A stretch of DNA of 64,000 nucleotides from Candidatus Aenigmatarchaeota archaeon (GTDB lineage: Archaea > Aenigmatarchaeota > Aenigmatarchaeia > QMZP01 > QMZT01), in contig JAPLVC010000003.1 in assembly GCA_026397315.1 (NCBI GenBank), positions 1-64,000 on the forward strand, in the 5' to 3' direction. The notes under the pieces are model-generated. The model was not told the DNA's origin. It saw only the letters and a program-made list of their open reading frames with translations, and did no database searches. Both the position numbers and the translations under genes were made by a program. Below are positions 1 through 64,000 of the stretch, piece after piece. Numbering within the stretch: position 1 is the first letter of the stretch; every line of letters begins with the position of its first letter.

Positions 1-135
1 ATGTTCGGCGACACGGTCTATTCGAGGTCAACAATGCAGCAGAAAAAAGAACTGAAAGTCGTGTGCATAACATACAACCTGTACAGATATGCGATGACCC
101 TTTTTATGTTGGAGGTTTTCTACAGCCGTGTTTAA
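1..135 (+). CDS. C-terminal fragment of a DDE transposase (runs off left edge)
   Basis: An open frame enters from the left edge and stops at 133-135, giving 44 residues. The pattern, an FGD-V-S-S run, then Q-x-K-E and a hydrophobic helix ending in LEVFYSR, resembles the C-terminal end of IS4/IS5-like DDE transposases, where this segment follows the catalytic Glu. The catalytic residues lie outside the window, so it cannot be judged intact or broken. It does not match the transposase at 56249-57838. The stop lies inside the palindromic promoter of the next gene, which suggests the insertion ends right beside that locus. Confidence 0.45.
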   Translation: MFGDTVYSRSTMQQKKELKVVCITYNLYRYAMTLFMLEVFYSRV

Positions 136-139
136 ACAT
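128..139 (+). promoter_or_regulatory. Palindromic operator/promoter element, copy 1
   Basis: GTGTTTAAACAT, of which TGTTTAAACA is a perfect palindrome. It is followed by AAATTTATATATCC, a TATA box about 28 bases ahead of the ATG at 173, so transcription probably starts at or next to the start codon. The same palindrome-plus-TATA arrangement recurs at 1306, 2102 and 62848. Confidence 0.6.
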
Positions 140-172
140 AAATTTATATATCCTTATTACGAAAAAGTATAT

Positions 173-529
173 ATGAATTCGGAATACATAATCTCCAGGG
201 ACCAGATAAAAAGGATAAACGAAATGTATGGCGGGAGCCTAAGGAATGACGCGGAGATAGAGACCGCGCTTGAGATGGGCAAAGGCAAGGCCGTTTTCCG
301 GAAGGTAGCATGCCTGTGGAGAGCGATACTTGTCGGCCACCCGTTCACTGACGGCAACAAGAGGACAGCCCTAATGGTGGCGCTTACAATATTGGAAGAT
401 TGCAACATCAGGGCCGAGGAAAAGGCAAAGGAGGCCATGGTTTCGGAGATAACCAAAGTGGCGAAGGAGAACATAACCGATATCAACAGGATAGAGAGGC
501 TGGTAAGATATGCAGTGGAAGGCAATTGA
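173..529 (+). CDS. doc: Doc-like Fic-fold toxin
   Basis: A 118-residue protein with the motif HPFTDGNKRTAL. This is the Doc variant of the Fic active site, with Lys where Fic AMP-transferases have Gly. Known Doc proteins phosphorylate EF-Tu and stop translation; archaeal Doc-like proteins are inferred to act on aEF-1A. I chose the ATG at 173 over the in-frame GTG at 128 because 128 lies inside the palindromic element and the TATA box sits about 28 bases ahead of 173. The gene overlaps the following small gene by 20 bases, so the two are co-transcribed. In bacterial phd-doc the antitoxin comes first; here the order is reversed. Confidence 0.82.
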   Translation: MNSEYIISRDQIKRINEMYGGSLRNDAEIETALEMGKGKAVFRKVACLWRAILVGHPFTDGNKRTALMVALTILEDCNIRAEEKAKEAMVSEITKVAKENITDINRIERLVRYAVEGN

Positions 530-728
530 AAGGATAATGAAGGAGAACGACAAATACGCGCAGATGCTGGAAGAGTTCGACAGGACAGGCGTCCTCTCGA
601 TAGACAAGATACGCCGCTCCTTCACGATAAAAAATTCGACTTTTTCAGCCCTTAAATCCCGTTCGAAAGCGACGGGCAGGCCCATGAGCGACATCATCGA
701 CGGCCTCGTCGAGAAGAGCTCCTCCTAG
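510..728 (+). CDS. Small ribbon-helix-helix-like protein, putative antitoxin to Doc
   Basis: 72 residues, starting inside the end of the Doc-like gene. Residues about 37-70 read as a beta strand (RSFTIKN), a helix (STFSALKSRSKATG) and a second helix (RPMSDIIDGLVEK), which matches the strand-helix-helix plan of RHH DNA-binding antitoxins with their typical AKxTGRxxSDII turn. The N-terminal 35 residues are charged and could contact the toxin. Position and overlap support an antitoxin role, but the Phd family itself is not recognisable, so this is inference from fold pattern and context. Confidence 0.5.
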   Translation: MQWKAIERIMKENDKYAQMLEEFDRTGVLSIDKIRRSFTIKNSTFSALKSRSKATGRPMSDIIDGLVEKSSS

Positions 729-770
729 CTTCTTTATATACCCGTTCTGCAGATAGCTATACCAATAGGT

Positions 771-1262
771 ATGCTTATGGCCAAGTCGAGAATTACGCCC
801 AGAAAAGAATTCATGGCAGCAGCGATAGAGAAAGCCATGCGCACGAAAATCAAGGGCGACTACGCGTTCGGCGCCGTCGTTGTCAAGGGCGACAAGATAG
901 TCTCGACTGGCGGCAACCACGTCAAACGCGATAGTGATCCCACGCGCCACGCCGAGATGGTGGCCATCCACAGGGCGTCCAAAATCCTCGCCACGAGGCA
1001 CCTCAAGGGATGCGTGCTCTACTCGACGCACGAGCCGTGCCCCATGTGCACGTCCGCCGCGATATGGGCAAAAATGGACGGCATCGTGTTCGGCGCGAAG
1101 ATAAAGGACATAGACGCGTACAGAAAAAAGAAAGGCAACGAGGAATTCGAATGGAGAACGATTTCCATCCCCTGCGCCGTCGTCGCGAAGCACGGCGACC
1201 CGAAAATCGCAGTCGTCGAAGGATTCATGCGCAGGGAATGCATGCAGCTCTTCCACAGCTAA
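771..1262 (+). CDS. Nucleoside/guanine deaminase-like (cytidine deaminase fold)
   Basis: 163 residues with the zinc-binding signature of the CDA/TadA superfamily: H60-A-E62 (zinc ligand and catalytic proton shuttle) and P89-C-P-M-C93. The family hydrolytically deaminates a nucleobase or nucleoside. The length and the spacing between the two motifs resemble guanine deaminase and tRNA adenosine deaminase TadA; the C-terminal section does not settle the substrate. A TATA box (CTTTATATACC) lies at about 731-741. ATGs at 771 and 777 are both possible starts. It stands alone between two toxin-antitoxin-like pairs. Confidence 0.8.
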   Translation: MLMAKSRITPRKEFMAAAIEKAMRTKIKGDYAFGAVVVKGDKIVSTGGNHVKRDSDPTRHAEMVAIHRASKILATRHLKGCVLYSTHEPCPMCTSAAIWAKMDGIVFGAKIKDIDAYRKKKGNEEFEWRTISIPCAVVAKHGDPKIAVVEGFMRRECMQLFHS

Positions 1263-1293
1263 AACATCGAAGTCCTTACCGATTTCTGAAAAA

Positions 1294-1317
1294 ATGTTTA
1301 AACGCATGTTTAAACAT
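1294..1317 (+). promoter_or_regulatory. Palindromic operator/promoter element, copy 2 (double)
   Basis: Two overlapping-style half copies, ATGTTTAAAC at 1294-1303 and the full palindrome ATGTTTAAACAT at 1306-1317, followed by AACTATTTATCC as TATA box about 25 bases ahead of the ATG at 1351. This is the only one of the four sites with a second adjacent copy, which may allow cooperative binding. Confidence 0.6.
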
Positions 1318-1350
1318 AACTATTTATCCAAAATTTGTTTTTAATTTATT

Positions 1351-1692
1351 ATGGCAAACGGCAACGGCCTAGCTTCTTTTAAGGAAAAGTTGCTAAAAGC
1401 CAAGAAAATAATTTTCACAAAACATGCGATCATGAGATGCAATGAAAGGGAACTCACTCAAAGCACAATAGAAAGCTGTCTTTTAAACCCTAAAAATTTG
1501 TTTAAGGTAATCTCCCAAAAAGCGGACCTTATGAGTGAGGAGAAACACAACCTGTATTTCAGGATCAACAGGAACAAAACTCTTGTGATTGTCGTTTTGT
1601 TCGAAAAAGAATTTTTATATGTGGTCACAACCTTTATTAAATATAGAAAGTTAGATGATAAAGTGAGAATATGGCGGAAAAGACACTGGTAG
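1351..1692 (+). CDS. DUF4258-family protein, putative toxin component
   Basis: 113 residues. The section FTKHAIMRCNERELTQSTIE is typical of DUF4258, where HA-x-x-R-x-x-E-R is followed by a helix and L-x-NP. The family is small, related in pattern to BrnT/RelE-like toxins, and often paired with DUF2283 proteins. The gene overlaps the DUF2283 gene by 22 bases, so the two are one transcription unit. It appears leaderless, with a TATA box 25 bases ahead. RNase activity is inferred from the family comparison only. Confidence 0.65.
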   Translation: MANGNGLASFKEKLLKAKKIIFTKHAIMRCNERELTQSTIESCLLNPKNLFKVISQKADLMSEEKHNLYFRINRNKTLVIVVLFEKEFLYVVTTFIKYRKLDDKVRIWRKRHW

Positions 1693-1985
1693 ACTACGAC
1701 GAAAACAATGACGACCTCTTCCTGAAAAGAGGCAGCGAAAAGTATGAGGCCAGCATGGAAATAGGGGATTTCATAGTGGATTTCTCAAAAAACGACAAAA
1801 TTGTGGGAATAGAGATAATCAACGCATCCAAAAATTTCGGAGTGGCCAAGGCGCTTCTTAAAAGCGTAAAATCCGCTTCTTTGGCCGTGACGCAAAGAAA
1901 CCAGGCTATGATGGTTACAGCCATCCTTGTTCTTGAGAACGACCAGGAGATAAGAACCGCAATACCGATAGCGATTAAAAATTAG
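1671..1985 (+). CDS. DUF2283-family protein, putative antitoxin partner
   Basis: 104 residues. The features fit DUF2283: YDENNDDLFL near the N-terminus, then a hydrophobic strand and VGIEIINASKNFG. In this family the conserved core is D-x-x-D-x-LY followed by G-x-x-x-GIEI-x-x-A-S. DUF2283 genes commonly follow DUF4258 genes, as here with a 22-base overlap. The C-terminal half past residue 65 is longer than the minimal domain and could be the partner-binding region. No DNA-binding motif is visible, so it is unclear which protein, if either, binds the palindromic operator upstream. Confidence 0.7.
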   Translation: MAEKTLVDYDENNDDLFLKRGSEKYEASMEIGDFIVDFSKNDKIVGIEIINASKNFGVAKALLKSVKSASLAVTQRNQAMMVTAILVLENDQEIRTAIPIAIKN

Positions 1986-2006
1986 CAAATACGGGGCGGC
2001 CTGTAT

Positions 2007-2034
2007 TCCACGAAACACGGCTTCTGCCGTGGAA
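2007..2034. terminator. Hairpin after the DUF4258/DUF2283 pair
   Basis: CACGGC-TTCT-GCCGTG forms a 6-bp stem at 2016-2031, and TTCCACG/CGTGGAA offers a competing pairing around it. It follows the DUF2283 stop by about 20 bases. No strong T-run follows, so a terminator role is only tentative. Confidence 0.3.
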
Positions 2035-2101
2035 CGTCCTGGACAGGTAGACATCCCCGTAACGCGGTTCAGTTATAATTTCATCCCGGCGCTTAAATAC
2101 C

Positions 2102-2113
2102 ATGTTTAAACAT
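2102..2113 (+). promoter_or_regulatory. Palindromic operator/promoter element, copy 3
   Basis: Perfect 12-bp palindrome ATGTTTAAACAT followed by AACAATATAACC as TATA-like sequence, about 30 bases ahead of the ATG at 2154. Confidence 0.6.
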
Positions 2114-2153
2114 AACAATATAACCGGACCCGCCCAAATTCTAAACAGATACC

Positions 2154-2411
2154 ATGACCGAAGAGAAACAATCGAGCTCAAAATCAGCGCTGGACAAGGT
2201 CGGCGACCTTCTGGAGAATGCAGCCAAGGTAGTCAAAACCCGCAAGACGACGGCAGGCGCATTGATGGCGGCGGTCCTGGGCGGCATGATAAAGCTCACG
2301 GTCCTGACAGAAACGTTCCCCCAGCCCTTCGACGTCGTGGGCAACGTTATCATATTCGCGGCTGTCCTCATGGTCATAATCGACCTGTGCCGCGGCGGAC
2401 TCGAAGATTAA
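2154..2411 (+). CDS. Small membrane protein of unknown function
   Basis: 85 residues. A charged N-terminal part (to about residue 30) precedes two hydrophobic helices, about 34-50 and 60-78, ending with the polar tail CRGGLED. I do not recognise a family. It has copy 3 of the palindromic promoter, as do a Doc-like toxin, a DUF4258 gene and an AbrB operon, so it may belong to the same regulon; small two-helix membrane proteins are a known toxin or holin form, but that is only a suggestion. The last 19 codons are duplicated at 2929-2988, with a further remnant near 3410. Confidence 0.6.
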   Translation: MTEEKQSSSKSALDKVGDLLENAAKVVKTRKTTAGALMAAVLGGMIKLTVLTETFPQPFDVVGNVIIFAAVLMVIIDLCRGGLED

Positions 2412-2523
2412 CCAAACAAGCAACGACAACAACGACAGCGCAGCGGCTAAGATGTTAAAATAAAGAAATCAAAGAACCGGATGTTTAACCAATTTCCAAT
2501 TATTTATCGTATTTACCGTTTAA

Positions 2524-2688
2524 TTAAAAGCGCCTCGGCGGTCTGTGCTTCTGATAGCAATCTCTGCAGTAAACAGGTTTGTCTCCGGAGGGCTTGAACG
2601 GGACTTCGCAGTCCTTGCCGCACTCGGAACATTTTGCCTTGTGCATTTCTCTGCCGAATTTGTCGCCACTGTCTCTTCGTTCTTCCAT
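2524..2688 (-). CDS. Zinc-ribbon protein, copy 1
   Basis: 54 residues from the ATG at 2686-2688. Two CxxC knuckles, CSECGKDC at about 20-27 and CRDC at about 41-44, flank the core EVPFKPSGDKPVYC, and the protein ends in the basic tail KHRPPRRF. This C-x2-C...C-x2-C pattern with 'VPFKP...G.PVYC' is common in small archaeal and candidate-phyla proteins and is taken to be a nucleic-acid-binding zinc ribbon; no function is established. A paralogue lies at 3112-3279 with the same ends and conservative changes only, which argues that both are translated. Confidence 0.7.
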   Translation of the reverse strand: MEERRDSGDKFGREMHKAKCSECGKDCEVPFKPSGDKPVYCRDCYQKHRPPRRF

Positions 2689-2928
2689 ATTATCCACTTC
2701 TCCTAATTTTATTTATCTTATTTACCGGGTTGTTTACTGTATCAATGCAGTGTTCCATAACAAGCAATTCAAACAAATTTGTTATCAGTTGTTGTCAGCG
2801 CAATGCATCGATGCATGACGGCGTATCACTGGATATCGCCGGCCGGTATACCCCTATATACGAATTCCATATTTATATTTGTCACTTTCAGCCAGTTTCA
2901 TGATAAATTGTCATCTTTATCTTTTGCC

Positions 2929-2988
2929 ATCTTCGCAGCGGTCCTGATGGTCATAATCGACCTGTGCCGCGGCGGCCTCGAAGATTAA
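2929..2988 (+). pseudogene. Truncated duplicate of the membrane protein gene
   Basis: The last 19 codons (IFAAVLMVIIDLCRGGLED) match the end of the gene at 2154-2411 exactly at protein level, but the rest of that gene is absent upstream. An open frame continues back to 2779 with unrelated sequence and no plausible start signal, so I treat this as a remnant of the tandem duplication. Confidence 0.65.
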
Positions 2989-3111
2989 CCGGACCATAGA
3001 AGCGGCAGCAACTGCAACAAAGACAGCGCCGCAGCTAAGTTGTTAAAATAAAGAAATAAAAAAACCGAGGTTAGTTTTCAGTTCCAATTGTGTGTCGCGT
3101 TTAACGCCTAA

Positions 3112-3279
3112 TTAAAAGCGCCTCGGCGGTCTGTGTTTCTGGAAACAGTCTCTGCAGTATATCGGTCTGCCATCCGTGGGCTTGAAAGGCACTTCGCACT
3201 CTTTTCCGCACTCGGAACATTTTGCCTTGTGCATTTCTCTACCGAATCTGTCGCCACTGTCTCTTCGATTTTCTTCCAT
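3112..3279 (-). CDS. Zinc-ribbon protein, copy 2
   Basis: 55 residues from the ATG at 3277-3279, a paralogue of the gene at 2524-2688. The two CxxC knuckles, the VPFKP core and the PPRRF end are all kept, while synonymous and conservative differences are scattered through the gene (for example KDC to KEC, PVYC to PIYC, CYQKH to CFQKH and one extra Asn near the start). The pattern suggests purifying selection after duplication. Partner and target are unknown. Confidence 0.7.
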   Translation of the reverse strand: MEENRRDSGDRFGREMHKAKCSECGKECEVPFKPTDGRPIYCRDCFQKHRPPRRF

Positions 3280-3409
3280 ATTATCCACTCTCTTACTTTT
3301 TTATTCAATCGCGCGATGGGGTCACCAAAACAAGTGTTTGCAACGCCATTGTTAAGTCAATATATGGATTCACTATATATAAATGCAGTCAGGGCAGTCC
3401 AGAGGCGAT

Positions 3410-3440
3410 CTCCGCCCTTATGGTCGTCATCGACCTATGA
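3410..3440 (+). pseudogene. Third remnant of the membrane protein gene
   Basis: CCTTATGGTCGTCATCGACC resembles the part of the 2154-2411 gene that encodes LMVIIDL, followed immediately by a stop. It is a short decayed copy from the same duplication series. The surrounding 3280-3490 region holds nothing else I can support apart from an AT-rich promoter-like stretch ahead of 3491. Confidence 0.4.
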
Positions 3441-3490
3441 AGAACGACTTGGATAACTACACTAATAAATTATAGAGTTATTACTCTTTC

Positions 3491-3853
3491 ATGGATCAAG
3501 AAACAAACATCCATGAATTGAAAGAAAAAATTAAGAAATTCTGCGAGGATAGAGATTGGGACCAATTTCATAGTGCAAAAGAATTAACGATTGCTTTGAT
3601 AATCGAAACTGCCGAATTACTTGAACATTTCAGATGGAAGTCTGAAAAAGAAGTTAAAGAAATGTTCGAGAATAAAGCCAAGAAGGAAGGCATAGAGGAC
3701 GAAATGGCAGATGTTCTTTACTTCTTGATACGAATAGCTCAAAGATATAACATAGACTTATCCGAAGTGCTGGACAGGAAAATGAATAAAAACGAGCAAA
3801 AATATCCGGTGGAAAAAGCTAGAGGCTCAAATAAAAAATACACGGAGCTGTGA
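3491..3853 (+). CDS. MazG-like nucleotide pyrophosphohydrolase (dCTPase/RS21-C6 type)
   Basis: 120 residues. The all-alpha MazG fold is shown by the metal-binding pattern: the helix with E-x-x-E (IIETAELLEHF, about 37-47) and E-x-x-D in EDEMADVLYFLIRIAQR (about 68-84). Single-domain proteins of this size in the RS21-C6/DCTPP1 group hydrolyse dCTP or non-canonical NTPs to the monophosphate and pyrophosphate. Many viral and defence loci carry such enzymes. It overlaps the following helicase-like gene by 4 bases, so the two are translationally coupled. Confidence 0.85.
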   Translation: MDQETNIHELKEKIKKFCEDRDWDQFHSAKELTIALIIETAELLEHFRWKSEKEVKEMFENKAKKEGIEDEMADVLYFLIRIAQRYNIDLSEVLDRKMNKNEQKYPVEKARGSNKKYTEL

Positions 3854-5721
3854 AAATGAGGCTTTATCAGGGAACTTCTGTGGAGTTCGTTGATGACACC
3901 GTTCAGAACAGGATTTCTGATAAACTAAGGATATCTTTTGAAAACTATTACGGGAGAAGAGCAAATCCCTCCGAAGTTATGTCTTGGACCAATTCTTTAC
4001 AATTCGTAAAAAACCTGATAGAAAAGAATTCCCTGACCGATAACATGATTATACTGGAAGCCGAGATCCCCTACACGAACGAGAGGATAGATTGCATGCT
4101 GTTTGGAAAGGGAAGCAGCGGGGATTGCGTTGTTATCATGGAACTGAAGCAGTGGTCGAGTGCCGAAAGCTGCGACGTAGAAGGAAATGTCATGACATTT
4201 ACCGGTGGAGCCAAGAGAATGGTTCCCCATCCGTCCTATCAGGTAGAAGGCTACTATTTCATGCTGAAGGATTTCGTTACGATTTTTGAGAAAGAAGTCA
4301 ATCTAGATGCCTGCGTTTACTGTCACAACTATTCCAGAACCGGTGACCATGTCATCTTTTCGGACAAATTCAGGGATATTTTGAAGCAGTTTCCCGCTTT
4401 CGTCAAGGAAGACTTCGAAAGCCTTGGACATTACCTGAAGGAAAGAATCGGGAGCGGCGAAGGCATGGAAATTTTCAACAGGTTTACTAGAAGCGACATA
4501 AGGCCGTGCAAAAAGCTACTCGAACATACTTCTCGAATGATAAACGGTCACAAGGCGTTTACTCTAATTGACGAGCAGATAACGGCCAACAATACCATCC
4601 TTGACAGAGCAAAGAAATCTTCTAAACTAACCAAGAAATCGGTAATTATAGTTAAAGGTGGTCCTGGGACGGGTAAATCCGTTATTGCTTTGAATGTTCT
4701 GGCCGAACTCCTATCAAAGGGCTTGGTTGTTTATCATGCGACTGGTTCAGCTGCTTTTACAAAGACGCTGAGGAAAATCGTGGGTGTAAGGGCTTCGAAA
4801 CTTTTCAAGTATTTCAACAGCTTTACAATCGCGAAAGAAAATGAAATCGACGTCCTGATATGCGACGAGGCACACAGGATCAGGGAAACGAGCAACTCGA
4901 TGTATACGCCTAGAGAACAAAGGTCCAACATCCCACAGGCGGAAGAACTGATAAAGGCGGCTAAAGTTTCCATCTTCTTTATTGACGATCATCAGATAGT
5001 GAGGCCGACCGAGATAGGGAGCAGCGACCTTATCAGAAAAACGGCGGAAAAATTCAACGCGGAAATATTCGATTTCGAGCTGAAGACACAATTCAGATGT
5101 TCAGGTTCGGACGGTTATCTCAGTTGGGTCGATGATGTGCTGGGGATCAGGGACACGGCGAACAAGTTCCTTACCAAGGAAGAAAAAATGGAATTCGTCA
5201 TTTTCAATTCTCCTCATGAGTTATACGAAGTCATAAAAAAGAAAAATGAGGAAAAACCAAATTCAGCGAGACTGGTCGCTGGCTTCTGCTGGTCGTGGAG
5301 CGATCCGAACCCGGACGGGACACTGAAAAACGATGTGGTAATAGATGATTTCAAAATGTCATGGGAAGGGAAAGATGGCAAGGTCCTTGCGAAAGACATC
5401 CCTCCGGCCTCATTATGGGCACATGACCCTAGAGGCGTCAATCAGATCGGAAGCATATACACCATTCAGGGCTTTGAATTCGATTACGTTGGCGTTATCA
5501 TAGGCAAAGACTTAGTCTACGATCCGATAAAGAAAGACTGGATCGGCAGAAAGGAAGGTTCGGCAGACGGGAATGTAAAGAGAGCTCAACCGCAAGATTT
5601 CACGAAATACGTCAAGAACGTCTATCGCGTCCTTCTCACACGAGGCATGAAAGGTTGCTACGTCTATTTCATGGACAAAAACACGGAAAACTTCTTCCGG
5701 TCGAGAATGTCAAAACAATGA
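3850..5721 (+). CDS. DUF2075/Schlafen group 3-like helicase with N-terminal nuclease-like domain
   Basis: 623 residues. The N-terminal part contains RIDCMLFG (D81) and VVIMELKQW (E98-x-K100), the D...ExK pattern of PD-(D/E)xK nucleases. The C-terminal part is a P-loop helicase domain of the DUF2075 kind: Walker A GGPGTGKS at about 270-277, a DEAH box (ICDEAHR) at about 338, an arginine-containing LKTQFRCSGSDGYL motif near 410 and a late TRGMKGCYVYF motif near 600 that is typical of superfamily 1 helicases. It is coupled to a MazG-like enzyme. The combination suggests defence or nucleic acid processing, but no assay-based role is known to me. Confidence 0.8.
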   Translation: MKMRLYQGTSVEFVDDTVQNRISDKLRISFENYYGRRANPSEVMSWTNSLQFVKNLIEKNSLTDNMIILEAEIPYTNERIDCMLFGKGSSGDCVVIMELKQWSSAESCDVEGNVMTFTGGAKRMVPHPSYQVEGYYFMLKDFVTIFEKEVNLDACVYCHNYSRTGDHVIFSDKFRDILKQFPAFVKEDFESLGHYLKERIGSGEGMEIFNRFTRSDIRPCKKLLEHTSRMINGHKAFTLIDEQITANNTILDRAKKSSKLTKKSVIIVKGGPGTGKSVIALNVLAELLSKGLVVYHATGSAAFTKTLRKIVGVRASKLFKYFNSFTIAKENEIDVLICDEAHRIRETSNSMYTPREQRSNIPQAEELIKAAKVSIFFIDDHQIVRPTEIGSSDLIRKTAEKFNAEIFDFELKTQFRCSGSDGYLSWVDDVLGIRDTANKFLTKEEKMEFVIFNSPHELYEVIKKKNEEKPNSARLVAGFCWSWSDPNPDGTLKNDVVIDDFKMSWEGKDGKVLAKDIPPASLWAHDPRGVNQIGSIYTIQGFEFDYVGVIIGKDLVYDPIKKDWIGRKEGSADGNVKRAQPQDFTKYVKNVYRVLLTRGMKGCYVYFMDKNTENFFRSRMSKQ

Positions 5722-5740
5722 ATTATTAAGACCCATCCAG

Positions 5741-6841
5741 CTATTTCGCCCTTATTCTGCTTGAGCGCCCCTTGCCGTCCTTGGCTGCAACGGACTCGAT
5801 TTCTATGAATCCGCCGGCTTCGAGCCGCCTGAGCATGCGATAGAATGTCGTGTAGCTTATGCCGAGACTGTGCTTGATTTGCTCGAAGAGCTCGCCGGAT
5901 TCCATCGACTTCTTTTCGCGGATGAGCGTCAAAATCACCATGCTGTCGCTGCTCGCTTCGGACGGATGTATCGACTTCTCCGCCTTTTCGACGTGCTTTG
6001 GGAGGATTTTTTTCGACGCGTCGGATTCGGCTGCGAGCGCGGACTGCTTCATGAGCTCTATCGCATGGCGCAAGTCGCTAGCGCTGTCTGCGATTTGTTC
6101 GAGAAGCGCGTCGGACAGGACGTCCGGGTACAGGCCCGCATCCCTTCGACCCTTGAGTATCTCCAGCGTCTCTTGGCCGGAATACGGCTTGAACTCGATT
6201 CTCACTGGCGAGAAGGTCGACCTCACTTTATCGCTGAATGTATGCATGATGTCCTCGGTAGCGATGGCGAATACCGCCGTTTTCGAGCCGGGATAAACCT
6301 CGTGCGCGCGCAGGATGATGTATAATATCTCGTCCGCTACGCCCTCCGGGAGCAGATAGTTTATCTCGTCCAGGCAGACGACTAGCGATTTCTTCTTTTT
6401 TGCTAACTCGACGAAGACTTCGTCCTGTATCTTCGCCAGCGGGACTCCGCTGTCCGGTGGCGGCATCCCAAGGACTTTGCGCCGGATCTCGGAGAATATC
6501 TTGTACGCGGACGACTGGAGATGGCAGTTGATATATACCGGAATTATGGCGGAAGACGTTTCCTTAAGCTGTTGAAATACGAGCTTGGCTGACGTGGTCT
6601 TGCCGGTCGCTGGCTGGCCGATAAGTAACGCGCTGGATGGGCGGCCTTTTTTTAATCCGGGCTTCAGGCAGAACGACATCTCCCTGAGCTGCGCGTCGCG
6701 GAACTCGAACTGCTCCGGCGTGTAGTCCGGATCGAAAACGTCCTGGCTGCGGAATAGCGTCTCGTCCGCTGCGAGCATATCTGAGACGTCCATTAAGATA
6801 ATGTCGGAAGCATGAATAAAACCACGATTTTCATGCCTCAC
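5741..6841 (-). CDS. orc1: Orc1/Cdc6 family replication initiator
   Basis: 366 residues. It has the family's N-terminal LFRSQDVFDPDYTPEQ, Walker A GQPATGKT at 75-82, Walker B VVCLDEINYLL near 152, a sensor segment IATED, an arginine-containing lid region SASDLRHAIELMKQSA, and a C-terminal winged helix (GISYTTFYRMLRRLEAGGFI). The protein recognises origins and loads MCM. A TATA box (GGATATATACC, minus strand) is about 27 bases ahead of the GTG at 6841, so that GTG may be a leaderless start; ATG 6793 is the alternative. Archaeal orc1 genes often neighbour the origin, so the 6842-7205 gap is a candidate, but I could not find convincing origin recognition boxes. Confidence 0.9.
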   Translation of the reverse strand: MRHENRGFIHASDIILMDVSDMLAADETLFRSQDVFDPDYTPEQFEFRDAQLREMSFCLKPGLKKGRPSSALLIGQPATGKTTSAKLVFQQLKETSSAIIPVYINCHLQSSAYKIFSEIRRKVLGMPPPDSGVPLAKIQDEVFVELAKKKKSLVVCLDEINYLLPEGVADEILYIILRAHEVYPGSKTAVFAIATEDIMHTFSDKVRSTFSPVRIEFKPYSGQETLEILKGRRDAGLYPDVLSDALLEQIADSASDLRHAIELMKQSALAAESDASKKILPKHVEKAEKSIHPSEASSDSMVILTLIREKKSMESGELFEQIKHSLGISYTTFYRMLRRLEAGGFIEIESVAAKDGKGRSSRIRAK

Positions 6842-6889
6842 TTTTCAGGCGGGCGCGGCTCAGGTATATATCCGATTTGGAAGGTTAGA

Positions 6890-7067
6890 ATATTGAGGGC
6901 TTACCGAGGCGTTTCGCGCTTTGGCAGCGCCGGTTCCCTGACCTAGGATGTGATGTACATGACCTCAGCTAAAAGCGTTCCGTACGAGCATGTGGACATG
7001 GAGCTTATCGAATGATAATGTGCGCAAAAGCCGAAGCGCGTCCTCACCCTGCGCGCTTTTTATTTTG
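6890..7067 (+). ncRNA. Possible small RNA or decayed gene between orc1 and a lipoprotein gene
   Basis: The TATATA sequence at about 6865-6871 can work in both directions. About 25 bases downstream on the plus strand the sequence becomes GC-rich, and it ends in a hairpin (AAGCGCG at 7034-7040 pairing with CGCGCTT at 7052-7058) followed by TTTATTTT, which looks like a terminator. No long frame is open; a 20-codon frame (6954-7016) is the longest sensible one. I could not match it to SRP RNA, RNase P RNA, a tRNA or a C/D box RNA. Confidence 0.25.
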
Positions 7068-7090
7068 CCCAACCCCATTTTCAGGATCGT

Positions 7091-7123
7091 GGCGCGTGCC
7101 CGGGCCCTTCGGCCCGGGTCGCC
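7091..7123. terminator. Very stable GC hairpin followed by T-run
   Basis: CCCGGGCC-CTTC-GGCCCGGG forms a perfect 8-bp stem, extended by GGCG/CGCC at the outside. TATTTTTTCTTTT follows about 12 bases later. It could terminate transcription from the left or insulate the lipoprotein gene at 7206. Confidence 0.4.
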
Positions 7124-7205
7124 ATTCCTGGCTATTTTTTCTTTTACAATGCAGCCGGCTGGAATGTCCGGAAGGAATTAAAAAACCTTTGACCAATATG
7201 GTATT

Positions 7206-7496
7206 ATGAAGTTCCATATTCTGGTTTGTTTAGTCGCTTTGCTTGTTTGTGTTGTTTTTGTTTCCGGTTGCACGACGCTGTTCAACGGGCTTGGTATAAA
7301 GACGGGTGGTTCTGGAAGCGGCGATAAAGCCAACACGGCCGTGGGCTACGGGCCGTCCGGCGGTTATGCGACTTCGAACCAGAGCCAGCAGAGCGAACAG
7401 AACCAGACCAGCCAGCAGAATGATACGATAGTGACTCAGGTGAACGAAACAAGCGAAATAAACGAAACGAACGAGACAAACCAGACCGCCGGCTGA
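7206..7496 (+). CDS. Predicted lipoprotein with Asn/Gln/Thr-rich tail
   Basis: 96 residues. A hydrophobic N-terminal helix (about 5-20) ends with the lipobox-like FVSGC, so Cys22 is the probable lipid attachment site. The rest is low-complexity, rich in Gly, Ser, Asn, Gln and Thr with several N-x-S/T sequons, as in heavily glycosylated archaeal surface proteins. No domain is visible. Probably membrane-anchored and facing outward; function unknown. Confidence 0.6.
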   Translation: MKFHILVCLVALLVCVVFVSGCTTLFNGLGIKTGGSGSGDKANTAVGYGPSGGYATSNQSQQSEQNQTSQQNDTIVTQVNETSEINETNETNQTAG

Positions 7497-7544
7497 CTTC
7501 GAAAGATAAAAAATAAGAAGGGAAGCGCCCGGTTTCTTCGAGCG

Positions 7545-7820
7545 TCACTCGCAGCACTTCTTGTCGAACTTCCTGCCGTACTTGATGCCCCAGCTAGCCC
7601 ATCCCGCAGCCATTATGGCGATGAAGGCCAGGACTGCGACAAGGCAGACGGCGACGTTCTGGTATATCGAGAACCTGTCCGCGAAGAAGAACAGCCATAC
7701 GATGAAGAAAGCCACGATTCCGAAGACCGACATTATTGAGATCGCGACTCTCAGGCCGAAGCCCGGCGTGTCCTCTGGGCTTGCGTATTCCTTAGCTTTT
7801 GAAACATTTTTCTTTGGCAT
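7545..7820 (-). CDS. Small two-helix membrane protein
   Basis: 91 residues from the ATG at 7820, which is chosen because GAGGTG lies 4 bases ahead of it; the longer frame to 7832 has no such site. Two transmembrane helices are seen (about 25-47 and 57-77) with a short aromatic loop, and a basic C-terminal tail ends in KKCCE. I recognise no family. It stands as a single gene between two unrelated plus-strand genes. Confidence 0.6.
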   Translation of the reverse strand: MPKKNVSKAKEYASPEDTPGFGLRVAISIMSVFGIVAFFIVWLFFFADRFSIYQNVAVCLVAVLAFIAIMAAGWASWGIKYGRKFDKKCCE

Positions 7821-7920
7821 TTTCCACCTCATTAATATTTATTCCCTCTTATTTATAGAATGCGACTGACTTCGAGAGATGATTTTTAGAGATGGCAAAC
7901 CCTGGTGTTATCTTTATATA

Positions 7921-7948
7921 ACAGTTGTAATAATATTATTACAAGTGT
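7921..7948 (+). promoter_or_regulatory. Perfect 20-bp palindrome ahead of the MNT-HEPN pair
   Basis: TTGTAATAAT-ATTATTACAA at 7925-7944 is a perfect inverted repeat; the outer bases ACA...TGT extend it with one mismatch. It overlaps the probable TATA box region about 30-45 bases ahead of the ATG at 7972, so a bound protein would block transcription. The winged-helix domain of the first gene is the obvious candidate binder. Confidence 0.65.
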
Positions 7949-7971
7949 AATAAATATATCACTGTGGGAAT

Positions 7972-8508
7972 ATGTGGGAGAATTACAACAAATACATGGT
8001 TTTCAAGGTCTTCCTTGACGACCCGTTGCCCAAAGCCGGTTTTCAGCTTAGGGAAATAAGCAGGATGATAAAGCTTGCCCCCAAATCCGTGGGCATCTAC
8101 CTGGCAGAGCTGGAAAAGGAAGGGCTTGTCATACGGGAGAGGCAAAAGGCGACCGGATACCCGGTTTATTTAGCCAACAGGAACAACGAAATGTTCAGGT
8201 TTTACAAGAAGCTTGACATCGTCTATTCGATAAAAAAAGGCGAACTGCTTGATTATTTGCACGATAAAACCACGCCTGATGTCATAGTATTATTCGGCTC
8301 GGCGTCCAGGGGAGAGGACACGCAGGAAAGCGACATCGACCTTTTCGTGCAGTGCAGCGAAAGGAAGCTTGACCTAACCATGTTCGAAAAGCTCCTGAAG
8401 AGAAAAATCAGCATATTGTTCGGCGAAAATTTCAAAGGGCTCAGCGACGAACTCAAAAACAATATTATAAATGGCATAATTCTCAAAGGATATCTGAAGG
8501 TGTTCTGA
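7972..8508 (+). CDS. Winged-helix plus MNT nucleotidyltransferase fusion (antitoxin-like)
   Basis: 178 residues in two domains. Residues about 20-70 form a winged helix (LREISRMIKLAPKSVGIYL, then EKEGLVIRERQ), and residues about 100-178 are a minimal nucleotidyltransferase with the signature LFGSASRGEDTQESDIDLF (G-S-x7-10-D-x-D). MNT proteins of HEPN-MNT modules AMPylate or otherwise neutralise the HEPN toxin. The DNA-binding domain is expected to give autoregulation through the palindrome upstream. The stop is followed after one base by the HEPN gene. Confidence 0.85.
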   Translation: MWENYNKYMVFKVFLDDPLPKAGFQLREISRMIKLAPKSVGIYLAELEKEGLVIRERQKATGYPVYLANRNNEMFRFYKKLDIVYSIKKGELLDYLHDKTTPDVIVLFGSASRGEDTQESDIDLFVQCSERKLDLTMFEKLLKRKISILFGENFKGLSDELKNNIINGIILKGYLKVF

Positions 8509-8509
8509 A

Positions 8510-8920
8510 ATGGAAGCGGGTTTGATTGGAGTCACCAGAGACAAGGCCAAGGCAAAATCGATTCTCATGATGGCCGAAGTCACGCTGGAGATGATCAGAA
8601 CGATAGACGAGAGCAAGTTCGCCTCCAATCTGGTAAAAGAGTATTATGATGTCATAAGAGAGCTTATTTCTGCTATCATGCTTCTTGACGGATACAAAAC
8701 CCGCGGTGAAGGCGCCCACATAAGAGCCATAGAATACATGCGGGAAAACTACAAGCAGCTTTCAGAGCTTGAGATTTCCGCCATTGACGACCTCAGGGAA
8801 AAGAGGAACAGGATAGCATACAACGGTTTTTTCGTCCAGCCCGATTATGTCGCGAGGAAAAAACAGACACTGGCCGGCATAATAACCAAGCTTATTGAAA
8901 TAACAAAAAAGCGCGTTTAG
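8510..8920 (+). CDS. HEPN domain protein, probable RNase toxin
   Basis: 136 residues, all-helical. The HEPN active-site motif appears as R-N-R-I-A-Y-N in DDLREKRNRIAYNGFF (about 97-112), close to the usual R-x4-6-H with Tyr in the usual His position as in many HEPN-MNT toxins. Earlier helices include VKEYYDVIRELISAIMLLDGYKT, typical of the family. The gene follows its MNT partner with a one-base gap. Expected to be an RNA-cleaving toxin held inactive by the partner; whether the Tyr variant is catalytically active cannot be read from sequence. Confidence 0.82.
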   Translation: MEAGLIGVTRDKAKAKSILMMAEVTLEMIRTIDESKFASNLVKEYYDVIRELISAIMLLDGYKTRGEGAHIRAIEYMRENYKQLSELEISAIDDLREKRNRIAYNGFFVQPDYVARKKQTLAGIITKLIEITKKRV

Positions 8921-9005
8921 AAAGTTTGTCGTATGGGTGACCACAAAACCTGAAACGTGGTCACCTCGTTTCAAACCTTTAAAATCCGCATGCAAATACA
9001 ACTTC

Positions 9006-10316
9006 ATGGGGTTTCTCGGTTTTCTGAAGAAGGGCAAAAAGCCTGCGCTCGAGACGACGATTTCAGACAACGCTTCCCATGAAAATGCGGTTGCCGGGGA
9101 AGAAGTCGCGCTGGCTGACGTCATGGCTGCTATCATCGCTTCCCGCGAGAAGTGGCTTGCCGAGGAGCGGAAGCGGGCGAAAACGCTGCACGGGAAGATA
9201 CTGGACGAATTCGCTTCTGTGAGGAAGCTCGCCGAATCGCTGGGGAAGGAGAAGTTCGAGGCCGACGACAAAACCTACGCCGTCGTCAACATGCTCAAGG
9301 ACAACTACACGAAGAAGGCATCGTCGCTCCTTTCGAACCCGCCGCGCATAAACGATTATAATTACGAGGAAATCGCTGGTTTCTCCGCTTCTGTCAAAAA
9401 GACGCTGGCCGAGCTGCTCAACATCCCGCCGAAGCAAGCGGTCCTTCTCACACGCTACTTCAAGAAAGACGCTTCCAAAATCATACTCAGGCTGAAGGAG
9501 GCGGACGTCGCCCACATGGAGCTTTCATCGCTTCTCAACGGCAGCGACCTTCACCTTTACAGCAGGATCGACGCCGGCGTACGAACTGTCGGGGAGATGG
9601 CGGCTAAGGTGATGGACTTCGACGCTAGCCTCAACGGCCTTGGCGGCAGGATGGAAGGCAAGCAGGAAGAGCTGGGCGGCAAGAAACAAAACGCTAGCGC
9701 ATTCCTGGAAAGCGAGGAGAGCCGGAACCATCATGCGCTGGAGAACGAGATAAAACGCATGGAAGGCGAGCGCGATTCGCTTGCCGGAAAGCTGGGCGAC
9801 GAGCTCTCGCCATTGAAGCGGCCGGCGAAGAAGCTGGAGCATTCCCTAGCGAATGATGCTAAGGCGAAGGAGAAGAAGGAATTATATTCCAAGATCGCGC
9901 ACTCGCCGCTGAAAGTCATGCTTAGCGATGGCGATGCCGCGATAGCGGACGTGCTGGCGAGGCTCAGGGAAACGAATCTCAAGGATGAGGACAAGGAGCA
10001 TGTTGAAGAGCTGACCAAGAAAATCGAATTGGGTTACCTTTCCGAGCTCGCGGACAAATACAAGTGGCTCGAGAACGAGATAGCGGACAAAAAAGCGCAG
10101 CTCGATAAATCCCCGTTCCCCGAAAAACGCATGAAAAACGAGAGGGAAGTGGACAGCGCCGGTCACGAGCTCGCGGAGATGAAGAGGGAGCATGAGCGGC
10201 TCTCGCGTGCGCGCTCGGAAGCGATGGAAAAAGCGAGGGCTGAAAAGCGCAGGCTCGAAGAGCTGATTGAGAGGCAGGCTAAAATCAAGCTCAAAATAAA
10301 TCTTGGGGTGGTTTGA
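9006..10316 (+). CDS. Long coiled-coil protein ahead of the thiamine operon
   Basis: 436 residues from the ATG at 9006; the frame extends to a GTG at 8937 but that stretch has no coding character. The N-terminus MGFLGFLKKGKK is short, hydrophobic and basic. The rest is mostly charged helix with heptad-like runs, strongest at about 215-300 and 345-430 (Glu/Lys/Ala/Leu-rich), with a globular-looking section around 85-190. No known family is recognised. Its TGA overlaps the ATG of thiM (TGATG), so it is co-transcribed with thiamine genes although nothing in it suggests a role there. Similar N-termini start the coiled-coil proteins at 48808 and 49254. Confidence 0.65.
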   Translation: MGFLGFLKKGKKPALETTISDNASHENAVAGEEVALADVMAAIIASREKWLAEERKRAKTLHGKILDEFASVRKLAESLGKEKFEADDKTYAVVNMLKDNYTKKASSLLSNPPRINDYNYEEIAGFSASVKKTLAELLNIPPKQAVLLTRYFKKDASKIILRLKEADVAHMELSSLLNGSDLHLYSRIDAGVRTVGEMAAKVMDFDASLNGLGGRMEGKQEELGGKKQNASAFLESEESRNHHALENEIKRMEGERDSLAGKLGDELSPLKRPAKKLEHSLANDAKAKEKKELYSKIAHSPLKVMLSDGDAAIADVLARLRETNLKDEDKEHVEELTKKIELGYLSELADKYKWLENEIADKKAQLDKSPFPEKRMKNEREVDSAGHELAEMKREHERLSRARSEAMEKARAEKRRLEELIERQAKIKLKINLGVV

Positions 10317-11116
10317 TGGATGAAATTTATGCAGTTCTGGAGAAGCTTAAAGAGTCGAAGCCGCTGGTGCACCACATAACCAACTGGGTGACGATATACG
10401 ATTGCGCCAACGTGACGCGCGTGCTGGGCGCTTTGCCCGTGATGGCGCACGCCAAAGAAGAAGTGGAAGAGATGGCGTCAGGCTCGCAGGCGCTCGTGCT
10501 GAACATCGGAACCCTGACGCCGGACCTCGTCGACTCTATGATATCCGCAGGCAAAAAAGCAAACGAGAAAGGAGCGCCGATCATCATGGACGCGGTGGGC
10601 GTGGGCTCTACAAGCCTGCGCACGGACAAGGCGAAGGAGATTCTGGAGAAAGTGCATGTTGATATCGTGAAGGGGAATCTCGGCGAGATGGGCACGCTGG
10701 CGGGCGTGAAAGCGAGTGTGAGAGGCGTCGAATCTAATGGCGCAGCAGCGGACGCAAAAGACGTCGCCAGCGCCGTCGCTAGAAAATACAAGACGGTCGC
10801 CGTCGTCACGGGCAAGGATAGCGTCGCTTCCGACGGTAAAATGGCGTACGTGGTTTCGAACGGTCACATAATGATGACCAGCGTCGTGGGAACGGGATGC
10901 ATGGCCGCGAGCGTTATAGCCGCTTTCGCAGCGGTCGAGAATGATCATGTCAAGGCAGCCGCTTACGCACTGGTGTGCTTCGGCATCGCGGGCCAGCTGG
11001 CTGCAGCGAAATCGAAGGGTCCGGGCAGCTTCATGGATAATTTCTACGACGAGATTTACAGCCTTGACGAGAAGAAGATAGCGAAGCTGAAAAAAATAAA
11101 AAAGGTAAAGGTCTAG
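10316..11116 (+). CDS. thiM: Hydroxyethylthiazole kinase
   Basis: 266 residues of the ribokinase-like ThiM family, phosphorylating 4-methyl-5-(2-hydroxyethyl)thiazole in thiamine synthesis or salvage. Family signatures are VHHITNWVTIYDCANV near the start, ASGSQALVLNIGTL, MDAVGVGSTSLR, and the phosphate-binding GTGCMAASVIAAF near 195-207 with the catalytic Cys. Length is normal. It starts on the stop of the coiled-coil gene and is followed without any gap by thiE. Confidence 0.93.
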   Translation: MDEIYAVLEKLKESKPLVHHITNWVTIYDCANVTRVLGALPVMAHAKEEVEEMASGSQALVLNIGTLTPDLVDSMISAGKKANEKGAPIIMDAVGVGSTSLRTDKAKEILEKVHVDIVKGNLGEMGTLAGVKASVRGVESNGAAADAKDVASAVARKYKTVAVVTGKDSVASDGKMAYVVSNGHIMMTSVVGTGCMAASVIAAFAAVENDHVKAAAYALVCFGIAGQLAAAKSKGPGSFMDNFYDEIYSLDEKKIAKLKKIKKVKV

Positions 11117-11764
11117 ATGGGAAAGCTGGATTTTGGCTTGTATTTCATAACAGACCGGGCGCTTTCGCGCAGCGGCGTAATCAGCGACGCGAAGGCTGCG
11201 ATACGCGCAGGCGTACGTATCGTCCAGTACAGGGAGAAGTCGCTCGCCAGGGAACGGATGATCGCGGAGGCTAGGGAAATCGCTGGTCTCTGTAAAAAGG
11301 CGAATGTGACTTTCATAGTGAACGATTATATTGACGTCGCCGTCGCCAGCGCCGCGGACGGCTTGCACATCGGGCCGTGCGACATGCCGCTAGCAGAAGC
11401 GAGAAAGACGTTAGGTGACGGGAAGATAATAGGTGTAACGGCCGGCTCTGTTGCTGATGCCTTGCGTTTTGAGCGGGCGGGGGCAGACTATATAGGCCTG
11501 AGCCCAATATTCGCAACCGCGACCAAGAAGGACGCTGGTCAGCCTGTCGGCCTGGACGCTATCAGGGAAGCGAGCAAACGATTGCGCATCCCGTTCGTGG
11601 CGATAGGCGGTATAAACCGGGAGAACCTGACCAGCGTACTTGATGCGGGCGCGAAAAGCGTATGCATGATATCAGCCATTCTTAAATCCGGGGGCATAGA
11701 GAAAGAAGTGAGGGAAATCAGGGGGATAATAAATGAGCACGCAGCTCGAAAAGGCAAGAAATAA
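11117..11764 (+). CDS. thiE: Thiamine-phosphate synthase
   Basis: 215 residues, a TIM barrel that joins hydroxymethylpyrimidine diphosphate and thiazole phosphate. Visible signatures are YFITDRALSR at the start, VQYREKSL, IVNDYIDVAVASAADGLHIG, GLSPIFATATKKDAG (phosphate/pyrophosphate loop) and AIGGINREN. It begins directly after thiM and overlaps thiC by 32 bases. The C-terminal sequence is slightly extended with Lys-rich residues, as expected from the overlap. Confidence 0.93.
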   Translation: MGKLDFGLYFITDRALSRSGVISDAKAAIRAGVRIVQYREKSLARERMIAEAREIAGLCKKANVTFIVNDYIDVAVASAADGLHIGPCDMPLAEARKTLGDGKIIGVTAGSVADALRFERAGADYIGLSPIFATATKKDAGQPVGLDAIREASKRLRIPFVAIGGINRENLTSVLDAGAKSVCMISAILKSGGIEKEVREIRGIINEHAARKGKK

Positions 11765-13004
11765 ACAGCTTACTGAGGAAATGGAAATCGTCGCTAGGTC
11801 CGAGAAAGTCAATGTGAAAGAGCTCATGAGGAACATCGCGAAAGGTTATGCCGTCATTCCTGCCAGCGACTTGCACAAAAGCCTCAAACCGATCGGAATT
11901 GGGAAGGGATTGCGCATCAAGATTAATGCCAACATCGGCACGTCTGTCGCTAAAGCGGACGTCGCTTACGAGCTGGAGAAGCTGAGGGTTTCGATAGAAG
12001 CGGGCGCGGACACAGTCATGGACCTGAGCACTGGAGGCGACATAGACCTGGTGAGGCGCGAGATAATAAAGCATTCCACTATCCCTGTCGGGACTGTTCC
12101 CATTTACCAGGCCGTCTGCGACCGCAATGAAATAGTCGGCCTTACTGCAAATGATTTTCTCAATGGCATACGAAAGCACATAGAGGACGGCGTGGACTTT
12201 ATCACGATACATTCGGGCGTGACGAAGGCCGCGATCCCGCTGGTGCGGAAGCGAACGATGGGCGCTGTATCGAGAGGCGGAGCTTTCCTGATAAAGTGGA
12301 TGGAGCATAACCAGCGGGAGAATCCGCTGTATGATAATTTCGACAAGATCCTCAAGATGGCTTACAAGCATGATGTTACTCTTAGTCTCGGCGACGGCCT
12401 GCGCCCCGGCTGCATAAAGGACGCGACGGACAAGGCGCAGCTACACGAACTGCGCGTGCTCGGTGAACTGGCTGACGCCGCGTACAAAGAGAATGTGCAG
12501 GTCATGATCGAGGGACCGGGCCACATTCCCATCAATGAGATAAAGAAGAACATCGACCTGCAGAAGAAGATATGCAAGGGCAGGCCGTTCTATGTTTTAG
12601 GGCCCATCGTCACGGACGTCGCGCCGGGCTATGACCATATCACTTCGGCTATCGGAGGCGCTCTCGCCGCTTTTTACGGTGCTGATTATTTGTGTTACGT
12701 AACTCCGAAAGAGCATCTCGGATTGCCTGAGATTGACGACGTCCGCGAGGGAGTGATTGCCGCCAAGATAGCCGCACACGCTGCAGACGTCGCCCTCGGC
12801 CGCGGACGCGAATGGGACGATTCGATGGCTGACGCAAGAGCGAATCTGGACTGGGAGCAGATGATGAAGCTTGCCATAAATCCGTCGAAGGCGAGACAAA
12901 TGAGGAAGGAATGCTCTCCGAAGGACGTGAATGCCTGCTCGATGTGCGACCGGTTCTGCTCCGTAAAGCTGATGAAAGAAATGAGGGAGAAACGATGCGA
13001 ATAA
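11733..13004 (+). CDS. thiC: Phosphomethylpyrimidine synthase (radical SAM)
   Basis: 423 residues. ThiC converts aminoimidazole ribotide to hydroxymethylpyrimidine phosphate. Seen here: KINANIGTS, DTVMDLSTGGD, SLGDGLRPGC, MIEGPGHIPI, GPIVTDVAPGYDHI and the C-terminal cluster motif CSMCDRFC that binds the 4Fe-4S centre in this unusual radical SAM family. It is the shorter, archaeal-type version without the long N-terminal extension. It overlaps thiE by 32 bases and thiL by 10, so the four genes form one operon. No TPP riboswitch is visible ahead of it. Confidence 0.95.
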   Translation: MSTQLEKARNKQLTEEMEIVARSEKVNVKELMRNIAKGYAVIPASDLHKSLKPIGIGKGLRIKINANIGTSVAKADVAYELEKLRVSIEAGADTVMDLSTGGDIDLVRREIIKHSTIPVGTVPIYQAVCDRNEIVGLTANDFLNGIRKHIEDGVDFITIHSGVTKAAIPLVRKRTMGAVSRGGAFLIKWMEHNQRENPLYDNFDKILKMAYKHDVTLSLGDGLRPGCIKDATDKAQLHELRVLGELADAAYKENVQVMIEGPGHIPINEIKKNIDLQKKICKGRPFYVLGPIVTDVAPGYDHITSAIGGALAAFYGADYLCYVTPKEHLGLPEIDDVREGVIAAKIAAHAADVALGRGREWDDSMADARANLDWEQMMKLAINPSKARQMRKECSPKDVNACSMCDRFCSVKLMKEMREKRCE

Positions 13005-13954
13005 AGGACATAGGTGGCGAATTCGGGCTCATCGCTAGAGTCGCGCGCAGGATAAAGGACAAGAGCGTGGCGAACCAGATAGGCGACGACACAGCGGTCG
13101 TGCGCGTCGGAGGCAAGACGCTTCTTTTCACGATTGACACCTTGGTCGAGGACGACCATTTCGCTCTTCGCTGGTCGACGCCGGAGCATATCGGCGCGAA
13201 AGCGATGGAGTCGAACGTCTCAGACATCGCGGCTAACGGTGGCCGCCCTCGCTACGCGCTCGTTTCCATCTGTCTCAAAGACGAAACGCCAGTCGAATTC
13301 GTGGACGGCCTCTACAAGGGCATCTACTCGGTCGCGGACAAATACGGCTTCGAGATAATAGGCGGCAACTTCACCCACGGCAAGCAGATCGTAATCGACG
13401 TGGCCATGGTGGGCGAAACGCAGAAACCTGTTCTTCGCTCAGGAGCGCGCGAAGGCGACCTTATATGCGCGACCGGCGACCTAGGTAAGTCGAAGGCCGG
13501 GCTCGAGTTGTTCAGGCATTTCGGCAACGGGGCAAAGCGCTTCGGTGCTGTGAAAGCGCATCTTGAACCAAAATGCAGGCTGAACGAATCCATGATTATT
13601 GCTAAATTCGCTAGTGCCATGATTGACGTTTCCGACGGGCTCGCACCCGAGGTCGGCCACATATGCGAATCGTCGGGGGTGGGCGCGGTCGTGTACAAGG
13701 AAAAAATTCCCGTATCCAAGTCGACGCGCTCTGCGGCTGAGCTGCTCAAAGCGGATGCTTACGACTTCGCCCTGCGTGGCGGAGAGGATTACGAGCTGGT
13801 CTTCACGATTTCCCAGAAAAACCTCACGAAGCTGAAAGCGAAATTCAAGGCTTTCGCAGTCGTGGGGAAAATACTGCCGCAGAAAAGCGGGATTTATCTT
13901 CTGGAAAACGGCAAAAAGAAATCGCTGGGCAAGGGATACGACCACTTCGTGTAA
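12995..13954 (+). CDS. thiL: Thiamine-monophosphate kinase
   Basis: 319 residues from the ATG at 12995, inside the end of thiC; the longer frame to 12911 is an artefact of that overlap. ThiL makes thiamine diphosphate from the monophosphate. Signatures: the N-terminal FGLIARVARRI, IGDDTAVVR (ATP/Mg binding), VSDIAANGGRPRYALVS, GGNFTHGK, IDVSDGLAPEVGHI and LRGGEDYELVFT. It completes the pathway begun by thiC, thiM and thiE; ThiD/ThiN is not in this window. Confidence 0.94.
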   Translation: MRIKDIGGEFGLIARVARRIKDKSVANQIGDDTAVVRVGGKTLLFTIDTLVEDDHFALRWSTPEHIGAKAMESNVSDIAANGGRPRYALVSICLKDETPVEFVDGLYKGIYSVADKYGFEIIGGNFTHGKQIVIDVAMVGETQKPVLRSGAREGDLICATGDLGKSKAGLELFRHFGNGAKRFGAVKAHLEPKCRLNESMIIAKFASAMIDVSDGLAPEVGHICESSGVGAVVYKEKIPVSKSTRSAAELLKADAYDFALRGGEDYELVFTISQKNLTKLKAKFKAFAVVGKILPQKSGIYLLENGKKKSLGKGYDHFV

Positions 13955-13983
13955 TTTTTATAGAATAAAAATAAATCATATTC

Positions 13984-14289
13984 ATGAAGAAAATTCTGAT
14001 CATCCTGATTCTGATAGCTATCGTTTGTATTGTATCTAGTCTGATTGCTTTTCTAATGCCGACTTTGGGATGTTCTTTTTGGAACTACGACGCCTGCGAC
14101 TTTTCCTGTTCGGTGGATTCTGATTGCAGCTTTAAGGGTTGCAGTTGCATGAACAAAAATGAATCATATTCGCTAAGCAGATGTTACGGTCCTTTCATGT
14201 GCGAAAGCGTGTCGCCCATGTGTGCTGCCGGAACATGTAAATGCGTTGACAACAAATGCAGCTTTGAAGTGAAAAAATTAGGGAACTAG
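13984..14289 (+). CDS. Exported cysteine-rich protein
   Basis: 101 residues. A hydrophobic helix (about 4-26) acts as a signal or anchor. The following 70 residues contain 14 Cys, spaced as C-x7-C-x3-C-x5-C-x4-C-x-C and so on, and little regular secondary structure is suggested. Such density suggests a disulphide-bonded or metal-binding exported domain. There is no family I can name. The end overlaps the end of aspS on the other strand by 12 bases. It has its own AT-rich promoter (ATAGAATAAAAATAAATC) and is likely a single-gene unit. Confidence 0.6.
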   Translation: MKKILIILILIAIVCIVSSLIAFLMPTLGCSFWNYDACDFSCSVDSDCSFKGCSCMNKNESYSLSRCYGPFMCESVSPMCAAGTCKCVDNKCSFEVKKLGN

Positions 14290-15552
14290 TTTTTCAGGGG
14301 TGCGCGGGAAGAGAATCGCCTCCTGCACGTCGGGAATGTTCATGATCTGCTTGACGAAGCGCTCGACGCCAAAGCCAATCCCCCCATGCGGCGGCATTCC
14401 ATATCTGAAAGCGTCGAGGTAGAACTTGAAGTCGGCTGGATTCAAACCTTTCTGCCTCATTACGTCTGCTAACACTTCGTAGCGGTGCTCGCGCTGGCCG
14501 CCTGAGGCGAGCTCAAGGCCTTTGTAGTCGAGGTCAATCCCCCGCGACACGTCGCCGTCGAGCATTACGTAGAACGGCTTGAGCACGGACGGGTATTTGA
14601 TTATGAAATATATTTCGTGGCCCTGCTTCTTCATTATCTCGGCGAACTTCGATTCCTCAGCGTCCTCGAGGTCGTCGCCGAACTTCTTGTGCATACCGTT
14701 CTTGTTCAGCGTGTCTATGACCTCATGGTAAGTGATGCGTTTGAAAGGCAGGTCCGGCACGACCAGGTCATGGAGCATTTCGTGCTTGAGCCCTTTCATG
14801 ACGTGGACGACCATGTTCTCCAGCACGCGGAGCACGTCTTCTTCGCTGTCTATCCACGCCATCTCGAAGTCGAGCGACAAAAATTCTGAAATATGCCTGC
14901 GGGTGTGGAACTTCTCGGCCCTGAACGCCTGGCCCATCTCGTATACCTTGTCCAGGCCGGACGCCATCATCATCTGCTTGTACAGCTGCGGCGATTGCCT
15001 CAGATACGCGTCCTTGCCGTAATAGTTGAACTTGAAAAGAGTCGAACCGCCCTCCGCGCCGGCCGCCTGAATCACGGGCGTATGGATTTCGATGAAGCCG
15101 TTCTTGCGGAAGTATTCGTCGATAAGCGAAAGCGTCCGGTCGCGCACGAGGAAGATTTTCTGGATCTCCGGCCTGCGCAGGTCGAGATATCGGTAGTCGA
15201 AGCGTGTGTCTTTCCATGATTCGACGTTCCTGTCCATGGGCAGCGGCCTCTCGGCGCCCGCCAGGACCTTTACGCTCGACGGTATGACCTCGTAGCCGAG
15301 CTTCGCTATCTTCGATTCCATCGCCGTTCCGTCGACCTCGACGCAGTCTTCCTTGCCGAGCTTCGAAATCGTCTCGAACACGCCTTCGGACACGTCTTCC
15401 TTCTTGGCGGTTATCTGCACCTTGCCCTCGCGGTCGCGCAAAGTGAGGAATATTATCTTGCCTATGTTCCTGACGTCGTCCACCCAGCCCTTCAGCCTGA
15501 CTTTAGCCCCGGCCTTCAGATCGTTCGAATAAGTGCGCTCCATAATCATCAT
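14278..15552 (-). CDS. aspS: Aspartyl-tRNA synthetase, archaeal type
   Basis: 424 residues: N-terminal OB fold (KVRLKGWVDDVRNIGK) and class II catalytic core with motif 1 around GFIEIHTPVI, motif 2 MGQAFRAEKFHTRRH and motif 3 GGIGFGVERFVKQ. The archaeal YGMPPHGGIGFG stretch is present. In characterised archaeal AspRS, Trp26 and Lys85 (Thermococcus kodakarensis numbering) restrict charging to tRNA-Asp, while His and Pro at these sites relax it; here Asp25 and Ser91/92 occupy the equivalent places, so specificity cannot be assigned from those residues. Because a separate AsnRS is encoded at 17906, a discriminating enzyme is expected. Confidence 0.93.
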   Translation of the reverse strand: MMIMERTYSNDLKAGAKVRLKGWVDDVRNIGKIIFLTLRDREGKVQITAKKEDVSEGVFETISKLGKEDCVEVDGTAMESKIAKLGYEVIPSSVKVLAGAERPLPMDRNVESWKDTRFDYRYLDLRRPEIQKIFLVRDRTLSLIDEYFRKNGFIEIHTPVIQAAGAEGGSTLFKFNYYGKDAYLRQSPQLYKQMMMASGLDKVYEMGQAFRAEKFHTRRHISEFLSLDFEMAWIDSEEDVLRVLENMVVHVMKGLKHEMLHDLVVPDLPFKRITYHEVIDTLNKNGMHKKFGDDLEDAEESKFAEIMKKQGHEIYFIIKYPSVLKPFYVMLDGDVSRGIDLDYKGLELASGGQREHRYEVLADVMRQKGLNPADFKFYLDAFRYGMPPHGGIGFGVERFVKQIMNIPDVQEAILFPRTPEKLVP

Positions 15553-15678
15553 TTTTGTCGTTCAGGATATTAATATTTGCCGTTTTCAGGCTAGGTTTCG
15601 AAGACGCTTGGAAACGCTAATTATGGCAATATAAAACTTGTAGGCGAATAGTGTTTATTTCATGTTCAGGATGAAAAC

Positions 15679-16200
15679 ATGCAGGAATACGAGACGCTCG
15701 CGCACAGACTCGCGAAGAAATACGGCGACATGGCGAAAAAGAAATATTTTAAGAGAAACCCGCATGTCCCAATGAATGAAAAAATAGCCCTGAACGAGGA
15801 GATGCACTACACCGCCGAGAGGTTCAAGGGCAAGAATCTTTTCGAGGCGGCGAAAGAGCTGCTTTTTCTCGGCTCGCCGCAGCACGTGACTCCCGCATCC
15901 TGCCCGGACAATATCTACAGGAAATTACATAACAAGCTGATAGAGCAATTCGGCGATGAAAATGCTTCGAAATTTGAATCGGTGCACGCGGACAGGGGCG
16001 TTTTCAGTGCCGGCTTTTACGAGGAGCTTCTGGGAGAGACGTTTTCCGATACCGCAAGCATGTTCATAACCACACTTGACATAGAGCTGAACGGTCACAA
16101 AGACGGAGATAAAAGAAAGGTTACATACACGACGCTGTGGCATCACAGGGAGGAGAACGGCCATAACGGACAGTCTGGCGTCAGCCCTCCCTCAGAATGA
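15679..16200 (+). CDS. Conserved-looking protein of unknown function
   Basis: 173 residues, soluble and mainly helical, with no signal peptide or transmembrane segment. There are charged helices at the N-terminus (AHRLAKKYGDMAKKKYFKRN) and a mid section with a GSPQHVTPASCPDNIY loop. I recognise no domain. Its last 20 bases overlap the end of the AsnC-type regulator on the other strand. A TATA-like GGCAATATAAAAC is about 50 bases upstream. The final 30 residues are polar and His-rich, probably a disordered tail. Confidence 0.55.
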   Translation: MQEYETLAHRLAKKYGDMAKKKYFKRNPHVPMNEKIALNEEMHYTAERFKGKNLFEAAKELLFLGSPQHVTPASCPDNIYRKLHNKLIEQFGDENASKFESVHADRGVFSAGFYEELLGETFSDTASMFITTLDIELNGHKDGDKRKVTYTTLWHHREENGHNGQSGVSPPSE

Positions 16201-16696
16201 CGAGCGTCTCGGTCGACTCGATGCCCTGCACGTCGCGCAGCTTCTCTATTATTATCTTGTCAAGCTCGTCTATGTCCTTCACGCGGATGAGAAGTATGAT
16301 GTCTATCGTCCCGGTCACGATGTCGGCCTTGTGCACGAAGTCCAGGCGCCTGAGATCCTTTACAAGGTCGTGCTGCGTGCGGCGGAAGCCTTTCATGTAT
16401 TTGGAATCGACTTTGACCAGCACGTACGCGGCAATGCCCTTGCCTATCTTGCGGTAGTCGACGTCGATGGTAAAACGCTTTATGATGCCCAGCTTCTTCA
16501 TGCGCCTTATGCGATTATGCACGGTAGTTATGGGCAATAGGGTGCGGGAGGCGACCTGCCGCACGGTCAGGTCGCCGTTATCCCGGAGAATCTCAAGGAT
16601 GCGCAGATCCTTGTTGTCGACCTCGGTTCCGGTTTTCCCGCCTTTCGCGTCCGGATGTGCTTCCGTAGCGTAATCCATATTGAACATTTGTTCCAT
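16181..16696 (-). CDS. Lrp/AsnC family transcriptional regulator
   Basis: 171 residues. An N-terminal HTH (LRILEILRDNGDLTVRQVASRTLLPITTVHNRIRRM) is followed by a RAM/AsnC effector-binding domain (AAYVLVKVDSKY, VHKADIVTGTIDIILLIRV). The first 28 residues are polar and not part of the domain. Lrp proteins bind amino acids and form octamers. The gene is divergent from asnA, like asnC-asnA in Escherichia coli, so control of asnA by asparagine is a reasonable inference. An inverted repeat, GGTATA-N6-TATACC, lies between the two. Confidence 0.9.
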   Translation of the reverse strand: MEQMFNMDYATEAHPDAKGGKTGTEVDNKDLRILEILRDNGDLTVRQVASRTLLPITTVHNRIRRMKKLGIIKRFTIDVDYRKIGKGIAAYVLVKVDSKYMKGFRRTQHDLVKDLRRLDFVHKADIVTGTIDIILLIRVKDIDELDKIIIEKLRDVQGIESTETLVILREG

Positions 16697-16743
16697 TTAG
16701 TATATAAATTTTGGCATTTTTTGCATATTTTTCAACAAAAACA

Positions 16744-16761
16744 GGTATAAACATATATACC
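16744..16761. promoter_or_regulatory. Inverted repeat in the asnC-type/asnA intergenic region
   Basis: GGTATA-AACATA-TATACC, 41 bases ahead of asnA, in the TATA region of that gene. It is a candidate binding site for the divergent Lrp/AsnC regulator. The strong ribosome site GGAGGAG precedes the asnA ATG by 6 bases. Confidence 0.45.
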
Positions 16762-16802
16762 GTCTCCTCCAAGCAAACGTTATCTGAAAAGGAGGAGTTT
16801 GC

Positions 16803-17837
16803 ATGAAAGATACGAAATACGCTCGTTACGAATCGCTGCTTGGCATCAGGGAAACGGAAAAAGAGATAAAAATCATAAAGGACTTTTTCCAGGATGCGCT
16901 AGCTTCGTCGCTAGCGCTGCAGCGCGTGTCCGCTCCCATAATCGTGAGGAGCGGGACCGGAGTCAACGACGACCTTAACGGCATCGAGCATAAAGTCTCT
17001 TTCACAATCCCCGACGATGCGCACGCGATGGCTGAAATCGTGTTCTCGCTGGCCAAATGGAAGCGGCTCGCGCTCGCTGAATACGGCTTCATGCCGGGCG
17101 AGGGATTGTATACCGACATGAACGCCATACGCCCGGACGAGACGCTGGACGAATTCCACTCGCTCTATGTCGACCAGTGGGACTGGGAGAAAATCATCCT
17201 GCCCGGCGAACGCTCGCTGGCGACGCTGAAAGCGACGGTGAGGAAAATTTACGGCGTGATAAAGGCGACTGAGGCCATGGTGTACTCTCGCCATCCGCAG
17301 ATAAAGCCGTTCCTGCCGGACGACATAAGTTTCATTCACGCAGAGGAACTGCAGTCCATGTATCCGCATCTCACACCGAAACAGAGGGAAGACGCGATCG
17401 CCAAGGAGAAAGGCGCCGTATTCGTAATAGGCATCGGAAGCGAACTGGCGGATGGCAAGCCGCATGACGGGCGCGCGCCGGACTACGACGACTGGATTAC
17501 GGAAACCGGCGAAGGGAAGCGCGGCCTCAACGGCGACATAATAGTCTGGTACCCGTTGTTAGCGAAGGCGATGGAGCTGTCGTCGATGGGAATACGCGTC
17601 GATAGCGAGTCGCTGGCGAAACAGCTCGAGATACGCAAAGCCGAAAGTCGCATGCGTCTGCGATGGCACTCGCGTTTGCTAGCAGGCGAGTTGCCACTTA
17701 CGATGGGCGGAGGCATAGGCCAGTCGCGCTTGTGCATGTTGTTCCTGCAAAAACTGCACATAGGCGAGGTGCAGGCGAGCATCTGGCCGGAGAGAATCTC
17801 GGACGAATGCGCCAGAAAAGGCGTGAGGCTGCTTTAG
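16803..17837 (+). CDS. asnA: Aspartate-ammonia ligase (AsnA-type asparagine synthetase)
   Basis: 344 residues of the class II synthetase-like AsnA family, which makes asparagine from aspartate, ammonia and ATP. Hallmarks are LQRVSAPIIVRSGTGVNDDLNG and EHKVSF at 40-70, WDWEKII near 120, and MGGGIGQSRLCMLFLQKLHIGEVQASIWP near the C-terminus (family motif 3). Length is close to the bacterial enzyme. A GGAGGAG ribosome site precedes the ATG. Together with asnS downstream and the divergent AsnC-type regulator it forms an asparagine module. Confidence 0.93.
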   Translation: MKDTKYARYESLLGIRETEKEIKIIKDFFQDALASSLALQRVSAPIIVRSGTGVNDDLNGIEHKVSFTIPDDAHAMAEIVFSLAKWKRLALAEYGFMPGEGLYTDMNAIRPDETLDEFHSLYVDQWDWEKIILPGERSLATLKATVRKIYGVIKATEAMVYSRHPQIKPFLPDDISFIHAEELQSMYPHLTPKQREDAIAKEKGAVFVIGIGSELADGKPHDGRAPDYDDWITETGEGKRGLNGDIIVWYPLLAKAMELSSMGIRVDSESLAKQLEIRKAESRMRLRWHSRLLAGELPLTMGGGIGQSRLCMLFLQKLHIGEVQASIWPERISDECARKGVRLL

Positions 17838-17905
17838 CTTCCGCCAGCCAAATTTTTTAAGCACAGCTTTCAAAAATAAGTTATTCATTAAATAAGGGTG
17901 GTTGC

Positions 17906-19183
17906 ATGAACATCGACAAGTTGTCTCAAAGCATCGGCAAAACCATTGAGATAAAGGGATGGGTCTATCGCATGCGCGAGAGCAAGGACATCATATTCAT
18001 AGTCGTGCGCGATTCGAATGACGTGGTCCAGTGCACGATAAAGTCCGACAATAAGGATTTTGAAAAAGCGAAGTCGCTCACGATGGAGTCGTCAGTCATA
18101 ATCAAAGGCTCCGTCGTTGAAGACAAGCGCGCGCCGACGGGCTTCGAGCTGAAGATATCGTCGCTCGAACCCGTTCACATAGCCGAGCGCTACCCGATAA
18201 CGAAGGACCAATCCCCTGAATTTTTAATGGACGTGCGTCATCTATGGTTACGCTCGCGCCAGCTCACGGCCGCGATGAAAGTCCGTCACACTGTTGTCGG
18301 GGCGATACACAAGTTCTTCCGCGACCGCGGCTATTACGAATTCGACCCGCCCATATTCCAGCCCAGCCAGTGCGAAGGCGGAGCAACGCTCTTCCAGGTG
18401 AAATACTTCGACGACGTCACGTATCTGTCACAGTCATGGCAGCTCTACGCAGAGGCGGCGGTATTCGCTTTGGAGAAGGTATACGACATGTCTCCCACGT
18501 TCCGCGCTGAGCGGTCGAAAACATCGAGGCACCTCGCGGAGTTCTGGATGGCTGAGATGGAAGCCGCTTGGATGGAGCTGCACGAAGTCACTGAAGTCGC
18601 TAAAGACGAGGTCCGTTTCATAATCCAGGAAGTCCTGAAGCACAATAAGAAGGAGCTGGAGATTCTCGGCCAGGACGTGAAAAAACTGGAGGAAATGGTC
18701 AAGAAGCCGTTCCCCACCATCACATACACGCAGGCTCTCGAAATTTTAAGCAAGAAGGAAAGCCAGAAGATGGAGTGGGGCAAGGATCTGAGGACGATAG
18801 AGGAAGACCTGCTCATGAAGCATTTCGACACGCCGGTCGTCGTCACCAACTATCCGAAGGAGATAATGGCCTTCTACAAGCCGCGCGACCCGAAGGACCC
18901 GAAGACCGCGCTGTGCTTCGACATGCTCGCGCCCGAAGGATACGGCGAGATAATCGGCGGCTCGCAAAGAGATACGGACATAAAGGCGCTCTCCGAATCA
19001 CTGAAGAAGATGGGAGAGAAGCCGGAGAACTACGGCTGGTATCTCGATCTTCGTCGCTACGGCAGCGTGCCGCATTCGGGCTATGGACTCGGCGTCGAAC
19101 GAGTCGTAGCGTGGCTCTGCAAGCTCGAGAACATAAAGGACGCGATAGCGTTCCCGCGCACCCAGAGAAGGTTCAAGCCTTAA
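17906..19183 (+). CDS. asnS: Asparaginyl-tRNA synthetase
   Basis: 425 residues. OB fold at the N-terminus (IEIKGWVYRMRES) and class II catalytic core: motif 1 near GYYEFDPPIF, motif 2 MSPTFRAERSKTSRHLAEFW, and motif 3 GYGLGVERVVAWLC. The AsnRS-type CEGGATLFQV and GEIIGGSQR segments distinguish it from AspRS. GGGTGG precedes the ATG by 4 bases, and a TATA box (AATTTTTTAAGC) lies at about 17850. With asnA beside it the organism makes free asparagine and charges it directly rather than using tRNA-dependent amidation. Confidence 0.93.
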   Translation: MNIDKLSQSIGKTIEIKGWVYRMRESKDIIFIVVRDSNDVVQCTIKSDNKDFEKAKSLTMESSVIIKGSVVEDKRAPTGFELKISSLEPVHIAERYPITKDQSPEFLMDVRHLWLRSRQLTAAMKVRHTVVGAIHKFFRDRGYYEFDPPIFQPSQCEGGATLFQVKYFDDVTYLSQSWQLYAEAAVFALEKVYDMSPTFRAERSKTSRHLAEFWMAEMEAAWMELHEVTEVAKDEVRFIIQEVLKHNKKELEILGQDVKKLEEMVKKPFPTITYTQALEILSKKESQKMEWGKDLRTIEEDLLMKHFDTPVVVTNYPKEIMAFYKPRDPKDPKTALCFDMLAPEGYGEIIGGSQRDTDIKALSESLKKMGEKPENYGWYLDLRRYGSVPHSGYGLGVERVVAWLCKLENIKDAIAFPRTQRRFKP

Positions 19184-19229
19184 TACTCACACAATATCCG
19201 TTTTTAAATTTTGTTTACAACAAAATAGC

Positions 19230-19670
19230 ATGAGCCACGGCGAACCAATGACAAGAAGGAATGCACTCAAAAAAGGCGGTCTTATTTTATTGGGTCTTGC
19301 TCTGGCAAAGAGCCTGTATGGCAGCAATGATGTGACACTGAAGGGCCCCGAATACACGGATCTGCTGGAACAAATATACGCGAAAGTAAGACCAAGCTTC
19401 TCCACGTATATTTTTGGTTTGGAAATGAAGACACCTCTCAGCTTTGACATTAATGGAGACAATAATCCAGACAAAATAGAATTTAAACAGAGAGAAATGG
19501 GTCTTGACACACCAATCTTGCTGATGGGCATGAATCTAAGCGGAAAAGGTTTTGTCGATTTCAGGTCAGAGGTAAAAAACGGAAAGTTCAAGGAAATTAC
19601 AGTTAGCAACGCCACTGCGGAAGAGGCATTAAAATATCTGAACGCGCTTAAAGAAAATCTTTACAAGTGA
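19230..19670 (+). CDS. Exported protein with Tat-like signal
   Basis: 146 residues. TRRNALKKGG followed by the hydrophobic LILLGLALAKSLYG has the form of a twin-arginine signal peptide. The mature part contains DINGDNNPDKIEF, a calcium-binding loop pattern of the D-x-N-x-D type. No other domain is seen. A TATA box (GTTTTTAAATTTTG) is about 25 bases ahead of the ATG at 19230, so translation may be leaderless from there. The convergent rnhB gene ends 3 bases after its stop. Confidence 0.6.
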   Translation: MSHGEPMTRRNALKKGGLILLGLALAKSLYGSNDVTLKGPEYTDLLEQIYAKVRPSFSTYIFGLEMKTPLSFDINGDNNPDKIEFKQREMGLDTPILLMGMNLSGKGFVDFRSEVKNGKFKEITVSNATAEEALKYLNALKENLYK

Positions 19671-19673
19671 GAC

Positions 19674-20387
19674 TCATCTGTTCAGAAAGCCGAATAGTTT
19701 CTTCTGCTTGTTTTCGCCGAGCATCTGCTTTGTAGTGTCCCATGAATAGCGGACCAATCCCTTTTCGGGAAACTTCTTGTTTTTTGCCAAAAACTCTTTC
19801 ATCGATTTTATGGTGCGCTCGTCGGAAGGGTATCCAGTCCCTTCGATGCCATATCGCTTCGTCAGCTCGGCCATCTCCTTGTCGCGCTCGACCTTCGCCA
19901 TTATGGAAGCGGCTGAGACGACGGCGTATGTGCTGTCCGCGTGGTTCTCGACCACCAGTTCGGTGCCGAATTTCAGCATCTTCTGCATGACCCTTTTGAA
20001 CTTCTCCGTATTGACCTCTGGACCGTCGACATACGATTTGTTCGCGTTCAGGCAGTCGATTATCGTGCACATCTTCATCGCTTCCATGCGGTTGAGATTG
20101 ACGCCCTGCTTGTTGTAATCATCTATCTTGCACGGCCCGACCTTGAGGACGACGATGTCCTTCGCGATTTTTTCTATCTCCTTCGCGAGTTTCTCGCGCT
20201 GCGAAGGCGAAAGCTCCTTCGAGTCGCGCACGCCGATTTTCTTGAGTTTCGCGATGTCCTTCTCAAAAACAGAAACTCCTGCTATCACAAGCGGCCCGAC
20301 TACCGCGCCGCGTCCCGCCTCGTCGACGCCGCAGACTACCGGACCCTTTCTCTTCTTCTCACCGGCCACAATAGTTATCTCGGTCAT
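19674..20387 (-). CDS. rnhB: Ribonuclease HII
   Basis: 237 residues from the ATG at 20387. RNase HII cuts RNA in RNA/DNA hybrids and at single ribonucleotides. The catalytic acidic residues are visible in GVDEAGRGAVVGPLVIAG (D and E), KLKKIGVRDSKELSP (D of the DSK motif) and the VVENHADSTYAVVSAASIMAKVERD region. The conserved Tyr/Gly segment GTGYPSDERT is also present. The C-terminal Lys-rich tail is slightly longer than the minimal enzyme. It is a single gene. Confidence 0.93.
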   Translation of the reverse strand: MTEITIVAGEKKRKGPVVCGVDEAGRGAVVGPLVIAGVSVFEKDIAKLKKIGVRDSKELSPSQREKLAKEIEKIAKDIVVLKVGPCKIDDYNKQGVNLNRMEAMKMCTIIDCLNANKSYVDGPEVNTEKFKRVMQKMLKFGTELVVENHADSTYAVVSAASIMAKVERDKEMAELTKRYGIEGTGYPSDERTIKSMKEFLAKNKKFPEKGLVRYSWDTTKQMLGENKQKKLFGFLNR

Positions 20388-20458
20388 AAAACCAACATGC
20401 ACAAGATATCTTGAATATTGAGGACTCAGAATTAAATATTAAAAACGCGCGCTTCGGA

Positions 20459-20782
20459 TTAGAGTGATGCTATAACGAAGCCTATCAGCGCCGTGACAAA
20501 ATTGGCGGCAAATGACAGCAGCACGGCCTTTTTCATTCTTATCTGCAGCAGCAGCTTGAGCAGCACAATCTCGGTGATGAAGACAAGCGTTTCCAGCAAG
20601 AAATATTGCGGGAAAACGCTATAGTATACGAATGTCGCAAGAGGCCAAGTGACGCAATTGACAAGGACGGCATAAAGCAGTAGCTTCAGTGGCTTTTTTC
20701 TCACTAAAAGCAACCACACCAGATATTCAACAGTTATTGTAACCAGTAAGAGCAACGGCAGCTGTTCAAACGGAATGTTCAT
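20459..20782 (-). CDS. Small membrane protein
   Basis: 107 residues from the ATG at 20782 (MNIPFEQLP). Three to four hydrophobic helices are seen, at about 5-24, 30-52, 55-75 and 84-106. I recognise no family. It overlaps the end of the exported protein gene (20766) by 17 bases and is read after it, so the two products probably act together at the membrane. Confidence 0.6.
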   Translation of the reverse strand: MNIPFEQLPLLLLVTITVEYLVWLLLVRKKPLKLLLYAVLVNCVTWPLATFVYYSVFPQYFLLETLVFITEIVLLKLLLQIRMKKAVLLSFAANFVTALIGFVIASL

Positions 20783-21476
20783 TTTTTGCGCCTTCCGTTT
20801 TTCCTTTCCTAAATCTTCTCGCAACGAGAATTATGATAATTACTATGAGGGCGGCAGCCGGGATTGCAAAATACATTATTTCATATGAAGATAATGGAAT
20901 TATAAGCCTCGACGGCAAAGGCCTGACATTCTGAGTGACATAAGTCTTTTCTTCGGTCGTACCGTCTGTGTATGTATAAATCGTCTTTGATTTTTCTATT
21001 TCCAGCATGTCGTTTTCAATCGAGATTATTTTCAGTTCATCAACTATTTTTTTGCTGGGGTCGGTATCCACTATCTGACTGATTGATTCTATCTCCACAT
21101 CCGATGATATGAAATTCTTGTCGTTTGCAATATATTCGGTTAGCTTGGAATGGTTATCGGAGTTCATTATACTGATAAGTGGCACCTCGTTGAACAGCGA
21201 TTTCTTCACAGCGTAGATTTTGGGTTTGTTGAACTTATAGAAATGCATGCATTCGTTGCCCCTGACTACCTGATAGTTTTCCATCGCGAACGTATAATGC
21301 ACAACGAAAGTGTAGTCCGGGAAATCGTTGGTGTTTTCTATCTGGAAGCAATACTCCACGCCTTTATATCCCGGTATCAGCACATCAGCCGAGACCTTCG
21401 GTGCGGCCAGAAAGAGGACCGCCAGAAACAAAAACAAAACGCAAAACGCTGTAAAGGTAGCTTTCTTCGAATTCAT
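20766..21476 (-). CDS. Signal-anchored exported protein with C-terminal membrane helix
   Basis: 236 residues: a signal peptide (about 8-31, ending KVSADV), an external domain of about 160 residues with mixed strands, then a membrane helix (about 200-222) and a basic tail RRFRKGK. This type I layout is common for surface proteins. The domain is not recognised; the segments GVEYCFQIENTNDFPDY and YVTQNVRPLPSRLIIPLSS are distinctive. It is followed by an overlapping gene for a multi-helix membrane protein. Confidence 0.6.
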   Translation of the reverse strand: MNSKKATFTAFCVLFLFLAVLFLAAPKVSADVLIPGYKGVEYCFQIENTNDFPDYTFVVHYTFAMENYQVVRGNECMHFYKFNKPKIYAVKKSLFNEVPLISIMNSDNHSKLTEYIANDKNFISSDVEIESISQIVDTDPSKKIVDELKIISIENDMLEIEKSKTIYTYTDGTTEEKTYVTQNVRPLPSRLIIPLSSYEIMYFAIPAAALIVIIIILVARRFRKGKTEGAKNEHSV

Positions 21477-21603
21477 AATTATATTTTGCAGGTGTTCGTC
21501 TTAAATGTTGCGTTTTTCTTCGGCGAACAACGAAACGTGATTTTTAGCGAGCGGCCGTTTTAGTTCAATATCATCTTAAATAACTTTTTCCCGATTATTG
21601 TCT

Positions 21604-21837
21604 ATGGGATTCGGATTAGAAAGCCGGGAAGCAGCATCACCTGAAGCCGAAATAAGAAAAAAATATATTGATAAAATTTTCGAAAAACTCAATGAATTAA
21701 GCGGGTTATTCTATACCAATCCCATTGCCTACAAAGACGAGATGACGAAATTTCTCGACATAACATTAGGAGAAATAGGAACTGATTTTCTCGATCTGGA
21801 AAGAAATAACTCATCGCACGACGTCTTTGACGAGTAA
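21604..21837 (+). CDS. Small acidic helical protein, unknown
   Basis: 77 residues from the ATG at 21604. A charged helix (PEAEIRKKYIDKIFEKLNELSGLF) is followed by a shorter helix and an acidic tail. No family is recognised. Its stop touches the end of the long coiled-coil gene on the other strand. A promoter-like ATCTTAAATAACTTTT is about 35 bases upstream. Confidence 0.5.
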   Translation: MGFGLESREAASPEAEIRKKYIDKIFEKLNELSGLFYTNPIAYKDEMTKFLDITLGEIGTDFLDLERNNSSHDVFDE

Positions 21838-23295
21838 TCATTCTATGAAAACTGGTCCCTCGTGGACTTCATCGATTCTTTTTTCGAGCTCTTCTATCCT
21901 GCGCTTGAGCTCGTCGACGCTGGGGATTTCGCTGACCTTGCCCCACTCGCGCTTCTCGACGGTCCCGACTTCCTTCTTGATGCGTTCGACATCGGAAGCA
22001 ACGCTGTTGACATGATCCTCGTTGCGCAGGATGGCTTTCTTCACTTCGTTGAGATCCTTGTAGATGTCGCCGGTCATGAGCTTCTCGTCCGCTTTCATCC
22101 GCTTGTCGAGGAATCCCTTTTCTACATCGTCCCTTGTCAGGAAGCCGTCCATGCGCGAGACTATGGTGTCGATTTCCCTGCGCAGGCCGTCCATCTCGCC
22201 AGGCTTCACCTGCGCCATCGCTTTCGCGCCCTTCGCCGCCGCTGGAGACGGCTCGAATTCAGGCAGTTTTATCGGCTTCAGATCGTTCAGTTTCTCCAGC
22301 CTGGCAGCCAGCATCTCGATTCTCTGTTCCATCTTCGAAAGTTTCGTCCTTACGTCCGGGTCCTGTGTAAGAGTGATTTTCTTGCCGGTAGTCGCGCTTT
22401 TGGAAAGCAGGACGCTCTTTATCTCCGTCATGAACTTCCTGTTGTCGTTCATCTCCTGCTTCAGGCTATCGATGCTCATCTCCTCCCCGGATATGAGCGC
22501 CTTCAGCCTGTCGATGCTCGCCTTGTTGGCTTCCATCGCTTTTTTTACCTCTTCAGAGCTCTTCGGCCCGAATTTGACGTTGAGATCGTCCAGCTTGCTG
22601 AACAGTTCGCTTCTCAGGTGGTCCATGTCGTCATTCGACCTCGGGACGACGCCCTTGTCGGTTTTGATTTTCCTGACCTCGTCCTCGAGGTTGTTTATTT
22701 CAGCATGAAGGTTCTCCAGGTCGCGGCGCATGCCCGCCGGGACTTCGAAATTGGAAACGTCCATCTTCATCTTGAGGTCGTCCACTATTCTCCTGTTCTC
22801 GGCCACCATCTTCCTCAGCGGCTCGGTGTCCGGCATCGTGCCCTTCGGCTTGTCGGTTATCATCAGTTTGAGATTCTCTACGGCCTTCCTGTTATCCTGT
22901 ATGGCCAGTTTTATGTCGTCCAGGTCGATGGGAGTGCTTTTCCTTGAGGCGATCTCGTCCCGTATTTCCTCTATGCTCCTTTTCATCTGTTCGAAGTCTC
23001 CAGCGTCCTCTGGCGTGACATTGACCGGTGAAATTCCCATCAGCCTGTCGCGCAGGAACTTGACCTCCTCGACCGTCTGCTTCCATCGCTTGAACATTTC
23101 CACGTCTTTCGCGATGGACTGGAGCATCATTATTCTTTCCTCGGTTTCCTTTGGAAGCGGAGACGACGAAGTGAGCTTGAGCTTCTCGACCTCGTTCTTC
23201 ATGTTGAGTATGTCGAGCTGCGTAAGGTTCTGCAGGTCCTCGAGAGTCGATAGCTTATCCGTGAGGTCCTTTGCCATATTGGAATCTTCGCCCAT
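21838..23295 (-). CDS. Long coiled-coil protein, unknown
   Basis: 485 residues from the ATG at 23295. Nearly all of it is charged helix with repeating motifs of the kind (x)ENRKxVENLKxxI: VQ-DNRKAVENLKLMI, VAENRRIVDDLKMKM, MEANKASIDRLKALI and MNDNRKFMTEIKSVL. These look like four or more copies of an internal repeat of roughly 40-50 residues. There is no signal peptide or membrane helix. It could be a cytoskeletal or scaffold element. The five pilin-like genes lie directly upstream on the same strand. Confidence 0.65.
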   Translation of the reverse strand: MGEDSNMAKDLTDKLSTLEDLQNLTQLDILNMKNEVEKLKLTSSSPLPKETEERIMMLQSIAKDVEMFKRWKQTVEEVKFLRDRLMGISPVNVTPEDAGDFEQMKRSIEEIRDEIASRKSTPIDLDDIKLAIQDNRKAVENLKLMITDKPKGTMPDTEPLRKMVAENRRIVDDLKMKMDVSNFEVPAGMRRDLENLHAEINNLEDEVRKIKTDKGVVPRSNDDMDHLRSELFSKLDDLNVKFGPKSSEEVKKAMEANKASIDRLKALISGEEMSIDSLKQEMNDNRKFMTEIKSVLLSKSATTGKKITLTQDPDVRTKLSKMEQRIEMLAARLEKLNDLKPIKLPEFEPSPAAAKGAKAMAQVKPGEMDGLRREIDTIVSRMDGFLTRDDVEKGFLDKRMKADEKLMTGDIYKDLNEVKKAILRNEDHVNSVASDVERIKKEVGTVEKREWGKVSEIPSVDELKRRIEELEKRIDEVHEGPVFIE

Positions 23296-23345
23296 TAACA
23301 CCACGTCTAATTAAATATTGTCACTGGTCATATAAGTCTTAGGTT

Positions 23346-23867
23346 TCACACGTCCGCCGAAGGCGATATGCGCGGGCACACCTCGTTTATCACCTTCACC
23401 TTGGTCAGCGACCACGTGTCGTTTATGCTTTCGACCTCAGCCTCGATTATCCAGTCGTAACCGGGCTTGAGCGGGTTCGTGAGCGTTCGCTGCGTCTCGG
23501 ACGTTATGTTTATCTCGGGATAGACTATCAGCCTCGTGCCTGTGGGCGTCTGCATGGTCAGCTCGAGCGAGAAGTTGTAGAGGTTCTGCGAGCCCGTGTT
23601 GATTATCTTCACAGTCACGGTGCCGTTGGTGCCGTTGAAGTTCCACGAAATGCCTGAGTTGCCGTAGTCTGAGTCGAAGCCATACGCCGTCGATCTGCAT
23701 AGCATGTCCTGGTTCGCGCTGTTCGTCGCTCCCTGGGAAGCGTCGGTCGCCAGCTTCATGGCCCACGGTCCGATAGCGACGGCCATGAGGATGGTTATGC
23801 CCATGAGCAACACAGTCGCTATCAGCGGCGAAATGCCTTTCATGTGGATTCCCTTGCGTTTCATCAT
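23346..23867 (-). CDS. Type IV pilin-like protein with class III signal peptide
   Basis: 173 residues. The N-terminus MMKRKGIHMKG-ISPLIATVLLMG is a classic archaeal pilin/archaellin class III signal: a short basic leader, cleavage expected after Gly11, then a hydrophobic helix that packs in the filament core. The mature part is beta-rich with several N-x-S/T sequons (NGTNGT, NITSE). It is last in a cluster of five genes for short-leader membrane proteins on the same strand. The prepilin peptidase and assembly ATPase are not in this window. Confidence 0.8.
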   Translation of the reverse strand: MMKRKGIHMKGISPLIATVLLMGITILMAVAIGPWAMKLATDASQGATNSANQDMLCRSTAYGFDSDYGNSGISWNFNGTNGTVTVKIINTGSQNLYNFSLELTMQTPTGTRLIVYPEINITSETQRTLTNPLKPGYDWIIEAEVESINDTWSLTKVKVINEVCPRISPSADV

Positions 23868-23877
23868 ATCACCTGCG

Positions 23878-24588
23878 TCACTCGCCTTTTATAATGAGGA
23901 AGTCCTCTCCCGACTCGAGCATGAACTTTATGTCGTATGTTATGCCGTAGTCCGATTCCATGTGCGCCGTCACCTCGCCGTAGGGCAGGTGCATGCCGCT
24001 CCTCTCGAGTTGCGTGTAACCAGAACCGATAGACGACGTTGCGTTGTTGTCAAGCGTTATCTCAAGATACTCTATCGGCATGGCCTGCTGCAGGTCCTTC
24101 TGGTAGACCGAGATCAGCACGCTGGATATGTTGTAGGCCGTGTTGTTGCCAACAGAGCCGATTTTTTTCAGGCAGGCTGTGAGGTGCTCGTTCTCGAGCA
24201 TGAAGCCCGCCTGGCCGCCGCAGGTCGTTTCGTAGGCCTTTGTGTCCAGGTTCGCCCCGAATATGACGTTGCCGAAAGTCTGGAAAGTCCTCGGCGAAAT
24301 GATGGGGGCGCTGCATTCGTATTCCCAGTAAATCGTGTCGTTGTCACCGTCGATGTGCAGCTCTCCCTCTTCCACGTTGAGTGAGACCGTGCGCTTCGAC
24401 CCTTCGCCTTCGGAAGCGACAGTCTGTATGACGCCGTCGAGGCTGGTGAAAGTCGACTTCATCTTGTCCATCGTTATCGAACACTGCATTTTCTGGATGG
24501 TCGGCAGGGCCGTCCAGTAGACTATGCTCGTCGCGGCTATCAGAAAGCCCATGAACAATACGCCTGAGATCATGCTGAAGCCCTTCAT
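23878..24588 (-). CDS. Pilin-like protein
   Basis: 236 residues. MKGFSMISGVLFMGFLIAATSIVYWTA gives a short leader and a hydrophobic N-terminal helix similar to the neighbouring gene. The exported part is beta-rich with two Cys pairs (ECSAP, TTCGGQ, TACLKK) and sequons. Its ATG overlaps the preceding gene's stop (ATGA). It is likely a minor pilin or pseudopilin of a multi-subunit surface structure. Confidence 0.65.
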   Translation of the reverse strand: MKGFSMISGVLFMGFLIAATSIVYWTALPTIQKMQCSITMDKMKSTFTSLDGVIQTVASEGEGSKRTVSLNVEEGELHIDGDNDTIYWEYECSAPIISPRTFQTFGNVIFGANLDTKAYETTCGGQAGFMLENEHLTACLKKIGSVGNNTAYNISSVLISVYQKDLQQAMPIEYLEITLDNNATSSIGSGYTQLERSGMHLPYGEVTAHMESDYGITYDIKFMLESGEDFLIIKGE

Positions 24589-25166
24589 GCAACAGTCTCC
24601 CCCGTTATCTTGTCGCTGCCCTTCCTCATGTCAAGAAAAACATAAAGGTTCGTCTTGTATTTCTCTAATAATAGATTCTTTTCGGTCGTATTAAAGCTTG
24701 CCCGGAAAGCTAATTCGGATAGCGGCGAAGCGAATACCACCGACGCAGTTTCGCCGTCGCCAATTTCCAGCGTGCTCAGCGAATCGGAAACGTTCAGCGT
24801 GACGTTCAGAGCCGTGCCCATGTAGTTTCCGATGGTTACGTTGAGGTTGTCGCTGGAGTTCTGGGTGAGTATCCATAGCGTCGCTAGCGTAGCGCCTCTG
24901 CTTTTGGAGGCATTGACAACTATGCCCGTGAAATTGACTAGCGCCTGCGCGCCTCCCGTGGAATTAAGGCCGAGGTTCAGCGCTGCCGGGTATTCGTCCC
25001 TGACGTTGGAGAAAAAATTCGCCATCTCGCCCTTGATGCCCTTCTGCGAATACGCGGGCGCGAAAAAAGTCGAGATGCCTATGTAGAAAAGCAGGAGTAT
25101 GAGGAAAGCTCCGATTAAGAAGAACTGCCCTTTCATAGTTTTCTTTTTTATTGCTCTCATATTCAT
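24585..25166 (-). CDS. Pilin-like exported protein
   Basis: 193 residues from the ATG at 25166, which overlaps the previous stop as ATGA; the longer frame to 25289 only reads through that gene. MNMRAIKKKTMKGQ is a basic leader followed by the hydrophobic FFLIGAFLILLLFYIGISTFF. The rest holds many N-x-S/T sites (NFTG, NVTIG, NVTLNVS) and strand-forming stretches. No known domain. Part of the five-gene pilin-like cluster. Confidence 0.65.
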   Translation of the reverse strand: MNMRAIKKKTMKGQFFLIGAFLILLLFYIGISTFFAPAYSQKGIKGEMANFFSNVRDEYPAALNLGLNSTGGAQALVNFTGIVVNASKSRGATLATLWILTQNSSDNLNVTIGNYMGTALNVTLNVSDSLSTLEIGDGETASVVFASPLSELAFRASFNTTEKNLLLEKYKTNLYVFLDMRKGSDKITGETVA

Positions 25167-25531
25167 CTCCACATGTAAAGCCTTATCTCTTGGGGGCTGT
25201 ATGACCCGTGGCCTGCAATGATGTATGCAGACACGGCGACGTTGCTGCCCTCCGTGTAATTGCCGGTGCATGCGCCGTCGAAGTCGCATAACTGGACCGC
25301 GTGGCTGTAGCCAGGCATCTCGACCAGCACGTTTATCCCGTCGTAGTCGCCATTCGTCGCTAGCGGCCGCAGCAGGCCGCGCGCATCCAGGTCCTTCAAT
25401 CGCTCGTACCCGGCCGGGACAAGTTCCTGCGGATCAGTCTTGCTTATGTAAACGGACCCTGCCGATAAGAGGAAACCCATGACTATGATGACCGCCATCA
25501 CGCTTTCGACTATTCTCCAGAAGCCCTTCAT
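25163..25531 (-). CDS. Pilin-like exported protein, short
   Basis: 122 residues. MKGFWRIVESVMAVIIVMGFLLSAG is a short leader plus N-terminal hydrophobic helix. The remaining 95 residues contain one Cys pair (LCDFDGAC) and a sequon (NYTEG). It overlaps the following gene by 4 bases and is separated from the gene before it by one base. It is the smallest of the five and could be a tip or minor subunit. Confidence 0.62.
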   Translation of the reverse strand: MKGFWRIVESVMAVIIVMGFLLSAGSVYISKTDPQELVPAGYERLKDLDARGLLRPLATNGDYDGINVLVEMPGYSHAVQLCDFDGACTGNYTEGSNVAVSAYIIAGHGSYSPQEIRLYMWR

Positions 25532-25532
25532 G

Positions 25533-26207
25533 CTACCACACAGCTATCGTAATATTCGCCAGCTCCCCAGTCTCGAAGACCTTGCGTTCCGTCCTTCGGC
25601 TGTTCACATTCACCGGTCCGGAAGGTATGGCCTTCCCATACTCCACGTTACCGGATGCTTTCTCTATCGTTATCATGAAATTATGCCTCAGCGAGATGCT
25701 GCTGCGGAAGTTGCTGTAGCTCATGCCTTCCATCTCGCTTATCTTCGCCGTTGAAATCATTTCCCTCTTCTCGAGAGCCCAAGGCGACGTGAGGTTCGCT
25801 CCCGTCATGCTGAATGTGCCGGTGCAGTTCAGCGTCGTGTTGGCATCGGCGAACAATATGGTGTAATAGTTGTATCCAGCTCCGACGTTCGCCTGCCAGT
25901 ATACGTCGTTCCCATCGAGCATGCACGGCAGTGATTCGCCATCGCGAAAGACGATGGTCGAGTTGCGCTCGCCCGCGTACCAAAGCGATTTCGCCTTCAG
26001 CACGGCGCTAGCGGCGGCGCCGGAATAATATTTCACCGGCGCTTCGTATACGTCTATCGCTAGGAAGTCCATGACCTTCTGCTGGCCGCTGTCCGCGGCG
26101 ACCTCGAAGCTGGAGCCCTGTACCTGGAACATGGCGAAGTAGTATGAGAAAGACCATCCGATGAAAAACATGAACACGAAAACGCCTATTATCCAGTCGA
26201 AGTCCAT
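25533..26207 (-). CDS. Pilin-like exported protein, first in cluster
   Basis: 224 residues. MDFDWIIGVFVFMFFIGWSFSYYFAMF starts with acidic residues and a hydrophobic helix; it has no basic leader, so it may be inserted as a signal anchor. The outer part is beta-rich with Cys (LPCMLDG, TLNCTGTF) and several sequons. A promoter-like run (TTAATTAA) precedes the ATG. As first gene it probably sets the transcription start for the whole cluster from 26207 to 23346. Confidence 0.62.
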   Translation of the reverse strand: MDFDWIIGVFVFMFFIGWSFSYYFAMFQVQGSSFEVAADSGQQKVMDFLAIDVYEAPVKYYSGAAASAVLKAKSLWYAGERNSTIVFRDGESLPCMLDGNDVYWQANVGAGYNYYTILFADANTTLNCTGTFSMTGANLTSPWALEKREMISTAKISEMEGMSYSNFRSSISLRHNFMITIEKASGNVEYGKAIPSGPVNVNSRRTERKVFETGELANITIAVW

Positions 26208-26248
26208 AGTTAATTAATGTTGGAGCCCGAATAAAAACTAGGATTCCT

Positions 26249-26662
26249 TTACCTGAATTTTTTGCCATTTCCAATGTCTTTCAGCAGCGCGTTCATTTTA
26301 GAGAGGCTTATGTCTATCGTTTTCAGGCGCGATGCCGCGTCCCCGGAATCATATTTGCAATCCCCTCCCGCTATCATTTTTGCAACTTCTTCTAGCACGC
26401 AAAAGTTCGGCAATATGTTGTTAAAAATAGCGTGCGAAAAGGAAATCCTATCTTCATAATCCATTTTCTTTTCCCTTTGGAATCTGTTCAGCGTGCATTC
26501 GATGCGGTTTTCAAAGTCTCTGTAATGCTTCAGCGCCGCGGGTATTATTTCAGGCCTTTCCGTTATCCTTCTGTAAAAATGCTGAAACCTGGCGTCTTTC
26601 TCGCGGTTGACAAAAACGTAGTTGCTCCAGTCCCTTGTGGGAAACGCGCAATCGCAATACAT
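26249..26662 (-). CDS. Helical protein of unknown function
   Basis: 137 residues, soluble, helical and charged, with several Cys near the N-terminus (MYCDCAF). I recognise no domain. The section HYRDFENRIECTLNRFQREKKMDYEDRISFSHAIF reads as long helices. A promoter (AAATTTAAAACTTG, minus strand) lies about 20-30 bases ahead of the ATG, so it has its own transcription start, upstream of the pilin-like cluster. Confidence 0.55.
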   Translation of the reverse strand: MYCDCAFPTRDWSNYVFVNREKDARFQHFYRRITERPEIIPAALKHYRDFENRIECTLNRFQREKKMDYEDRISFSHAIFNNILPNFCVLEEVAKMIAGGDCKYDSGDAASRLKTIDISLSKMNALLKDIGNGKKFR

Positions 26663-26840
26663 GTTTTAGAAAGGGAAACAAGTTTTAAATTTCGTTCGTG
26701 TGGCTGAAATAATGCGGAAAACGAGCAATATCGAGCGGTTTTCGGGAAAAAGATTTAAATACTCCTTCACTAATTTAAACAGAAAACACACAAACGCGAA
26801 CAGGTTTTCAAAAATGGGTTAGCTAATTGGAGGTGTCCGG

Positions 26841-27128
26841 ATGGCTTCGAGAAAAAAGTATTACCTTCTTAAGAAAGGCAACAACGTGTCTGTATTCACA
26901 GGCAGGTCTCCGAGACAGGCCGCTCTTAAGGCTGCGGCGAGGGGCATAGCTGACATAAAGCTCCGCGAAAGAGGCAGGAGAAACAAGGACAGGACTTACA
27001 CAATCCACGTCTTCAAGGGAAGCGTGAAGGTTGTGGATGCCCCCGAGAAGAGGCCGGAGTGGTTGCCTGCAAGGATTAAGAAGGCATTCGTCAAGAAGGT
27101 TGGCATAGAGAAAGTCAACAAGATTTAA
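26841..27128 (+). CDS. MC1-family chromatin protein
   Basis: 95 residues. The full MC1 pattern is present: VFTGRSPRQAALKAAARG, IKLRERGRR, IHVFKGSVKVVDAPEKRPEW and IKKAFVKKVGIEKV. MC1 is a small basic monomeric protein of methanogens, haloarchaea and some DPANN that bends DNA sharply. GGAGGTG lies 5 bases ahead of the ATG, and a strong TATA box (AGATTTAAATACTCC) is at about 26751-26765, consistent with high expression. The roughly 65-base 5' leader is longer than usual in this window. Confidence 0.9.
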   Translation: MASRKKYYLLKKGNNVSVFTGRSPRQAALKAAARGIADIKLRERGRRNKDRTYTIHVFKGSVKVVDAPEKRPEWLPARIKKAFVKKVGIEKVNKI

Positions 27129-27193
27129 GTTCGTTTCAGGCCTGTTGGTTTTTCAGGCCTTCATTTTTCTTTTGAATCTTCAAAAAAACTTTT

Positions 27194-28486
27194 TTACCAG
27201 CAGATGCCCTCGAACTTCGAGACTTTCGTGCGGTCGAGGATGCGCCTGCCCTCCAGGATGACCTTGCTTTTCATTTTCGAGAAATCCGCATCGGTGAGCT
27301 TCTTGAACTCGTCCCACTCGGTCACGACTATGCAAGCGTCGCTGTTCTCCAGCGCTTCGCGTGCGCTCTTCATGTAGTCGACGGAAGGGTGTATCTTCCT
27401 CATATGCTCCATCGCCTTCGGATCGTACGCCTTGACTTTCGCGCCCTTCTGGAGAAGCCTCTCTATTATGTATATAGAAGACGCCTCGCGGATGTCGTCG
27501 GAGTCGGGCTTGAACGCGAGTCCGAGCAGGCAGATGGTCTTGCCTTTGAGGTTCGGGATTTTCTTCTCGAGCTGCTCGACTATCATGACTTTCTGCCTGT
27601 CGTTGAGACGATGAACTTCTTCGAGCAGCTTCGGCTCGTAACTAAGCTCCCTCGCCTTCCATATCAGCGCTTCCACGTCTTTGGGGAAGCACGATCCGCC
27701 ATATCCGACGCCCGCTTTGAGAAAATGCGGGGAGATGCGATGGTCCATGCCAACGCCTTTCATCACTTCGTTGACGTCGATGCCTAGTTTCTTGCAAATG
27801 TTGCCCATCTCGTTCGTGTAGGAAATCTTCGTCGCGAGGAATGCGTTGCTCGCGTACTTTATCATCTCCGCCGTCTTCAGGTCCGTCCTGAGGATCGGCG
27901 CCATGAAATTGGAATATAATTTCTCTATGACGTTGCCCGCCCTTTTGTCGGATTCTCCTATGACTATCCTGTCAGGCTTCAGAAAGTCGTCCATAGCGCG
28001 GCCCTCGCGCAGGAACTCGGGGTTCATGCACAGGCCGAAATCCTTTCCGGTTTTCTTGCCCGACGCCTTTTCGATGTTGCGCAGGACTACGCCGTCCGTC
28101 GTGCCGGGAACGACGGTAGACTTGACAACTATGACATGGTATTCTTTTTTGTTTTTCAGAACTTCTCCTATCTGTCTCGCTACACTCTCGATGAAGCTCA
28201 GGTCTATGGAGCCATCCTCGCTTGAAGGCGTTCCCACAGAAATGAAGCTGACCTCGGTTTCCGCTATCGCGCCTTTCACGTCCGTCGTCGCCTTGAGCTT
28301 CCCTTTCTTTAGCGCGTCCTTGAGGTGGCCATCGAGGTGCGGCTCGAACATCGGCGAGACGCCGCTGTTTATGGTCTCGACTTTCTTCTGGTCTATGTCG
28401 ACGCAGATGACGTCGTTGCCCTTGACCGCGAAGCCCACTCCTGTCGAAAGCCCGACATAGCCCGTGCCCATTATGGAGATTTTCAT
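27194..28486 (-). CDS. UDP-glucose/GDP-mannose dehydrogenase family enzyme
   Basis: 430 residues from the ATG at 28486. Rossmann nucleotide-binding MKISIMGTGYVGLSTGVGFA at the start, FISVGTPSS, the catalytic GGSCFPKDVEALI with the active-site Cys, and the C-terminal LGLAFKPDSDDIREASS. The family oxidises a UDP- or GDP-hexose twice to the uronic acid; the exact sugar cannot be told from sequence here, although UDP-glucose 6-dehydrogenase is most likely. The sugar nucleotidyltransferase fusion at 30913 may supply its substrate. Confidence 0.9.
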   Translation of the reverse strand: MKISIMGTGYVGLSTGVGFAVKGNDVICVDIDQKKVETINSGVSPMFEPHLDGHLKDALKKGKLKATTDVKGAIAETEVSFISVGTPSSEDGSIDLSFIESVARQIGEVLKNKKEYHVIVVKSTVVPGTTDGVVLRNIEKASGKKTGKDFGLCMNPEFLREGRAMDDFLKPDRIVIGESDKRAGNVIEKLYSNFMAPILRTDLKTAEMIKYASNAFLATKISYTNEMGNICKKLGIDVNEVMKGVGMDHRISPHFLKAGVGYGGSCFPKDVEALIWKARELSYEPKLLEEVHRLNDRQKVMIVEQLEKKIPNLKGKTICLLGLAFKPDSDDIREASSIYIIERLLQKGAKVKAYDPKAMEHMRKIHPSVDYMKSAREALENSDACIVVTEWDEFKKLTDADFSKMKSKVILEGRRILDRTKVSKFEGICW

Positions 28487-28549
28487 AGGAAACAAATTGT
28501 TTTGCTTAAATTTATGCTTTTGCCCATCGCGAGCCTTTTGGTGAATTGG

Positions 28550-28816
28550 TCATTTCAGTCTAAACTTGGCAGGTTTTTCATTTCTTTGTGTCGTTTTAAC
28601 TATGAATCGGGGAGTGTTATAGACGCCGCTTACGCGGTCACCGTTTTTATAAACAGCGTAATCACCCAAAATTACCATATTGTTTTTCCATGTCCTGTCA
28701 TCCACCCTCGGATATTTTTTGTCCAACCATTCACACACTTCTCTTACGGTAGATTCACCGATAACCGAAAGGGCTTTCTTGAATTTTGGCACAAGGTTCT
28801 TTTCCTTCAATTGCAT
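28550..28816 (-). CDS. Small protein of unknown function after transaldolase
   Basis: 88 residues from the ATG at 28816. The section VIGESTVREVCEWLDKKYPRVDDRTWKNNM has the helix spacing of a small HTH or DUF-type domain, then a strand-rich half with basic residues. No known family. It starts 5 bases after the end of the transaldolase gene, so it is probably read on the same transcript. Confidence 0.5.
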   Translation of the reverse strand: MQLKEKNLVPKFKKALSVIGESTVREVCEWLDKKYPRVDDRTWKNNMVILGDYAVYKNGDRVSGVYNTPRFIVKTTQRNEKPAKFRLK

Positions 28817-28821
28817 GTTGA

Positions 28822-29646
28822 TCAATCACCGAAAATTTTTTGGTACTCGGGCACGACATCCTCCGAGAACTTCACTATCCCCTCGAACGTCTTCGGGTGT
28901 TTTATCATTTCCTCGAGCACGTCGAAAGGTATGGTAGCTATGTGCGCGCCTGCCAAGGCGACCTCTCGGACCTGCCTGGCGTTGCGCAGCGACGCCGCAA
29001 TGACTTCAGTTTTCATGCCGTATCTTTCAAGTATTTCCATAGTCCTCTTCACCAGTTCGACGCCGCTCGCTATACCCTTGTCGTCCACGAGTTGCCCGTC
29101 CTTGTGTTTCCCTTCCGCCGGGAAATAGTCTCCCTTGCCGAAGCTCTCGCCGAGCTTCGTTCTTAGATAATCGTCAATCCTGCCGGCGAACGGGCTTACG
29201 TACGCCGCTCCGGCTTTCGCCGCGAGCAGCGCCTGCTCCGGCGTCATTACAAGCGTGGCGTTGACGGGGATTTTCCTGCGGCTGAGATCCTTTATCGCTT
29301 TCAGTCCCTCGTAATGCTCCTCGCCCTCCTGGCGTGACGTGCTCACAGGAACCTTTATCACGACGTTGCCCATCAGGCCATTGAACTTGCCGTAAAGCAT
29401 CACGCCTTCCTTGACCATGTCCTCCGCCTTGAGGCTGACAACTTCAAGGCTGACAGGACTGTCCCTGCCAGCGACTTTGCAGATGTCTGAAATGTAATTA
29501 GCCATGTCGACTTTCTTGCCGCCGCTTTTCAGCTTGTCGACGGCTTTTTTGATCAGCGACGGGTTCGTAGTCACGCCGTCGCACATGCCGTATTCCTTCG
29601 CTTTGTTTATCTCGTCGATTTCCGCTGAATCCACAAAAATTTTCAT
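28822..29646 (-). CDS. tal: Transaldolase (TalC/FsaA-like)
   Basis: 274 residues, an alpha/beta barrel. Signatures: MKIFVDSAEIDEINKA, GVTTNPSLIKKA, VVIKVPVS with the Schiff-base Lys, NATLVMTPEQALLAAKAGAAYVSPFAGRIDD and AASLRNARQV. It belongs to the short transaldolase/F6P aldolase group but is longer than FsaA by about 50 residues. GGTGAT precedes the ATG by 3 bases. Together with rpe (next gene) and the divergent rpiB it covers part of the non-oxidative pentose phosphate pathway. Confidence 0.9.
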   Translation of the reverse strand: MKIFVDSAEIDEINKAKEYGMCDGVTTNPSLIKKAVDKLKSGGKKVDMANYISDICKVAGRDSPVSLEVVSLKAEDMVKEGVMLYGKFNGLMGNVVIKVPVSTSRQEGEEHYEGLKAIKDLSRRKIPVNATLVMTPEQALLAAKAGAAYVSPFAGRIDDYLRTKLGESFGKGDYFPAEGKHKDGQLVDDKGIASGVELVKRTMEILERYGMKTEVIAASLRNARQVREVALAGAHIATIPFDVLEEMIKHPKTFEGIVKFSEDVVPEYQKIFGD

Positions 29647-29666
29647 AATATCACCATTATTTTATT

Positions 29667-30323
29667 TCAAGCCGACGCGTCCGCTTTCTCCCTTATGGTT
29701 CTCAGCATCGCAGCAGGATCCTGGCTGTAGAATATGGCAGAGCCCGCCACAAGCACGTCCGCCCCGGCGCCAGCAACGGCCGCGCAGTTGTCCTTGTTTA
29801 TGCCGCCGTCGACTTCTACTTCGAAGCTCAGGTTTTTCTGCAAGGCGATTTCCTTAAGCTTCGTCACTTTAGACAGCGCATGCGGCATGAACTTCTGGCC
29901 GCCGAAACCCGGCTCGACCGTCATCACGAGGACGACGTCCGCCATATGTAAAACATGCTCTATTTCAGAAACGTCAGTTCCCGGTTTTATCGAAACGCCC
30001 GCCTTGCACCCGAGGCCCTTTATCTGCTCCAGAACAGCGCCCAGGTCCTTGCATGCCTCTGCGTGGACGACGATTATGTCCGCGCCTGCTTCAGCGAATG
30101 CAGCCACGTGCTTTTCCGGATGCTCTATCATGAGGTGGACGTCGAGAACCTGCTGCGTTATCTTGCGCAGAGCCTTCACTACGAGCGGGCCTATGGTTAT
30201 GCTAGGCACGAAGCGGCCGTCCATCACGTCGATGTGAATCCATTCAGCTCCCTCCACTTTTTTCAGTTCGCTCTGCAGGCAGGCGAAATTGGCCGAAAGT
30301 ATCGAAGGCGAAATCTTGACCAT
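29667..30323 (-). CDS. rpe: Ribulose-phosphate 3-epimerase
   Basis: 218 residues, TIM barrel. Signatures: KISPSILSANFACL, EWIHIDVMDGRFVPSITIG with metal-binding His and Asp, VHLMIEHPEKHV, MTVEPGFGGQKF and EVDGGINKDN. It interconverts ribulose 5-phosphate and xylulose 5-phosphate. It lies upstream of tal on the same strand with a 20-base gap, and is divergent from rpiB with about 57 bases between start codons. Confidence 0.95.
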   Translation of the reverse strand: MVKISPSILSANFACLQSELKKVEGAEWIHIDVMDGRFVPSITIGPLVVKALRKITQQVLDVHLMIEHPEKHVAAFAEAGADIIVVHAEACKDLGAVLEQIKGLGCKAGVSIKPGTDVSEIEHVLHMADVVLVMTVEPGFGGQKFMPHALSKVTKLKEIALQKNLSFEVEVDGGINKDNCAAVAGAGADVLVAGSAIFYSQDPAAMLRTIREKADASA

Positions 30324-30380
30324 TTTAAAGATTTAGCTTCACGCTTTATATTTTTATACCAGCCAGCGATAATCATAATC

Positions 30381-30836
30381 ATGAAAGTTGCGATAGGTTC
30401 CGACCATGCGGGCTACGAACTGAAAGAGAAGCTCAAGGAGTTCCTGCAGGCGAACGGCTATCACTTCGAGGACTTCGGGACGAATTCTACGGACGCTAGC
30501 GATTATCCGGAATACGCCAAAAAGGTCTCCGAGGCCGTGATTAGCGGCTTCGAGTTCGGGATTCTGATTTGTGGCAGCGGCATTGGCATGTCCATCGCGG
30601 CGAACAAGTTCCCCGGGATTCGCGCGGCTTTCTGCATGAACCACGACCTTGCTAAGGCGAGCCGCGAGCACAACAATGCGAACGTCCTCACATTAGGCGC
30701 GAAGTTCACGACCGACTTGGAAGCGAAGAAGATAGTGAAAGCGTTCCTTGAGACGAAGTTCAGCAACGAGGAACGCCACATAAAGCGGCTCAAGAAGCTC
30801 GCCGAGATCGAGATGATTTTCCAGGCGAGGAAGTAA
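30381..30836 (+). CDS. rpiB: Ribose-5-phosphate isomerase B
   Basis: 151 residues. MKVAIGSDHAGYELKEKLK at the start, DYPEYAKKV, GILICGSGIGMSIAANKFPGIRAA with the catalytic Cys, and CMNHDLAKASREHNNANVLTLGA. RpiB is the usual form in bacteria; many archaea use RpiA, so its presence beside rpe suggests acquisition as a set. The start is the ATG at 30381; the frame continues upstream only by chance over rpe. Confidence 0.93.
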   Translation: MKVAIGSDHAGYELKEKLKEFLQANGYHFEDFGTNSTDASDYPEYAKKVSEAVISGFEFGILICGSGIGMSIAANKFPGIRAAFCMNHDLAKASREHNNANVLTLGAKFTTDLEAKKIVKAFLETKFSNEERHIKRLKKLAEIEMIFQARK

Positions 30837-30912
30837 TACTTTGCAATACGCGCTTCCACGACGTAGGAAATCTTTTTATATTGTATGAGCAAATAATACT
30901 CGGTATGATGTT

Positions 30913-31755
30913 ATGAAGGAACGCATAACGCTCACTATAGACAGGAAAATTCTGGAGAAGATAGACACGATGGTCGACGGGCTAGACGTGCGCAACCGCT
31001 CGCACGCGATAGAGCTCGTGCTTTCCAAGTTTCTGAGCATGCGGGAACTGAAGACGGCGCTCATCCTCTGCGGCGGAGAGGGAACGAGACTTCGCCCCAT
31101 CACATACGAGACGCCCAAGGCGCTGGTCCCCGTTCAGGGCAAGCCGCTCATAGAGCACATGTTCGACCTGCTCAAGAAATACAACATAAACGACGTCATA
31201 ATCTCGGTAGGCTACCTGAAGGAGAAAATAATAGCAGAGAAGAACAGCTGGTCCAAGCTGGGCCTTAACATATCATATGTCGAAGAGAGCGCGCCACTAG
31301 GGACTGGCGGACCACTAAGGTTTGCCAAGGACAGGCTTACCAAGACTTTCATAGTCTCCAACGGCGACGAGCTGAAGGACATAAACATAGTCGACATGTA
31401 CGAGGCACACAAGAAGAACCGCGCGCTCGTCACCATCGCGCTCACGACGGTGGATGATCCCAGCCAGTATGGCGTCGCGAGGCTCGACGGCTCCAGGATA
31501 ATAGAGTTCGTCGAGAAGCCGAAGAAAGGCAAGTCGCCTTCGAATCTCATAAATGCGGGCTTCTACATAATGGAGCCCGAAGTCGTCGAGATGATCCCCA
31601 AAGGTCCGTGCTCGCTGGAGAAGGAAATATTTCCCAAGCTCGCGAAGATGGGGCGGCTCTACGGGTTCCCGTTCAGCGGCCAGTGGTTCGACACCGGCAC
31701 GATGGAACGCTACGAGCACGCGCTCAAGGCGTGGAAGGGCGTCAGGACGGAATAA
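30913..31755 (+). CDS. RHH DNA-binding domain fused to sugar-1-phosphate nucleotidyltransferase
   Basis: 280 residues in two domains. Residues 1-45 (KERITLTIDRKILEKIDTM, then RNRSHAIELVLSKFL) form a CopG-like ribbon-helix-helix. Residues 48-275 are a nucleotidyltransferase of the GlmU/RmlA/GMPP class: LILCGGEGTRLRPITYETPK signature loop, GKPLIEHM, SAPLGTGGPL, VSNGDEL, EKPKKGKSPSNLINAGFYIM and FPFSGQWFDTGT. It lacks the left-handed helix domain of GlmU. The first domain normally binds DNA, so the protein may link sugar-nucleotide supply to gene control. The fusion is read through in one frame with no sign of a frameshift. Confidence 0.85.
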   Translation: MKERITLTIDRKILEKIDTMVDGLDVRNRSHAIELVLSKFLSMRELKTALILCGGEGTRLRPITYETPKALVPVQGKPLIEHMFDLLKKYNINDVIISVGYLKEKIIAEKNSWSKLGLNISYVEESAPLGTGGPLRFAKDRLTKTFIVSNGDELKDINIVDMYEAHKKNRALVTIALTTVDDPSQYGVARLDGSRIIEFVEKPKKGKSPSNLINAGFYIMEPEVVEMIPKGPCSLEKEIFPKLAKMGRLYGFPFSGQWFDTGTMERYEHALKAWKGVRTE

Positions 31756-31851
31756 TCACCTTAGAAACCATTTAATTTTTACTTACTTATACGTTGCAAC
31801 CAAATTAAAGATTTATAAAGTTTATTTTTTCAATATTAGCAAGGTGAGTTT

Positions 31852-32373
31852 ATGGGAGAGCACATGGACAATTTCAGGAAATTAGTGAAGCAGGAGGAAT
31901 TAAATAATCGACAAAAACAGACGTTTTCATACGTTAAACAATTATATTTTATTGAACCAGGTTTCGACGTTGATAATTATGAGCATCTTATGGGATGCCC
32001 AGAAAAAGATCTAGGTGATAATGAGTATGCTCAGGATATACGGAAGATAAATGAGGAAGTTGTCAGAACGTTTGAGAGTTTGGGCAAGGAAGGAATTACC
32101 ATTTTGGGAATGGCTTTGATTAATCCAGATGAATGTACACTCAGACAAAATGCCGCAATTATTTTGGGTGAACTTGGAAAAAGATACCATCCACATACAG
32201 AGAATTATAAATTTATCAGAGGCCTTCTAACGTCAAAGGCTATCGGTACCGGCGCTTCCATCGAACGCGATGGTTATGACTTCGGGTCCAATGTGGAACC
32301 TGAGGGTTTTGTAACCGCGAGAATATTGCACGCCCTTAATGGGATGGGCGTTGTTGAGGATTCTAATAAGTGA
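31852..32373 (+). CDS. Unknown helical protein
   Basis: 173 residues, soluble, with AT-rich codon use relative to neighbours. The helices in the second half (LRQNAAIILGELGKRYHPH...FVTARILHALNGMGVVED) resemble HEAT-like pairs but are too few to name. GGTGA lies 4 bases ahead of the ATG, with a TATA box (GATTTATAAAG) at about 31808. Single gene. Confidence 0.5.
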   Translation: MGEHMDNFRKLVKQEELNNRQKQTFSYVKQLYFIEPGFDVDNYEHLMGCPEKDLGDNEYAQDIRKINEEVVRTFESLGKEGITILGMALINPDECTLRQNAAIILGELGKRYHPHTENYKFIRGLLTSKAIGTGASIERDGYDFGSNVEPEGFVTARILHALNGMGVVEDSNK

Positions 32374-32566
32374 TTTCGCTTTTATTGCAGTAACGAGCCT
32401 ATCCATGACAGCCCTCAGCCAAAGACCTGAAAGAAAGTTTCCATTACGGTCTCTCGTTTTGGGTTTTTAAAAATCCAGGATGTGCATACAAGCACATATT
32501 TAAACCATTATGGTTATATATAAGGAATATAATAACCGAGTTATAGGATGTTTGTAAAGTGATATC

Positions 32567-33088
32567 ATGGGATTGAGACCGGCAAGATGCTACAGGAAGC
32601 TTGAGAGGCCGAACACGCGCATCTCGATAAGCAAGCCCAGGAAAAGCTACGTGAAAGGCGTCCCGCCGTCGAAAATACACAGGTTCAACTCCGGAGTGGA
32701 CAAGCCGGAATTCACGGTCAACATGTATCTCGTCATCAAGAACGCCGTCCAGGTGAGGAACAACGCGCTCGAGGCGATGAGGCTATCGGCGACGAAGGAG
32801 CTTGAAAAGAAGGCGGGCGTCGACGGATACTTTGTCAAGATTCTTATATTCCCCCATCATGTTCTCAGGGAAAACCCGCTTGCAACAGGCGCAGGCGCCG
32901 ACAGATTCCAGACGGGCATGCGCAAGGCGTTTGGAAGGCCCATAGGCACGGCAGCACGCACGAAGAAGAACCAGCGCATTCTAGTGGCGAAAATCGCCCC
33001 CATAAACGAGGCCGTGTGCAGGCACGCCCTGAAAATCGCTTCTTCAAAAGTTCCGAGCTCCTGCTACATCGAGACTGTAAGACTGTAA
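32567..33088 (+). CDS. rpl10e: 50S ribosomal protein uL16 (L10e)
   Basis: 173 residues, the archaeal/eukaryal form of uL16. Signatures include MGLRPARCYRKLERPNTR, YVKGVPPSKIHRFNSG, FPHHVLRENPLATGAGADRFQTGMR and AFGRPIGTAARTKKNQ. The protein lies near the peptidyl transferase centre. A strong promoter (TGGTTATATATAAGG) lies about 60 bases upstream. It stands alone as in many archaea. Confidence 0.96.
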   Translation: MGLRPARCYRKLERPNTRISISKPRKSYVKGVPPSKIHRFNSGVDKPEFTVNMYLVIKNAVQVRNNALEAMRLSATKELEKKAGVDGYFVKILIFPHHVLRENPLATGAGADRFQTGMRKAFGRPIGTAARTKKNQRILVAKIAPINEAVCRHALKIASSKVPSSCYIETVRL

Positions 33089-33165
33089 AGTAGGATGCAG
33101 GTTAGTCGGGGAGAAAACAAAAAGAAGAATGGGAAGTGTTAAAATGCTTCCCTAATCTTGTTGCT

Positions 33166-33432
33166 TTATCTTATCAGGCCACTGAACACTGCCCACAATG
33201 CACCAACCACCAAGAAAAGCCAGCCAAGAAACTCGAATATGTATACTCCGAAGATGTAAGTGCTTCCCAGCATGTTAGTGAACAAGCTCGCTGTAAATGC
33301 TATCGATACGAGGAAGAAAACCCCCGCGGCCGCTATGAAGTTAAACTGTCGCTCTGCTTTCGTCCTGATTTTCGCGTACTCTGCAAAAACTGGTGTTAGC
33401 AGCGTTGCAATGGCAAGCCATATGTCTATCAT
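33166..33432 (-). CDS. Small membrane protein
   Basis: 88 residues with three hydrophobic helices, at about 3-18, 29-52 and 60-84. The first loop is basic (KIRTKAERQ). No family is recognised. The gap of about 75 bases to the convergent rpl10e end has no other feature. Single gene with an AT-rich upstream region (CAATTATTTAACAAG). Confidence 0.55.
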   Translation of the reverse strand: MIDIWLAIATLLTPVFAEYAKIRTKAERQFNFIAAAGVFFLVSIAFTASLFTNMLGSTYIFGVYIFEFLGWLFLVVGALWAVFSGLIR

Positions 33433-33505
33433 TTGAACACCCCTTGTTAAATAATTGGTCCCGACTCCAATATAAATCCTCGCATGCGTCTGGCAGCACG
33501 TTTGT

Positions 33506-34324
33506 TTATAAATAGACTTCTATGCCTGCGGCGACGAGAATGAACAATGCGCCTATGGCTATTATCTTGAGCGAGTCTAAAAATATGATCTCCATGACTT
33601 TCGTACTTCTGCACCTGAGTATCGCTGCCGACAGCAGTCCGCCCGCGATGCTGGCGCAAAGGTAGCCGACGACCTCGGGTATGCCGTGCGGCAGAAACGA
33701 TAGCGTGACCATGGGAATGTCGGTTATCGATTTAGATAGCTCGCCTATGCACGTGCCCAGGATGGAAGCGTTCCACACGATTATGAACACTGCGCCCGCT
33801 CCGTAGAGCAGCGAGAATATGAAGGAAAATATCATCACTTCCATGTTATTAGCGAAGACTGCTAGAAATGAGTCGAAGTTGCCTTTTATTATCCTGCCCG
33901 TGAACTGGCCGGAAACGGCTGCGCGTATCTCGGTTATCTTGACGAGCTGTACCTGGAAGAAATCCTGCGGCAGGATGAAGGACCACGCGGCGAAAGCGAC
34001 GGTCACGCCGAGGAAGTAGAACAGGAACATCAGTATGTCCTTTTCGTGGCGCTTGAAGAAGTCCTTTTTGTAATGGTTTATGCATGCCTCTTCCTCCATT
34101 TTCTCTTCCTTCATTATCACTCTGGTCAGGAAGTAGACCGACGGCATGATGGTGAATATGACCGCGAACATGCCCGTAAGGTTGAAAGACACGCCTGAAA
34201 TGGTGACCTTGTAGAAAAGCTGCGTCGAGAGAAGCACGCCCACCGTCGTTATGAGCAGCGCCCAGATGAACGTCAGGTAAGGCGACTTGTCCACCTCCCT
34301 GAAGCTGAGGATCGACTCGAGCAT
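33506..34324 (-). CDS. SpoIIM/DUF95-family integral membrane protein
   Basis: 272 residues with about six transmembrane helices. The signature LSFLPHGIPEVVGYLCASIAGG matches the PHG-x-PE element of the stage II sporulation protein M (DUF95) family. In Bacillus SpoIIM belongs to a peptidoglycan-remodelling complex; archaeal members have no known role, and peptidoglycan is absent here, so a membrane-shape or protease-partner role is only a guess. It carries a large cytoplasmic loop (KEEKMEEEACINHYKKDFFKRHEKD). Confidence 0.75.
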   Translation of the reverse strand: MLESILSFREVDKSPYLTFIWALLITTVGVLLSTQLFYKVTISGVSFNLTGMFAVIFTIMPSVYFLTRVIMKEEKMEEEACINHYKKDFFKRHEKDILMFLFYFLGVTVAFAAWSFILPQDFFQVQLVKITEIRAAVSGQFTGRIIKGNFDSFLAVFANNMEVMIFSFIFSLLYGAGAVFIIVWNASILGTCIGELSKSITDIPMVTLSFLPHGIPEVVGYLCASIAGGLLSAAILRCRSTKVMEIIFLDSLKIIAIGALFILVAAGIEVYL

Positions 34325-34410
34325 AATATTATTATGGCCGCATGCATTTTAATCTCTTGCAGTCGCTAGCTGTCTGAAGCGATTTAAGGCCGGGCAGGCA
34401 GAATATAATC

Positions 34411-35115
34411 ATGAAGTTCCCGAAGCCGGGCAGGAACATTTTTCACAGGGGTTCGAAGGAAGCCGCGCCGCCTGCCGCGAAGGATGGCAAGTCAGCCGAA
34501 GACAAAAAGTTCGTGGAATCCATAAACGAGATATACAGGCAGTTCAAGGAGGAGAAGCTGCGCAAGGAGCGCTTTGCCATTCTCGGCGTTGGCAACGACC
34601 TGAAAGGCGACGACGGCGTTGGCCCATACGTCGCTGAAAAACTAAAGAAACTAATAGGCAAAGACGAATATTTCCTTTTCATAAAGACGGCGATGCCCGA
34701 GGATCACGTCCGCGAACTGAAAGCCTTCACGCCCACGCTTCTCATAATCGTCGACGCTGCGGATTTCGGGAAGAGGCCCGGAAGCCTTAAAGTGATAAGG
34801 GACTACGAGATAAGCGATACGGCGCTCTCAACGCACATAACGCCGCTCAGCATTTTCCTGCGCCTTTACAACGCCGACCAGCCGGTGAAAAACCCGGTCA
34901 CCATAATCGGCATACAGAAGAAAAGCAACGAGTTCGGCCAGCCCCTCGGCAGCGAGGCCAGAGTCGCTGGTGACAAGGTCGCGGAAATAATAAACGACCT
35001 TTATCGCAAGAAGCTGCTCGGCACCATGCTGGAGAAGGAATTCGAGCGTCAATCCAGCGCCATCAAGAAGATAGAGAGCGCTTTCTCGGGCGGAAAAAAA
35101 GCCACAGGCAAATAG
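34411..35115 (+). CDS. hycI: [NiFe]-hydrogenase maturation protease
   Basis: 234 residues. The M52-type core begins at about residue 52: FAILGVGNDLKGDDGVGPYVAEKL, then MPEDHVRELKAFTPTLLIIVDAADFG and STHITPLSIFLRL, matching the HycI/HypD-like endopeptidase with nickel-coordinating Glu/Asp and His. A 50-residue polar N-terminal extension precedes it. Such proteases cut off the C-terminal tail of the large subunit once nickel is in place. The large subunit at 36388-37596 ends with a tail after DPCFSCTDR|M, the same Arg-Met bond as in HycE. The convergent gene is the ferredoxin subunit. Confidence 0.88.
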   Translation: MKFPKPGRNIFHRGSKEAAPPAAKDGKSAEDKKFVESINEIYRQFKEEKLRKERFAILGVGNDLKGDDGVGPYVAEKLKKLIGKDEYFLFIKTAMPEDHVRELKAFTPTLLIIVDAADFGKRPGSLKVIRDYEISDTALSTHITPLSIFLRLYNADQPVKNPVTIIGIQKKSNEFGQPLGSEARVAGDKVAEIINDLYRKKLLGTMLEKEFERQSSAIKKIESAFSGGKKATGK

Positions 35116-35121
35116 CGCGGA

Positions 35122-35460
35122 CTATTTTTTATGCGTTTCTTTGAACTTGTCCTTGTCGGGACCGGCGAGTTCGAACTTGTCCGAATTATCGACGGATTTC
35201 GGGTTTGTCGGGCAGACGTCGTGACATTTGCCGCAGAAGATGCATTTTCCGACATCGATGGACCACGTCTTCTGCTCCCTGTTGACGACTATCGCGTTTG
35301 TGGGACAGTTTATGGCGCAGAGCATGCAGAAGATGCACGTTTCCTTTTTCCATTCCACCTTGCCGCGGAATCCGGGCGGCAGCGAAGGCCGCTGTTTCGG
35401 ATAGCGTCTCGTCGCAGGTCTGGAAAAAAGCCTTTGCAACGCTTCCGGTAAGAGATTCAT
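35122..35460 (-). CDS. Ferredoxin-like hydrogenase subunit (2x 4Fe-4S, NuoI/MbhN type)
   Basis: 112 residues. Two classic 4Fe-4S motifs, CIFCMLCAINCP and CIFCGKCHDVCP, as in NuoI, EchF and MbhN. It carries electrons to or from the active-site subunits at the cytoplasmic face of the membrane complex. It is the last of three hydrogenase genes on this strand, beginning 11 bases after the NuoH-like gene, and is convergent with the protease gene. Confidence 0.88.
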   Translation of the reverse strand: MNLLPEALQRLFSRPATRRYPKQRPSLPPGFRGKVEWKKETCIFCMLCAINCPTNAIVVNREQKTWSIDVGKCIFCGKCHDVCPTNPKSVDNSDKFELAGPDKDKFKETHKK

Positions 35461-35471
35461 TTTTCATACAC

Positions 35472-36395
35472 CTACATGACATAAAACCCTAGCAGGACCC
35501 TGGCAAGGTCGATGAGAGCTAACGGCCCTACGACGAACCAGTAAAACCTGAAAGCCTGAGCTATCTGCAACCTGGCGAACACGACGCGGAATACGATCAG
35601 TATCGCTAGTAACGCGAGCGAATAAACGGCGAAAGTAAGGAGGCTGTTGGCCCCGAGGTAAAGGACCGCTCCCAGAGATATTAACACCCAGAATCCCGCC
35701 GCTTTAGCCAGCTCGAACAGCGCCAGCCTCGGGCCGCTGTATTCCGTCGTGGGGCCTGCGACTATTTCCTGCTCCGCGTCCGGTATGTGGAACGGAGGAA
35801 GCGAAAGCTTGCCCAGCACGCCCATCAGGAAAGCGAAAAATGCGAACGGCAGCTGCAGGGTGAAAAGGGGGACGATACGAAAGCCCGTTAATACGCCAAT
35901 CGTCACCAGTGAGATGACGAAGGGAAATTCATATGCGAACAGCTGCGTGAGCTCCCGTATGCTGCCTAAAGAAGCGAAGGGGTTGCCCGCGGCGAAGCCT
36001 GCGACCGCGAAAAATACGGAAGACATTATCAGGAAGTACAGTACGACGAAAAGGCTGCCCTGGAAAAATATGGGTTCGACGCTGAACATGCCGGGAAGAC
36101 CAGCGATGGGAATGAATAACGCTACAGTCATCAGCGACGCGAACGAGACCACCGGGCACAGCGTAGCTAGCGCGCCTGTTGCGTCGCGGGTTGTTATGTT
36201 CTCCTTCGACAGCAATTTGAAGAAGTCGAAGAATGGCTGCCACAAAGGCGGCCCGATGCGATGCTGCATGCGTGCGCTGACCTTGCGCACTATGCCCATG
36301 TAAAGGAAACCGATTATGAAAGCGGCCAGGAATCCTGGAAAGACGAGCATATTGAAAACGTTCTGCGCCAGCTGGGGCGTCAGCGCTTCAAACAT
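35472..36395 (-). CDS. NuoH/MbhM-like membrane subunit of group 4 hydrogenase
   Basis: 307 residues with eight or so transmembrane helices. The family segments RMQHRIGPPLWQPFFDFFKLL, FASLGSIRELTQLFAYEFPF and DAEQEIVAGPTTEYSGPRLALFELA are all present, including the conserved charged residues at the proton channel entrance and quinone-like cavity. I start it at ATG 36395 because GGAGGT lies 7 bases ahead; the frame runs to 36425. It overlaps the large subunit gene by 8 bases. Confidence 0.9.
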   Translation of the reverse strand: MFEALTPQLAQNVFNMLVFPGFLAAFIIGFLYMGIVRKVSARMQHRIGPPLWQPFFDFFKLLSKENITTRDATGALATLCPVVSFASLMTVALFIPIAGLPGMFSVEPIFFQGSLFVVLYFLIMSSVFFAVAGFAAGNPFASLGSIRELTQLFAYEFPFVISLVTIGVLTGFRIVPLFTLQLPFAFFAFLMGVLGKLSLPPFHIPDAEQEIVAGPTTEYSGPRLALFELAKAAGFWVLISLGAVLYLGANSLLTFAVYSLALLAILIVFRVVFARLQIAQAFRFYWFVVGPLALIDLARVLLGFYVM

Positions 36396-37596
36396 GCGGG
36401 TGACCTCCGTGGCCATGCGCTTCATGCGAGCCGCCGTCTCTCATGTGCAGGATTTCGTGCTTGGTTATTATTTTTTCCTTGCACGATTTCGTGTCGATGA
36501 TGGTCATCCTGTCCGTGCACGAAAAACAAGGATCGAGTGAAGCGACTATAACAGGCACGTCGGATATCGTATGGCCTTTCAGTATTTCCTCCAGGACGTG
36601 GAAGGTCTGGTATGTCGGCGTGCGTATGCGCACCCTCGTCGGTTTTACGCCTCCGGACTGCATGTAATAGAACAGCTCACCGCGCGGCGCCTCGACCCGC
36701 GAAACTGTCTCGAGTCCTTCTTTTACGCTTACGGCTGACGGGAGCTTGAGCGAGATATCGCCCTTTATTTCAGTGAGAGTCGTCAGCGACAGCCGGATCA
36801 TGCGTATCGATTCGAGACATTCCTTCGCGCGGACTATGCAGCGCTCCTGCGCGTCGCCGCCCTCGCCGGTTACGGCCCTGAACTTCAGGTCCTTGTAGGC
36901 GAGATACCCTGTCTCCCGCACGTCGTAATCGATGCCTGAAGCACGAAGATTCGGGCCGACCGGGTTCAGCTCCTTCGCTTTCATTCGAGACAGATGCCCT
37001 ACATTCCTGGTCCTGATCTTCATCAGAGAATCATTCCTGAAAACGCTCAGATAATGCTTCAGCCGCTCTTCCAGCGTGTCGAGGTTTTTGGCCATCTTGC
37101 CGTAGTTTTCCTGACCGATGTCCCTTCTCACTCCGCCTATCACGTTCATCGCGAAGTGCACGCGGTTGCCTGTGAGCGATTCCTGCATGTCCATGACGAG
37201 CTCGCGGTCGCGGAAGATATAATGGAAGAGAGTATCGAGACCAACTTCCCAGGCGACCAGGCCCAGCGCGAGCATGTGCGAATGCATTCTTTCCAGCTCG
37301 CTCACCAGCGTGCGTATGTGCTTTGCGCGGTCGGGAATCTCGACTCCCAGCATCTGCTCGATGCCCTGACAGTAGCATGATGTATGGTAGTGCCCGCATA
37401 TGCCGCAGACGCGCTCGCTCAGGAAGACGCCTTTCGCCCAGGGCCTGTTTTCGAACGACTTCTCGATGCCCTTGTGATTGTAGCCGAGAACGAGCTCCGC
37501 CCCTTTTATCGTTTCCCCTTCGACGCGCAGCTTTATGTGGGCCGGCTCGACCAGCGCGGGATGCTGCGGTCCGAACGGCAGGACAAAATCATGCAT
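36388..37596 (-). CDS. Group 4 [NiFe]-hydrogenase large (catalytic) subunit
   Basis: 402 residues from the ATG at 37596 (MHDFVLPFGPQHPAL); a TATA box (ACTTATAACAG) lies about 27 bases ahead, so it is likely leaderless. The two nickel-binding pairs are intact: ERVCGICGHYHTSCY (Cys64, Cys67) and DPCFSCTDR (Cys357, Cys360). This separates it from NuoD of complex I, where they are lost. After DPCFSCTDR comes Met and a 39-residue tail ending in a His-rich stretch (SHEAHGHGGHPHV), which the adjacent HycI-like protease would remove. It is the first gene of the cluster; a small subunit (NuoB-like) and antiporter-like subunits are not present in the window. Confidence 0.92.
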   Translation of the reverse strand: MHDFVLPFGPQHPALVEPAHIKLRVEGETIKGAELVLGYNHKGIEKSFENRPWAKGVFLSERVCGICGHYHTSCYCQGIEQMLGVEIPDRAKHIRTLVSELERMHSHMLALGLVAWEVGLDTLFHYIFRDRELVMDMQESLTGNRVHFAMNVIGGVRRDIGQENYGKMAKNLDTLEERLKHYLSVFRNDSLMKIRTRNVGHLSRMKAKELNPVGPNLRASGIDYDVRETGYLAYKDLKFRAVTGEGGDAQERCIVRAKECLESIRMIRLSLTTLTEIKGDISLKLPSAVSVKEGLETVSRVEAPRGELFYYMQSGGVKPTRVRIRTPTYQTFHVLEEILKGHTISDVPVIVASLDPCFSCTDRMTIIDTKSCKEKIITKHEILHMRDGGSHEAHGHGGHPHV

Positions 37597-37739
37597 ATAA
37601 TTATTTTGCTTACCTGTTATAAGTAACTTTCCTGTCAAAAATTACTCTTCGACGAAATTAAATAAAATAAGAAATTATGCAGTCATTAAAAAACAGCAAA
37701 CCAAAGGATGAACGGCCCTCTGAAATCCATTTTCCTTTA

Positions 37740-38081
37740 TTATGACGTTCTCATGTTCTTGGGCGTTATCTCTACACGATTGCCATCGAGCAAGTTCATG
37801 TTGAAGCCATTTCCAAGCTCGTTCTCGAAGACAACTTTTTGTACCATACCGGTTCGCGCATTCGCTTCTGATTCCATTATCATGCCTTGATAAAGGAAGC
37901 TGTGCGTTTCTCCTATAGAATCCGCAGGTATTGAATATTTTCCCGGCGTTCTCACGACCTTGTCCCCGATAGCATAATATCCGTGGCCGTCTAAGCCCAT
38001 TCCGATATAAACCGGAGTGGCTTTCCCTGCACCGATCCTGTCAGCTTCTTCCATGCCTTTCCGAAGATCTTTCATTTTCAT
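37740..38081 (-). CDS. Unknown small protein
   Basis: 113 residues, soluble, with beta-rich segments (VYIGMGLDGHGYYAIGDKVV, FNMNLLDGNRVEITP). No family is recognised. GGTGAT is close to the ATGs at 38081 and 38075, either of which could be the start. The gap to the hydrogenase gene (37597-37739) has AT-rich sequence but no clear gene. Confidence 0.5.
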   Translation of the reverse strand: MKMKDLRKGMEEADRIGAGKATPVYIGMGLDGHGYYAIGDKVVRTPGKYSIPADSIGETHSFLYQGMIMESEANARTGMVQKVVFENELGNGFNMNLLDGNRVEITPKNMRTS

Positions 38082-38192
38082 TTCATCACCAAATTATTAG
38101 TGCTTTTGATTTTCTGTTAGCTCTAAGTTTTATAAGCCTTGATTGTTGCTACAAAAAAGTAGAATAAGTGAATAAAAATAAAACCGGTTTCT

Positions 38193-38516
38193 TTATGCGA
38201 CGTCCGCTCCGACTTCAGCGCCTTTGTCGACGGTGACGAGATGGATGTTGTCGCCTTTCACCGCTGCGAGCAGCATGCCCTCCGAAGTCACGCCTTTTAT
38301 GAGCGTCGGCCTGAGGTTGGTGAGCACGACTATCTTCTTGCCGGCCAGCTTCTCCTTGTCGTAGTGATTCTTGACGCCGGCGACCAGGGTTATTTGTTTA
38401 CCTCCAATGTCGACTTCGAGCTTGTAAAGTTTGTCCGATCCCGCTATCTCGTCGGCCCTCAGGATTTCTCCCACCCTGAATTCCATTTTTTCAAAATCCT
38501 TCATTTCAACTTCCAT
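38193..38516 (-). CDS. tRNA-binding domain protein (MetRS C-terminal/beta-like)
   Basis: 107 residues. MEFRVGEILRADEIAGSDKLYKLEVDIG and TLVAGVKNHY, then VVLTNLRPTLIKGVTSEGMLLAA match the OB-fold tRNA-binding domain found at the C-terminus of MetRS and in EMAPII, Arc1 and CsaA. In archaea it often stands as a separate gene beside or away from metG. GAGGGG precedes the ATG by 5 bases. The catalytic metG is not in this window. Confidence 0.85.
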   Translation of the reverse strand: MEVEMKDFEKMEFRVGEILRADEIAGSDKLYKLEVDIGGKQITLVAGVKNHYDKEKLAGKKIVVLTNLRPTLIKGVTSEGMLLAAVKGDNIHLVTVDKGAEVGADVA

Positions 38517-38622
38517 AAAATCCCCTCAATAATAGGGTGGCGCCGTGATTTAAATTATTGAGCGACCTTGAGCGGCCATCCGTCTCGCGCCATTTATTAA
38601 CCTCTGTAAGACAATTATAATT

Positions 38623-40530
38623 ATGAAAAGGGGTTGGGTTTTTGGGTTAGTTTTACTTTTAGCCGTTGCTTTTTTGCTGGTGCCGGGTTTTGCCCGCGCC
38701 GCCAGCCCTGATGTCATCATACTGCCTGACGAGAAAGTCCTTTCCGTCAACTCGGCGGTCCTGATAAAAGTCGACCCCAAGACGACTGAAAAGCCGATGC
38801 GCATCACGTGGTCGGTATATAATACAGGCAGCATAGGCCTCGGCTCTTTCCCGGCAACAACGGACGGAAAGGGTCTCTGTTATTTCTCCAACAGCGACGG
38901 CAACGCGACATGCGGACCGTCGCCATTCTTCAATTCGGGCCCGACCGAGATGTATATCAACGTCATAACGCCCAGCGGCGCGACGAACAAGACCGTCCCG
39001 CTTAACATATCCAACATATCGATCGAGCTCACGGGCGTGAACAAGGTGGACAACACCGTATACATGTTCTTCTACATGGCTCAGAAAGCCTGGATGAAAT
39101 ACAGCATATACAAGGAGGACCTGAGCATATACCAGACCGAGCGCCCGCTTGAATACGATACCGTTAACGCCAGATACGCCGGCAACATCACGCTGAACCC
39201 GGGTGTCTACTACTTTACTTTCATGGTCAACAATTCCGGAACGTATGGCAGCACGCTGAAGAGGATTGAAATCCCTTCGGGCGACTATCTCACCATGCAA
39301 ACCAGCAAGGCTGAATACTGGACCGGAGAGAAGGTCGGAGTGACAGGCACGTCCAGCGCCTCGAGCGTGACTGGAGAAGTGCGCTACCCGGATGGCAAGA
39401 AGGCCAAGGATTTTTCTGTTTCAGTCGCTTCCGATCACACGTTCTCTTACGAGTTCGTGTCCGAGGGCAACTGGCCAGAGGGCGAATACGAGATCCGCAC
39501 GCTCAGCCCGCTGGCCAAGACTACGAAATTCTCGATAGTGGAGTTCTTCGAACTCATACCGGATTCCATTTCCGCCGCCGTCAACGAGTCTGACGATTTC
39601 TCTGAGACCATACAGATAAAGAATCTCAGGCAGAACTCTACTAACATATCAGTTTCCGTATCAGGCGATCTGAAGGACAGCTACGTCGACTTGGGTAAAT
39701 CGTCTTTAGGTCCGCTCGAAGCCACGACGATAAGCATAGACGTGCCTAACATCGAAGCGGACGTCGAGGGCAAGGTGACGGTCAAATCCGGCGACGGCCT
39801 CGAACTCGCGATACCGGTTTCAATAACAATGCTGGAGCCCGGGCAGGTATGCACGGGCGGCAAGTCGCTGGCGATAGATAAAGAGACGATGATTCTTTCC
39901 AGGGAGTGCATAGACGGCGACCCTGTTTACCACGAGATCCGCGTCAGCAACAGCGGCGCTGCAGGACTAACGAGTTTCAGCTACAGCGTCGAGGACACCG
40001 GAGGCGGTGACCAGTATCTGGAGACGCTCGACAGCAGCGGCTACATTGACGTCCCTGTTTCCGACCTGTCGGTTGCGGCAGGCGATTCAGAGACAGTTGA
40101 AATATCCATCACGCCTTCGGGCGCGGGCAAATACGAGGGCCTGATAAACATAAAGGCAGGCGGCGAGACCGCTAGCGTCCTGGTGGTTCTCAACTGCTAC
40201 GCTAACATTTCAGAAGACATAACCAGCCTCTCATACGCGCTTGCGGGCAAGAGCGTTTCCGAGACCGTGAGAAGCGATATCGGCTCGGACATCTCGAAAG
40301 CCGAGAGTGCCCTGACGCTGGGCAACTACGCCCAGGCGAACGAATACTACCAGAAAGCGCAGGCTAAAATCGACATGCTTGAATCCGGAGTAGCGCCGGC
40401 CATGGATCTCACGTGGATAATCATCATAATCGTCATAGCTGTCGTGGCAGTCGTCTTCCTCTGGTTCTTCAAGTTCAGGAAGACGACGGTAGTTTCTGAA
40501 GACGTCGACGACCTTGAGAAGTTCTCGTAA
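38623..40530 (+). CDS. Large surface protein with C-terminal membrane anchor
   Basis: 635 residues. Signal peptide at 1-27 (WVFGLVLLLAVAFLLVPGFARA), an external part made of several Ig-like or CARDB-like beta domains (for instance 320-410 with IQIKNLRQNSTNISVSVSG, and 440-520 with IRVSNSGAAGLTSFSYSVED), a helical stretch near 540-590 (SDISKAESALTLGNYAQANEYYQKAQAKID) and a transmembrane helix at about 596-616 followed by a short basic/acidic tail. It has many N-x-S/T sites. The end layout, membrane anchor and beta domains, fits an adhesin or envelope protein. Confidence 0.75.
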   Translation: MKRGWVFGLVLLLAVAFLLVPGFARAASPDVIILPDEKVLSVNSAVLIKVDPKTTEKPMRITWSVYNTGSIGLGSFPATTDGKGLCYFSNSDGNATCGPSPFFNSGPTEMYINVITPSGATNKTVPLNISNISIELTGVNKVDNTVYMFFYMAQKAWMKYSIYKEDLSIYQTERPLEYDTVNARYAGNITLNPGVYYFTFMVNNSGTYGSTLKRIEIPSGDYLTMQTSKAEYWTGEKVGVTGTSSASSVTGEVRYPDGKKAKDFSVSVASDHTFSYEFVSEGNWPEGEYEIRTLSPLAKTTKFSIVEFFELIPDSISAAVNESDDFSETIQIKNLRQNSTNISVSVSGDLKDSYVDLGKSSLGPLEATTISIDVPNIEADVEGKVTVKSGDGLELAIPVSITMLEPGQVCTGGKSLAIDKETMILSRECIDGDPVYHEIRVSNSGAAGLTSFSYSVEDTGGGDQYLETLDSSGYIDVPVSDLSVAAGDSETVEISITPSGAGKYEGLINIKAGGETASVLVVLNCYANISEDITSLSYALAGKSVSETVRSDIGSDISKAESALTLGNYAQANEYYQKAQAKIDMLESGVAPAMDLTWIIIIIVIAVVAVVFLWFFKFRKTTVVSEDVDDLEKFS

Positions 40531-40615
40531 AACCAATCTGAAAAGGCGAAGATACGAAGATGGCGCGACAGCTTATTCGCACTTTTTTTAAAGGCCGGGA
40601 ATTAAAGCGCCCCGA

Positions 40616-42163
40616 CTACTTCGAGAAGAACCTTTTCAGGGCCGGGTGCATGTCTTCCATGTGCTGCATCGATATCTGCTCGTAAAGCTGGTAGACTATC
40701 ATGACTGCCAAAAGTATACCAGTTCCTGTTCCCAGCGCGTCGGTGAAGTCGGCGAAAGACGCCAGGAAGCCGACGGTCGCACCTCCCAGCACGGAAAGCG
40801 CAGGTATGTATCTGTCAAGGACTTTTTCTATAATCCTGATGTCGCGCCTGAAGCCTGGGATTTGCATGCCGGTCGATTCTATCTGGGAAGCGACGGTCTT
40901 CGAGTCCATGCCAGCTGTGCTGACCCAGAAATACGAGAATATGACCGAGCCGCCCACCATGAACAATGCGTATGTGATAAGCCTGACTATGTCTATGGGG
41001 GCTATGTTGACCAGCGACGTAAGGCCCATCGAGAGCATGGAGAAATACCATACAAGAGCGCCCAGCACGCCGAAGCCGAACACTATCTTTATGCCGGTGC
41101 TCATCTTCTTCTTGGTGTAATAAACGAGCAACGCCCCTAGCAGGGCGAAAAGGCCTATGGATATCATGGTACCAGCGATTGCGGTCGTCCTCGGGTGTAT
41201 CAGGAAGAACACGAGCCCGCTGGTTGGCTGGCCGCTCGTGTCGAAGGTTCCGAGCCATGCGTTGCCGCCCTGCTGCGCGAGCATTTTAGCAAAGACCTGC
41301 ACATTCGCTAGTAACGCGCCTATGAGTATGACCGGAATGTTTGAAGTGTAAAGGAACTTGAGAGGCCAGCGCCTGCCGAAGCCGCGCACCGTCGAAAAAG
41401 CCAGCGGTATCTCGACGCGAATCGCCTGGACGTAGACAACTAACAGGAAAACAATCAACGTCGCTATGACGGGTAGCAGGACTATGAACGCGCTGAGCGG
41501 TTCGCCCGCGCCCATAAGGACGGCGGCGTTGGGTATCGCTCCGGACGGCGGGTTCTGGATGCCGGTCGATATGGACCCGTCCGACGTGAGCGGGTTGAAG
41601 GCGCGGATGACCATCGTCTTCGCGACGCCGGCGACTATGAAAAGGCTTATGCCCGAGCCGAAGCCCCACTTGGAGACGACCTCGTCCATGAACAGGACTA
41701 TCCATCCGCCCAACGCCAGCTGGAGCACGACGATGAAAGCCATGCCGGAGATCGCGGCTATCGCTCCGAAGGCAACGTAAACATAACCTTCTATGAGACA
41801 GAGTGCTATTGAGAGCAGTTTCTGAGTGCCCTGGAAAAGCGTCTTGCCCTTCTGTTCGGAGAGGTCCCATGGTATTATCTTGGAACCGACGAGCAGCTGA
41901 AGAATAATGGACGCCGTGACTATGGGGCCTATACCTAACGTGACTAGAGAACCGAAGGTCGAGCCGAGCAGGATTTCAAGGTATTTGAAGTATTCGTAGT
42001 TCGTCTTCGATATGCCGAAGACGGTGACCTGCGTCATCGCGAAATAAATAAGCAGCGCGATGCCCGTCCACTTCAGCTTTTCCTTGAAGCTCTGCCTCTT
42101 GAGAGGCTCAGATACGCCTGGCAGCCTCTTCAACACGCCGATATAAGCATCTTCAAGTCCCAT
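40616..42163 (-). CDS. secY: Preprotein translocase subunit SecY
   Basis: 515 residues with ten transmembrane helices. Signatures include LGIGPIVTASIILQLLVGS (helix 2 and plug region), RRWPLKFLYTSNIPVIL, and the C-terminal GTGILLAVMIVYQLYEQ. It forms the Sec61-like channel. A promoter (CTTATAAATAT, minus strand, around 42255) lies about 90 bases ahead of the ATG, so secY has its own start although it follows the uS5-uL30-uL15 genes. Adenylate kinase, which often follows secY, is not here. Confidence 0.96.
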   Translation of the reverse strand: MGLEDAYIGVLKRLPGVSEPLKRQSFKEKLKWTGIALLIYFAMTQVTVFGISKTNYEYFKYLEILLGSTFGSLVTLGIGPIVTASIILQLLVGSKIIPWDLSEQKGKTLFQGTQKLLSIALCLIEGYVYVAFGAIAAISGMAFIVVLQLALGGWIVLFMDEVVSKWGFGSGISLFIVAGVAKTMVIRAFNPLTSDGSISTGIQNPPSGAIPNAAVLMGAGEPLSAFIVLLPVIATLIVFLLVVYVQAIRVEIPLAFSTVRGFGRRWPLKFLYTSNIPVILIGALLANVQVFAKMLAQQGGNAWLGTFDTSGQPTSGLVFFLIHPRTTAIAGTMISIGLFALLGALLVYYTKKKMSTGIKIVFGFGVLGALVWYFSMLSMGLTSLVNIAPIDIVRLITYALFMVGGSVIFSYFWVSTAGMDSKTVASQIESTGMQIPGFRRDIRIIEKVLDRYIPALSVLGGATVGFLASFADFTDALGTGTGILLAVMIVYQLYEQISMQHMEDMHPALKRFFSK

Positions 42164-42320
42164 GCAAAAACCTTCAGATATCCTGTTTTATCCTGCATAA
42201 TTTTGTGGTGTGTTTTTTATTTGCAGTATTAACAGATAACAGGATTTGTTAATTATATTTATAAGTCTTGCTAAAATACGTTTCGGATTTGGAAGGTTTA
42301 GTTAAAATAAAAAATAAGAT

Positions 42321-42746
42321 TTACTCGCTGGCTGCGTTCTCTTCCACGGCTTTGCCGCCGGCTTCCTCTATCTTTTCCTTCGCGTGCACTGAGAATGCCT
42401 TTGCAGTCACAGTCAGCGCCTTGGTTATCACGCCTGAGCCGAGGACCTTGTCGAAGCCGAATTCCGCCAGGTTTATTTCGACCTTGCCGTTTTTCAGCGC
42501 CAGGTCTTCGAGGCTGCTGAGGTTTATGACCTTTACTTCCTTCACGCACTTGTAGCTCTTGGGGACGAAGCCGCGCTTGCCGAGATGGTCCGGTTCGTAC
42601 TTCTGAAGCCATGACTTCATGTGCTTGAAACCGCCGGAATAACCCTTGCCGCCGCGCACGCCTTTGCCGCGCCTCTTGCGCATGCCGCCGTAGCCGCACG
42701 TGCGCGTTCCGCGCTTCTTCTCTATTTTCTTTTTCCTGTTCGCCAT
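42321..42746 (-). CDS. rpl15: 50S ribosomal protein uL15
   Basis: 141 residues. N-terminal RGTRTCGYGGMRKRRGKGVRGG is the archaeal uL15 start, followed by GFKHMKSWLQKYEPDHLGKRGF and the core VINLSSLEDLALKNGKVEI...VLGSGVITKALTVTAKAFS. The ATG follows the rpl30 stop directly. Third gene of the uS5-uL30-uL15 run. Confidence 0.95.
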   Translation of the reverse strand: MANRKKKIEKKRGTRTCGYGGMRKRRGKGVRGGKGYSGGFKHMKSWLQKYEPDHLGKRGFVPKSYKCVKEVKVINLSSLEDLALKNGKVEINLAEFGFDKVLGSGVITKALTVTAKAFSVHAKEKIEEAGGKAVEENAASE

Positions 42747-43178
42747 TTACATCATCCTCTCGATGAGCTTGTTTATCTTGTCGCCCCTGTAACCCAGCGC
42801 GCCCTTCGGGAACGCTCTCTTAATGCCCTCGTATCCCTTCCTCGGCGGGCTGAGCCTGAAAAGGGGCTTGAAACCCTTGATATCATTCATGTTTTTCTGC
42901 TTCTTTATCGTGTCTGCGACGTCCTTAGCAGCTTTTTCGTCGAGCTTCTTGTCGCCTTCCATGCGGCCGCGGGCAGCGACTAGCTTCTCGAGCGTCGCTT
43001 CGCTGATCTCGCCCCACGTGACGAAGTCCTTGACCTTTTTTATCATGCCCTCGATCTGCGGCTCTTTCCTGACGATGACGCAATGATTCACGCGCGTGAG
43101 GCGCATCATCTTCATCGTGGCGTTTATTTCCTTTTTCTTGTCGACTGTGCCGCGGACCCTTATGACAGCAAACATCAT
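42747..43178 (-). CDS. rpl30: 50S ribosomal protein uL30
   Basis: 143 residues. MFAVIRVRGTVDKKKEINATMKMMRLTRVNHCVIV is the archaeal uL30 start, and the C-terminal extension with FRLSPPRKGYEGIKRAFPKGALGYRGDKIN is typical of archaeal and eukaryal members. It overlaps the rps5 stop by one base and runs into rpl15 without gap. Confidence 0.95.
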   Translation of the reverse strand: MMFAVIRVRGTVDKKKEINATMKMMRLTRVNHCVIVRKEPQIEGMIKKVKDFVTWGEISEATLEKLVAARGRMEGDKKLDEKAAKDVADTIKKQKNMNDIKGFKPLFRLSPPRKGYEGIKRAFPKGALGYRGDKINKLIERMM

Positions 43179-44062
43179 CAGATATCACCCTTCGTCCTGC
43201 TCAGGTTCTTCAGAGCCTCGAACATAGCCAGCGCGAGGTTTATTCTCGTGCATGACTGGCCGGAAATCTTTGAGCGGATGTCTTTTACGCCGGCGAGTTT
43301 AAGCAGTTTCTTGCTTTCCTTGTCAGCCACTATGCCTACGCCCATCGGCGTGGGCATAAGCTCGATCTTGACCGAGCCGGTCTTGCCTGTTGTCTTGAAA
43401 GGAATAGAATGCGCCCCGCCGCAGTTGCACTCCCACGAGCCGCAGCCCCTGCGGACGCTTATGACGTTCAGTTTCGCCTGTTGTAAAGCCTTTTCTATCG
43501 CGGTCCTGTGCTCGTTTGAGGACGCCTTGCCTATGCCTATGACGCCGTCGCCGTTGCCTACTGCGACGACCGATGTGAGCTTGAATCTCCTGCCCGACTT
43601 GTGCATCCTGGCTGTCATTCTCGTTGGCGTGCGGCGAATACCGCCGCCCTTGCCTGGCGTGCCGCCTATGTGCACAAGCTCTTCCATCAGGTCCGGGACA
43701 AGATAATCGACAATCTGTGGCTCGAGAATTATTTTGCCTTTCGAAAGCAGGTCTTTGATGTCCTTGAACTTGCCGCTGACCACTTCTTTACCCAGTTCAG
43801 TCTTCGGCAACCATGCGGAAACCCTTTCCTCAGCCTTTCGCCTCCGAGACGGTTCGTATTCGCGGCCCTTCTTTATCTGCTCCTCGACTTCCTCGGTCAC
43901 GACTTCCTTTTTCTCGGCCGTTTCCTCGACAGCTTCCTGGACTTTCTCCTCTGCAACTTCGAGTTCGGTTTCAGCCGTTTCCTGGGCTGCGTCTTCCAAG
44001 TTTTCTTCCTTCTTCTCCATTTCTACTCCGGTTTCCTCATGCTTGAGTTTCTTTTTAGTCAC
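43178..44062 (-). CDS. rps5: 30S ribosomal protein uS5 with acidic N-terminal extension
   Basis: 294 residues, about 80 longer than usual. The standard archaeal uS5 begins near residue 80 (ERVSAWLPKTELGKEVVSG) and shows RRTPTRMTARMHKSGRRF, AVGNGDGVIGIGKASS, RRGCGSWECNCGGAHSIPFKTTGK and MPTPMGVGIVADKES. Residues 1-75 are almost only Glu, Ala, Lys, Val and Thr in short repeats (EETAEK, EVAEEK, EAVEET). The reading frame is continuous and no ATG occurs at the usual place, so the extension is probably translated. It is likely disordered or helical. Confidence 0.93.
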   Translation of the reverse strand: MTKKKLKHEETGVEMEKKEENLEDAAQETAETELEVAEEKVQEAVEETAEKKEVVTEEVEEQIKKGREYEPSRRRKAEERVSAWLPKTELGKEVVSGKFKDIKDLLSKGKIILEPQIVDYLVPDLMEELVHIGGTPGKGGGIRRTPTRMTARMHKSGRRFKLTSVVAVGNGDGVIGIGKASSNEHRTAIEKALQQAKLNVISVRRGCGSWECNCGGAHSIPFKTTGKTGSVKIELMPTPMGVGIVADKESKKLLKLAGVKDIRSKISGQSCTRINLALAMFEALKNLSRTKGDI

Positions 44063-44139
44063 TTTTTCACCTGCAATCCTGAATCCTAAATGATAATTTT
44101 ATTGGTTATTATAGATATACACATTATATAAAAGGATAC

Positions 44140-44766
44140 TTATTTATATCTTCGCCTTTTTTTAATAGTTTCCATCCTCGCCAGGACGTCTTTTGAGGCC
44201 GTAAAACAGTCCGCATAAGCGGCCAGCACGCTTTCCCAGCACTCGTCGAGGACGGCGAAATGAGTCGATTTCAGCGCCTCGTACAGCAGGAAAAGGTCGA
44301 CCGCGCGATCTTCTGCCGAAAGCGAGAACTTGCCCAGGCCGAAATCGATAAGGTAAACGCGGCCATCGCTTCCGCTTAGAATCATGTTCGAGGTCGTCAG
44401 GTCGCCGTGTATGATGCCCGCGATATGGAGGCCTGCGACCAGCGCGCCGACCTCTTCGCACGTCTTCCTGCGCGCTTCTGCATCCATCGAGTTGAGCGCG
44501 TCCTTCAGCTTCGTCCCTTTCACGTATTCCATGACGAGCCTGAAGTCGTCCTCTGTGCGGACGCGCGGGACAGACACGTTGCTAGCGCGTGCGCGCTCCA
44601 TGAGCTTCGCTTCTGCTCGCGTCCTCTGCTTGCGTATCTTCACGTCGATCTGCGGGATGCGATACCCTTTCGCGACGCGCTCTTTCACCAGTTCGCCATC
44701 GCGCAGGTAGAGAATCGCTTCAGCGCCCCGCTGGATTATTTTTTCCTTTGTAATATCATGGCTCAT
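44140..44766 (-). CDS. bud32: KEOPS complex kinase/ATPase Bud32
   Basis: 208 residues from the ATG at 44766 (MSHDITKEKIIQRGAEAIL); the frame to 44832 runs through the promoter. Small kinase fold: GAEAILYL, the Lys of ELVKERVAKGYR, RTRAEAKLMERAR with the alpha-C Glu, catalytic HGDLTTSNMIL, and IDFGLGKFS in place of DFG. The C-terminus KKRRRYK is typical. It works with Kae1 in making t6A on tRNAs. Kae1 is not in this window, so the two are not fused here. Confidence 0.93.
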   Translation of the reverse strand: MSHDITKEKIIQRGAEAILYLRDGELVKERVAKGYRIPQIDVKIRKQRTRAEAKLMERARASNVSVPRVRTEDDFRLVMEYVKGTKLKDALNSMDAEARRKTCEEVGALVAGLHIAGIIHGDLTTSNMILSGSDGRVYLIDFGLGKFSLSAEDRAVDLFLLYEALKSTHFAVLDECWESVLAAYADCFTASKDVLARMETIKKRRRYK

Positions 44767-44797
44767 AGAATAAAGATGTAAGGCTTTTTTATATGGT

Positions 44798-45124
44798 TTA
44801 GCAGTTGTACCTGTTGACGTCTCTTTTTTCAAGGCACAGAAGCGGTGAACGTGTGAGGTACATCAAATAAGTCTTAAATTCGCCCTGTGTTATGTCATAG
44901 GAATTGCTCGAACCGTAACCGTTTTTTACGTATAACTTAACGGGGGTTTTCGGCTTTCCTGTATCAACATAGCGTTGCAATATTATGCTCGATGTCTTTG
45001 GGCCTATCTCTATGGTTTTATCTCCGAGCGTTATCTCTCCAAATTTAATATTACCGGAATCGTCTTTCTGTGACTTAAAATGATATTGTATATCTACGAT
45101 ATCCTTGTTCAATCTAGGACACAT
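44798..45124 (-). CDS. Unknown small protein upstream of bud32
   Basis: 108 residues, soluble, mixed strands and helices. Sections such as FGEITLGDKTIEIGPKTSS and RYVDTGKPKTPVKLYVKNG read as strands. No family. A TATA box (TTTTTAAATACAAAATTTATC, minus strand) is about 25-40 bases ahead, so it has its own promoter. It ends 31 bases before the bud32 start. Confidence 0.5.
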   Translation of the reverse strand: MCPRLNKDIVDIQYHFKSQKDDSGNIKFGEITLGDKTIEIGPKTSSIILQRYVDTGKPKTPVKLYVKNGYGSSNSYDITQGEFKTYLMYLTRSPLLCLEKRDVNRYNC

Positions 45125-45193
45125 TTAAATCACTTATTAGTGATAAATTTTGTATTTAAAAAGGTTATTGCGCCGCTTTTGATGATTTCGAAG

Positions 45194-46135
45194 TTATTTT
45201 CTCCACAGCTCGCACGTCTTGCATATTTTCTGCGAACTCGGCTCCCCGCACTTCTGGCAGCGCAGCAGCTCGAAGCCGCCCTTCTTGACGACTTCCCTGA
45301 TACCGGGCGCGAGGCGAAGGAACGTGTTGAGCACCGAGAACTTTGTGCCCGGACTCTCGGCCTCGAGCGTGTTCAGGAAGTCGCGCACTTTGAAACGCGG
45401 CCCCTCGATGAACGGGCATTCGTTCTCCTGTATCTCCAGCCCGTTGAGTAGCGCGTAGAGACCGATCTCGCGCTCAGGAATCTCGCGAAAAGGCTTTATA
45501 CGCGGCACGAAAAGCCTGCTCTGGACCAGCGGCTCGCCTGCCATGCGCGCTAGGCGCATCAGGTCGCCGCGGATGTAATCCATCATTATGCCCTGCACTT
45601 CGTCGTCGAGGTTCATGCCGAACACGATTTTATGCGCGCCCAGCTCCCTCGCCTTCCTGTTGAGCAGCCAGCGGCGGGCGAGGCCGCAATAAGTGCACGC
45701 CGTCCCTTCCCACTTGCCGGACTTTTTCAGGCCTTTGACGACGTCGCTCAGCGGCCTGCCTAATTCGTCGCTGAACGAAAAAACGTGATGCTTTATGCGG
45801 AGCTTTTTGCACAGCTTTTTGGCTATTTTTAGGCTATCGTCCCTGTAACCGGCGATGCCCTCGTCGATGGTTATGGCGAACATCGCTACGTCCCGTCGCT
45901 TGCGCAGGATTTTGTGCAGCATGTAGAGCGCGGCTGTCGAATCCTTGCCGCCGGAGACTGCGAAAGCGACGGTTTCGCCATGGCCTATCATCTTGCCCTT
46001 GCGCATCGTCTTGCGGACCTTGTCCTCGATGCTCTGGATGAAGTGCCCGCGGCAGAGATACGTGCCCTCGTATTTCCTATGATAGACGGCCTTTTTGCCG
46101 CATTTGGTGCAATAACCGGGCTTTGACATAATCAT
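45194..46135 (-). CDS. ttuA: tRNA 2-thiolation enzyme (TtuA/Ncs6 family)
   Basis: 313 residues. An N-terminal zinc ribbon (CTKCGKKAVYHRK...CRGHF), PP-loop FAVSGGKDSTAAL, Cys pair in CTYCGLARRWLL, and a C-terminal zinc ribbon CQKCGEP...CKTCELW. This is the TtuA/TIGR00269 architecture, in which a 4Fe-4S cluster bound by the inner Cys pair and a further Cys (ENECPF) transfers sulphur to U54 or U34 of tRNA. A leaderless start at 46135 fits the TATA box (GGGATTTAAATCC) 25 bases ahead. The ubiquitin-like sulphur carrier is 500 bases away (46648). Confidence 0.92.
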   Translation of the reverse strand: MIMSKPGYCTKCGKKAVYHRKYEGTYLCRGHFIQSIEDKVRKTMRKGKMIGHGETVAFAVSGGKDSTAALYMLHKILRKRRDVAMFAITIDEGIAGYRDDSLKIAKKLCKKLRIKHHVFSFSDELGRPLSDVVKGLKKSGKWEGTACTYCGLARRWLLNRKARELGAHKIVFGMNLDDEVQGIMMDYIRGDLMRLARMAGEPLVQSRLFVPRIKPFREIPEREIGLYALLNGLEIQENECPFIEGPRFKVRDFLNTLEAESPGTKFSVLNTFLRLAPGIREVVKKGGFELLRCQKCGEPSSQKICKTCELWRK

Positions 46136-46243
46136 AGAATAAACCCTGGATTTAAATCCCGGCGTATGGCCGGTATGAATTAGTGTTATCACTATAAAGA
46201 AGTTAAAATAAAGCTTTATAAGGAGAGAAACGTAGTATATAAT

Positions 46244-46636
46244 ATGGTCAAAAAAGCAACGATTATCGCGCTAATACAACAGTATGATAAACACACAGAA
46301 GTTGAAATCAACTTTAAACCGCGCAACGAAGACGTTGATTTGCACGCGCACGATTTTTTCGCAACGCCACGTTTGGCCGGCACCAAAATTTTTACATATG
46401 ACCAGGAGCCGGAAAAAAAACACCCCGGACAAACTGTCCATAAAATAAGATTCAAATTGCCTCACACAGGAGATCTGAATGCTCAAGCCGTTGAAGTCAT
46501 GGTAAATGGCTATGTGAGCCAGCTCACTAGCACTATTAGCGATGCGATGGCAAAAAGCACGGGTGTAAACACATACCCGATTGCAATGAAAAGTGTCACA
46601 CAATCAATGGGAAGTGCCGCACAAAAGAAATACTGA
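46244..46636 (+). CDS. Unknown protein between ttuA and its carrier
   Basis: 130 residues. Strands such as EVEINFKPRNEDVDLHAHDFF and HKIRFKLPH, then a helix-rich C-terminal part rich in Ser, Thr, Met and Ala. No signal peptide or membrane helix. No family is recognised. It lies on the opposite strand to both neighbours and has its own promoter (AAAGCTTTATAAGG at about 46211). Confidence 0.5.
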   Translation: MVKKATIIALIQQYDKHTEVEINFKPRNEDVDLHAHDFFATPRLAGTKIFTYDQEPEKKHPGQTVHKIRFKLPHTGDLNAQAVEVMVNGYVSQLTSTISDAMAKSTGVNTYPIAMKSVTQSMGSAAQKKY

Positions 46637-46647
46637 TCCCGTTTTTT

Positions 46648-46848
46648 TCAGCCGCCTGAGACTACCTTTATCAATTCTATTTTATCGTTGTTCGCCAGCG
46701 GCTCGTCGTCCGTTATTATCTCCCTGCCGCGCCTGACGAGGACGGTTTCCGGGTTCACGCCGAGCTTTTGCACGGCGTCTATCGCTTTCGCTTTATCCGG
46801 CAGGACGAGCGTGTGTTTCCTGCCCTGGAGCTCGGCGACGATTTTCAT
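46648..46848 (-). CDS. Ubiquitin-like sulphur carrier (SAMP/TtuB/MoaD-like)
   Basis: 66 residues of beta-grasp type. It ends in VVSGG, the Gly-Gly terminus that is activated by an E1-like enzyme. MKIVAELQGRKHTLVLP, NPETVLVRRGREIITDDEPL and NDKIELIKVVSGG follow the ThiS/MoaD/Urm1 layout. The likely partner is the TtuA/Ncs6-like enzyme at 45194; carrying sulphur for ThiS or MoaD-type reactions or protein conjugation is also possible. Confidence 0.85.
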   Translation of the reverse strand: MKIVAELQGRKHTLVLPDKAKAIDAVQKLGVNPETVLVRRGREIITDDEPLANNDKIELIKVVSGG

Positions 46849-46909
46849 AACTAATATAAAAGAGATTTATAATAAATACTGTAAACCGGGAACAGAGCGC
46901 AAAAACAAA

Positions 46910-47069
46910 GCTGGGATGGCCGAGCTAGGTTCAAGGCGATGGACTCGAATGGATATCATGAGGCGAATGCCTGTGATTGCGCGACATCCATTGGGCTTCT
47001 GCCCGCGCAGGTTCAAAAGCGAAAGACGCAGATTGCATCTGCGTCCGCTTGAAACTCCTGCTCCCAGCG
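46910..47069 (+). tRNA. tRNA-Ser(CGA) with two introns
   Basis: Acceptor stem GCTGGGA pairs with TCCCAGC (47062-47068) and the discriminator is G; CCA is not encoded. Anticodon stem ATGGA/TCCAT, loop CTCGAA with anticodon CGA at 46946-46948. A first intron of about 36 bases (46950-46985) sits at the usual 37/38 site. The long variable arm GGGC-TTCT-GCCC proves the serine type. The T stem is GCAGG/CCTGC, but about 38 bases interrupt the T loop after TTCAAA (47014 onward) and carry their own stem (AAGCG...CGCTT). That second intron is at a non-canonical place. Confidence 0.88.
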
Positions 47070-47075
47070 CTAACC

Positions 47076-47147
47076 GGGCTGGTGGTCTAGTGGCATGACG
47101 TCGCCTTCACACGGCGAAGATCAAGGGTTCAATTCCCTTCCGGCCCA
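47076..47147 (+). tRNA. tRNA-Val(CAC)
   Basis: 72 bases. Acceptor GGGCTGG with CCGGCCC (one G-T pair), anticodon stem TCGCC/GGCGA around TTCACAC, anticodon CAC, T arm AGGG-TTCAATT-CCCT. No intron and no encoded CCA. It starts six bases after tRNA-Ser, so the two are probably processed from one transcript. Confidence 0.93.
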
Positions 47148-47192
47148 TCACGCTGAACTTATAAAAACGCATCGGAATAATATGTTGTAATC

Positions 47193-47265
47193 GGGTCCAT
47201 GGTCTAGTGGCTATGACGTCTGCTTGACGTGCAGAAGATCGCTGGTTCGAGTCCGGCTGGACCCA
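47193..47265 (+). tRNA. tRNA-Val(GAC)
   Basis: 73 bases. Acceptor GGGTCCA with TGGACCC, anticodon stem TCTGC/GCAGA around TTGACGT, anticodon GAC, T arm GCTGG-TTCGAGT-CCGGC, discriminator A. No intron, no CCA. With the preceding CAC gene it gives two Val isoacceptors side by side. Confidence 0.93.
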
Positions 47266-47351
47266 TCTTTTTCCAAAGCTTTCACGTGCTTTTTCCGGCG
47301 CCTCTTATCAATATATAAATAAAAGACACAGTGATTATTGTTATCAGGCAT

Positions 47352-47484
47352 GCCCCGGTAGTCTAGTGGCCAAGGATACCGGCCTTTCGGGTGCTTTTCG
47401 AAGTCTCGAAAGGTAAGAGCTCCGCAGCGAGCGATGACTTCACGAAGAAAGCCGGTGACCCGGGTTCAAATCCCGGCCGGGGCA
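47352..47484 (+). tRNA. tRNA-Glu(TTC) with anticodon-loop intron
   Basis: Acceptor GCCCCGG with CCGGGGC, discriminator A. Anticodon stem CCGGC/GCCGG encloses CTTTCG, anticodon TTC at 47386-47388. An insert of about 60 bases (about 47390-47449) follows at 37/38. It begins GGTGCTTTTCG and ends GAAGAAA, consistent with a bulge-helix-bulge substrate. T arm CCGGG-TTCAAAT-CCCGG is normal. Confidence 0.9.
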
Positions 47485-47495
47485 CTTGAGCAAAA

Positions 47496-47513
47496 GCGCG
47501 GTTTCCGCCGCGC
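47496..47513 (+). terminator. Hairpin after the tRNA cluster
   Basis: GCGCGG-TTTCCG-CCGCGC, a 6-bp GC stem 12 bases after tRNA-Glu, followed 10 bases later by CTTTTTAAACTTTT. It may end the tRNA transcript. Confidence 0.4.
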
Positions 47514-47558
47514 CGGCCTGCTTTTTAAACTTTTAAAATTTGACGACAAGTATATTAC

Positions 47559-48317
47559 ATGAACTACGGCTGCGACAACTGCACCAACTGCGGCGCATGC
47601 TGCACTGGCTTGGACATCGAGCTCTCGAAAGAGGACATCCGCTCGCTCGTTTCTCTGGGCTACAAGCTTGAAGATTTTCTCGAAACAGAGCCGGTTCCCA
47701 TGCTCAAGACGAGCCCAGGCAAGAGGAGATGCATTTTTCTCGACAACAAAAATTTCTGCGCTATCCACGGCCGACATGGCCACGCAGCGAAGCCCCACAC
47801 GTGCAGACATTACCCGAAGATGACGCAAGAAGCGCTTAGCCAGAGGGATTACAGATTCTTCAAATACGGCGGCAAGACGCTTTCGCGCGACGTGCTGGCC
47901 AATATCCTGGCATCCATGAAAGACGTCCACGAGAGCGAGCTTTTCAAGTCTCTTCTCTTCCGCCTGGAGAAACTGAGAAAACAAAAGGCGTCTTACATAG
48001 ACACGTTCAATTACGACGATAACAGGAGACACTCGGAACTGCGCAAGACCTTCGCGAGGAGAAGGGCAATCAAGCTGGCGAAGGCTAAGGTCAGAAGCGA
48101 CGACATCGCGGAATTCGCCGCCATTACCAAAAGGCGAAGCTTCGACTCGTCCGGTTTCACCGGTGAGCTGCGCGCGAGGCTCATGAAAGGCGAGGGACAC
48201 AACCACAACCTGCCGGAAATGTTGCTAGCGTATCTCTACGCGATAAAGAAAGCGGAGCCGCGCGACGCGAAGGCGGCTGCCAAATATTTCTTCGAGTGGA
48301 ACGCCAAGAGATTCTAG
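47559..48317 (+). CDS. YkgJ-type zinc/iron-chelating cysteine cluster protein
   Basis: 252 residues. The domain covers the first 95: CDNCTNCGACCTGLDIEL, GKRRCIFLDNKNFCAIHG and KPHTCRHYPKM, matching the C-x2-C-G-x-CC ... C ... C-x-I ... KP-x-x-C-x-x-YP pattern of the YkgJ family. The metal is thought to be Zn or an Fe-S centre; no reaction is established. The C-terminal 150 residues are helical and charged, without any known domain. It follows the tRNA cluster and precedes a small zinc ribbon gene. Confidence 0.8.
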   Translation: MNYGCDNCTNCGACCTGLDIELSKEDIRSLVSLGYKLEDFLETEPVPMLKTSPGKRRCIFLDNKNFCAIHGRHGHAAKPHTCRHYPKMTQEALSQRDYRFFKYGGKTLSRDVLANILASMKDVHESELFKSLLFRLEKLRKQKASYIDTFNYDDNRRHSELRKTFARRRAIKLAKAKVRSDDIAEFAAITKRRSFDSSGFTGELRARLMKGEGHNHNLPEMLLAYLYAIKKAEPRDAKAAAKYFFEWNAKRF

Positions 48318-48384
48318 TTTCCGCCTGCGGCGGGCGCTCAAGTTTTTAAACTGCGAAATACTATGTATTCTACAGTGATGGCAA

Positions 48385-48546
48385 ATGCCCGTGTTTGAAA
48401 AATACTGCGACAAGTGCGGAGAGCCTTCCACGAGCCTCAAGAACGTCAACGGCAGGATGATATGCGCCAAGTGCCGCGGCGTGCATTTCGAAGAGGACGA
48501 GGAGCTCACGAGGAAAGCGAAACTCAGGAAAATGTGGCTGAAGTAA
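48385..48546 (+). CDS. Small zinc-ribbon protein
   Basis: 53 residues from the ATG at 48385. CDKCGEPS at 8-15 and CAKCRG at 27-32 form one zinc site; the rest is a charged helix (FEEDEELTRKAKLRKMWLK). An ATG 7 bases earlier is in another frame and stops at once. Its length put it below common gene-finder limits. It may be linked in expression to the tRNA-Leu gene 40 bases downstream. Confidence 0.6.
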   Translation: MPVFEKYCDKCGEPSTSLKNVNGRMICAKCRGVHFEEDEELTRKAKLRKMWLK

Positions 48547-48586
48547 GCAAAAAATGGCGCCATATAAAAAATCACTCGAAACAATC

Positions 48587-48743
48587 GCGGGGGTACCCAA
48601 GCGGTCAAAGGGGCTAGAATACCTAAGTTCGCTTCGACTGGTATGGCCAAGTTTAGGTATGGCTAAGTTCAGGCATTGGCTGCAAGGCCGTTGAAATGCC
48701 TAGTGCTTTAGTAGCTTCCAGGGTTCGAATCCCTGCTCCCGCA
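48587..48743 (+). tRNA. tRNA-Leu(CAG) with two introns
   Basis: Acceptor GCGGGGG pairs with CTCCCGC (48736-48742), discriminator A, D arm CCCAAGCGGTCAAAGGGG and T arm CAGGG-TTCGAAT-CCCTG are regular, and the variable arm TGCTTTAGTAGC is of leucine type. The middle only folds if two inserts are removed: about 49 bases (48618-48666) inside the 5' anticodon stem and about 24 bases (48674-48697) at 37/38. The result is stem CTAGG/CCTAG with loop TTCAGG and anticodon CAG at 48670-48672. The first insert has its own stem (ATACCTAA pairing with TTAGGTAT). Exact splice points are uncertain by a base or two. Confidence 0.8.
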
Positions 48744-48807
48744 TAACTTTTTCTTTTGTTGTCCGGTCTTTTCCAGATTTATTAATAAACCGGGACATAA
48801 TCTAAAT

Positions 48808-49206
48808 ATGGCAGTTTTCGGCAAATCGCCAGACGAGAAACAGGAAAGGATAATGGTGGACCTGATAAACAGGGTCAACGAGAACGTCCAGCGATTGAGG
48901 GTCATAGAGCAAAAGATGCAGGCGGCCGACCTCAGGATAAACTCGGCCGAGCAGAACGTCGTTTCTTACACCAAGAACATGCAGAAGGAGCTCTCGGACA
49001 AGAATACAACCATTTCCCAGATAGATGAGAGGATAGAGAAGATAGAGATCGCATACATGGAGATTCTCAAGCAGCTAAAGCTCGTCGCCACCAGGGCGAA
49101 TCTCGATGAACTTAAGCAACTCGTTTCGATATACGACCCGATGAAATCGAGTTTCGTCACCAAGGAAGAGATGGAAAGGTTTGTCGAGGAAAAGCTTTCA
49201 AAATAG
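48808..49206 (+). CDS. Coiled-coil protein, small
   Basis: 132 residues, almost all helix with heptad spacing from about 10 to 110 (MVDLINRVNENVQRLRVIEQ...ISQIDERIEKIEIAYMEIL). The N-terminus is MAVFGKSPDEKQ. No known family; the pattern is similar to small coiled-coil proteins found in many DPANN genomes, some placed near surface-filament genes. It lies 47 bases before a second coiled-coil gene on the same strand. Confidence 0.6.
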   Translation: MAVFGKSPDEKQERIMVDLINRVNENVQRLRVIEQKMQAADLRINSAEQNVVSYTKNMQKELSDKNTTISQIDERIEKIEIAYMEILKQLKLVATRANLDELKQLVSIYDPMKSSFVTKEEMERFVEEKLSK

Positions 49207-49253
49207 TATTTTAAGAGGATGCTACAAAGAATATAATAGACGGGGTGTTCGCA

Positions 49254-50111
49254 GTGAATCTTAATCCTTTTGGCGGCAAAAAAAAGAGTAAAGGCCCACC
49301 GGGCATGGGTGACGAAGCTTTCGGTCCGCCGGCTCATGCGAGAGGTCCTCCGGAAAGGCGCATCGTACCCACCGATGAAGTGAGGGCATGGTCGTCGAGG
49401 GGGATGTCGGAACCCGACATAATAAGGAACCTGCGAAGGGAGGGCTATGCCACGGGCGAGATAGACCAAGCCATGAAGGAGGCGCTGCGCAGCAGGGTCT
49501 CAGGCAACTTCTACAACAACAAACCCATGGTCAACGAATACGGCGAGGCGTCGCTGGGGCCTCCGCCGGAAGAGGCGCCTGAAAGGGAAGACATACCCAA
49601 GGGCCTCGGCTACCCCGGAGCCGACATGGACGATGATGACATAACGCCGCCGCCTTATGATTCTCCAGCAGAGCAGCAGAGAGAGCCGCAATACCCTGAC
49701 ATGCCTGAAGGCGACTACTTCAACGAGCCTGCCCCAAGAAGGCCCGCTCCGGCCATGAGAGGCCCGACGAGGGGGGTTGACAGGCGCGAAATCGAAGAAC
49801 TAGCGGAAGTCATAGTCGAGGAGAAGCTGCGCGAACTAAAGGAGCACTTCAAGGCGATAGACATGCAGTTCCAGCAGGTGACCAGGAAAGTCGACTCGAT
49901 TTCGGATGAGATGAACAGGGTGCGCATGGAAAAGAGCAACGAAGTGAAAGGCATCGAGGGCAAGATAGACGGCTACTCCAGGAACATGGACGAGATCAAC
50001 GGCCGGATGGAATCGATGGAGAAGGCGCTTAAAGACTCGTTGTCACCGATGCTCGAATCGATGCGCTCGCTGGCGGATCTCGTAAAGAGCATGAAGGAAA
50101 AAAGCAAATAG
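49254..50111 (+). CDS. Proline-rich linker plus coiled-coil protein
   Basis: 285 residues if started at GTG 49254, which has GGGGTG 6 bases ahead; GTG 49245 is the alternative. N-terminus NLNPFGGKKKSKGPPG, then about residues 40-75 a UBA-like three-helix segment (VRAWSSRGMSEPDIIRNLRREGYATGEIDQAM), then an acidic Pro-rich linker (about 95-165) and a C-terminal coiled coil (about 175-280). The 'S-x-x-x-G-x-S-x-x-x-I-x-x-L-R-x-x-G-Y' pattern is shared with other archaeal proteins that have similar helices. Function unknown; probably works with the preceding coiled-coil gene. Confidence 0.6.
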   Translation: MNLNPFGGKKKSKGPPGMGDEAFGPPAHARGPPERRIVPTDEVRAWSSRGMSEPDIIRNLRREGYATGEIDQAMKEALRSRVSGNFYNNKPMVNEYGEASLGPPPEEAPEREDIPKGLGYPGADMDDDDITPPPYDSPAEQQREPQYPDMPEGDYFNEPAPRRPAPAMRGPTRGVDRREIEELAEVIVEEKLRELKEHFKAIDMQFQQVTRKVDSISDEMNRVRMEKSNEVKGIEGKIDGYSRNMDEINGRMESMEKALKDSLSPMLESMRSLADLVKSMKEKSK

Positions 50112-50113
50112 TT

Positions 50114-51058
50114 TTATTGCGGCTTATTGTCTTCTTTTGTCCACTTCTTTATTTTCAGCGTTATCTTGTTGGTCCTGCCCATGCTTTCCACGTCGACGAC
50201 TTCGCGCTCCTTCAGGTCGGCGATTATTCTCGAAACCTTGGCCTTCGAGAAATCGCTTTCGCGCACGATGATCTTCTGGTTGACGGTGTCGCCGTGCTTT
50301 CTCAGGATGTCGACGATCATCTTCTCGTCCCTCTTGAGCAGAGGCATGACGACTTTCACAGAGTCCTGCCTGCGGATCGAGCGCACGTAATACATGCCCA
50401 GCGACGCTATTATCACGACCGCTATCACGACCATTATGCCCACGCCGTAAACGCCCATCATGTTGGTGGCCGCTGTCCTGTAGGTCGCGGAGAAATATAG
50501 GTCATCGCCAGCCTCGACGTTCTCCTTGTCCCAGTAGACCATTATGTGCTTGCCGTCGCTGAGAGTCTTGCCGTTGCGCGGCGAGAAAGACTCGTTGGAC
50601 ACGTCTGTAGCGAGCGTCGACGACGTCGGCAGGTAAATAACGTTGAAGAACCTTTTCGCGTTCGCGTCCATCGAGACGAAATTGGAGAACTGGTAATCGT
50701 CGTTCTTCTTTTCCACGAGGCCTGTCGCCTCGAAAGTTATCCTGACGTTTGCCTGCACGCCCGGCCTGGGGTTTACGAATCTGCACGAAATGAGCGTCGT
50801 GTCCGTGACTTTCGTCTGGCAGTCGATTGGAGACTGGTCGGACTCGTAATTGATGTTTAGTGCCCTGTATTTCATATTGTATTCAAAATTGGTGACGTTC
50901 TGGTCCATTGTAAGCGTAACAACATTCGAAACGGTCGTATCGTCCTGAATGCGGCTCTCTATGCCATAGTATTCAAGGTTTAAAGCATTTACCGGCGCGA
51001 TGAAACAATTAAGAGCAAGAATGAACAATATCATGCCTGAGATTTTACTGAATTTCAT
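50114..51058 (-). CDS. Membrane-anchored winged-helix regulator-like protein
   Basis: 314 residues. Signal peptide (to about 25), an external domain of about 175 residues with strands and two Cys, one transmembrane helix (about 202-224), a basic junction (YYVRSIRRQDS) and a cytoplasmic winged helix (MIVDILRKHGDTVNQKIIVRESDFSKAKVSRIIADLKEREVV, then VESMGRTNKITL). This layout is known in archaea (DUF7343/DUF7345-type) and suggests a one-component sensor that binds DNA at the membrane. Neither ligand nor target is known. Confidence 0.8.
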   Translation of the reverse strand: MKFSKISGMILFILALNCFIAPVNALNLEYYGIESRIQDDTTVSNVVTLTMDQNVTNFEYNMKYRALNINYESDQSPIDCQTKVTDTTLISCRFVNPRPGVQANVRITFEATGLVEKKNDDYQFSNFVSMDANAKRFFNVIYLPTSSTLATDVSNESFSPRNGKTLSDGKHIMVYWDKENVEAGDDLYFSATYRTAATNMMGVYGVGIMVVIAVVIIASLGMYYVRSIRRQDSVKVVMPLLKRDEKMIVDILRKHGDTVNQKIIVRESDFSKAKVSRIIADLKEREVVDVESMGRTNKITLKIKKWTKEDNKPQ

Positions 51059-51127
51059 ATAGAATATATTGGTTCAAATGGGTTTAAAAAAGCAGAAAAA
51101 TGCCCTGCGATAAAGCCGATGCGTGAC

Positions 51128-51379
51128 TTAAAGGCTTCTCGAAATCTCGACGGTTTCGGCGTTCTGCACGCCGCTGATTTTCGCAAGCTTCTCTTCCATG
51201 GCCGGAAGCGTCCCCTCTGCGTCGGGTATTATTATTGTGAACTTCCACGCCTTGATGCCGAAGGCAAGCGGCTCCTCTTCGAGGCGCTGCGGCTTGAGCT
51301 TCTCCAGCTCGTGCTTAAGTTTCTCGAAATGAATCATGTCATCCGGCGTTATCCTGAAAACAACGATTACGTCTCCCAT
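51128..51379 (-). CDS. ef1b: Elongation factor 1-beta (aEF-1B)
   Basis: 83 residues from the ATG at 51379, chosen because GAGGTG precedes it by 6 bases. GDVIVVFRITPDDM, FGIKAWKFTIIIPDAEGTLPAMEEKLAKI and VQNAETVEISRSL match the archaeal nucleotide-exchange factor of aEF-1A. It lies immediately downstream of the HVO_2753-type zinc finger gene, a pairing seen widely in archaea. Confidence 0.92.
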   Translation of the reverse strand: MGDVIVVFRITPDDMIHFEKLKHELEKLKPQRLEEEPLAFGIKAWKFTIIIPDAEGTLPAMEEKLAKISGVQNAETVEISRSL

Positions 51380-51435
51380 TTGAAACACCTCACAAGTATA
51401 ATAAAATCATAAAATCCGAATTCAGGCGCGAGCGT

Positions 51436-51621
51436 TTAAGGGCCCTTGAAACTGCAGTTCGAGCACTCGTAAACGTTCATGAGGCTCCTGCACTTCTCGC
51501 ACCTTATTATCTTTGCCTTGCCGCAGCCGGGGCACTCGAATTGGACCCAGTTCTTCTGGTTCTCTATCCTGACGCCGCAGCTTGAGCATTTCATTGAATC
51601 GGCACTGGTTTCGCTTTTCAT
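51436..51621 (-). CDS. HVO_2753-type small zinc finger protein
   Basis: 61 residues from the ATG at 51621, which has GAGAGG 6 bases ahead. Four CxxC knuckles: CSSCG, CPGCG, CEKCR, CSNCS, ending FKGP. This is the archaeal C(P)XCG zinc-finger protein (DUF1610-like) with two zinc sites, usually encoded next to aEF-1beta. A translation-linked role is inferred from context only. Confidence 0.85.
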   Translation of the reverse strand: MKSETSADSMKCSSCGVRIENQKNWVQFECPGCGKAKIIRCEKCRSLMNVYECSNCSFKGP

Positions 51622-51759
51622 ATTTTTCCTCTCTGGTCCGGTAACGCTAACCGGTGATTTACAATAATTGTAGGGCGATATATTTAAATACAATACAGCA
51701 TTAATTAGTGTATTAATATGACTGAGCCTTTCGTTATCGAAGGGCGAGGAGGGATGAAT

Positions 51760-52131
51760 ATGGCAAAATTCGTTAAAGTCGAAATCTCAAAGGATCTTAC
51801 GGACAAGATATACGAAGCGATAGAAGCTGCAAGCAGCACGGGCAAGCTGAGAAAAGGCGTCAATGAAACGACCAAGTGCATAGAGCGCGGCATGGCCAAG
51901 ATGGTCATACTCGCGACTGATGTCACACCCGAAGAGGTCGTTATGCATCTTCCCGTGATTTGCAACGAGAAGAAAGTTCTTTGCGTTGAAGTGCCTTCGA
52001 AGCTTGAACTGGGCAAGGCCGCGGGCCTTGAAGTCGGCACCTCGAGCATCGCCATCGAAGAGGTGGGAGACTCGAAGAAGCTCGTCGACGACATAAAGAG
52101 GAAGCTTGAAGGCCACGCTATTCAGGCTTAA
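51760..52131 (+). CDS. rpl7ae: 50S ribosomal protein L7Ae
   Basis: 123 residues from the ATG at 51760, since GGAGGG lies just ahead; the frame to 51718 is less likely. TGKLRKGVNETTKCIERGMAKMVILATDVTPEEVVMHLPVICNEKKV is the L7Ae core that binds kink-turns in rRNA, box C/D RNAs and RNase P RNA. A promoter (ATATATTTAAATAC) lies at about 51677. First gene of the conserved L7Ae-S28e-L24e operon. Confidence 0.96.
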   Translation: MAKFVKVEISKDLTDKIYEAIEAASSTGKLRKGVNETTKCIERGMAKMVILATDVTPEEVVMHLPVICNEKKVLCVEVPSKLELGKAAGLEVGTSSIAIEEVGDSKKLVDDIKRKLEGHAIQA

Positions 52132-52142
52132 GAGGATGAACC

Positions 52143-52340
52143 ATGGTAGTTACTGCTGAAATCATTCAGGTATTGGAGAAGCTTGGAGTAAAAGGCGTAA
52201 CCAAAGTCCGCTGCAAAGTCCTTGAAGGCAGGGATAAAGGCAAGGTTCTGATGCGCAACGTCTCCGGCCCGATAAGGAAAGGCGACATCATAATGCTCAA
52301 AGACACCGAGATGGACGCCTCAGGCAGGATGTCCGGTTAA
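52143..52340 (+). CDS. rps28e: 30S ribosomal protein eS28
   Basis: 65 residues. [38 protein letters not shown] is the eS28 core, and the N-terminus is normal. It follows rpl7ae by 11 bases, as in most archaea. Confidence 0.95.
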
Positions 52341-52357
52341 GCCAGGAAAGTGAAAAC

Positions 52358-52528
52358 ATGAAATGCTCGATGTGCAAGACAAACGTGGCGAGAGGAACGG
52401 GAAAGATGTACGTCCGAAACGATGGTCGGATTTTTTACTTTTGTGGCTCCAAGTGTCATAAGAACTGGAAAATGGGCAGGGCGGAGAAAAACATAAAGTG
52501 GGCCAGCCCAGAGAAAGCCAAGAAGTAA
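52358..52528 (+). CDS. rpl24e: 50S ribosomal protein eL24
   Basis: 56 residues from the ATG at 52358. The zinc site C-x2-C ... C-x3-C is MKCSMCKTNVARGTGKMYV and FYFCGSKCHKNWKMGR, followed by a basic end KWASPEKAKK. It follows eS28 by 17 bases in the same operon. The usual next genes (nucleoside diphosphate kinase, IF2) are missing here. Confidence 0.95.
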   Translation: MKCSMCKTNVARGTGKMYVRNDGRIFYFCGSKCHKNWKMGRAEKNIKWASPEKAKK

Positions 52529-52574
52529 AATTCCTTACTTTATTTTTCCGTTTTAATCGCGTCAGGCGTCAGTC

Positions 52575-52979
52575 TCACTGTTTGTGCTGCTCTTTTTCTT
52601 CCTTCTTCTCTGCCTTGCTTTTCCCGGCGGCCACGAACTTCTGCAGCCACGTGACCAGGACCAGGATGGCCGTTATGCCCAGCCATAAAAGCAAAAAGCC
52701 CCAGACATGGAAAGCGAGGGACACGACCAGACCCAAACCAGCGAAAACGAAATTCTGGAAAATGAACACCTCTTTGCGGTAGCTGATGTTAGTGTCTATG
52801 AAAAGTATGATGCCGGCGGCTATCAGCGCGAGGCAGGAGAAGAAAGATACGATGTTATCCGTTGCCGTGATAGTTATAATGAGATAAATGAATGCGGATG
52901 TGACCAGGCTGCCCGTAAGGAAGCATTTCCAAGCCTGCTTTTTGTCGGCCACGCGGCCCGGGTTGTACATCATCCTCAT
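52575..52979 (-). CDS. Small membrane protein, four helices
   Basis: 134 residues. Four hydrophobic helices at about 19-38, 43-62, 70-90 and 92-112, then a charged tail rich in Lys, Glu and Gln. No family is recognised. Single gene, convergent with the ribosomal protein operon, leaderless-looking start (TTAATTATTTAACATG). Confidence 0.55.
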   Translation of the reverse strand: MRMMYNPGRVADKKQAWKCFLTGSLVTSAFIYLIITITATDNIVSFFSCLALIAAGIILFIDTNISYRKEVFIFQNFVFAGLGLVVSLAFHVWGFLLLWLGITAILVLVTWLQKFVAAGKSKAEKKEEKEQHKQ

Positions 52980-53050
52980 GTTAAATAATTAAGCGGGGAA
53001 TTTTAAAAACCAATTTCCCCTTTTGAAACCAGAGTTTTCGCTGACAGCGC

Positions 53051-55471
53051 CTATTCGAGATAGTCAGTGTCCTCTTTTTTGCTGCCTTTCTTCATCTCCA
53101 TGCCCCTGCTCCTGAAGCTCTCGATTATCTTCTCGTAGTAGCGGAGCATGTCAGGCGTTATGGACGGCCTTGAGTTTCTCAGCGCCTCGTCGAAATGCTT
53201 TTTGGTCACGAAGTATTCTTCCTTATTATCGGCGGGCTTCTCCGTTTTCGCTTTCTTCGTCTTTGCATTCGCTGCGCTTGGCGTCGCCGGCTTCTCCTTC
53301 GCCATTATCTCCCTTATGGCGTTTATGCCGGCTTCCCTCACTAACGCTTCGAGATCCGCGCCTGAATAACCGTCGGTCAGTTTCGCGAACTTCTTCAGGT
53401 CGACGTCCTTCATCTTCATTTTTTTGGTGTGTATCTTGAGCACCTCGAGCCTCGATTTCTCGTCAGGCGCTGGAACGAGAACCTGCCTGTCGAAACGGCC
53501 AGGCCTCAAAAGCGCGGGGTCGAGTATGTCCGGCCTGTTCGTCGCGCCTATCACGACGACGTTGTGCATCTCTTCCACGCCGGACATGTGGGTGAGGATC
53601 TGCGACACCACGTTCTCTGCCACGCGCGTGCCCATGTCGAGGCCGCGCCTCGGCACGAGCGCGTCCATCTCGTCGAAGAAGATGATGCTCGGCGCGACCT
53701 GTTTCGCCCTCTTGAATATCTCGCGTATGTGCTTCTCGCTCTCGCCGACCCATTTGCTCAGCACTTCGGGTCCGCGAACCGATATGAAGTTCGCGCCGCT
53801 TTCGGAAGCGACAGCCTTCGCTAGCAGCGTCTTTCCCGTGCCCGGCGGGCCGTAGAGCAGTATGCCTTTCGGAGGCGAGACTCCGATGTTCGTGAAGACT
53901 TCAGGGTTTTTGAGCGGCCACTCGATTATCTCTTTCAGCGACTGCTTCACCCCTTCGAGGCCTCCGATGTCGTTCCATTTCACATTCGGGATTTCTATCA
54001 TCACTTCACGCATGCCGGACGGCTCGACCATCTTAAGGCCGTTCTCGAAGTCCTTCTTGCTGACCTTCAGTTTCTTGAGCACGTCCTGCGGGATTTCCTC
54101 TTCCTTCCTCCAGGTTATCTGGGGAAGAATGCGCTTCAGCGCGGACATCGCAGCCTCTTTAGCGAGCGCTTCCAAATCGGCGCCGACAAAGCCGTATGTC
54201 CTGCCTGCAAGGAAGTCCAGGTCGACGTCGGGCTCGAGCGGCATGTTTCTCGTGTGTATCTGCAGGATTTCTTTGCGTCCTCTAGCGTCCGGAACGCCTA
54301 TCTCTATCTCGCGATCGAAGCGCCCGGGCCTCCTGAGGGCAGGGTCGAGTGAGTTGGGTATGTTGGTTGCGGCAATGACAATAACCTTGCCTCTCGCTTT
54401 AAGACCATCCATGAGCGCAAGCAACTGTGACACAGTGCGCTTCTCCACCTCGCCCGTCACCTCTTCCCTCTTAGGAGCTATGGCGTCAATTTCATCTATG
54501 AATACTATCGACGGCGCGTTCTTTTCGGCTTCCTCGAAAAGCTTGCGCAGGTTTTCTTCCGTTTGTCCGTACCACTTGCTCATTATCTCGGGTCCGGCAA
54601 TCGAATAGAAATTCGCGCCGCTCTCGTTAGCTACCGCCTTCGCTAGCAGCGTTTTACCAGTGCCCGTTGGGCCGTATAACAAAACGCCTTTCGGCGGGTC
54701 GATGCCTAAGCGCACGAAAAGCTCCGGATGTCGTAGCGGCAGCTCGACCATCTCCCTTATCTTGACCAGCGTGTCGTGCAGGCCGCCTATGTCCTCGTAG
54801 GTGATCGTAGGCACCCTGCCCGCTGCTTCGAGATCGACTGCTTCTTTGCGCAGCTCTATCTGCGTCGTTGGAGCTATCTTGACTATGCCCTCCGGCTGCG
54901 TCGCAACTATTGCCAGTCTCGTCTCGCTCTGCATGGGGATGAAAGACGAGAAGTCGCCTCCCTGGATGTTTATACCCATGCTCCTGAAAATGTCGAAAAA
55001 AGGATCCATCCCATTGTCACCGAACGGGCTTCCCTGCCTTTGACGGCCGCGCGAAGCCGGCGATGGTGATATCACGTCGCCTTTCGTCAGCGGCCTGCCC
55101 ATAAGGTTCTGCCTGAGCAGGTCAGCGACGCCCTGGGATATTTCCAGCACTTCGTCTTTCTGCGCGGGCGCGATGACGACTTTCTTCGCCTCTTTGACGT
55201 CGGCTTTTGCGATTTTGACCGTTTCTCCCACGCCAACGCCGATGTTCGTCCTGGTTATGCCGTCCATGCGGACCAGGCTGAGGCCGATGTCAGCAGGGTA
55301 AGCGCGCACGGCGATAGCCCCGGTCTTCTTCTTGCCCTGGAGCTCGATGACGTCGCCCTCTCGTATGCCGAGCTCGTTCATCATCTTGGACTCCAGCCTT
55401 ACCATGCTCATGCCCGACTCGCTCCTGTCGGTCAGCTCTCCCACCCTCAGCGATATATCTTTCTCTGCCAT
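53051..55471 (-). CDS. cdc48: Cdc48/VAT AAA+ ATPase
   Basis: 806 residues from the ATG at 55471, which has GGAGGGTGAT ahead (overlapping the previous stop). N-terminal double-psi barrel and Cdc48-N domain ([20 protein letters not shown]), D1 with Walker A GPTGTGKT near 266 (Thr in place of the second Pro) and Walker [14 protein letters not shown]2 with GPPGTGKT near 540 and [12 protein letters not shown], followed by a long Ala/Lys-rich insertion and a C-terminal helical part. It unfolds proteins, probably feeding the proteasome. A glycine/proline-rich [17 protein letters not shown] loop near 145-165 is unusual. It is third in a small operon behind an HTH gene. Confidence 0.95.
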
Positions 55472-55476
55472 GAAAA

Positions 55477-55677
55477 TCACCCTCCATAAGGCATTTCCTG
55501 AATGCCTTCAAAAACATCATTAAACGCAGTAGACGCGTTAGCTGCAATGATTGTATATAACAGCTGGTCAGCGTCCTGCACCGGGAATTCGAATTCGCGT
55601 CCCGGCCTCAGCGGGAACGGCCTTTCTGGTCTGTCGCCCGCAGCGGCCTCTAAACCAAAAATCTCAAACGTTCTCAT
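55477..55677 (-). CDS. Small protein between HTH gene and cdc48
   Basis: 66 residues from the ATG at 55677, selected for the GGAGGT 6 bases ahead; the frame to 55704 overlaps the HTH stop as ATGA and is an alternative start. Sequence is mixed, with RPERPFPLRPGREFEF then helical DADQLLYTIIAANASTAF. No family is recognised. The stop overlaps the cdc48 ribosome site, so translation is probably coupled, and a link to Cdc48 (cofactor or substrate adaptor) is possible. Confidence 0.55.
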   Translation of the reverse strand: MRTFEIFGLEAAAGDRPERPFPLRPGREFEFPVQDADQLLYTIIAANASTAFNDVFEGIQEMPYGG

Positions 55678-55700
55678 AACATTACCTCCGAACAATTGCG

Positions 55701-55928
55701 TCATTCTCTCTTCTCCTTCCTTATCCTGACTATGATCGAATGGCCGGTCCTGATGATCTCGATTTCCGGCTCGTTTCTGACCATCTGGATTATCTCGACG
55801 TAGCGCCGGACCGTGACGTTATGAATCCCGGTTTTCTCCGATATTGCGTTGAGGCTCATCGCCTCGTTCCTTTGCTTTTCAAGGAGCGTCAGTATCTCCC
55901 TCATTATTTCCAGCGGGTCTCGTTTCAT
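55701..55928 (-). CDS. Small winged-helix/HTH regulator
   Basis: 75 residues. REILTLLEKQRNEAMSLNAISEKTGIHNVTVRRYVEII is a standard HTH with N-terminal helix, then a wing (IEIIRTGHSIIVRIRKEKRE). It is the first gene of the operon with the small protein and cdc48, and the nested palindrome at 56006-56041 lies about 80-115 bases ahead. Autoregulation is a natural guess. Confidence 0.8.
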   Translation of the reverse strand: MKRDPLEIMREILTLLEKQRNEAMSLNAISEKTGIHNVTVRRYVEIIQMVRNEPEIEIIRTGHSIIVRIRKEKRE

Positions 55929-56005
55929 ATCCGGTCACGTCAATTTCCAGTTCTAAGTGTTCAGCGTCTCAGTGAATGACTATTATATTTTGATGATGTA
56001 GTTTG

Positions 56006-56041
56006 ATACCATAATGTATAAACTTATACATTAACTGGTAT
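56006..56041. promoter_or_regulatory. Nested palindrome upstream of the HTH-cdc48 operon
   Basis: TAATGTATAA-AC-TTATACATTA (56012-56033) is a perfect 10-bp inverted repeat; outer arms ATACC and GGTAT (56006-56010, 56037-56041) add a second. It is the most regular feature in the otherwise AT-rich 320-base gap 55929-56248, in which I see no gene. A TATA-like TATAAAGG follows directly at 56041. Confidence 0.55.
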
Positions 56042-56248
56042 ATAAAGGTTACGCATCAGTAGTAGATAGAAATAACTAACGTATTGTCGCCAGAATGTCA
56101 AGATATTCAATATTGCTAACGAAAAGCTTTCATGACTACTTTAGAAATGAATCATGAATCTGCGCTAAAACTTGAAAATTCAACTCAAAAATCACGTGAG
56201 AATTAGTCTTTCATCTGAACAAAAAGCAGCTGCCAGAAGGAAAAATCG

Positions 56249-57838
56249 TCATGGACTATAGTTTATGAAAGCTTCGTAGAACTTCTTCATAAACATCTTG
56301 GCTGTGATGAGCCTGTATTCGACTTGTTCTCCGAACAGATACTGACTCAACATGGCGTTTGTGATAACCCAAAGATTGTATAATAGCGTTGAAAACATGA
56401 AGTAAAAGCAGCGTATCTTGTGATTTTTTGACGTGGTGTTCGGTCGGAACTCATGTTTTTTGACTCTGTATCCAGTTTCTATGTTCCATCTTTTTCCGTA
56501 AAGCCTGAACAGATTGGCGGTATATAACATCAGAGTCGGAAGGTTCGTGATAAAGGCTACGTCCTTTCCTTCATGATCTCTCTTTACGACCAGCTTCGTT
56601 CTGGCTAAATATTTATCGTCGTTGCTTCTCAATTTCATTTCAACGACAGCCGGTGGCGAACTTCTTTTCATGATTCTTAAAACTCTTTTCGTCTTAACGC
56701 CTGGCATCAGATATTTGATTCCCATTTCGTCGAACAGGCTGATGAACTTCGCGGAATAGAAACCCCTGTCGACATAGAAATATCTCGCGTCAACCTTGTT
56801 TTTCGCGTATTCTATAAGCGTTTTTACGGCTTCCCTTTCGTTAGTGAAAACGCCTACGGGCAGAGCCAACAGAGTAAAGTCTCCGTATTTTTCGGCTATC
56901 TTGATTGTGACGAACCTGAATCTTTTGCAAGTTCCGAGCTTGTATTCTCCGCCCACGACCATCTTATCGGTCTTGTCTCCGTAATACAGCCAATCGTGAT
57001 AGTCTATCGCCAAGTCCACGGGACCGCTTAACAATCCTCTTGCTTTGGCAATCTTGTATATCCTCTCGAAAGCAGCCATGAACATTTCTTTAATCTCTTC
57101 AGATTCGAGCTTGGCGAGGTATCCAAGCATGGTTCTCGCATGCGGAACGTTGTCCTTGAACTCTTTCTCGTCTCTCATGAGCTGGTAGCCTTGATTCGCG
57201 AACGTATTGTTGTAAGCGACATAAGCCAGCAGGTCGAGTAAGTTATCTTTGCAATATCTCGCCTTGCAGTTCAGGGGAAGCGCAAGCGTAGGGAAAATCT
57301 CTTCCCTGAGCAGCCTGATTACTTTGGTTCCTTCCTTGTCTACATGTCTTTTGATAGTTTTCTCGCACTTCTTGCCAAGATTTTTATCTTCCGCGAAGTC
57401 GATGTCGAGCAATTTTCCCTCTTCCTTTGCGATTTCCCTTATCCGTTTCGCCATGAAGTCGATTATCGATTCGATTTCATCGTCTATTCTTTCGTTCACC
57501 ATGACGCTGAAGCTTTGCTGACAAGGAAGCGTTCCGTCCTTGTAGCCGAGCAGCTTGGCTTCTTCCGGTCTTCTTTTCAGATGAGAAATCAGCGAACCGA
57601 ACGATTTTATGTCTTTTAGCTCTTTGTAAAGAATCGATTTTATTATGGTGAAAGGGTCATACCTGAGCCTTCGGTCGCCGACCCATGTCTTGTATTTGGT
57701 GAGCAGAAGCTTCTCAAGTGAATACAATTCAACCTTAGAGAGAAGAGCCGCTATCGTGCTTTCTTCTGGTTTAAGCTCCGAAAAAGCTTTTTTAATCTTC
57801 AATTCCAAGTCATTACATGTGGTAGGTGTTGTCTGCAT
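56249..57838 (-). mobile_element. IS4-like transposase gene
   Basis: 529 residues from the ATG at 57838 (the frame runs to 57856). The DDE triad is visible as DLAIDYHDWLYYGD, YFYVDRGFYSAKF and RWNIETGYRVKKHEFR, in the order and spacing of IS4/ISH3-like transposases. The downstream helix FYFMFSTLLYNLWV is typical too. There is no frameshift, so it may be active. Terminal inverted repeats could not be fixed; a 9-bp pair CCAAAGGGT/ACCCTTTGG at 57853-57886 near the 5' end is only an internal hairpin. It lies next to tRNA-Gly. Confidence 0.88.
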
Positions 57839-57893
57839 GGCTTCACTTCCACCCAAAGGGTTAGGGGTCCAATCCAGACCCTTTGGATATTGA

Positions 57894-57965
57894 TGCGGCA
57901 GGCGGGAATCGAACCCGCATCACCCAGTTGGGAACACCGGTGGGTTGCCGTTACCCCACTGCCGC
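57894..57965 (-). tRNA. tRNA-Gly(TCC)
   Basis: 72 bases on the minus strand. Acceptor GCGGCAG with CTGCCGC, anticodon stem CCGGT/ACTGG around GTTCCCA, anticodon TCC, T arm GCGGG-TTCGATT-CCCGC, discriminator A. No intron and no CCA. The 3' end points to the transposase and the 5' end to the AT-rich island. Confidence 0.92.
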
Positions 57966-57981
57966 TTTTTCTTTATAATTC

Positions 57982-58115
57982 TTCGTCCGATGTACTATTA
58001 ACTTGGATAGCGTATTTATAAAGGTTATCTATTTTTCGTCCTACAAATTATCAAATAAACTTATATATAACTTCGTCCTAACTATTATATATAAATACAA
58101 AATATTAAGGACGAA
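57982..58115 (+). promoter_or_regulatory. Repeated TTCGTCC(T) boxes ahead of an AbrB-like gene
   Basis: Three direct copies, TTCGTCC at 57982, TTCGTCCT at 58035 and 58072, and one inverted copy AGGACGAA at 58108-58115, just before the ATG at 58121. The last two enclose TATATATAAATAC, the TATA box. The layout looks like operator sites for the AbrB-like protein encoded next. Confidence 0.6.
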
Positions 58116-58120
58116 TTATT

Positions 58121-58387
58121 ATGGAAAAAGAACTGACCGATATTGAACGAAAATTTGCAGATGAGTTGATCGAAACATTACCATTGGAACCAGAAATAAA
58201 GAAAAGTTCAGCAGAAGTGCCAATTATTTATGATGGAAGGCAGTATTCTATTAGGATACCAAAGAAATTTGCAGAGGCACTGAAACTTGATCCAAAAAAT
58301 GACAGATTTGAGTTTAATATGGAAATTCCACCTTTTAAGGCTAAAGATAATAAACCGAAATTGATTGGAAAATTGATAAAGGGTTAA
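58121..58387 (+). CDS. AbrB/SpoVT-like DNA-binding protein
   Basis: 88 residues. The swapped-hairpin domain is at about 30-75: VPIIYDGRQYSIRIPKKFAEALKLDPKNDRFEF. The N-terminal 28 residues are acidic and helical. Members act as transition-state regulators or antitoxins. It stands first in a run with a 57-residue HTH protein, a 40-residue basic protein and a DNA methyltransferase, so it may control a restriction-modification system. Confidence 0.8.
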   Translation: MEKELTDIERKFADELIETLPLEPEIKKSSAEVPIIYDGRQYSIRIPKKFAEALKLDPKNDRFEFNMEIPPFKAKDNKPKLIGKLIKG

Positions 58388-58388
58388 T

Positions 58389-58562
58389 ATGGTAGGTTCA
58401 AGACATCTTAATAAAAATGAGCGAATAATTCTCGCACTATTATACAAAGAAAGAAGACCTATGAGCATCAGAGAAATATCAAAAAGAACGGGCATAAGCT
58501 GGATAACTGTAAAAAAATATCTTAAAACACTTCAAAGCAAAGGTGTGTTGGTGGGTGGATGA
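58389..58562 (+). CDS. Small HTH protein
   Basis: 57 residues from the ATG at 58389, directly after the AbrB-like gene. NERIILALLYKERRPMSIRE and TGISWITVKKYLKTLQSKGV form a compact winged-helix-like HTH. Length is below usual gene-finder limits. Overlaps the next small gene by 4 bases (ATGA). Possibly a control (C) protein of the restriction-modification system. Confidence 0.65.
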   Translation: MVGSRHLNKNERIILALLYKERRPMSIREISKRTGISWITVKKYLKTLQSKGVLVGG

Positions 58563-58681
58563 AAAGAAAAAGGCTTCCGAGAAACAAATGGGAAGTTAAC
58601 TTTGATAATGTAGGAAGGTTAATTGACACAAGACTTAGGGAACTCGAAAGACAGAGAAAGAAGAAATTCAAATTCATATAG
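58559..58681 (+). CDS. Very small basic protein
   Basis: 40 residues, with Lys and Arg at both ends (MKRKRLPRNKWE, RELERQRKKKFKFI). It overlaps the HTH gene by 4 bases and ends 11 bases before the methyltransferase start. Coding status rests on that tight packing only; no family is recognised. Confidence 0.4.
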   Translation: MKRKRLPRNKWEVNFDNVGRLIDTRLRELERQRKKKFKFI

Positions 58682-58692
58682 AAGAGATATTT

Positions 58693-59559
58693 ATGGAAAA
58701 CAAAAAACTAAACATATCGTATTTGAAAACTTGTAATTGTTCGCCTAATCATATCAACTGTTTAACTGCTAAAGAATGGGTCAAGGGTCAGGTTGGCATC
58801 TGGGAATTCTTTTATGAAAAAAGAGACGTAAGAGACAAGAGCATCCATCCTGCTGTTTATCCGATTGCTTTGGCATCTCAATGCATCAAACTCTTCACAC
58901 ATAAAGGCGAATTGGTTCTGGATCCGTTTGCTGGCATAGGAACAACACTAATAGCCGCAAGTGATTTAGAAAGAAATGCGGTAGGTTTCGATTTGAAAAA
59001 GGAATATATCGAATTTACAAAGAAGAGATTATCTCAAAAGAAGTTGGAAGAAAAAACAAAACAGATACCGATACTTGACGATGCAATAAACATCCCAAAA
59101 TATTTGAATGAGGAAACAGTGTCTCTTTGTGTAACATCGCCACCATATGCTCACATGCTTGGCAAGCCTCGCCTTAACAAAAGCATGAGGGGCGACATCA
59201 GGAGCAATAATCATTTCAAGGAAGTTCAGCAATATTCCGATAATCCGAGAGATCTCGGAACCATGACACATGATAAATATGCAGAAGCCTTAACAGAAAT
59301 CTACAAAGGAATTTTACCATTAATGAAGCCAAGAGCTCACAGTGTAATTAATGTAAATGATGTGTGGTGGGAAAACAAGCGCATACCAACACATCTCTAT
59401 GTCGTTGAAGCTCTTCAAAAAGCAGGTTTTGAACTCAGAAATATTTTAATCTGGGATAAGAGAAACCTCGTAAATAAAGTTGGTATCTTCGGATGGCCAA
59501 GTAATTACATCAAACTTGGAGCTACTTTTGAATACATTCTGGACTTTTGGAAACCTTGA
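58693..59559 (+). CDS. DNA methyltransferase (N4-cytosine or N6-adenine type)
   Basis: 288 residues. Motif X-I region HPAVYPIALASQCIKLFTHKG with the AdoMet loop DPFAGIGTT at about 77-85, then the catalytic TSPPY at about 149-153. TSPPY favours N4-cytosine methylation. The order I then IV is that of the gamma class. It pairs with the MvaI/BcnI-like nuclease at 60870, whose known members recognise CCWGG or CCSGG, and M.MvaI is an N4-cytosine enzyme. The last 38 bases overlap the end of the glycosyltransferase-like gene on the other strand. Confidence 0.88.
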   Translation: MENKKLNISYLKTCNCSPNHINCLTAKEWVKGQVGIWEFFYEKRDVRDKSIHPAVYPIALASQCIKLFTHKGELVLDPFAGIGTTLIAASDLERNAVGFDLKKEYIEFTKKRLSQKKLEEKTKQIPILDDAINIPKYLNEETVSLCVTSPPYAHMLGKPRLNKSMRGDIRSNNHFKEVQQYSDNPRDLGTMTHDKYAEALTEIYKGILPLMKPRAHSVINVNDVWWENKRIPTHLYVVEALQKAGFELRNILIWDKRNLVNKVGIFGWPSNYIKLGATFEYILDFWKP

Positions 59560-60487
59560 AGTTATTCCCTTCTCTATCGCATCTATTACAAATTTTATTA
59601 TATGTTTTTTCACATTTAAAAGTAGATTTCCTTGTTTCTATTTTTATTTCTCTACCGTCTGGTTTTTTACCTTTAAACTGTTTCAAACATAAATATTCTT
59701 TCGGTAATGTGTATCGATATTCTATAATAAAATATTCATAAATTTTATTTAACAGTTCTGGAGATATTTTAAGTTGGTCACAAATGAACTTCAATTTATC
59801 TTCGTGGTCTTTGGCATCAAATGTAGATGATCCTTGCTGCTTCACCGATAAGTCAATATAAAATGGGACTATGCCTTTTTTTAAGATGTTAATAATAATG
59901 TCAAGTTCAATTTCAAAACCATTTGCACTCAATTCTAAATCTTTTACAATTGAATGATGCATTCCCCAACAACCACACTGACCATCTGGAATTGATTTGT
60001 TGAATATAGACTCAACTATGTTTAATTCAAATCTTTCAATCTGATCTCTTGGTTCACCCATTCCGAATTTACCTTGTCGACAAGAAAGGCAAACTTTTTC
60101 TCCACTTATAAGAGAATCTAACACTTTGAAAATATTATTGAATGATATGTCATTATCGCCATCAATACATATCACAAAATCATGCACTTTCTCTATGTTT
60201 CCATAAACTTCTTTATGCATCTCTTTTAAATAATATCTTATAATATCCCCCTTTTTGTGTGTTCCAACAAACAAATCTTCTTCGCCAGTATCTGCATTGA
60301 CAATAATTGGTCTACCTCTCAAAATTGGTATATGATGTGGATTAACATCTCTTTTGGCAAACTCGTTTTTGTGTTCTCTAAACCAATTTAAGAAATTATT
60401 GCAAAGTGTCATTTCATCATCTATTTTGCCCTTAAACATAGGTGTGAGCAAAAGTAGATTTTTTACAATAACCATAGAAAATCGCAT
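59522..60487 (-). CDS. Glycosyltransferase-like protein (GT-A fold)
   Basis: 321 residues from the ATG at 60487 (the frame to 60505 begins with TTG). VHDFVICIDGDNDISFNNIF has the D-x-D and Asp-rich strand of GT-A enzymes, followed by CLSCRQGKFGMGEPRDQIERFELNIVESIF and GQCGCWGMHHSIVKDLELSANGFEIELDIIINILKKG, which is the layout of family 2 dolichol/nucleotide-sugar transferases. A Cys-rich tail (CEKTYNKICNRCDREG) ends the protein. Its AT-rich codon use matches the island. Purpose inside a restriction-modification island is unclear. Confidence 0.6.
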   Translation of the reverse strand: MRFSMVIVKNLLLLTPMFKGKIDDEMTLCNNFLNWFREHKNEFAKRDVNPHHIPILRGRPIIVNADTGEEDLFVGTHKKGDIIRYYLKEMHKEVYGNIEKVHDFVICIDGDNDISFNNIFKVLDSLISGEKVCLSCRQGKFGMGEPRDQIERFELNIVESIFNKSIPDGQCGCWGMHHSIVKDLELSANGFEIELDIIINILKKGIVPFYIDLSVKQQGSSTFDAKDHEDKLKFICDQLKISPELLNKIYEYFIIEYRYTLPKEYLCLKQFKGKKPDGREIKIETRKSTFKCEKTYNKICNRCDREGNNFKVSKSPECIQK

Positions 60488-60491
60488 TTTA

Positions 60492-60746
60492 TTATTTGAA
60501 TGCAAATGAAAATATTTTGTCTACATCCTTATGAAGTCCCTGAATTCCAATTCCCATTCCAAATTCAATCATTTTTTCTTGAGAGGGATTATTTTCTCTC
60601 GTTTCTTGAGCTATTCTTGGATTATGATAAAATTTAACCGTAATATTAAACTCTTTTTCTATATCTTTTATATGTAATCCAATAAGATGTGAATTACGAC
60701 AAATAGGCAAAACAGTGTCCGTCTGTAAATTTTCTAAATCTATCAT
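60492..60746 (-). CDS. Small protein resembling an RCK_C (TrkA-C) domain
   Basis: 84 residues from the ATG at 60746. SHLIGLHIKDIEKEFNITVKFYHNPR and MIEFGMGIGIQGLHKDVDKIFSFAF have the spacing of the TrkA-C/RCK_C ligand domain (S-x-LIG-x-x-L...G-x-GI-x-G), but there is no transporter attached. It precedes the glycosyltransferase-like gene with a 4-base gap. Weak assignment. Confidence 0.45.
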   Translation of the reverse strand: MIDLENLQTDTVLPICRNSHLIGLHIKDIEKEFNITVKFYHNPRIAQETRENNPSQEKMIEFGMGIGIQGLHKDVDKIFSFAFK

Positions 60747-60869
60747 CAAATCCCCATTTTCATAAATGGGTTATATATTTAAATAATAAAACCCTATTTT
60801 TGACACTTATATATAAACTTTACTGTTTTTTGGAATATATACGTTTCTGTTTACTGATAAGTAATTAAT

Positions 60870-61625
60870 TCATATAATATTCTTTCTTTTTTGGAAACAC
60901 ATATCGAGTTTGTTAATTTGAACTCTAAATCCAGTCCCATGATCATGTGATCTCCCATTTGGATATTGCCCTATCCGTATGTCAACGAGAATATCTCCGC
61001 TTTTCAATAGATTAATGAAATTATCGAAACTAAACTCACTAAGCAGCCAAGCTTCATTGAACCAGAATTCTTCATTTTTCCCGCTTCCTCTGCATTCTGC
61101 CTTAACGAATAACAACTGAGGGAACTTCTTCTCGAAACACTCCCTTAAAATTCTTCTATTCCAATACCCCAAAACTTCTTTCTTCTCTTCAGGTTTGTCA
61201 GTTAGATATTTCATTATATCCATTGGTGCAGGACCGCCAGACACAAGTTCTACCTTATCTTCGCTTACCTCAACTATGAATCCTTGTTTCCCTCTGAGAG
61301 TATTGAATTTTAATGTGCTTACCGTGGTATGCAGGTCTGGTTTTTCATTCCCTCTGGCTTGATACCCGAATCTTTTGAGAAGAACAGAATTGGCACCATC
61401 CGGCAAAGGCGATTTTGTGAATAGTGTCAGCATGCTTTTAGCGGTTTTCCTTGTAGACTTCAATTCAGCACCCTTCATATCGGGAGTTGGAATGTTATTT
61501 TCTGGTATCCCAGTGAGGTCTTCAAGCGTTTTCCCTATCCCAGTTGGACCAGCTCTATGAGTTTTAACCCATTTCCTTTCGTTTAGAAGTTTCAACTGTT
61601 CTACGACTTCCTCATATGTAAGCAT
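60870..61625 (-). CDS. MvaI/BcnI-family restriction endonuclease
   Basis: 251 residues from the ATG at 61625. GPTGIGKTLEDLTGIPENN, then PTPDMKGAELKSTR with the D...ExK catalytic centre, SMLTLFTKSPLP, and HDHGTGFRVQI at the C-terminal end match the MvaI/BcnI family of monomeric type IIP enzymes, which nick CCWGG or CCSGG on both strands. ATG 61646 is another possible start. The DNA methyltransferase is at 58693, with two unrelated minus-strand genes in between. Confidence 0.88.
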   Translation of the reverse strand: MLTYEEVVEQLKLLNERKWVKTHRAGPTGIGKTLEDLTGIPENNIPTPDMKGAELKSTRKTAKSMLTLFTKSPLPDGANSVLLKRFGYQARGNEKPDLHTTVSTLKFNTLRGKQGFIVEVSEDKVELVSGGPAPMDIMKYLTDKPEEKKEVLGYWNRRILRECFEKKFPQLLFVKAECRGSGKNEEFWFNEAWLLSEFSFDNFINLLKSGDILVDIRIGQYPNGRSHDHGTGFRVQINKLDMCFQKRKNII

Positions 61626-61653
61626 ATTTATAATTGGTCGAGACATTAAAAAT

Positions 61654-61953
61654 ATGGCAAAACAGGTAAAGATTATCAAATGTCCATTTTGTAACGATGG
61701 TGACGTTGAGATTACGATGTTTACATCGGTTTTAAACAAAAGAACTGGACCATATGGCGGCAATAAGCCCAAATTTGAACGTTCAGCCGAGCAGATGTAT
61801 GTCAATACCATAAAGTGTCCAAAATGCGGGAGATCTGGCAAAGACATACAAAGAGTAATGAAAACCGGAAAAACAAAGCAATTATCTCACGAAGAACGCA
61901 TAGAAATGCTAAAAAAACGAGGCTTACCGCTTGTTCTCGATTCAAAAAACTGA
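61654..61953 (+). CDS. Zinc-ribbon protein divergent from the restriction gene
   Basis: 99 residues. CPFCNDGDVEITMF and CPKCGRSGKDIQR provide one zinc site with a long insert between. The end is basic and helical (LSHEERIEMLKKRGLPLV). Start codons of this and the restriction gene are about 28 bases apart, so they share a promoter region and could be co-regulated. No known family. Confidence 0.6.
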   Translation: MAKQVKIIKCPFCNDGDVEITMFTSVLNKRTGPYGGNKPKFERSAEQMYVNTIKCPKCGRSGKDIQRVMKTGKTKQLSHEERIEMLKKRGLPLVLDSKN

Positions 61954-61965
61954 ATTTATTTTTAC

Positions 61966-62154
61966 TTACGCTTTCATAATTTTCTTCGCTTTGAGTTTGC
62001 CGTCTTTCGGTAAAATGACAATGATATTCTTCCCGATATGCCTTTTGTGGACGGACACGTAGCCCGTATTGCCGAGACGTTTTACTTTCTTGACAAACAC
62101 TTTCTCTACATCATCGACATGAACAGATATCGGAAGTTCGGCTTCGTCTTTCAT
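61966..62154 (-). CDS. DUF2080-like transposon-associated protein
   Basis: 62 residues from the ATG at 62154, overlapping the preceding stop as ATGA. VKKVKRLGNTGYVSVHKRHIGKNIIVILP matches the DUF2080 (putative transposon-encoded protein) pattern, an AbrB-like small fold common in archaeal mobile elements. It is last in the AbrB/nuclease/DUF2080 operon. Confidence 0.7.
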   Translation of the reverse strand: MKDEAELPISVHVDDVEKVFVKKVKRLGNTGYVSVHKRHIGKNIIVILPKDGKLKAKKIMKA

Positions 62155-62630
62155 TGTCGCTTCAACCCTAACAAATCCCAACGGTTTAAATATTTTCCTT
62201 CTTTATCTCTGAACATTCTTATCGAAGTTTTATTATGTTTTTTACCGGTCTTCCCTGGTTTGTTCTTCCATTCAGCATGTTCAGTTTTTGTATATTTTGA
62301 GACATTCTTACACGGAACTACGAAGAATTCTGGCAATCTTCCTCTTTTCGCTTCATCTAAATTCACAAAGACATAGAAAAGGTTATCGGATTTAACTACT
62401 TCATCATTTTCAGAAAGTATCCACGCTCTCGGTGAATTCTTACCCAATGTTGCTTTAACCTGTATGGCTATTGGCTTTTTACCACCACTGTCTGAAACGA
62501 GGATGTCTATCCCCTTGGTGTTTCTTGAAGTAATCGTAGCGATATATCCCCGTCTCGTCAACTCACCGGCAACAAAATGGGTTCCAGAAATTCCGATTAG
62601 AGCTTTCGGAATCGATTTTGCATTATTCAT
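62151..62630 (-). CDS. PD-(D/E)xK nuclease-like protein
   Basis: 159 residues from the ATG at 62630, which overlaps the preceding stop (TAATG). ISGTHFVAGELTRRGYIATITSRNTKGIDILVSD and PIAIQVKAT show the pattern GID...QxK of restriction-like nucleases, with Gln in the usual Glu place, as in several families near mobile elements. The C-terminal half is basic (KNKPGKTGKKHNKTS). Coupled to the AbrB-like gene before it; a toxin or defence nuclease held in check by that protein is a possible reading. Confidence 0.65.
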   Translation of the reverse strand: MNNAKSIPKALIGISGTHFVAGELTRRGYIATITSRNTKGIDILVSDSGGKKPIAIQVKATLGKNSPRAWILSENDEVVKSDNLFYVFVNLDEAKRGRLPEFFVVPCKNVSKYTKTEHAEWKNKPGKTGKKHNKTSIRMFRDKEGKYLNRWDLLGLKRQ

Positions 62631-62815
62631 TATCCACCTCTTTTCCTTAAAACAACCTTTCCGTTTTCCATTATAAACACCAGTTCGTCGCCCTTCTTCC
62701 AATCAAGCGTTTTAATGATTGAAGTCGGTATGGTGACAAAATGCTTGACATATTCCTTGCTTCTTTTTTTATCTGCCAAAAGGTTGGTGCTTTTGAATGC
62801 TTGAATTCGCGGCAT
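62630..62815 (-). CDS. AbrB/SpoVT-like protein, putative antitoxin
   Basis: 61 residues. SKEYVKHFVTIPTSIIKTLDWKKGDELVFIMENGKVVLRKR is the whole swapped-hairpin DNA-binding domain. It is the first gene of the operon and is preceded by copy 4 of the palindromic element, so it or a relative could bind that palindrome. The start is the ATG at 62815, 17 or more bases downstream of the TATA box. Confidence 0.85.
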   Translation of the reverse strand: MPRIQAFKSTNLLADKKRSKEYVKHFVTIPTSIIKTLDWKKGDELVFIMENGKVVLRKRGG

Positions 62816-62847
62816 ATTTGAAATTCAGAAGCTGGGTATAAATTGTT

Positions 62848-62859
62848 ATGTTTAAACAT
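62848..62859 (-). promoter_or_regulatory. Palindromic operator/promoter element, copy 4
   Basis: ATGTTTAAACAT followed on the minus strand by AACAATTTATACCC as TATA box, about 35 bases ahead of the AbrB-like start at 62815. The sequence is nearly the same as at 1306-1328 (AACTATTTATCC). Confidence 0.6.
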
Positions 62860-62932
62860 TTTTTGGTGATATTTTTGCCATATATCGGTTTACAAAATTA
62901 TTGGTAACTTTTGTCATTTCCAACTACTGTCA

Positions 62933-62998
62933 GGCTTTGCACATTAAGTCCTTGATTTAAGCGACTATTTGTGCAGGAGCTACTATTTGTGCAAAGCC
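62933..62998. repeat. Inverted repeat and short direct repeat at the right edge of the island
   Basis: GGCTTTGCACA at 62933-62943 and TGTGCAAAGCC at 62988-62998 are perfect inverse copies 11 bases long, with 44 bases between. Inside, CTATTTGTGCA occurs at 62965 and 62983. The region 62860-63019 has no gene I can support. The repeat may mark the end of the acquired block or be a bidirectional terminator. Confidence 0.45.
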
Positions 62999-63019
62999 TA
63001 CGCATCACGCACGCATCAG

Positions 63020-63610
63020 TCAGCCAGCATTCAGAACGTGTAACGTTATCGGCACGTTGGAGCCGAAATTAGTCGTGTTTTCCAGGCAGTCGCCGAACTT
63101 CATGTCCCTGCACGCGACCGCGTTATACATGTATGTCCCGGCAGGCGTGCCGTCGGGGATGCGTATTTTTATCGAATAAAGGTCCACGTATCCGTAGCTC
63201 ACGAGCGTCGAGTTATCCGGTTGTTCCATCATCACCCGCATGCGAGTGAGGAGCGGCTCGCACGTCGTGAAATGCAGGCACTGGTAAGCCGCCATCACGT
63301 CGAAATCCGCGGCTGAAGGGAATACCTTGGCGACGAACATGTGCGCCTCTTCATCGTCCGCGAAGTTGTTGAAGACGACGTCAAATCCCACCGTGTCATT
63401 CGCCTTCAGCCAGAACACGCCGTCGCCGTTTATCTTGAATGTGAAGTCATTCGACACGGATATCTGCGAGCCGTTGGTGGAATTATCCAGCGTTTTGTTG
63501 TAGTATTCGTATTCCGTGGTCTCGTTTACGTCCTTGACGCCTCTGCCGACACATCCGCTTGCCGCGACGAGCGCGACCAGCGCGAAAGCGATAACAAACG
63601 AAACTCTCAT
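63020..63610 (-). CDS. Predicted lipoprotein
   Basis: 196 residues from the ATG at 63610 (MRVSFVIAFALVALVAASGC); the frame to 63682 is open by chance. Lipobox AASGC gives Cys20 as anchor. The outer domain has strands, several N-x-S/T sites (NETTE, NSTNGS) and two Cys pairs (CLHFTTCEP, CRDMKFGDC), without a known family. GC-rich codon use returns here, in contrast with the island just to the left. Divergent from the gene at 63669. Confidence 0.65.
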   Translation of the reverse strand: MRVSFVIAFALVALVAASGCVGRGVKDVNETTEYEYYNKTLDNSTNGSQISVSNDFTFKINGDGVFWLKANDTVGFDVVFNNFADDEEAHMFVAKVFPSAADFDVMAAYQCLHFTTCEPLLTRMRVMMEQPDNSTLVSYGYVDLYSIKIRIPDGTPAGTYMYNAVACRDMKFGDCLENTTNFGSNVPITLHVLNAG

Positions 63611-63668
63611 AATAACCAATTCCCCGAGCCCTAATAAATGATTAAAAGCTTGCAACGAAGATTTTAGC

Positions 63669-64000
63669 ATGAAGGCGCTCAAAACCTTCTACAGGGCAGT
63701 CCTGCCGTTTGATTATTCCGCGTTTAAGCCGGAGGAGCTTAACGAACATATGATAAACGTAATGGCAGGCGATCTTCACAAGAACCACGGCTATGACGTT
63801 TCCGTCAAAGGGAACATGATGAAGATAACGGTTCCAGACGGGGAAGATGGGATTTCAAAGATGCCGGGTTATATGCTGGAAGGCCTGAAGAAAGCCGGCC
63901 TGTGCATGGAGGAAGTTTTTGTTCTGGATGATCTGACAAAAGTGGAGCTTTTCGGCATCGAGATGAGGGCCAACCGCCGAGGAAAAACCATATTTCCCAT
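63669..64000 (+). CDS. Unknown protein, cut by the right edge
   Basis: 110 complete codons are visible from the ATG at 63669 to the window edge with no stop. MKALKTFYRAVLPFDYSAFKPEEL begins it, and later parts include an acidic loop (VPDGEDGIS) and a strand/helix mixture. I recognise no family. Codon use is like the core genes. Start codons of this and the lipoprotein are about 58 bases apart. Confidence 0.6.
   Translation, partial: MKALKTFYRAVLPFDYSAFKPEELNEHMINVMAGDLHKNHGYDVSVKGNMMKITVPDGEDGISKMPGYMLEGLKKAGLCMEEVFVLDDLTKVELFGIEMRANRRGKTIFP

What the first reader, a model, noticed from the sequence alone, without database searches (positions are those of the whole stretch)
30913..31755. DNA-binding RHH domain fused to a sugar nucleotidyltransferase
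The first 45 residues are a good RHH domain, and the rest is a complete catalytic domain with its signature loop. A sugar-nucleotide enzyme that also binds DNA could regulate envelope genes in response to sugar phosphate levels, similar in concept to other trigger enzymes.
Basis: partly seen in the sequence, partly recalled or inferred. Interest (0 to 1): 0.6.

Follow-up and report, generated by a model that had tools for sequence, protein, structure and literature searches.

The report
DNA-binding sugar nucleotidyltransferase regulator in DPANN archaea
A gene in a tiny archaeon joins a DNA-gripping domain to a sugar-activating enzyme; hundreds of related archaea carry the same fusion, and a matching DNA switch sits in front of its own gene and of central sugar-metabolism genes, so it is very probably a previously undescribed regulator of carbon metabolism.

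Summary
The fusion is real and correctly placed: residues 1-42 are a CopG/NikR-type ribbon-helix-helix (RHH) domain and 49-271 a complete sugar nucleotidyltransferase. It is no local accident: full-length fusions occur throughout the window's phylum (Aenigmatarchaeota), and on the Woesearchaeota side high-scoring family members, most of them fusions, occur in 129 of 279 genomes. In 42 of 59 members the catalytic loop has decayed while the RHH domain stayed intact, the pattern of a regulator whose enzyme domain became a sensor. The fusions sit mostly divergent from sugar genes. Their promoters carry repeats of GTATGA at 10-bp steps, the half-site known for NikR; the motif was found on one archaeal group and confirmed on another (23/27 versus 1/68). 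The window has GTATGA-N4-ATAATA-N4-GTATGA between TATA box and start codon. The only other perfect copy in its genome lies before pgk-gap and is conserved in another genus. Elsewhere the repeats precede pgk, gap, eno, fbp, pps and rpiB. So this is most likely an autoregulated transcription factor of glycolysis/gluconeogenesis and sugar-nucleotide genes, with a catalytically intact nucleotidyltransferase as sensor in the window. DNA binding, ligand and activity are untested. I found no published description.

The parts
30913..31755 (+). RHH-nucleotidyltransferase fusion gene (280 aa)
   Evidence: fusion conserved in many relatives
30913..31038 (+). Ribbon-helix-helix DNA-binding domain, residues 1-42: strand MKERITLTI with R4/T6/T8 at the CopG base- and backbone-contact positions, helices about 11-21 and 29-40
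   Evidence: Pfam RHH_1 E=3e-5; NikR/CopG alignments; R29/S30/E34 conserved; helices in the AF2 model; CopG contacts from PMC8251345
31057..31725 (+). Sugar-1-phosphate nucleotidyltransferase domain, residues 49-271, with intact loop G54-G55-x-G57-T58-R59 ... P68-K69, D152, E201-K202 and D260
   Evidence: Pfam NTP_transferase 2.9e-41; PDB matches to GMP pyrophosphorylases; residue table
30883..30908 (+). Predicted operator GTATGA-N4-ATAATA-N4-GTATGA, three half-sites at 10-bp steps
   Evidence: (0 mismatches; shuffles mean 0.14 even at 3 mismatches); motif enrichment
30875..30882 (+). TATA-box-like element TTTATATT just upstream of the operator
   Evidence: sequence, pattern scan
30381..30836 (+). 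rpiB, ribose-5-phosphate isomerase B, directly upstream and co-oriented; rpiB carries an operator-like repeat in another genome (L217)
   Evidence: Pfam LacAB_rpiB 2.2e-56; L217
29667..30323 (-). Ribulose-phosphate 3-epimerase, divergent from rpiB
   Evidence: Pfam 1.4e-76
28822..29646 (-). Transaldolase family gene
   Evidence: Pfam TAL_FSA 1.2e-57
27194..28495 (-). UDP-glucose/GDP-mannose dehydrogenase family gene; in relatives G002 and G005 a member of the same cluster is the gene directly divergent from the fusion
   Evidence: Pfam; neighbourhoods

Best explanation
The gene encodes an autoregulated transcription factor of the RHH class whose ligand-sensing domain is a sugar-1-phosphate nucleotidyltransferase. 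The RHH strand (R4, T6, T8) of each dimer reads GTATGA-like half-sites, and several dimers pack side by side at 10-bp steps. In the window's genome it is predicted to bind the triple half-site just downstream of the TATA box of its own gene and of the pgk-gap operon, and to repress both. Sugar phosphate, NTP or NDP-sugar in the nucleotidyltransferase domain would change DNA affinity, coupling supply of activated sugars to triose-phosphate and pentose-phosphate metabolism. In the window the active site is intact, so it may also be a working enzyme (a trigger enzyme); in most relatives catalysis is lost and only a sensor remains. Supported by sequence statistics: fusion, conservation, operator, operator-bearing genes, catalytic decay. 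Inferred: DNA binding itself, repression, ligand, catalysis.
For: RHH contact positions conserved: position 4 R/K in 58 of 59, position 8 T/S in 57 of 59, R29 57 of 59, S30 59 of 59; CopG contacts bases with Arg4 and Thr6 and backbone with Thr8 (PMC8251345). Catalytic loop intact in only 17 of 59, with at least 4 changes on the tree. Divergent upstream gene within 270 bp: 35 of 54 fusions, 204 of 740 other genes (p=5e-8), 3 of 28 stand-alone nucleotidyltransferases. GTATGA is the most enriched 6-mer upstream: 27 of 57 fusions against 50 of 755 genes, p=4e-15; exact 10-bp direct pairs 16 of 57 against 2 of 651. Second-group test (Woesearchaeota side): 23 of 27 against 1 of 68 (p=6e-17), pairs 10 of 27 against 0 of 68. 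Own genome: two perfect triple sites, own promoter and pgk-gap; half-sites conserved with changed spacers at pgk of another genus, variant triplet at pgk of a third. The fusion is the only RHH_1 hit over cutoff in its genome. In other genomes pairs precede pgk, FBP aldolase/phosphatase, PEP synthase, rpiB and heptose kinase-isomerase, and glpX, eno and gap. NikR half-site GTATGA (PMC7055735).
Against: No biochemistry. Sequences are related, so p-values overstate independent events; the link between strand residue 6 and site type is strong raw (14 of 21 against 2 of 35) but rests on 4 independent pairs and is not significant. Members with Ser at position 6 often lack GTATGA and show AT-rich variants only. 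About half the non-fusion pair hits lie inside genes or at unrelated genes. On the Woesearchaeota side the site often lies upstream of the fusion's TATA box, which may mean activation there. The AF2 monomer is weak in the RHH part and does not show the strand, which needs a dimer.
Confidence: 0.78

Rival explanations
1. A plain biosynthetic nucleotidyltransferase in which the RHH domain only dimerises or tetramerises the enzyme.
For: RHH domains do dimerise, and dimerise PutA (PMC5293562). The catalytic motifs are intact in the window's clade.
Against: DNA-contact strand residues are conserved although dimerisation does not need them; catalysis is lost in 42 of 59 members with the RHH domain kept; a 10-bp-repeated operator sits in the promoters.
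Confidence: 0.06
2. The protein is a regulator, but its nucleotidyltransferase domain no longer catalyses anything even in the window; it is only a receptor for NDP-sugar or sugar phosphate.
For: Repeated loss of the catalytic arginine or the whole loop in sister clades, with the Asp at position 152 invariant in 59 of 59. The window's genome encodes two other nucleotidyltransferases.
Against: All 13 members of the window's clade keep G57, R59 and K69, hard to explain without catalysis or strict ligand geometry.
Confidence: 0.3
3. The GTATGA repeats belong to another factor (for example a NikR-like or other RHH protein) that controls the fusion gene and pgk; the fusion itself does not bind them.
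For: GTATGA is the NikR half-site (PMC7055735), and hydrogenase-like genes lie at 35-37.6 kb in the window.
Against: The fusion is the only RHH_1 protein above cutoff in the genome (genome 91% complete; other RHH Pfam families were not searched). The repeats sit at the fusion gene in many genomes of two archaeal groups (21 of 50 and 26 of 66 genome-wide hits, counted) and at sugar genes, not at nickel genes.
Confidence: 0.08

Closest known systems
PutA (trifunctional proline utilization A)
   Same: N-terminal RHH domain fused to a metabolic enzyme; autogenous repressor of its regulon (PMC5293562).
   Different: The enzyme domain is an unrelated flavoenzyme; PutA leaves DNA for the membrane; no nucleotidyltransferase; bacteria only in the work read.
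NikR (nickel-responsive RHH regulator)
   Same: Closest solved RHH sequence and the same half-site GTATGA (PMC7055735).
   Different: C-terminal nickel-binding domain instead of a nucleotidyltransferase; two half-sites as an inverted repeat with a 16-bp spacer, not direct repeats at 10 bp.
CopG
   Same: Same strand pattern R4/T6/T8; dimers line up along the operator (PMC8251345).
   Different: 45-residue plasmid repressor with no effector domain.
TrmB / TrmBL1 (archaeal sugar-sensing regulators)
   Same: Archaeal control of glycolysis/gluconeogenesis genes; site below the TATA box represses, above activates (PMC4706686).
   Different: Different fold and motif (TATCAC-N5-GTGATA); sugar-binding domain not derived from an enzyme of this kind (own knowledge).
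NadR (NMN adenylyltransferase-repressor)
   Same: A nucleotidyltransferase fused to a DNA-binding domain that represses its pathway (own knowledge).
   Different: Helix-turn-helix and an unrelated nucleotidyltransferase fold; NAD pathway.
GDP-mannose pyrophosphorylase beta (GMPPB/VTC1)
   Same: Best sequence and fold match of the catalytic domain.
   Different: No DNA-binding domain; has a C-terminal left-handed helix domain (own knowledge) that the window protein lacks.

Membership tests
RHH (CopG/NikR) DNA-binding domain | Sequence profile match over strand-helix-helix | tested here: met
   RHH_1 3e-5, 24.2 bits against cutoff 20.5 for residues 1-48; 20.0 in the full-length scan
RHH (CopG/NikR) DNA-binding domain | Polar base-contact residues on the strand and conserved RS turn | tested here: met
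   contacts as in PMC8251345
RHH (CopG/NikR) DNA-binding domain | Binds specific DNA as a dimer | not testable with these tools
   operator predicted only
Sugar-1-phosphate nucleotidyltransferase (PF00483) | Profile match and intact GxGTRLxPxTxxxPK, Asp and Lys motifs | tested here: met
   2.9e-41; residues
Sugar-1-phosphate nucleotidyltransferase (PF00483) | Pyrophosphorylase activity; nucleotide and sugar preference | not testable with these tools
   no NCBIfam equivalog reaches its cutoff among those listed, so the substrate cannot be named
NikR | C-terminal nickel-binding domain | tested here: not met
   residues 49-271 are NTP_transferase
PutA | PRODH/P5CDH catalytic domains | tested here: not met
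Trigger enzyme (autoregulating metabolic enzyme) | Catalytic domain intact and DNA-binding domain with an operator at its own gene | tested here: inconclusive
   both met by sequence in the window; activity and binding not measured

The most novel reading that the evidence does not exclude
A global carbon-metabolism regulator of DPANN archaea made from an RHH domain and a sugar nucleotidyltransferase, in which one clade (the window's) is still a working trigger enzyme and sister clades have become pseudoenzyme sensors: a visible series from enzyme to transcription factor.
Probability: 0.55. Interest if true: 0.88.

Novelty: new variant of a known kind. Interest (0 to 1): 0.78.

Why it matters
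The papers found here describe DPANN metabolism but no such regulator. This family gives a named protein, a DNA motif and a target gene list in dozens of genomes, all testable with purified protein. It would add a new enzyme-derived sensor domain to the RHH class and show several steps of a metabolic enzyme turning into a transcription factor. Public annotation would most likely call these proteins plain nucleotidyltransferases (own expectation, not checked).

Tried and rejected
Internal start at Met43: rejected (conservation and purifying selection upstream). Chance fusion or assembly artefact: rejected (many genomes). NikR operator: unlikely. The tool's reversed-pattern control is not a clean control, because the extended repeat (for example AGTATGAAAAAGTATGA) contains the reversed pattern; own gene-based controls were used instead. 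Covariation of strand residue 6 with site type: suggestive raw, not significant on the tree. AF2 monomer: mean pLDDT 70, strand of the RHH not resolved, little added. Sigma-70 promoter scan: none found, and not the right promoter type for an archaeon. Paper searches for a published RHH-nucleotidyltransferase regulator: none found.

Full report
WHAT IS THERE. The ORF at 30913-31755 (+) encodes 280 aa. Residues 4-41 match Pfam RHH_1 at E=3e-5 when the N-terminus is scanned alone, above the gathering score; in the full-length scan the score is 20.0 against 20.5. NikR and CopG are the nearest solved RHH domains by sequence. Residues 49-271 match NTP_transferase at 2.9e-41, closest in sequence and fold to GDP-mannose pyrophosphorylases. 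No NCBIfam equivalog in the list reached its cutoff, so the substrate cannot be named.

THE FUSION IS OLD AND WIDESPREAD. Relatives 60-79% identical carry the same N-terminus from the same Met. A profile of 19 fusions finds full-length copies throughout the phylum (156 genomes searched). It also finds E<=1e-60 matches in 129 of 279 genomes of the phylum around a Woesearchaeota genome; most of these cover the RHH part, and many genomes have a second, weaker copy. One hit titled Aminicenantes (L035) is probably a binning error. Residues 1-45 are under purifying selection. The internal-start alternative is therefore rejected.

RHH KEPT, CATALYSIS LOST. In 59 aligned fusions the DNA-contact and turn residues are kept: position 4 R/K in 58, position 8 T/S in 57, R29 in 57, S30 in 59, E34 in 56. 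In CopG, Arg4 and Thr6 contact bases and Thr8 the backbone (PMC8251345). The catalytic loop GxGTR...K is intact in 17, has lost the arginine in 11, and is gone in 31; one member deletes it entirely (L126). On a tree built without the loop columns, intact/lost needs at least 4 changes and the window sits in a supported clade of 13 intact members. This is what one expects if the RHH domain carries the selected function and the nucleotidyltransferase can become a sensor. It is not expected if the RHH domain merely holds an enzyme together.

LAYOUT. In 35 of 54 fusions the upstream gene is divergent within 270 bp, against 204 of 740 other genes (p=5e-8) and 3 of 28 stand-alone nucleotidyltransferases. 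The divergent genes are mostly UDP-sugar dehydrogenases, GHMP kinases and NAD-epimerases. In the window's own family, G002 and G005 have the UDP-sugar dehydrogenase directly divergent (gaps 71 and 86 bp). In the window this family of gene lies 2.4 kb upstream, with transaldolase, ribulose-phosphate epimerase and rpiB in between.

THE OPERATOR. Of all 6-mers, GTATGA is the most enriched in the 120 bp before the fusions: 27 of 57 against 50 of 755 other genes, p=4e-15. Same-strand pairs at exactly 10 bp occur in 16 of 57 fusions and 2 of 651 other genes. I then tested this on the Woesearchaeota side, apart from a few of its members already in the first set: 23 of 27 fusions have the half-site against 1 of 68 other genes (p=6e-17), and 10 against 0 have the 10-bp pair. 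In genome-wide searches 21 of 50 and 26 of 66 exact pairs lie within 300 bp upstream of a fusion (counted). GTATGA is the half-site of E. coli NikR, as GTATGA-N16-TCATAC (PMC7055735), whose strand RVTIT resembles the fusions'. Related sequences inflate these p-values; the second-group test is the best guard.

THE WINDOW'S OWN SITE AND TARGET. Window 30883-30908 reads GTATGAgcaaATAATActcgGTATGA, directly below a TATA box (30875-30882) and 4 bp before the start codon. With the triple-site pattern the genome has exactly two perfect matches. The other is at C1:94725-94750, 22 bp before the start of pgk, which is followed by gap. There it reads TCATACgataTATTACatcaTCATAC, again below a TATA-like stretch. 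In G001, another genus, the pgk promoter reads TCATACaataTATTACgttaTCATAC: half-sites kept, spacers changed. In G005 it reads TATTACgaagTATTACttcaTATTAC. The fusion is the only RHH_1 protein above cutoff in the genome.

THE WIDER PREDICTED REGULON. Exact pairs away from the fusion gene precede FBP aldolase/phosphatase, pgk, PEP synthase, rpiB and heptose kinase-isomerase in Aenigmatarchaeota. On the Woesearchaeota side they precede glpX (divergent from the fusion), enolase, type II GAPDH and FBP aldolase/phosphatase. About half of the remaining hits are inside genes or at unrelated genes and are probably chance. A rough binomial estimate for seven central carbon genes among about 34 non-fusion sites is 5e-9; it assumes about 8 such genes in 1100.

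MECHANISM. By analogy with TrmBL1, where a site below the TATA box represses and one above activates (PMC4706686), the window protein should repress its own gene and pgk-gap. Several members on the Woesearchaeota side have the site above the fusion's TATA box, so the sign may differ there. A ligand of the nucleotidyltransferase domain is the natural signal. Shown by sequence: the fusion, its conservation, the motif and its placement, and catalytic decay. Inferred: binding, repression, ligand, activity.

COMPARISON. In concept it resembles PutA (RHH plus enzyme, autogenous repressor; PMC5293562) and NadR (own knowledge). It is a member of neither. In role it resembles archaeal TrmB/TrmBL1 but is unrelated. 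I found no paper describing it in the open library; subscription papers and unlabelled database entries were not searched. I call it a new variant of a known kind: an RHH regulator with a new enzyme-derived sensor domain.

Noticed in passing
window 31852-32373 (+): 173-aa ORF directly downstream of the fusion with no Pfam match at E<=1e-8; AT-rich region before it.
   Followed up: no
window about 35122-37638 (-): Hydrogenase-like or complex-I-like cluster (ferredoxin-like, NuoH-like and large-subunit-like ORFs), plus a hydrogenase-maturation-protease-like ORF at 34411-35115 (+); read from translations only.
   Followed up: no
L204-L221 (G115, G121, G122, G124): Operator pairs at heptose-7-phosphate kinase/isomerase and DUF2090 aldolase-like genes suggest a heptose pathway in the regulon of family f6.
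   Followed up: partly
L027, L089, L096, L120, L126: HAD-phosphatase-like domain fused to a nucleotidyltransferase (about 417-697 aa) near several fusion genes, perhaps the working enzyme where the RHH partner has lost catalysis; read from translations.
   Followed up: partly
Woesearchaeota-side genomes: Many genomes hold two RHH-nucleotidyltransferase paralogues, one strong (E about 1e-120) and one weak (E about 1e-68), probably an old split into an intact and a decayed lineage.
   Followed up: partly
L035: Record titled Aminicenantes bacterium carries an archaeal-type fusion; probably a misbinned contig.
   Followed up: no
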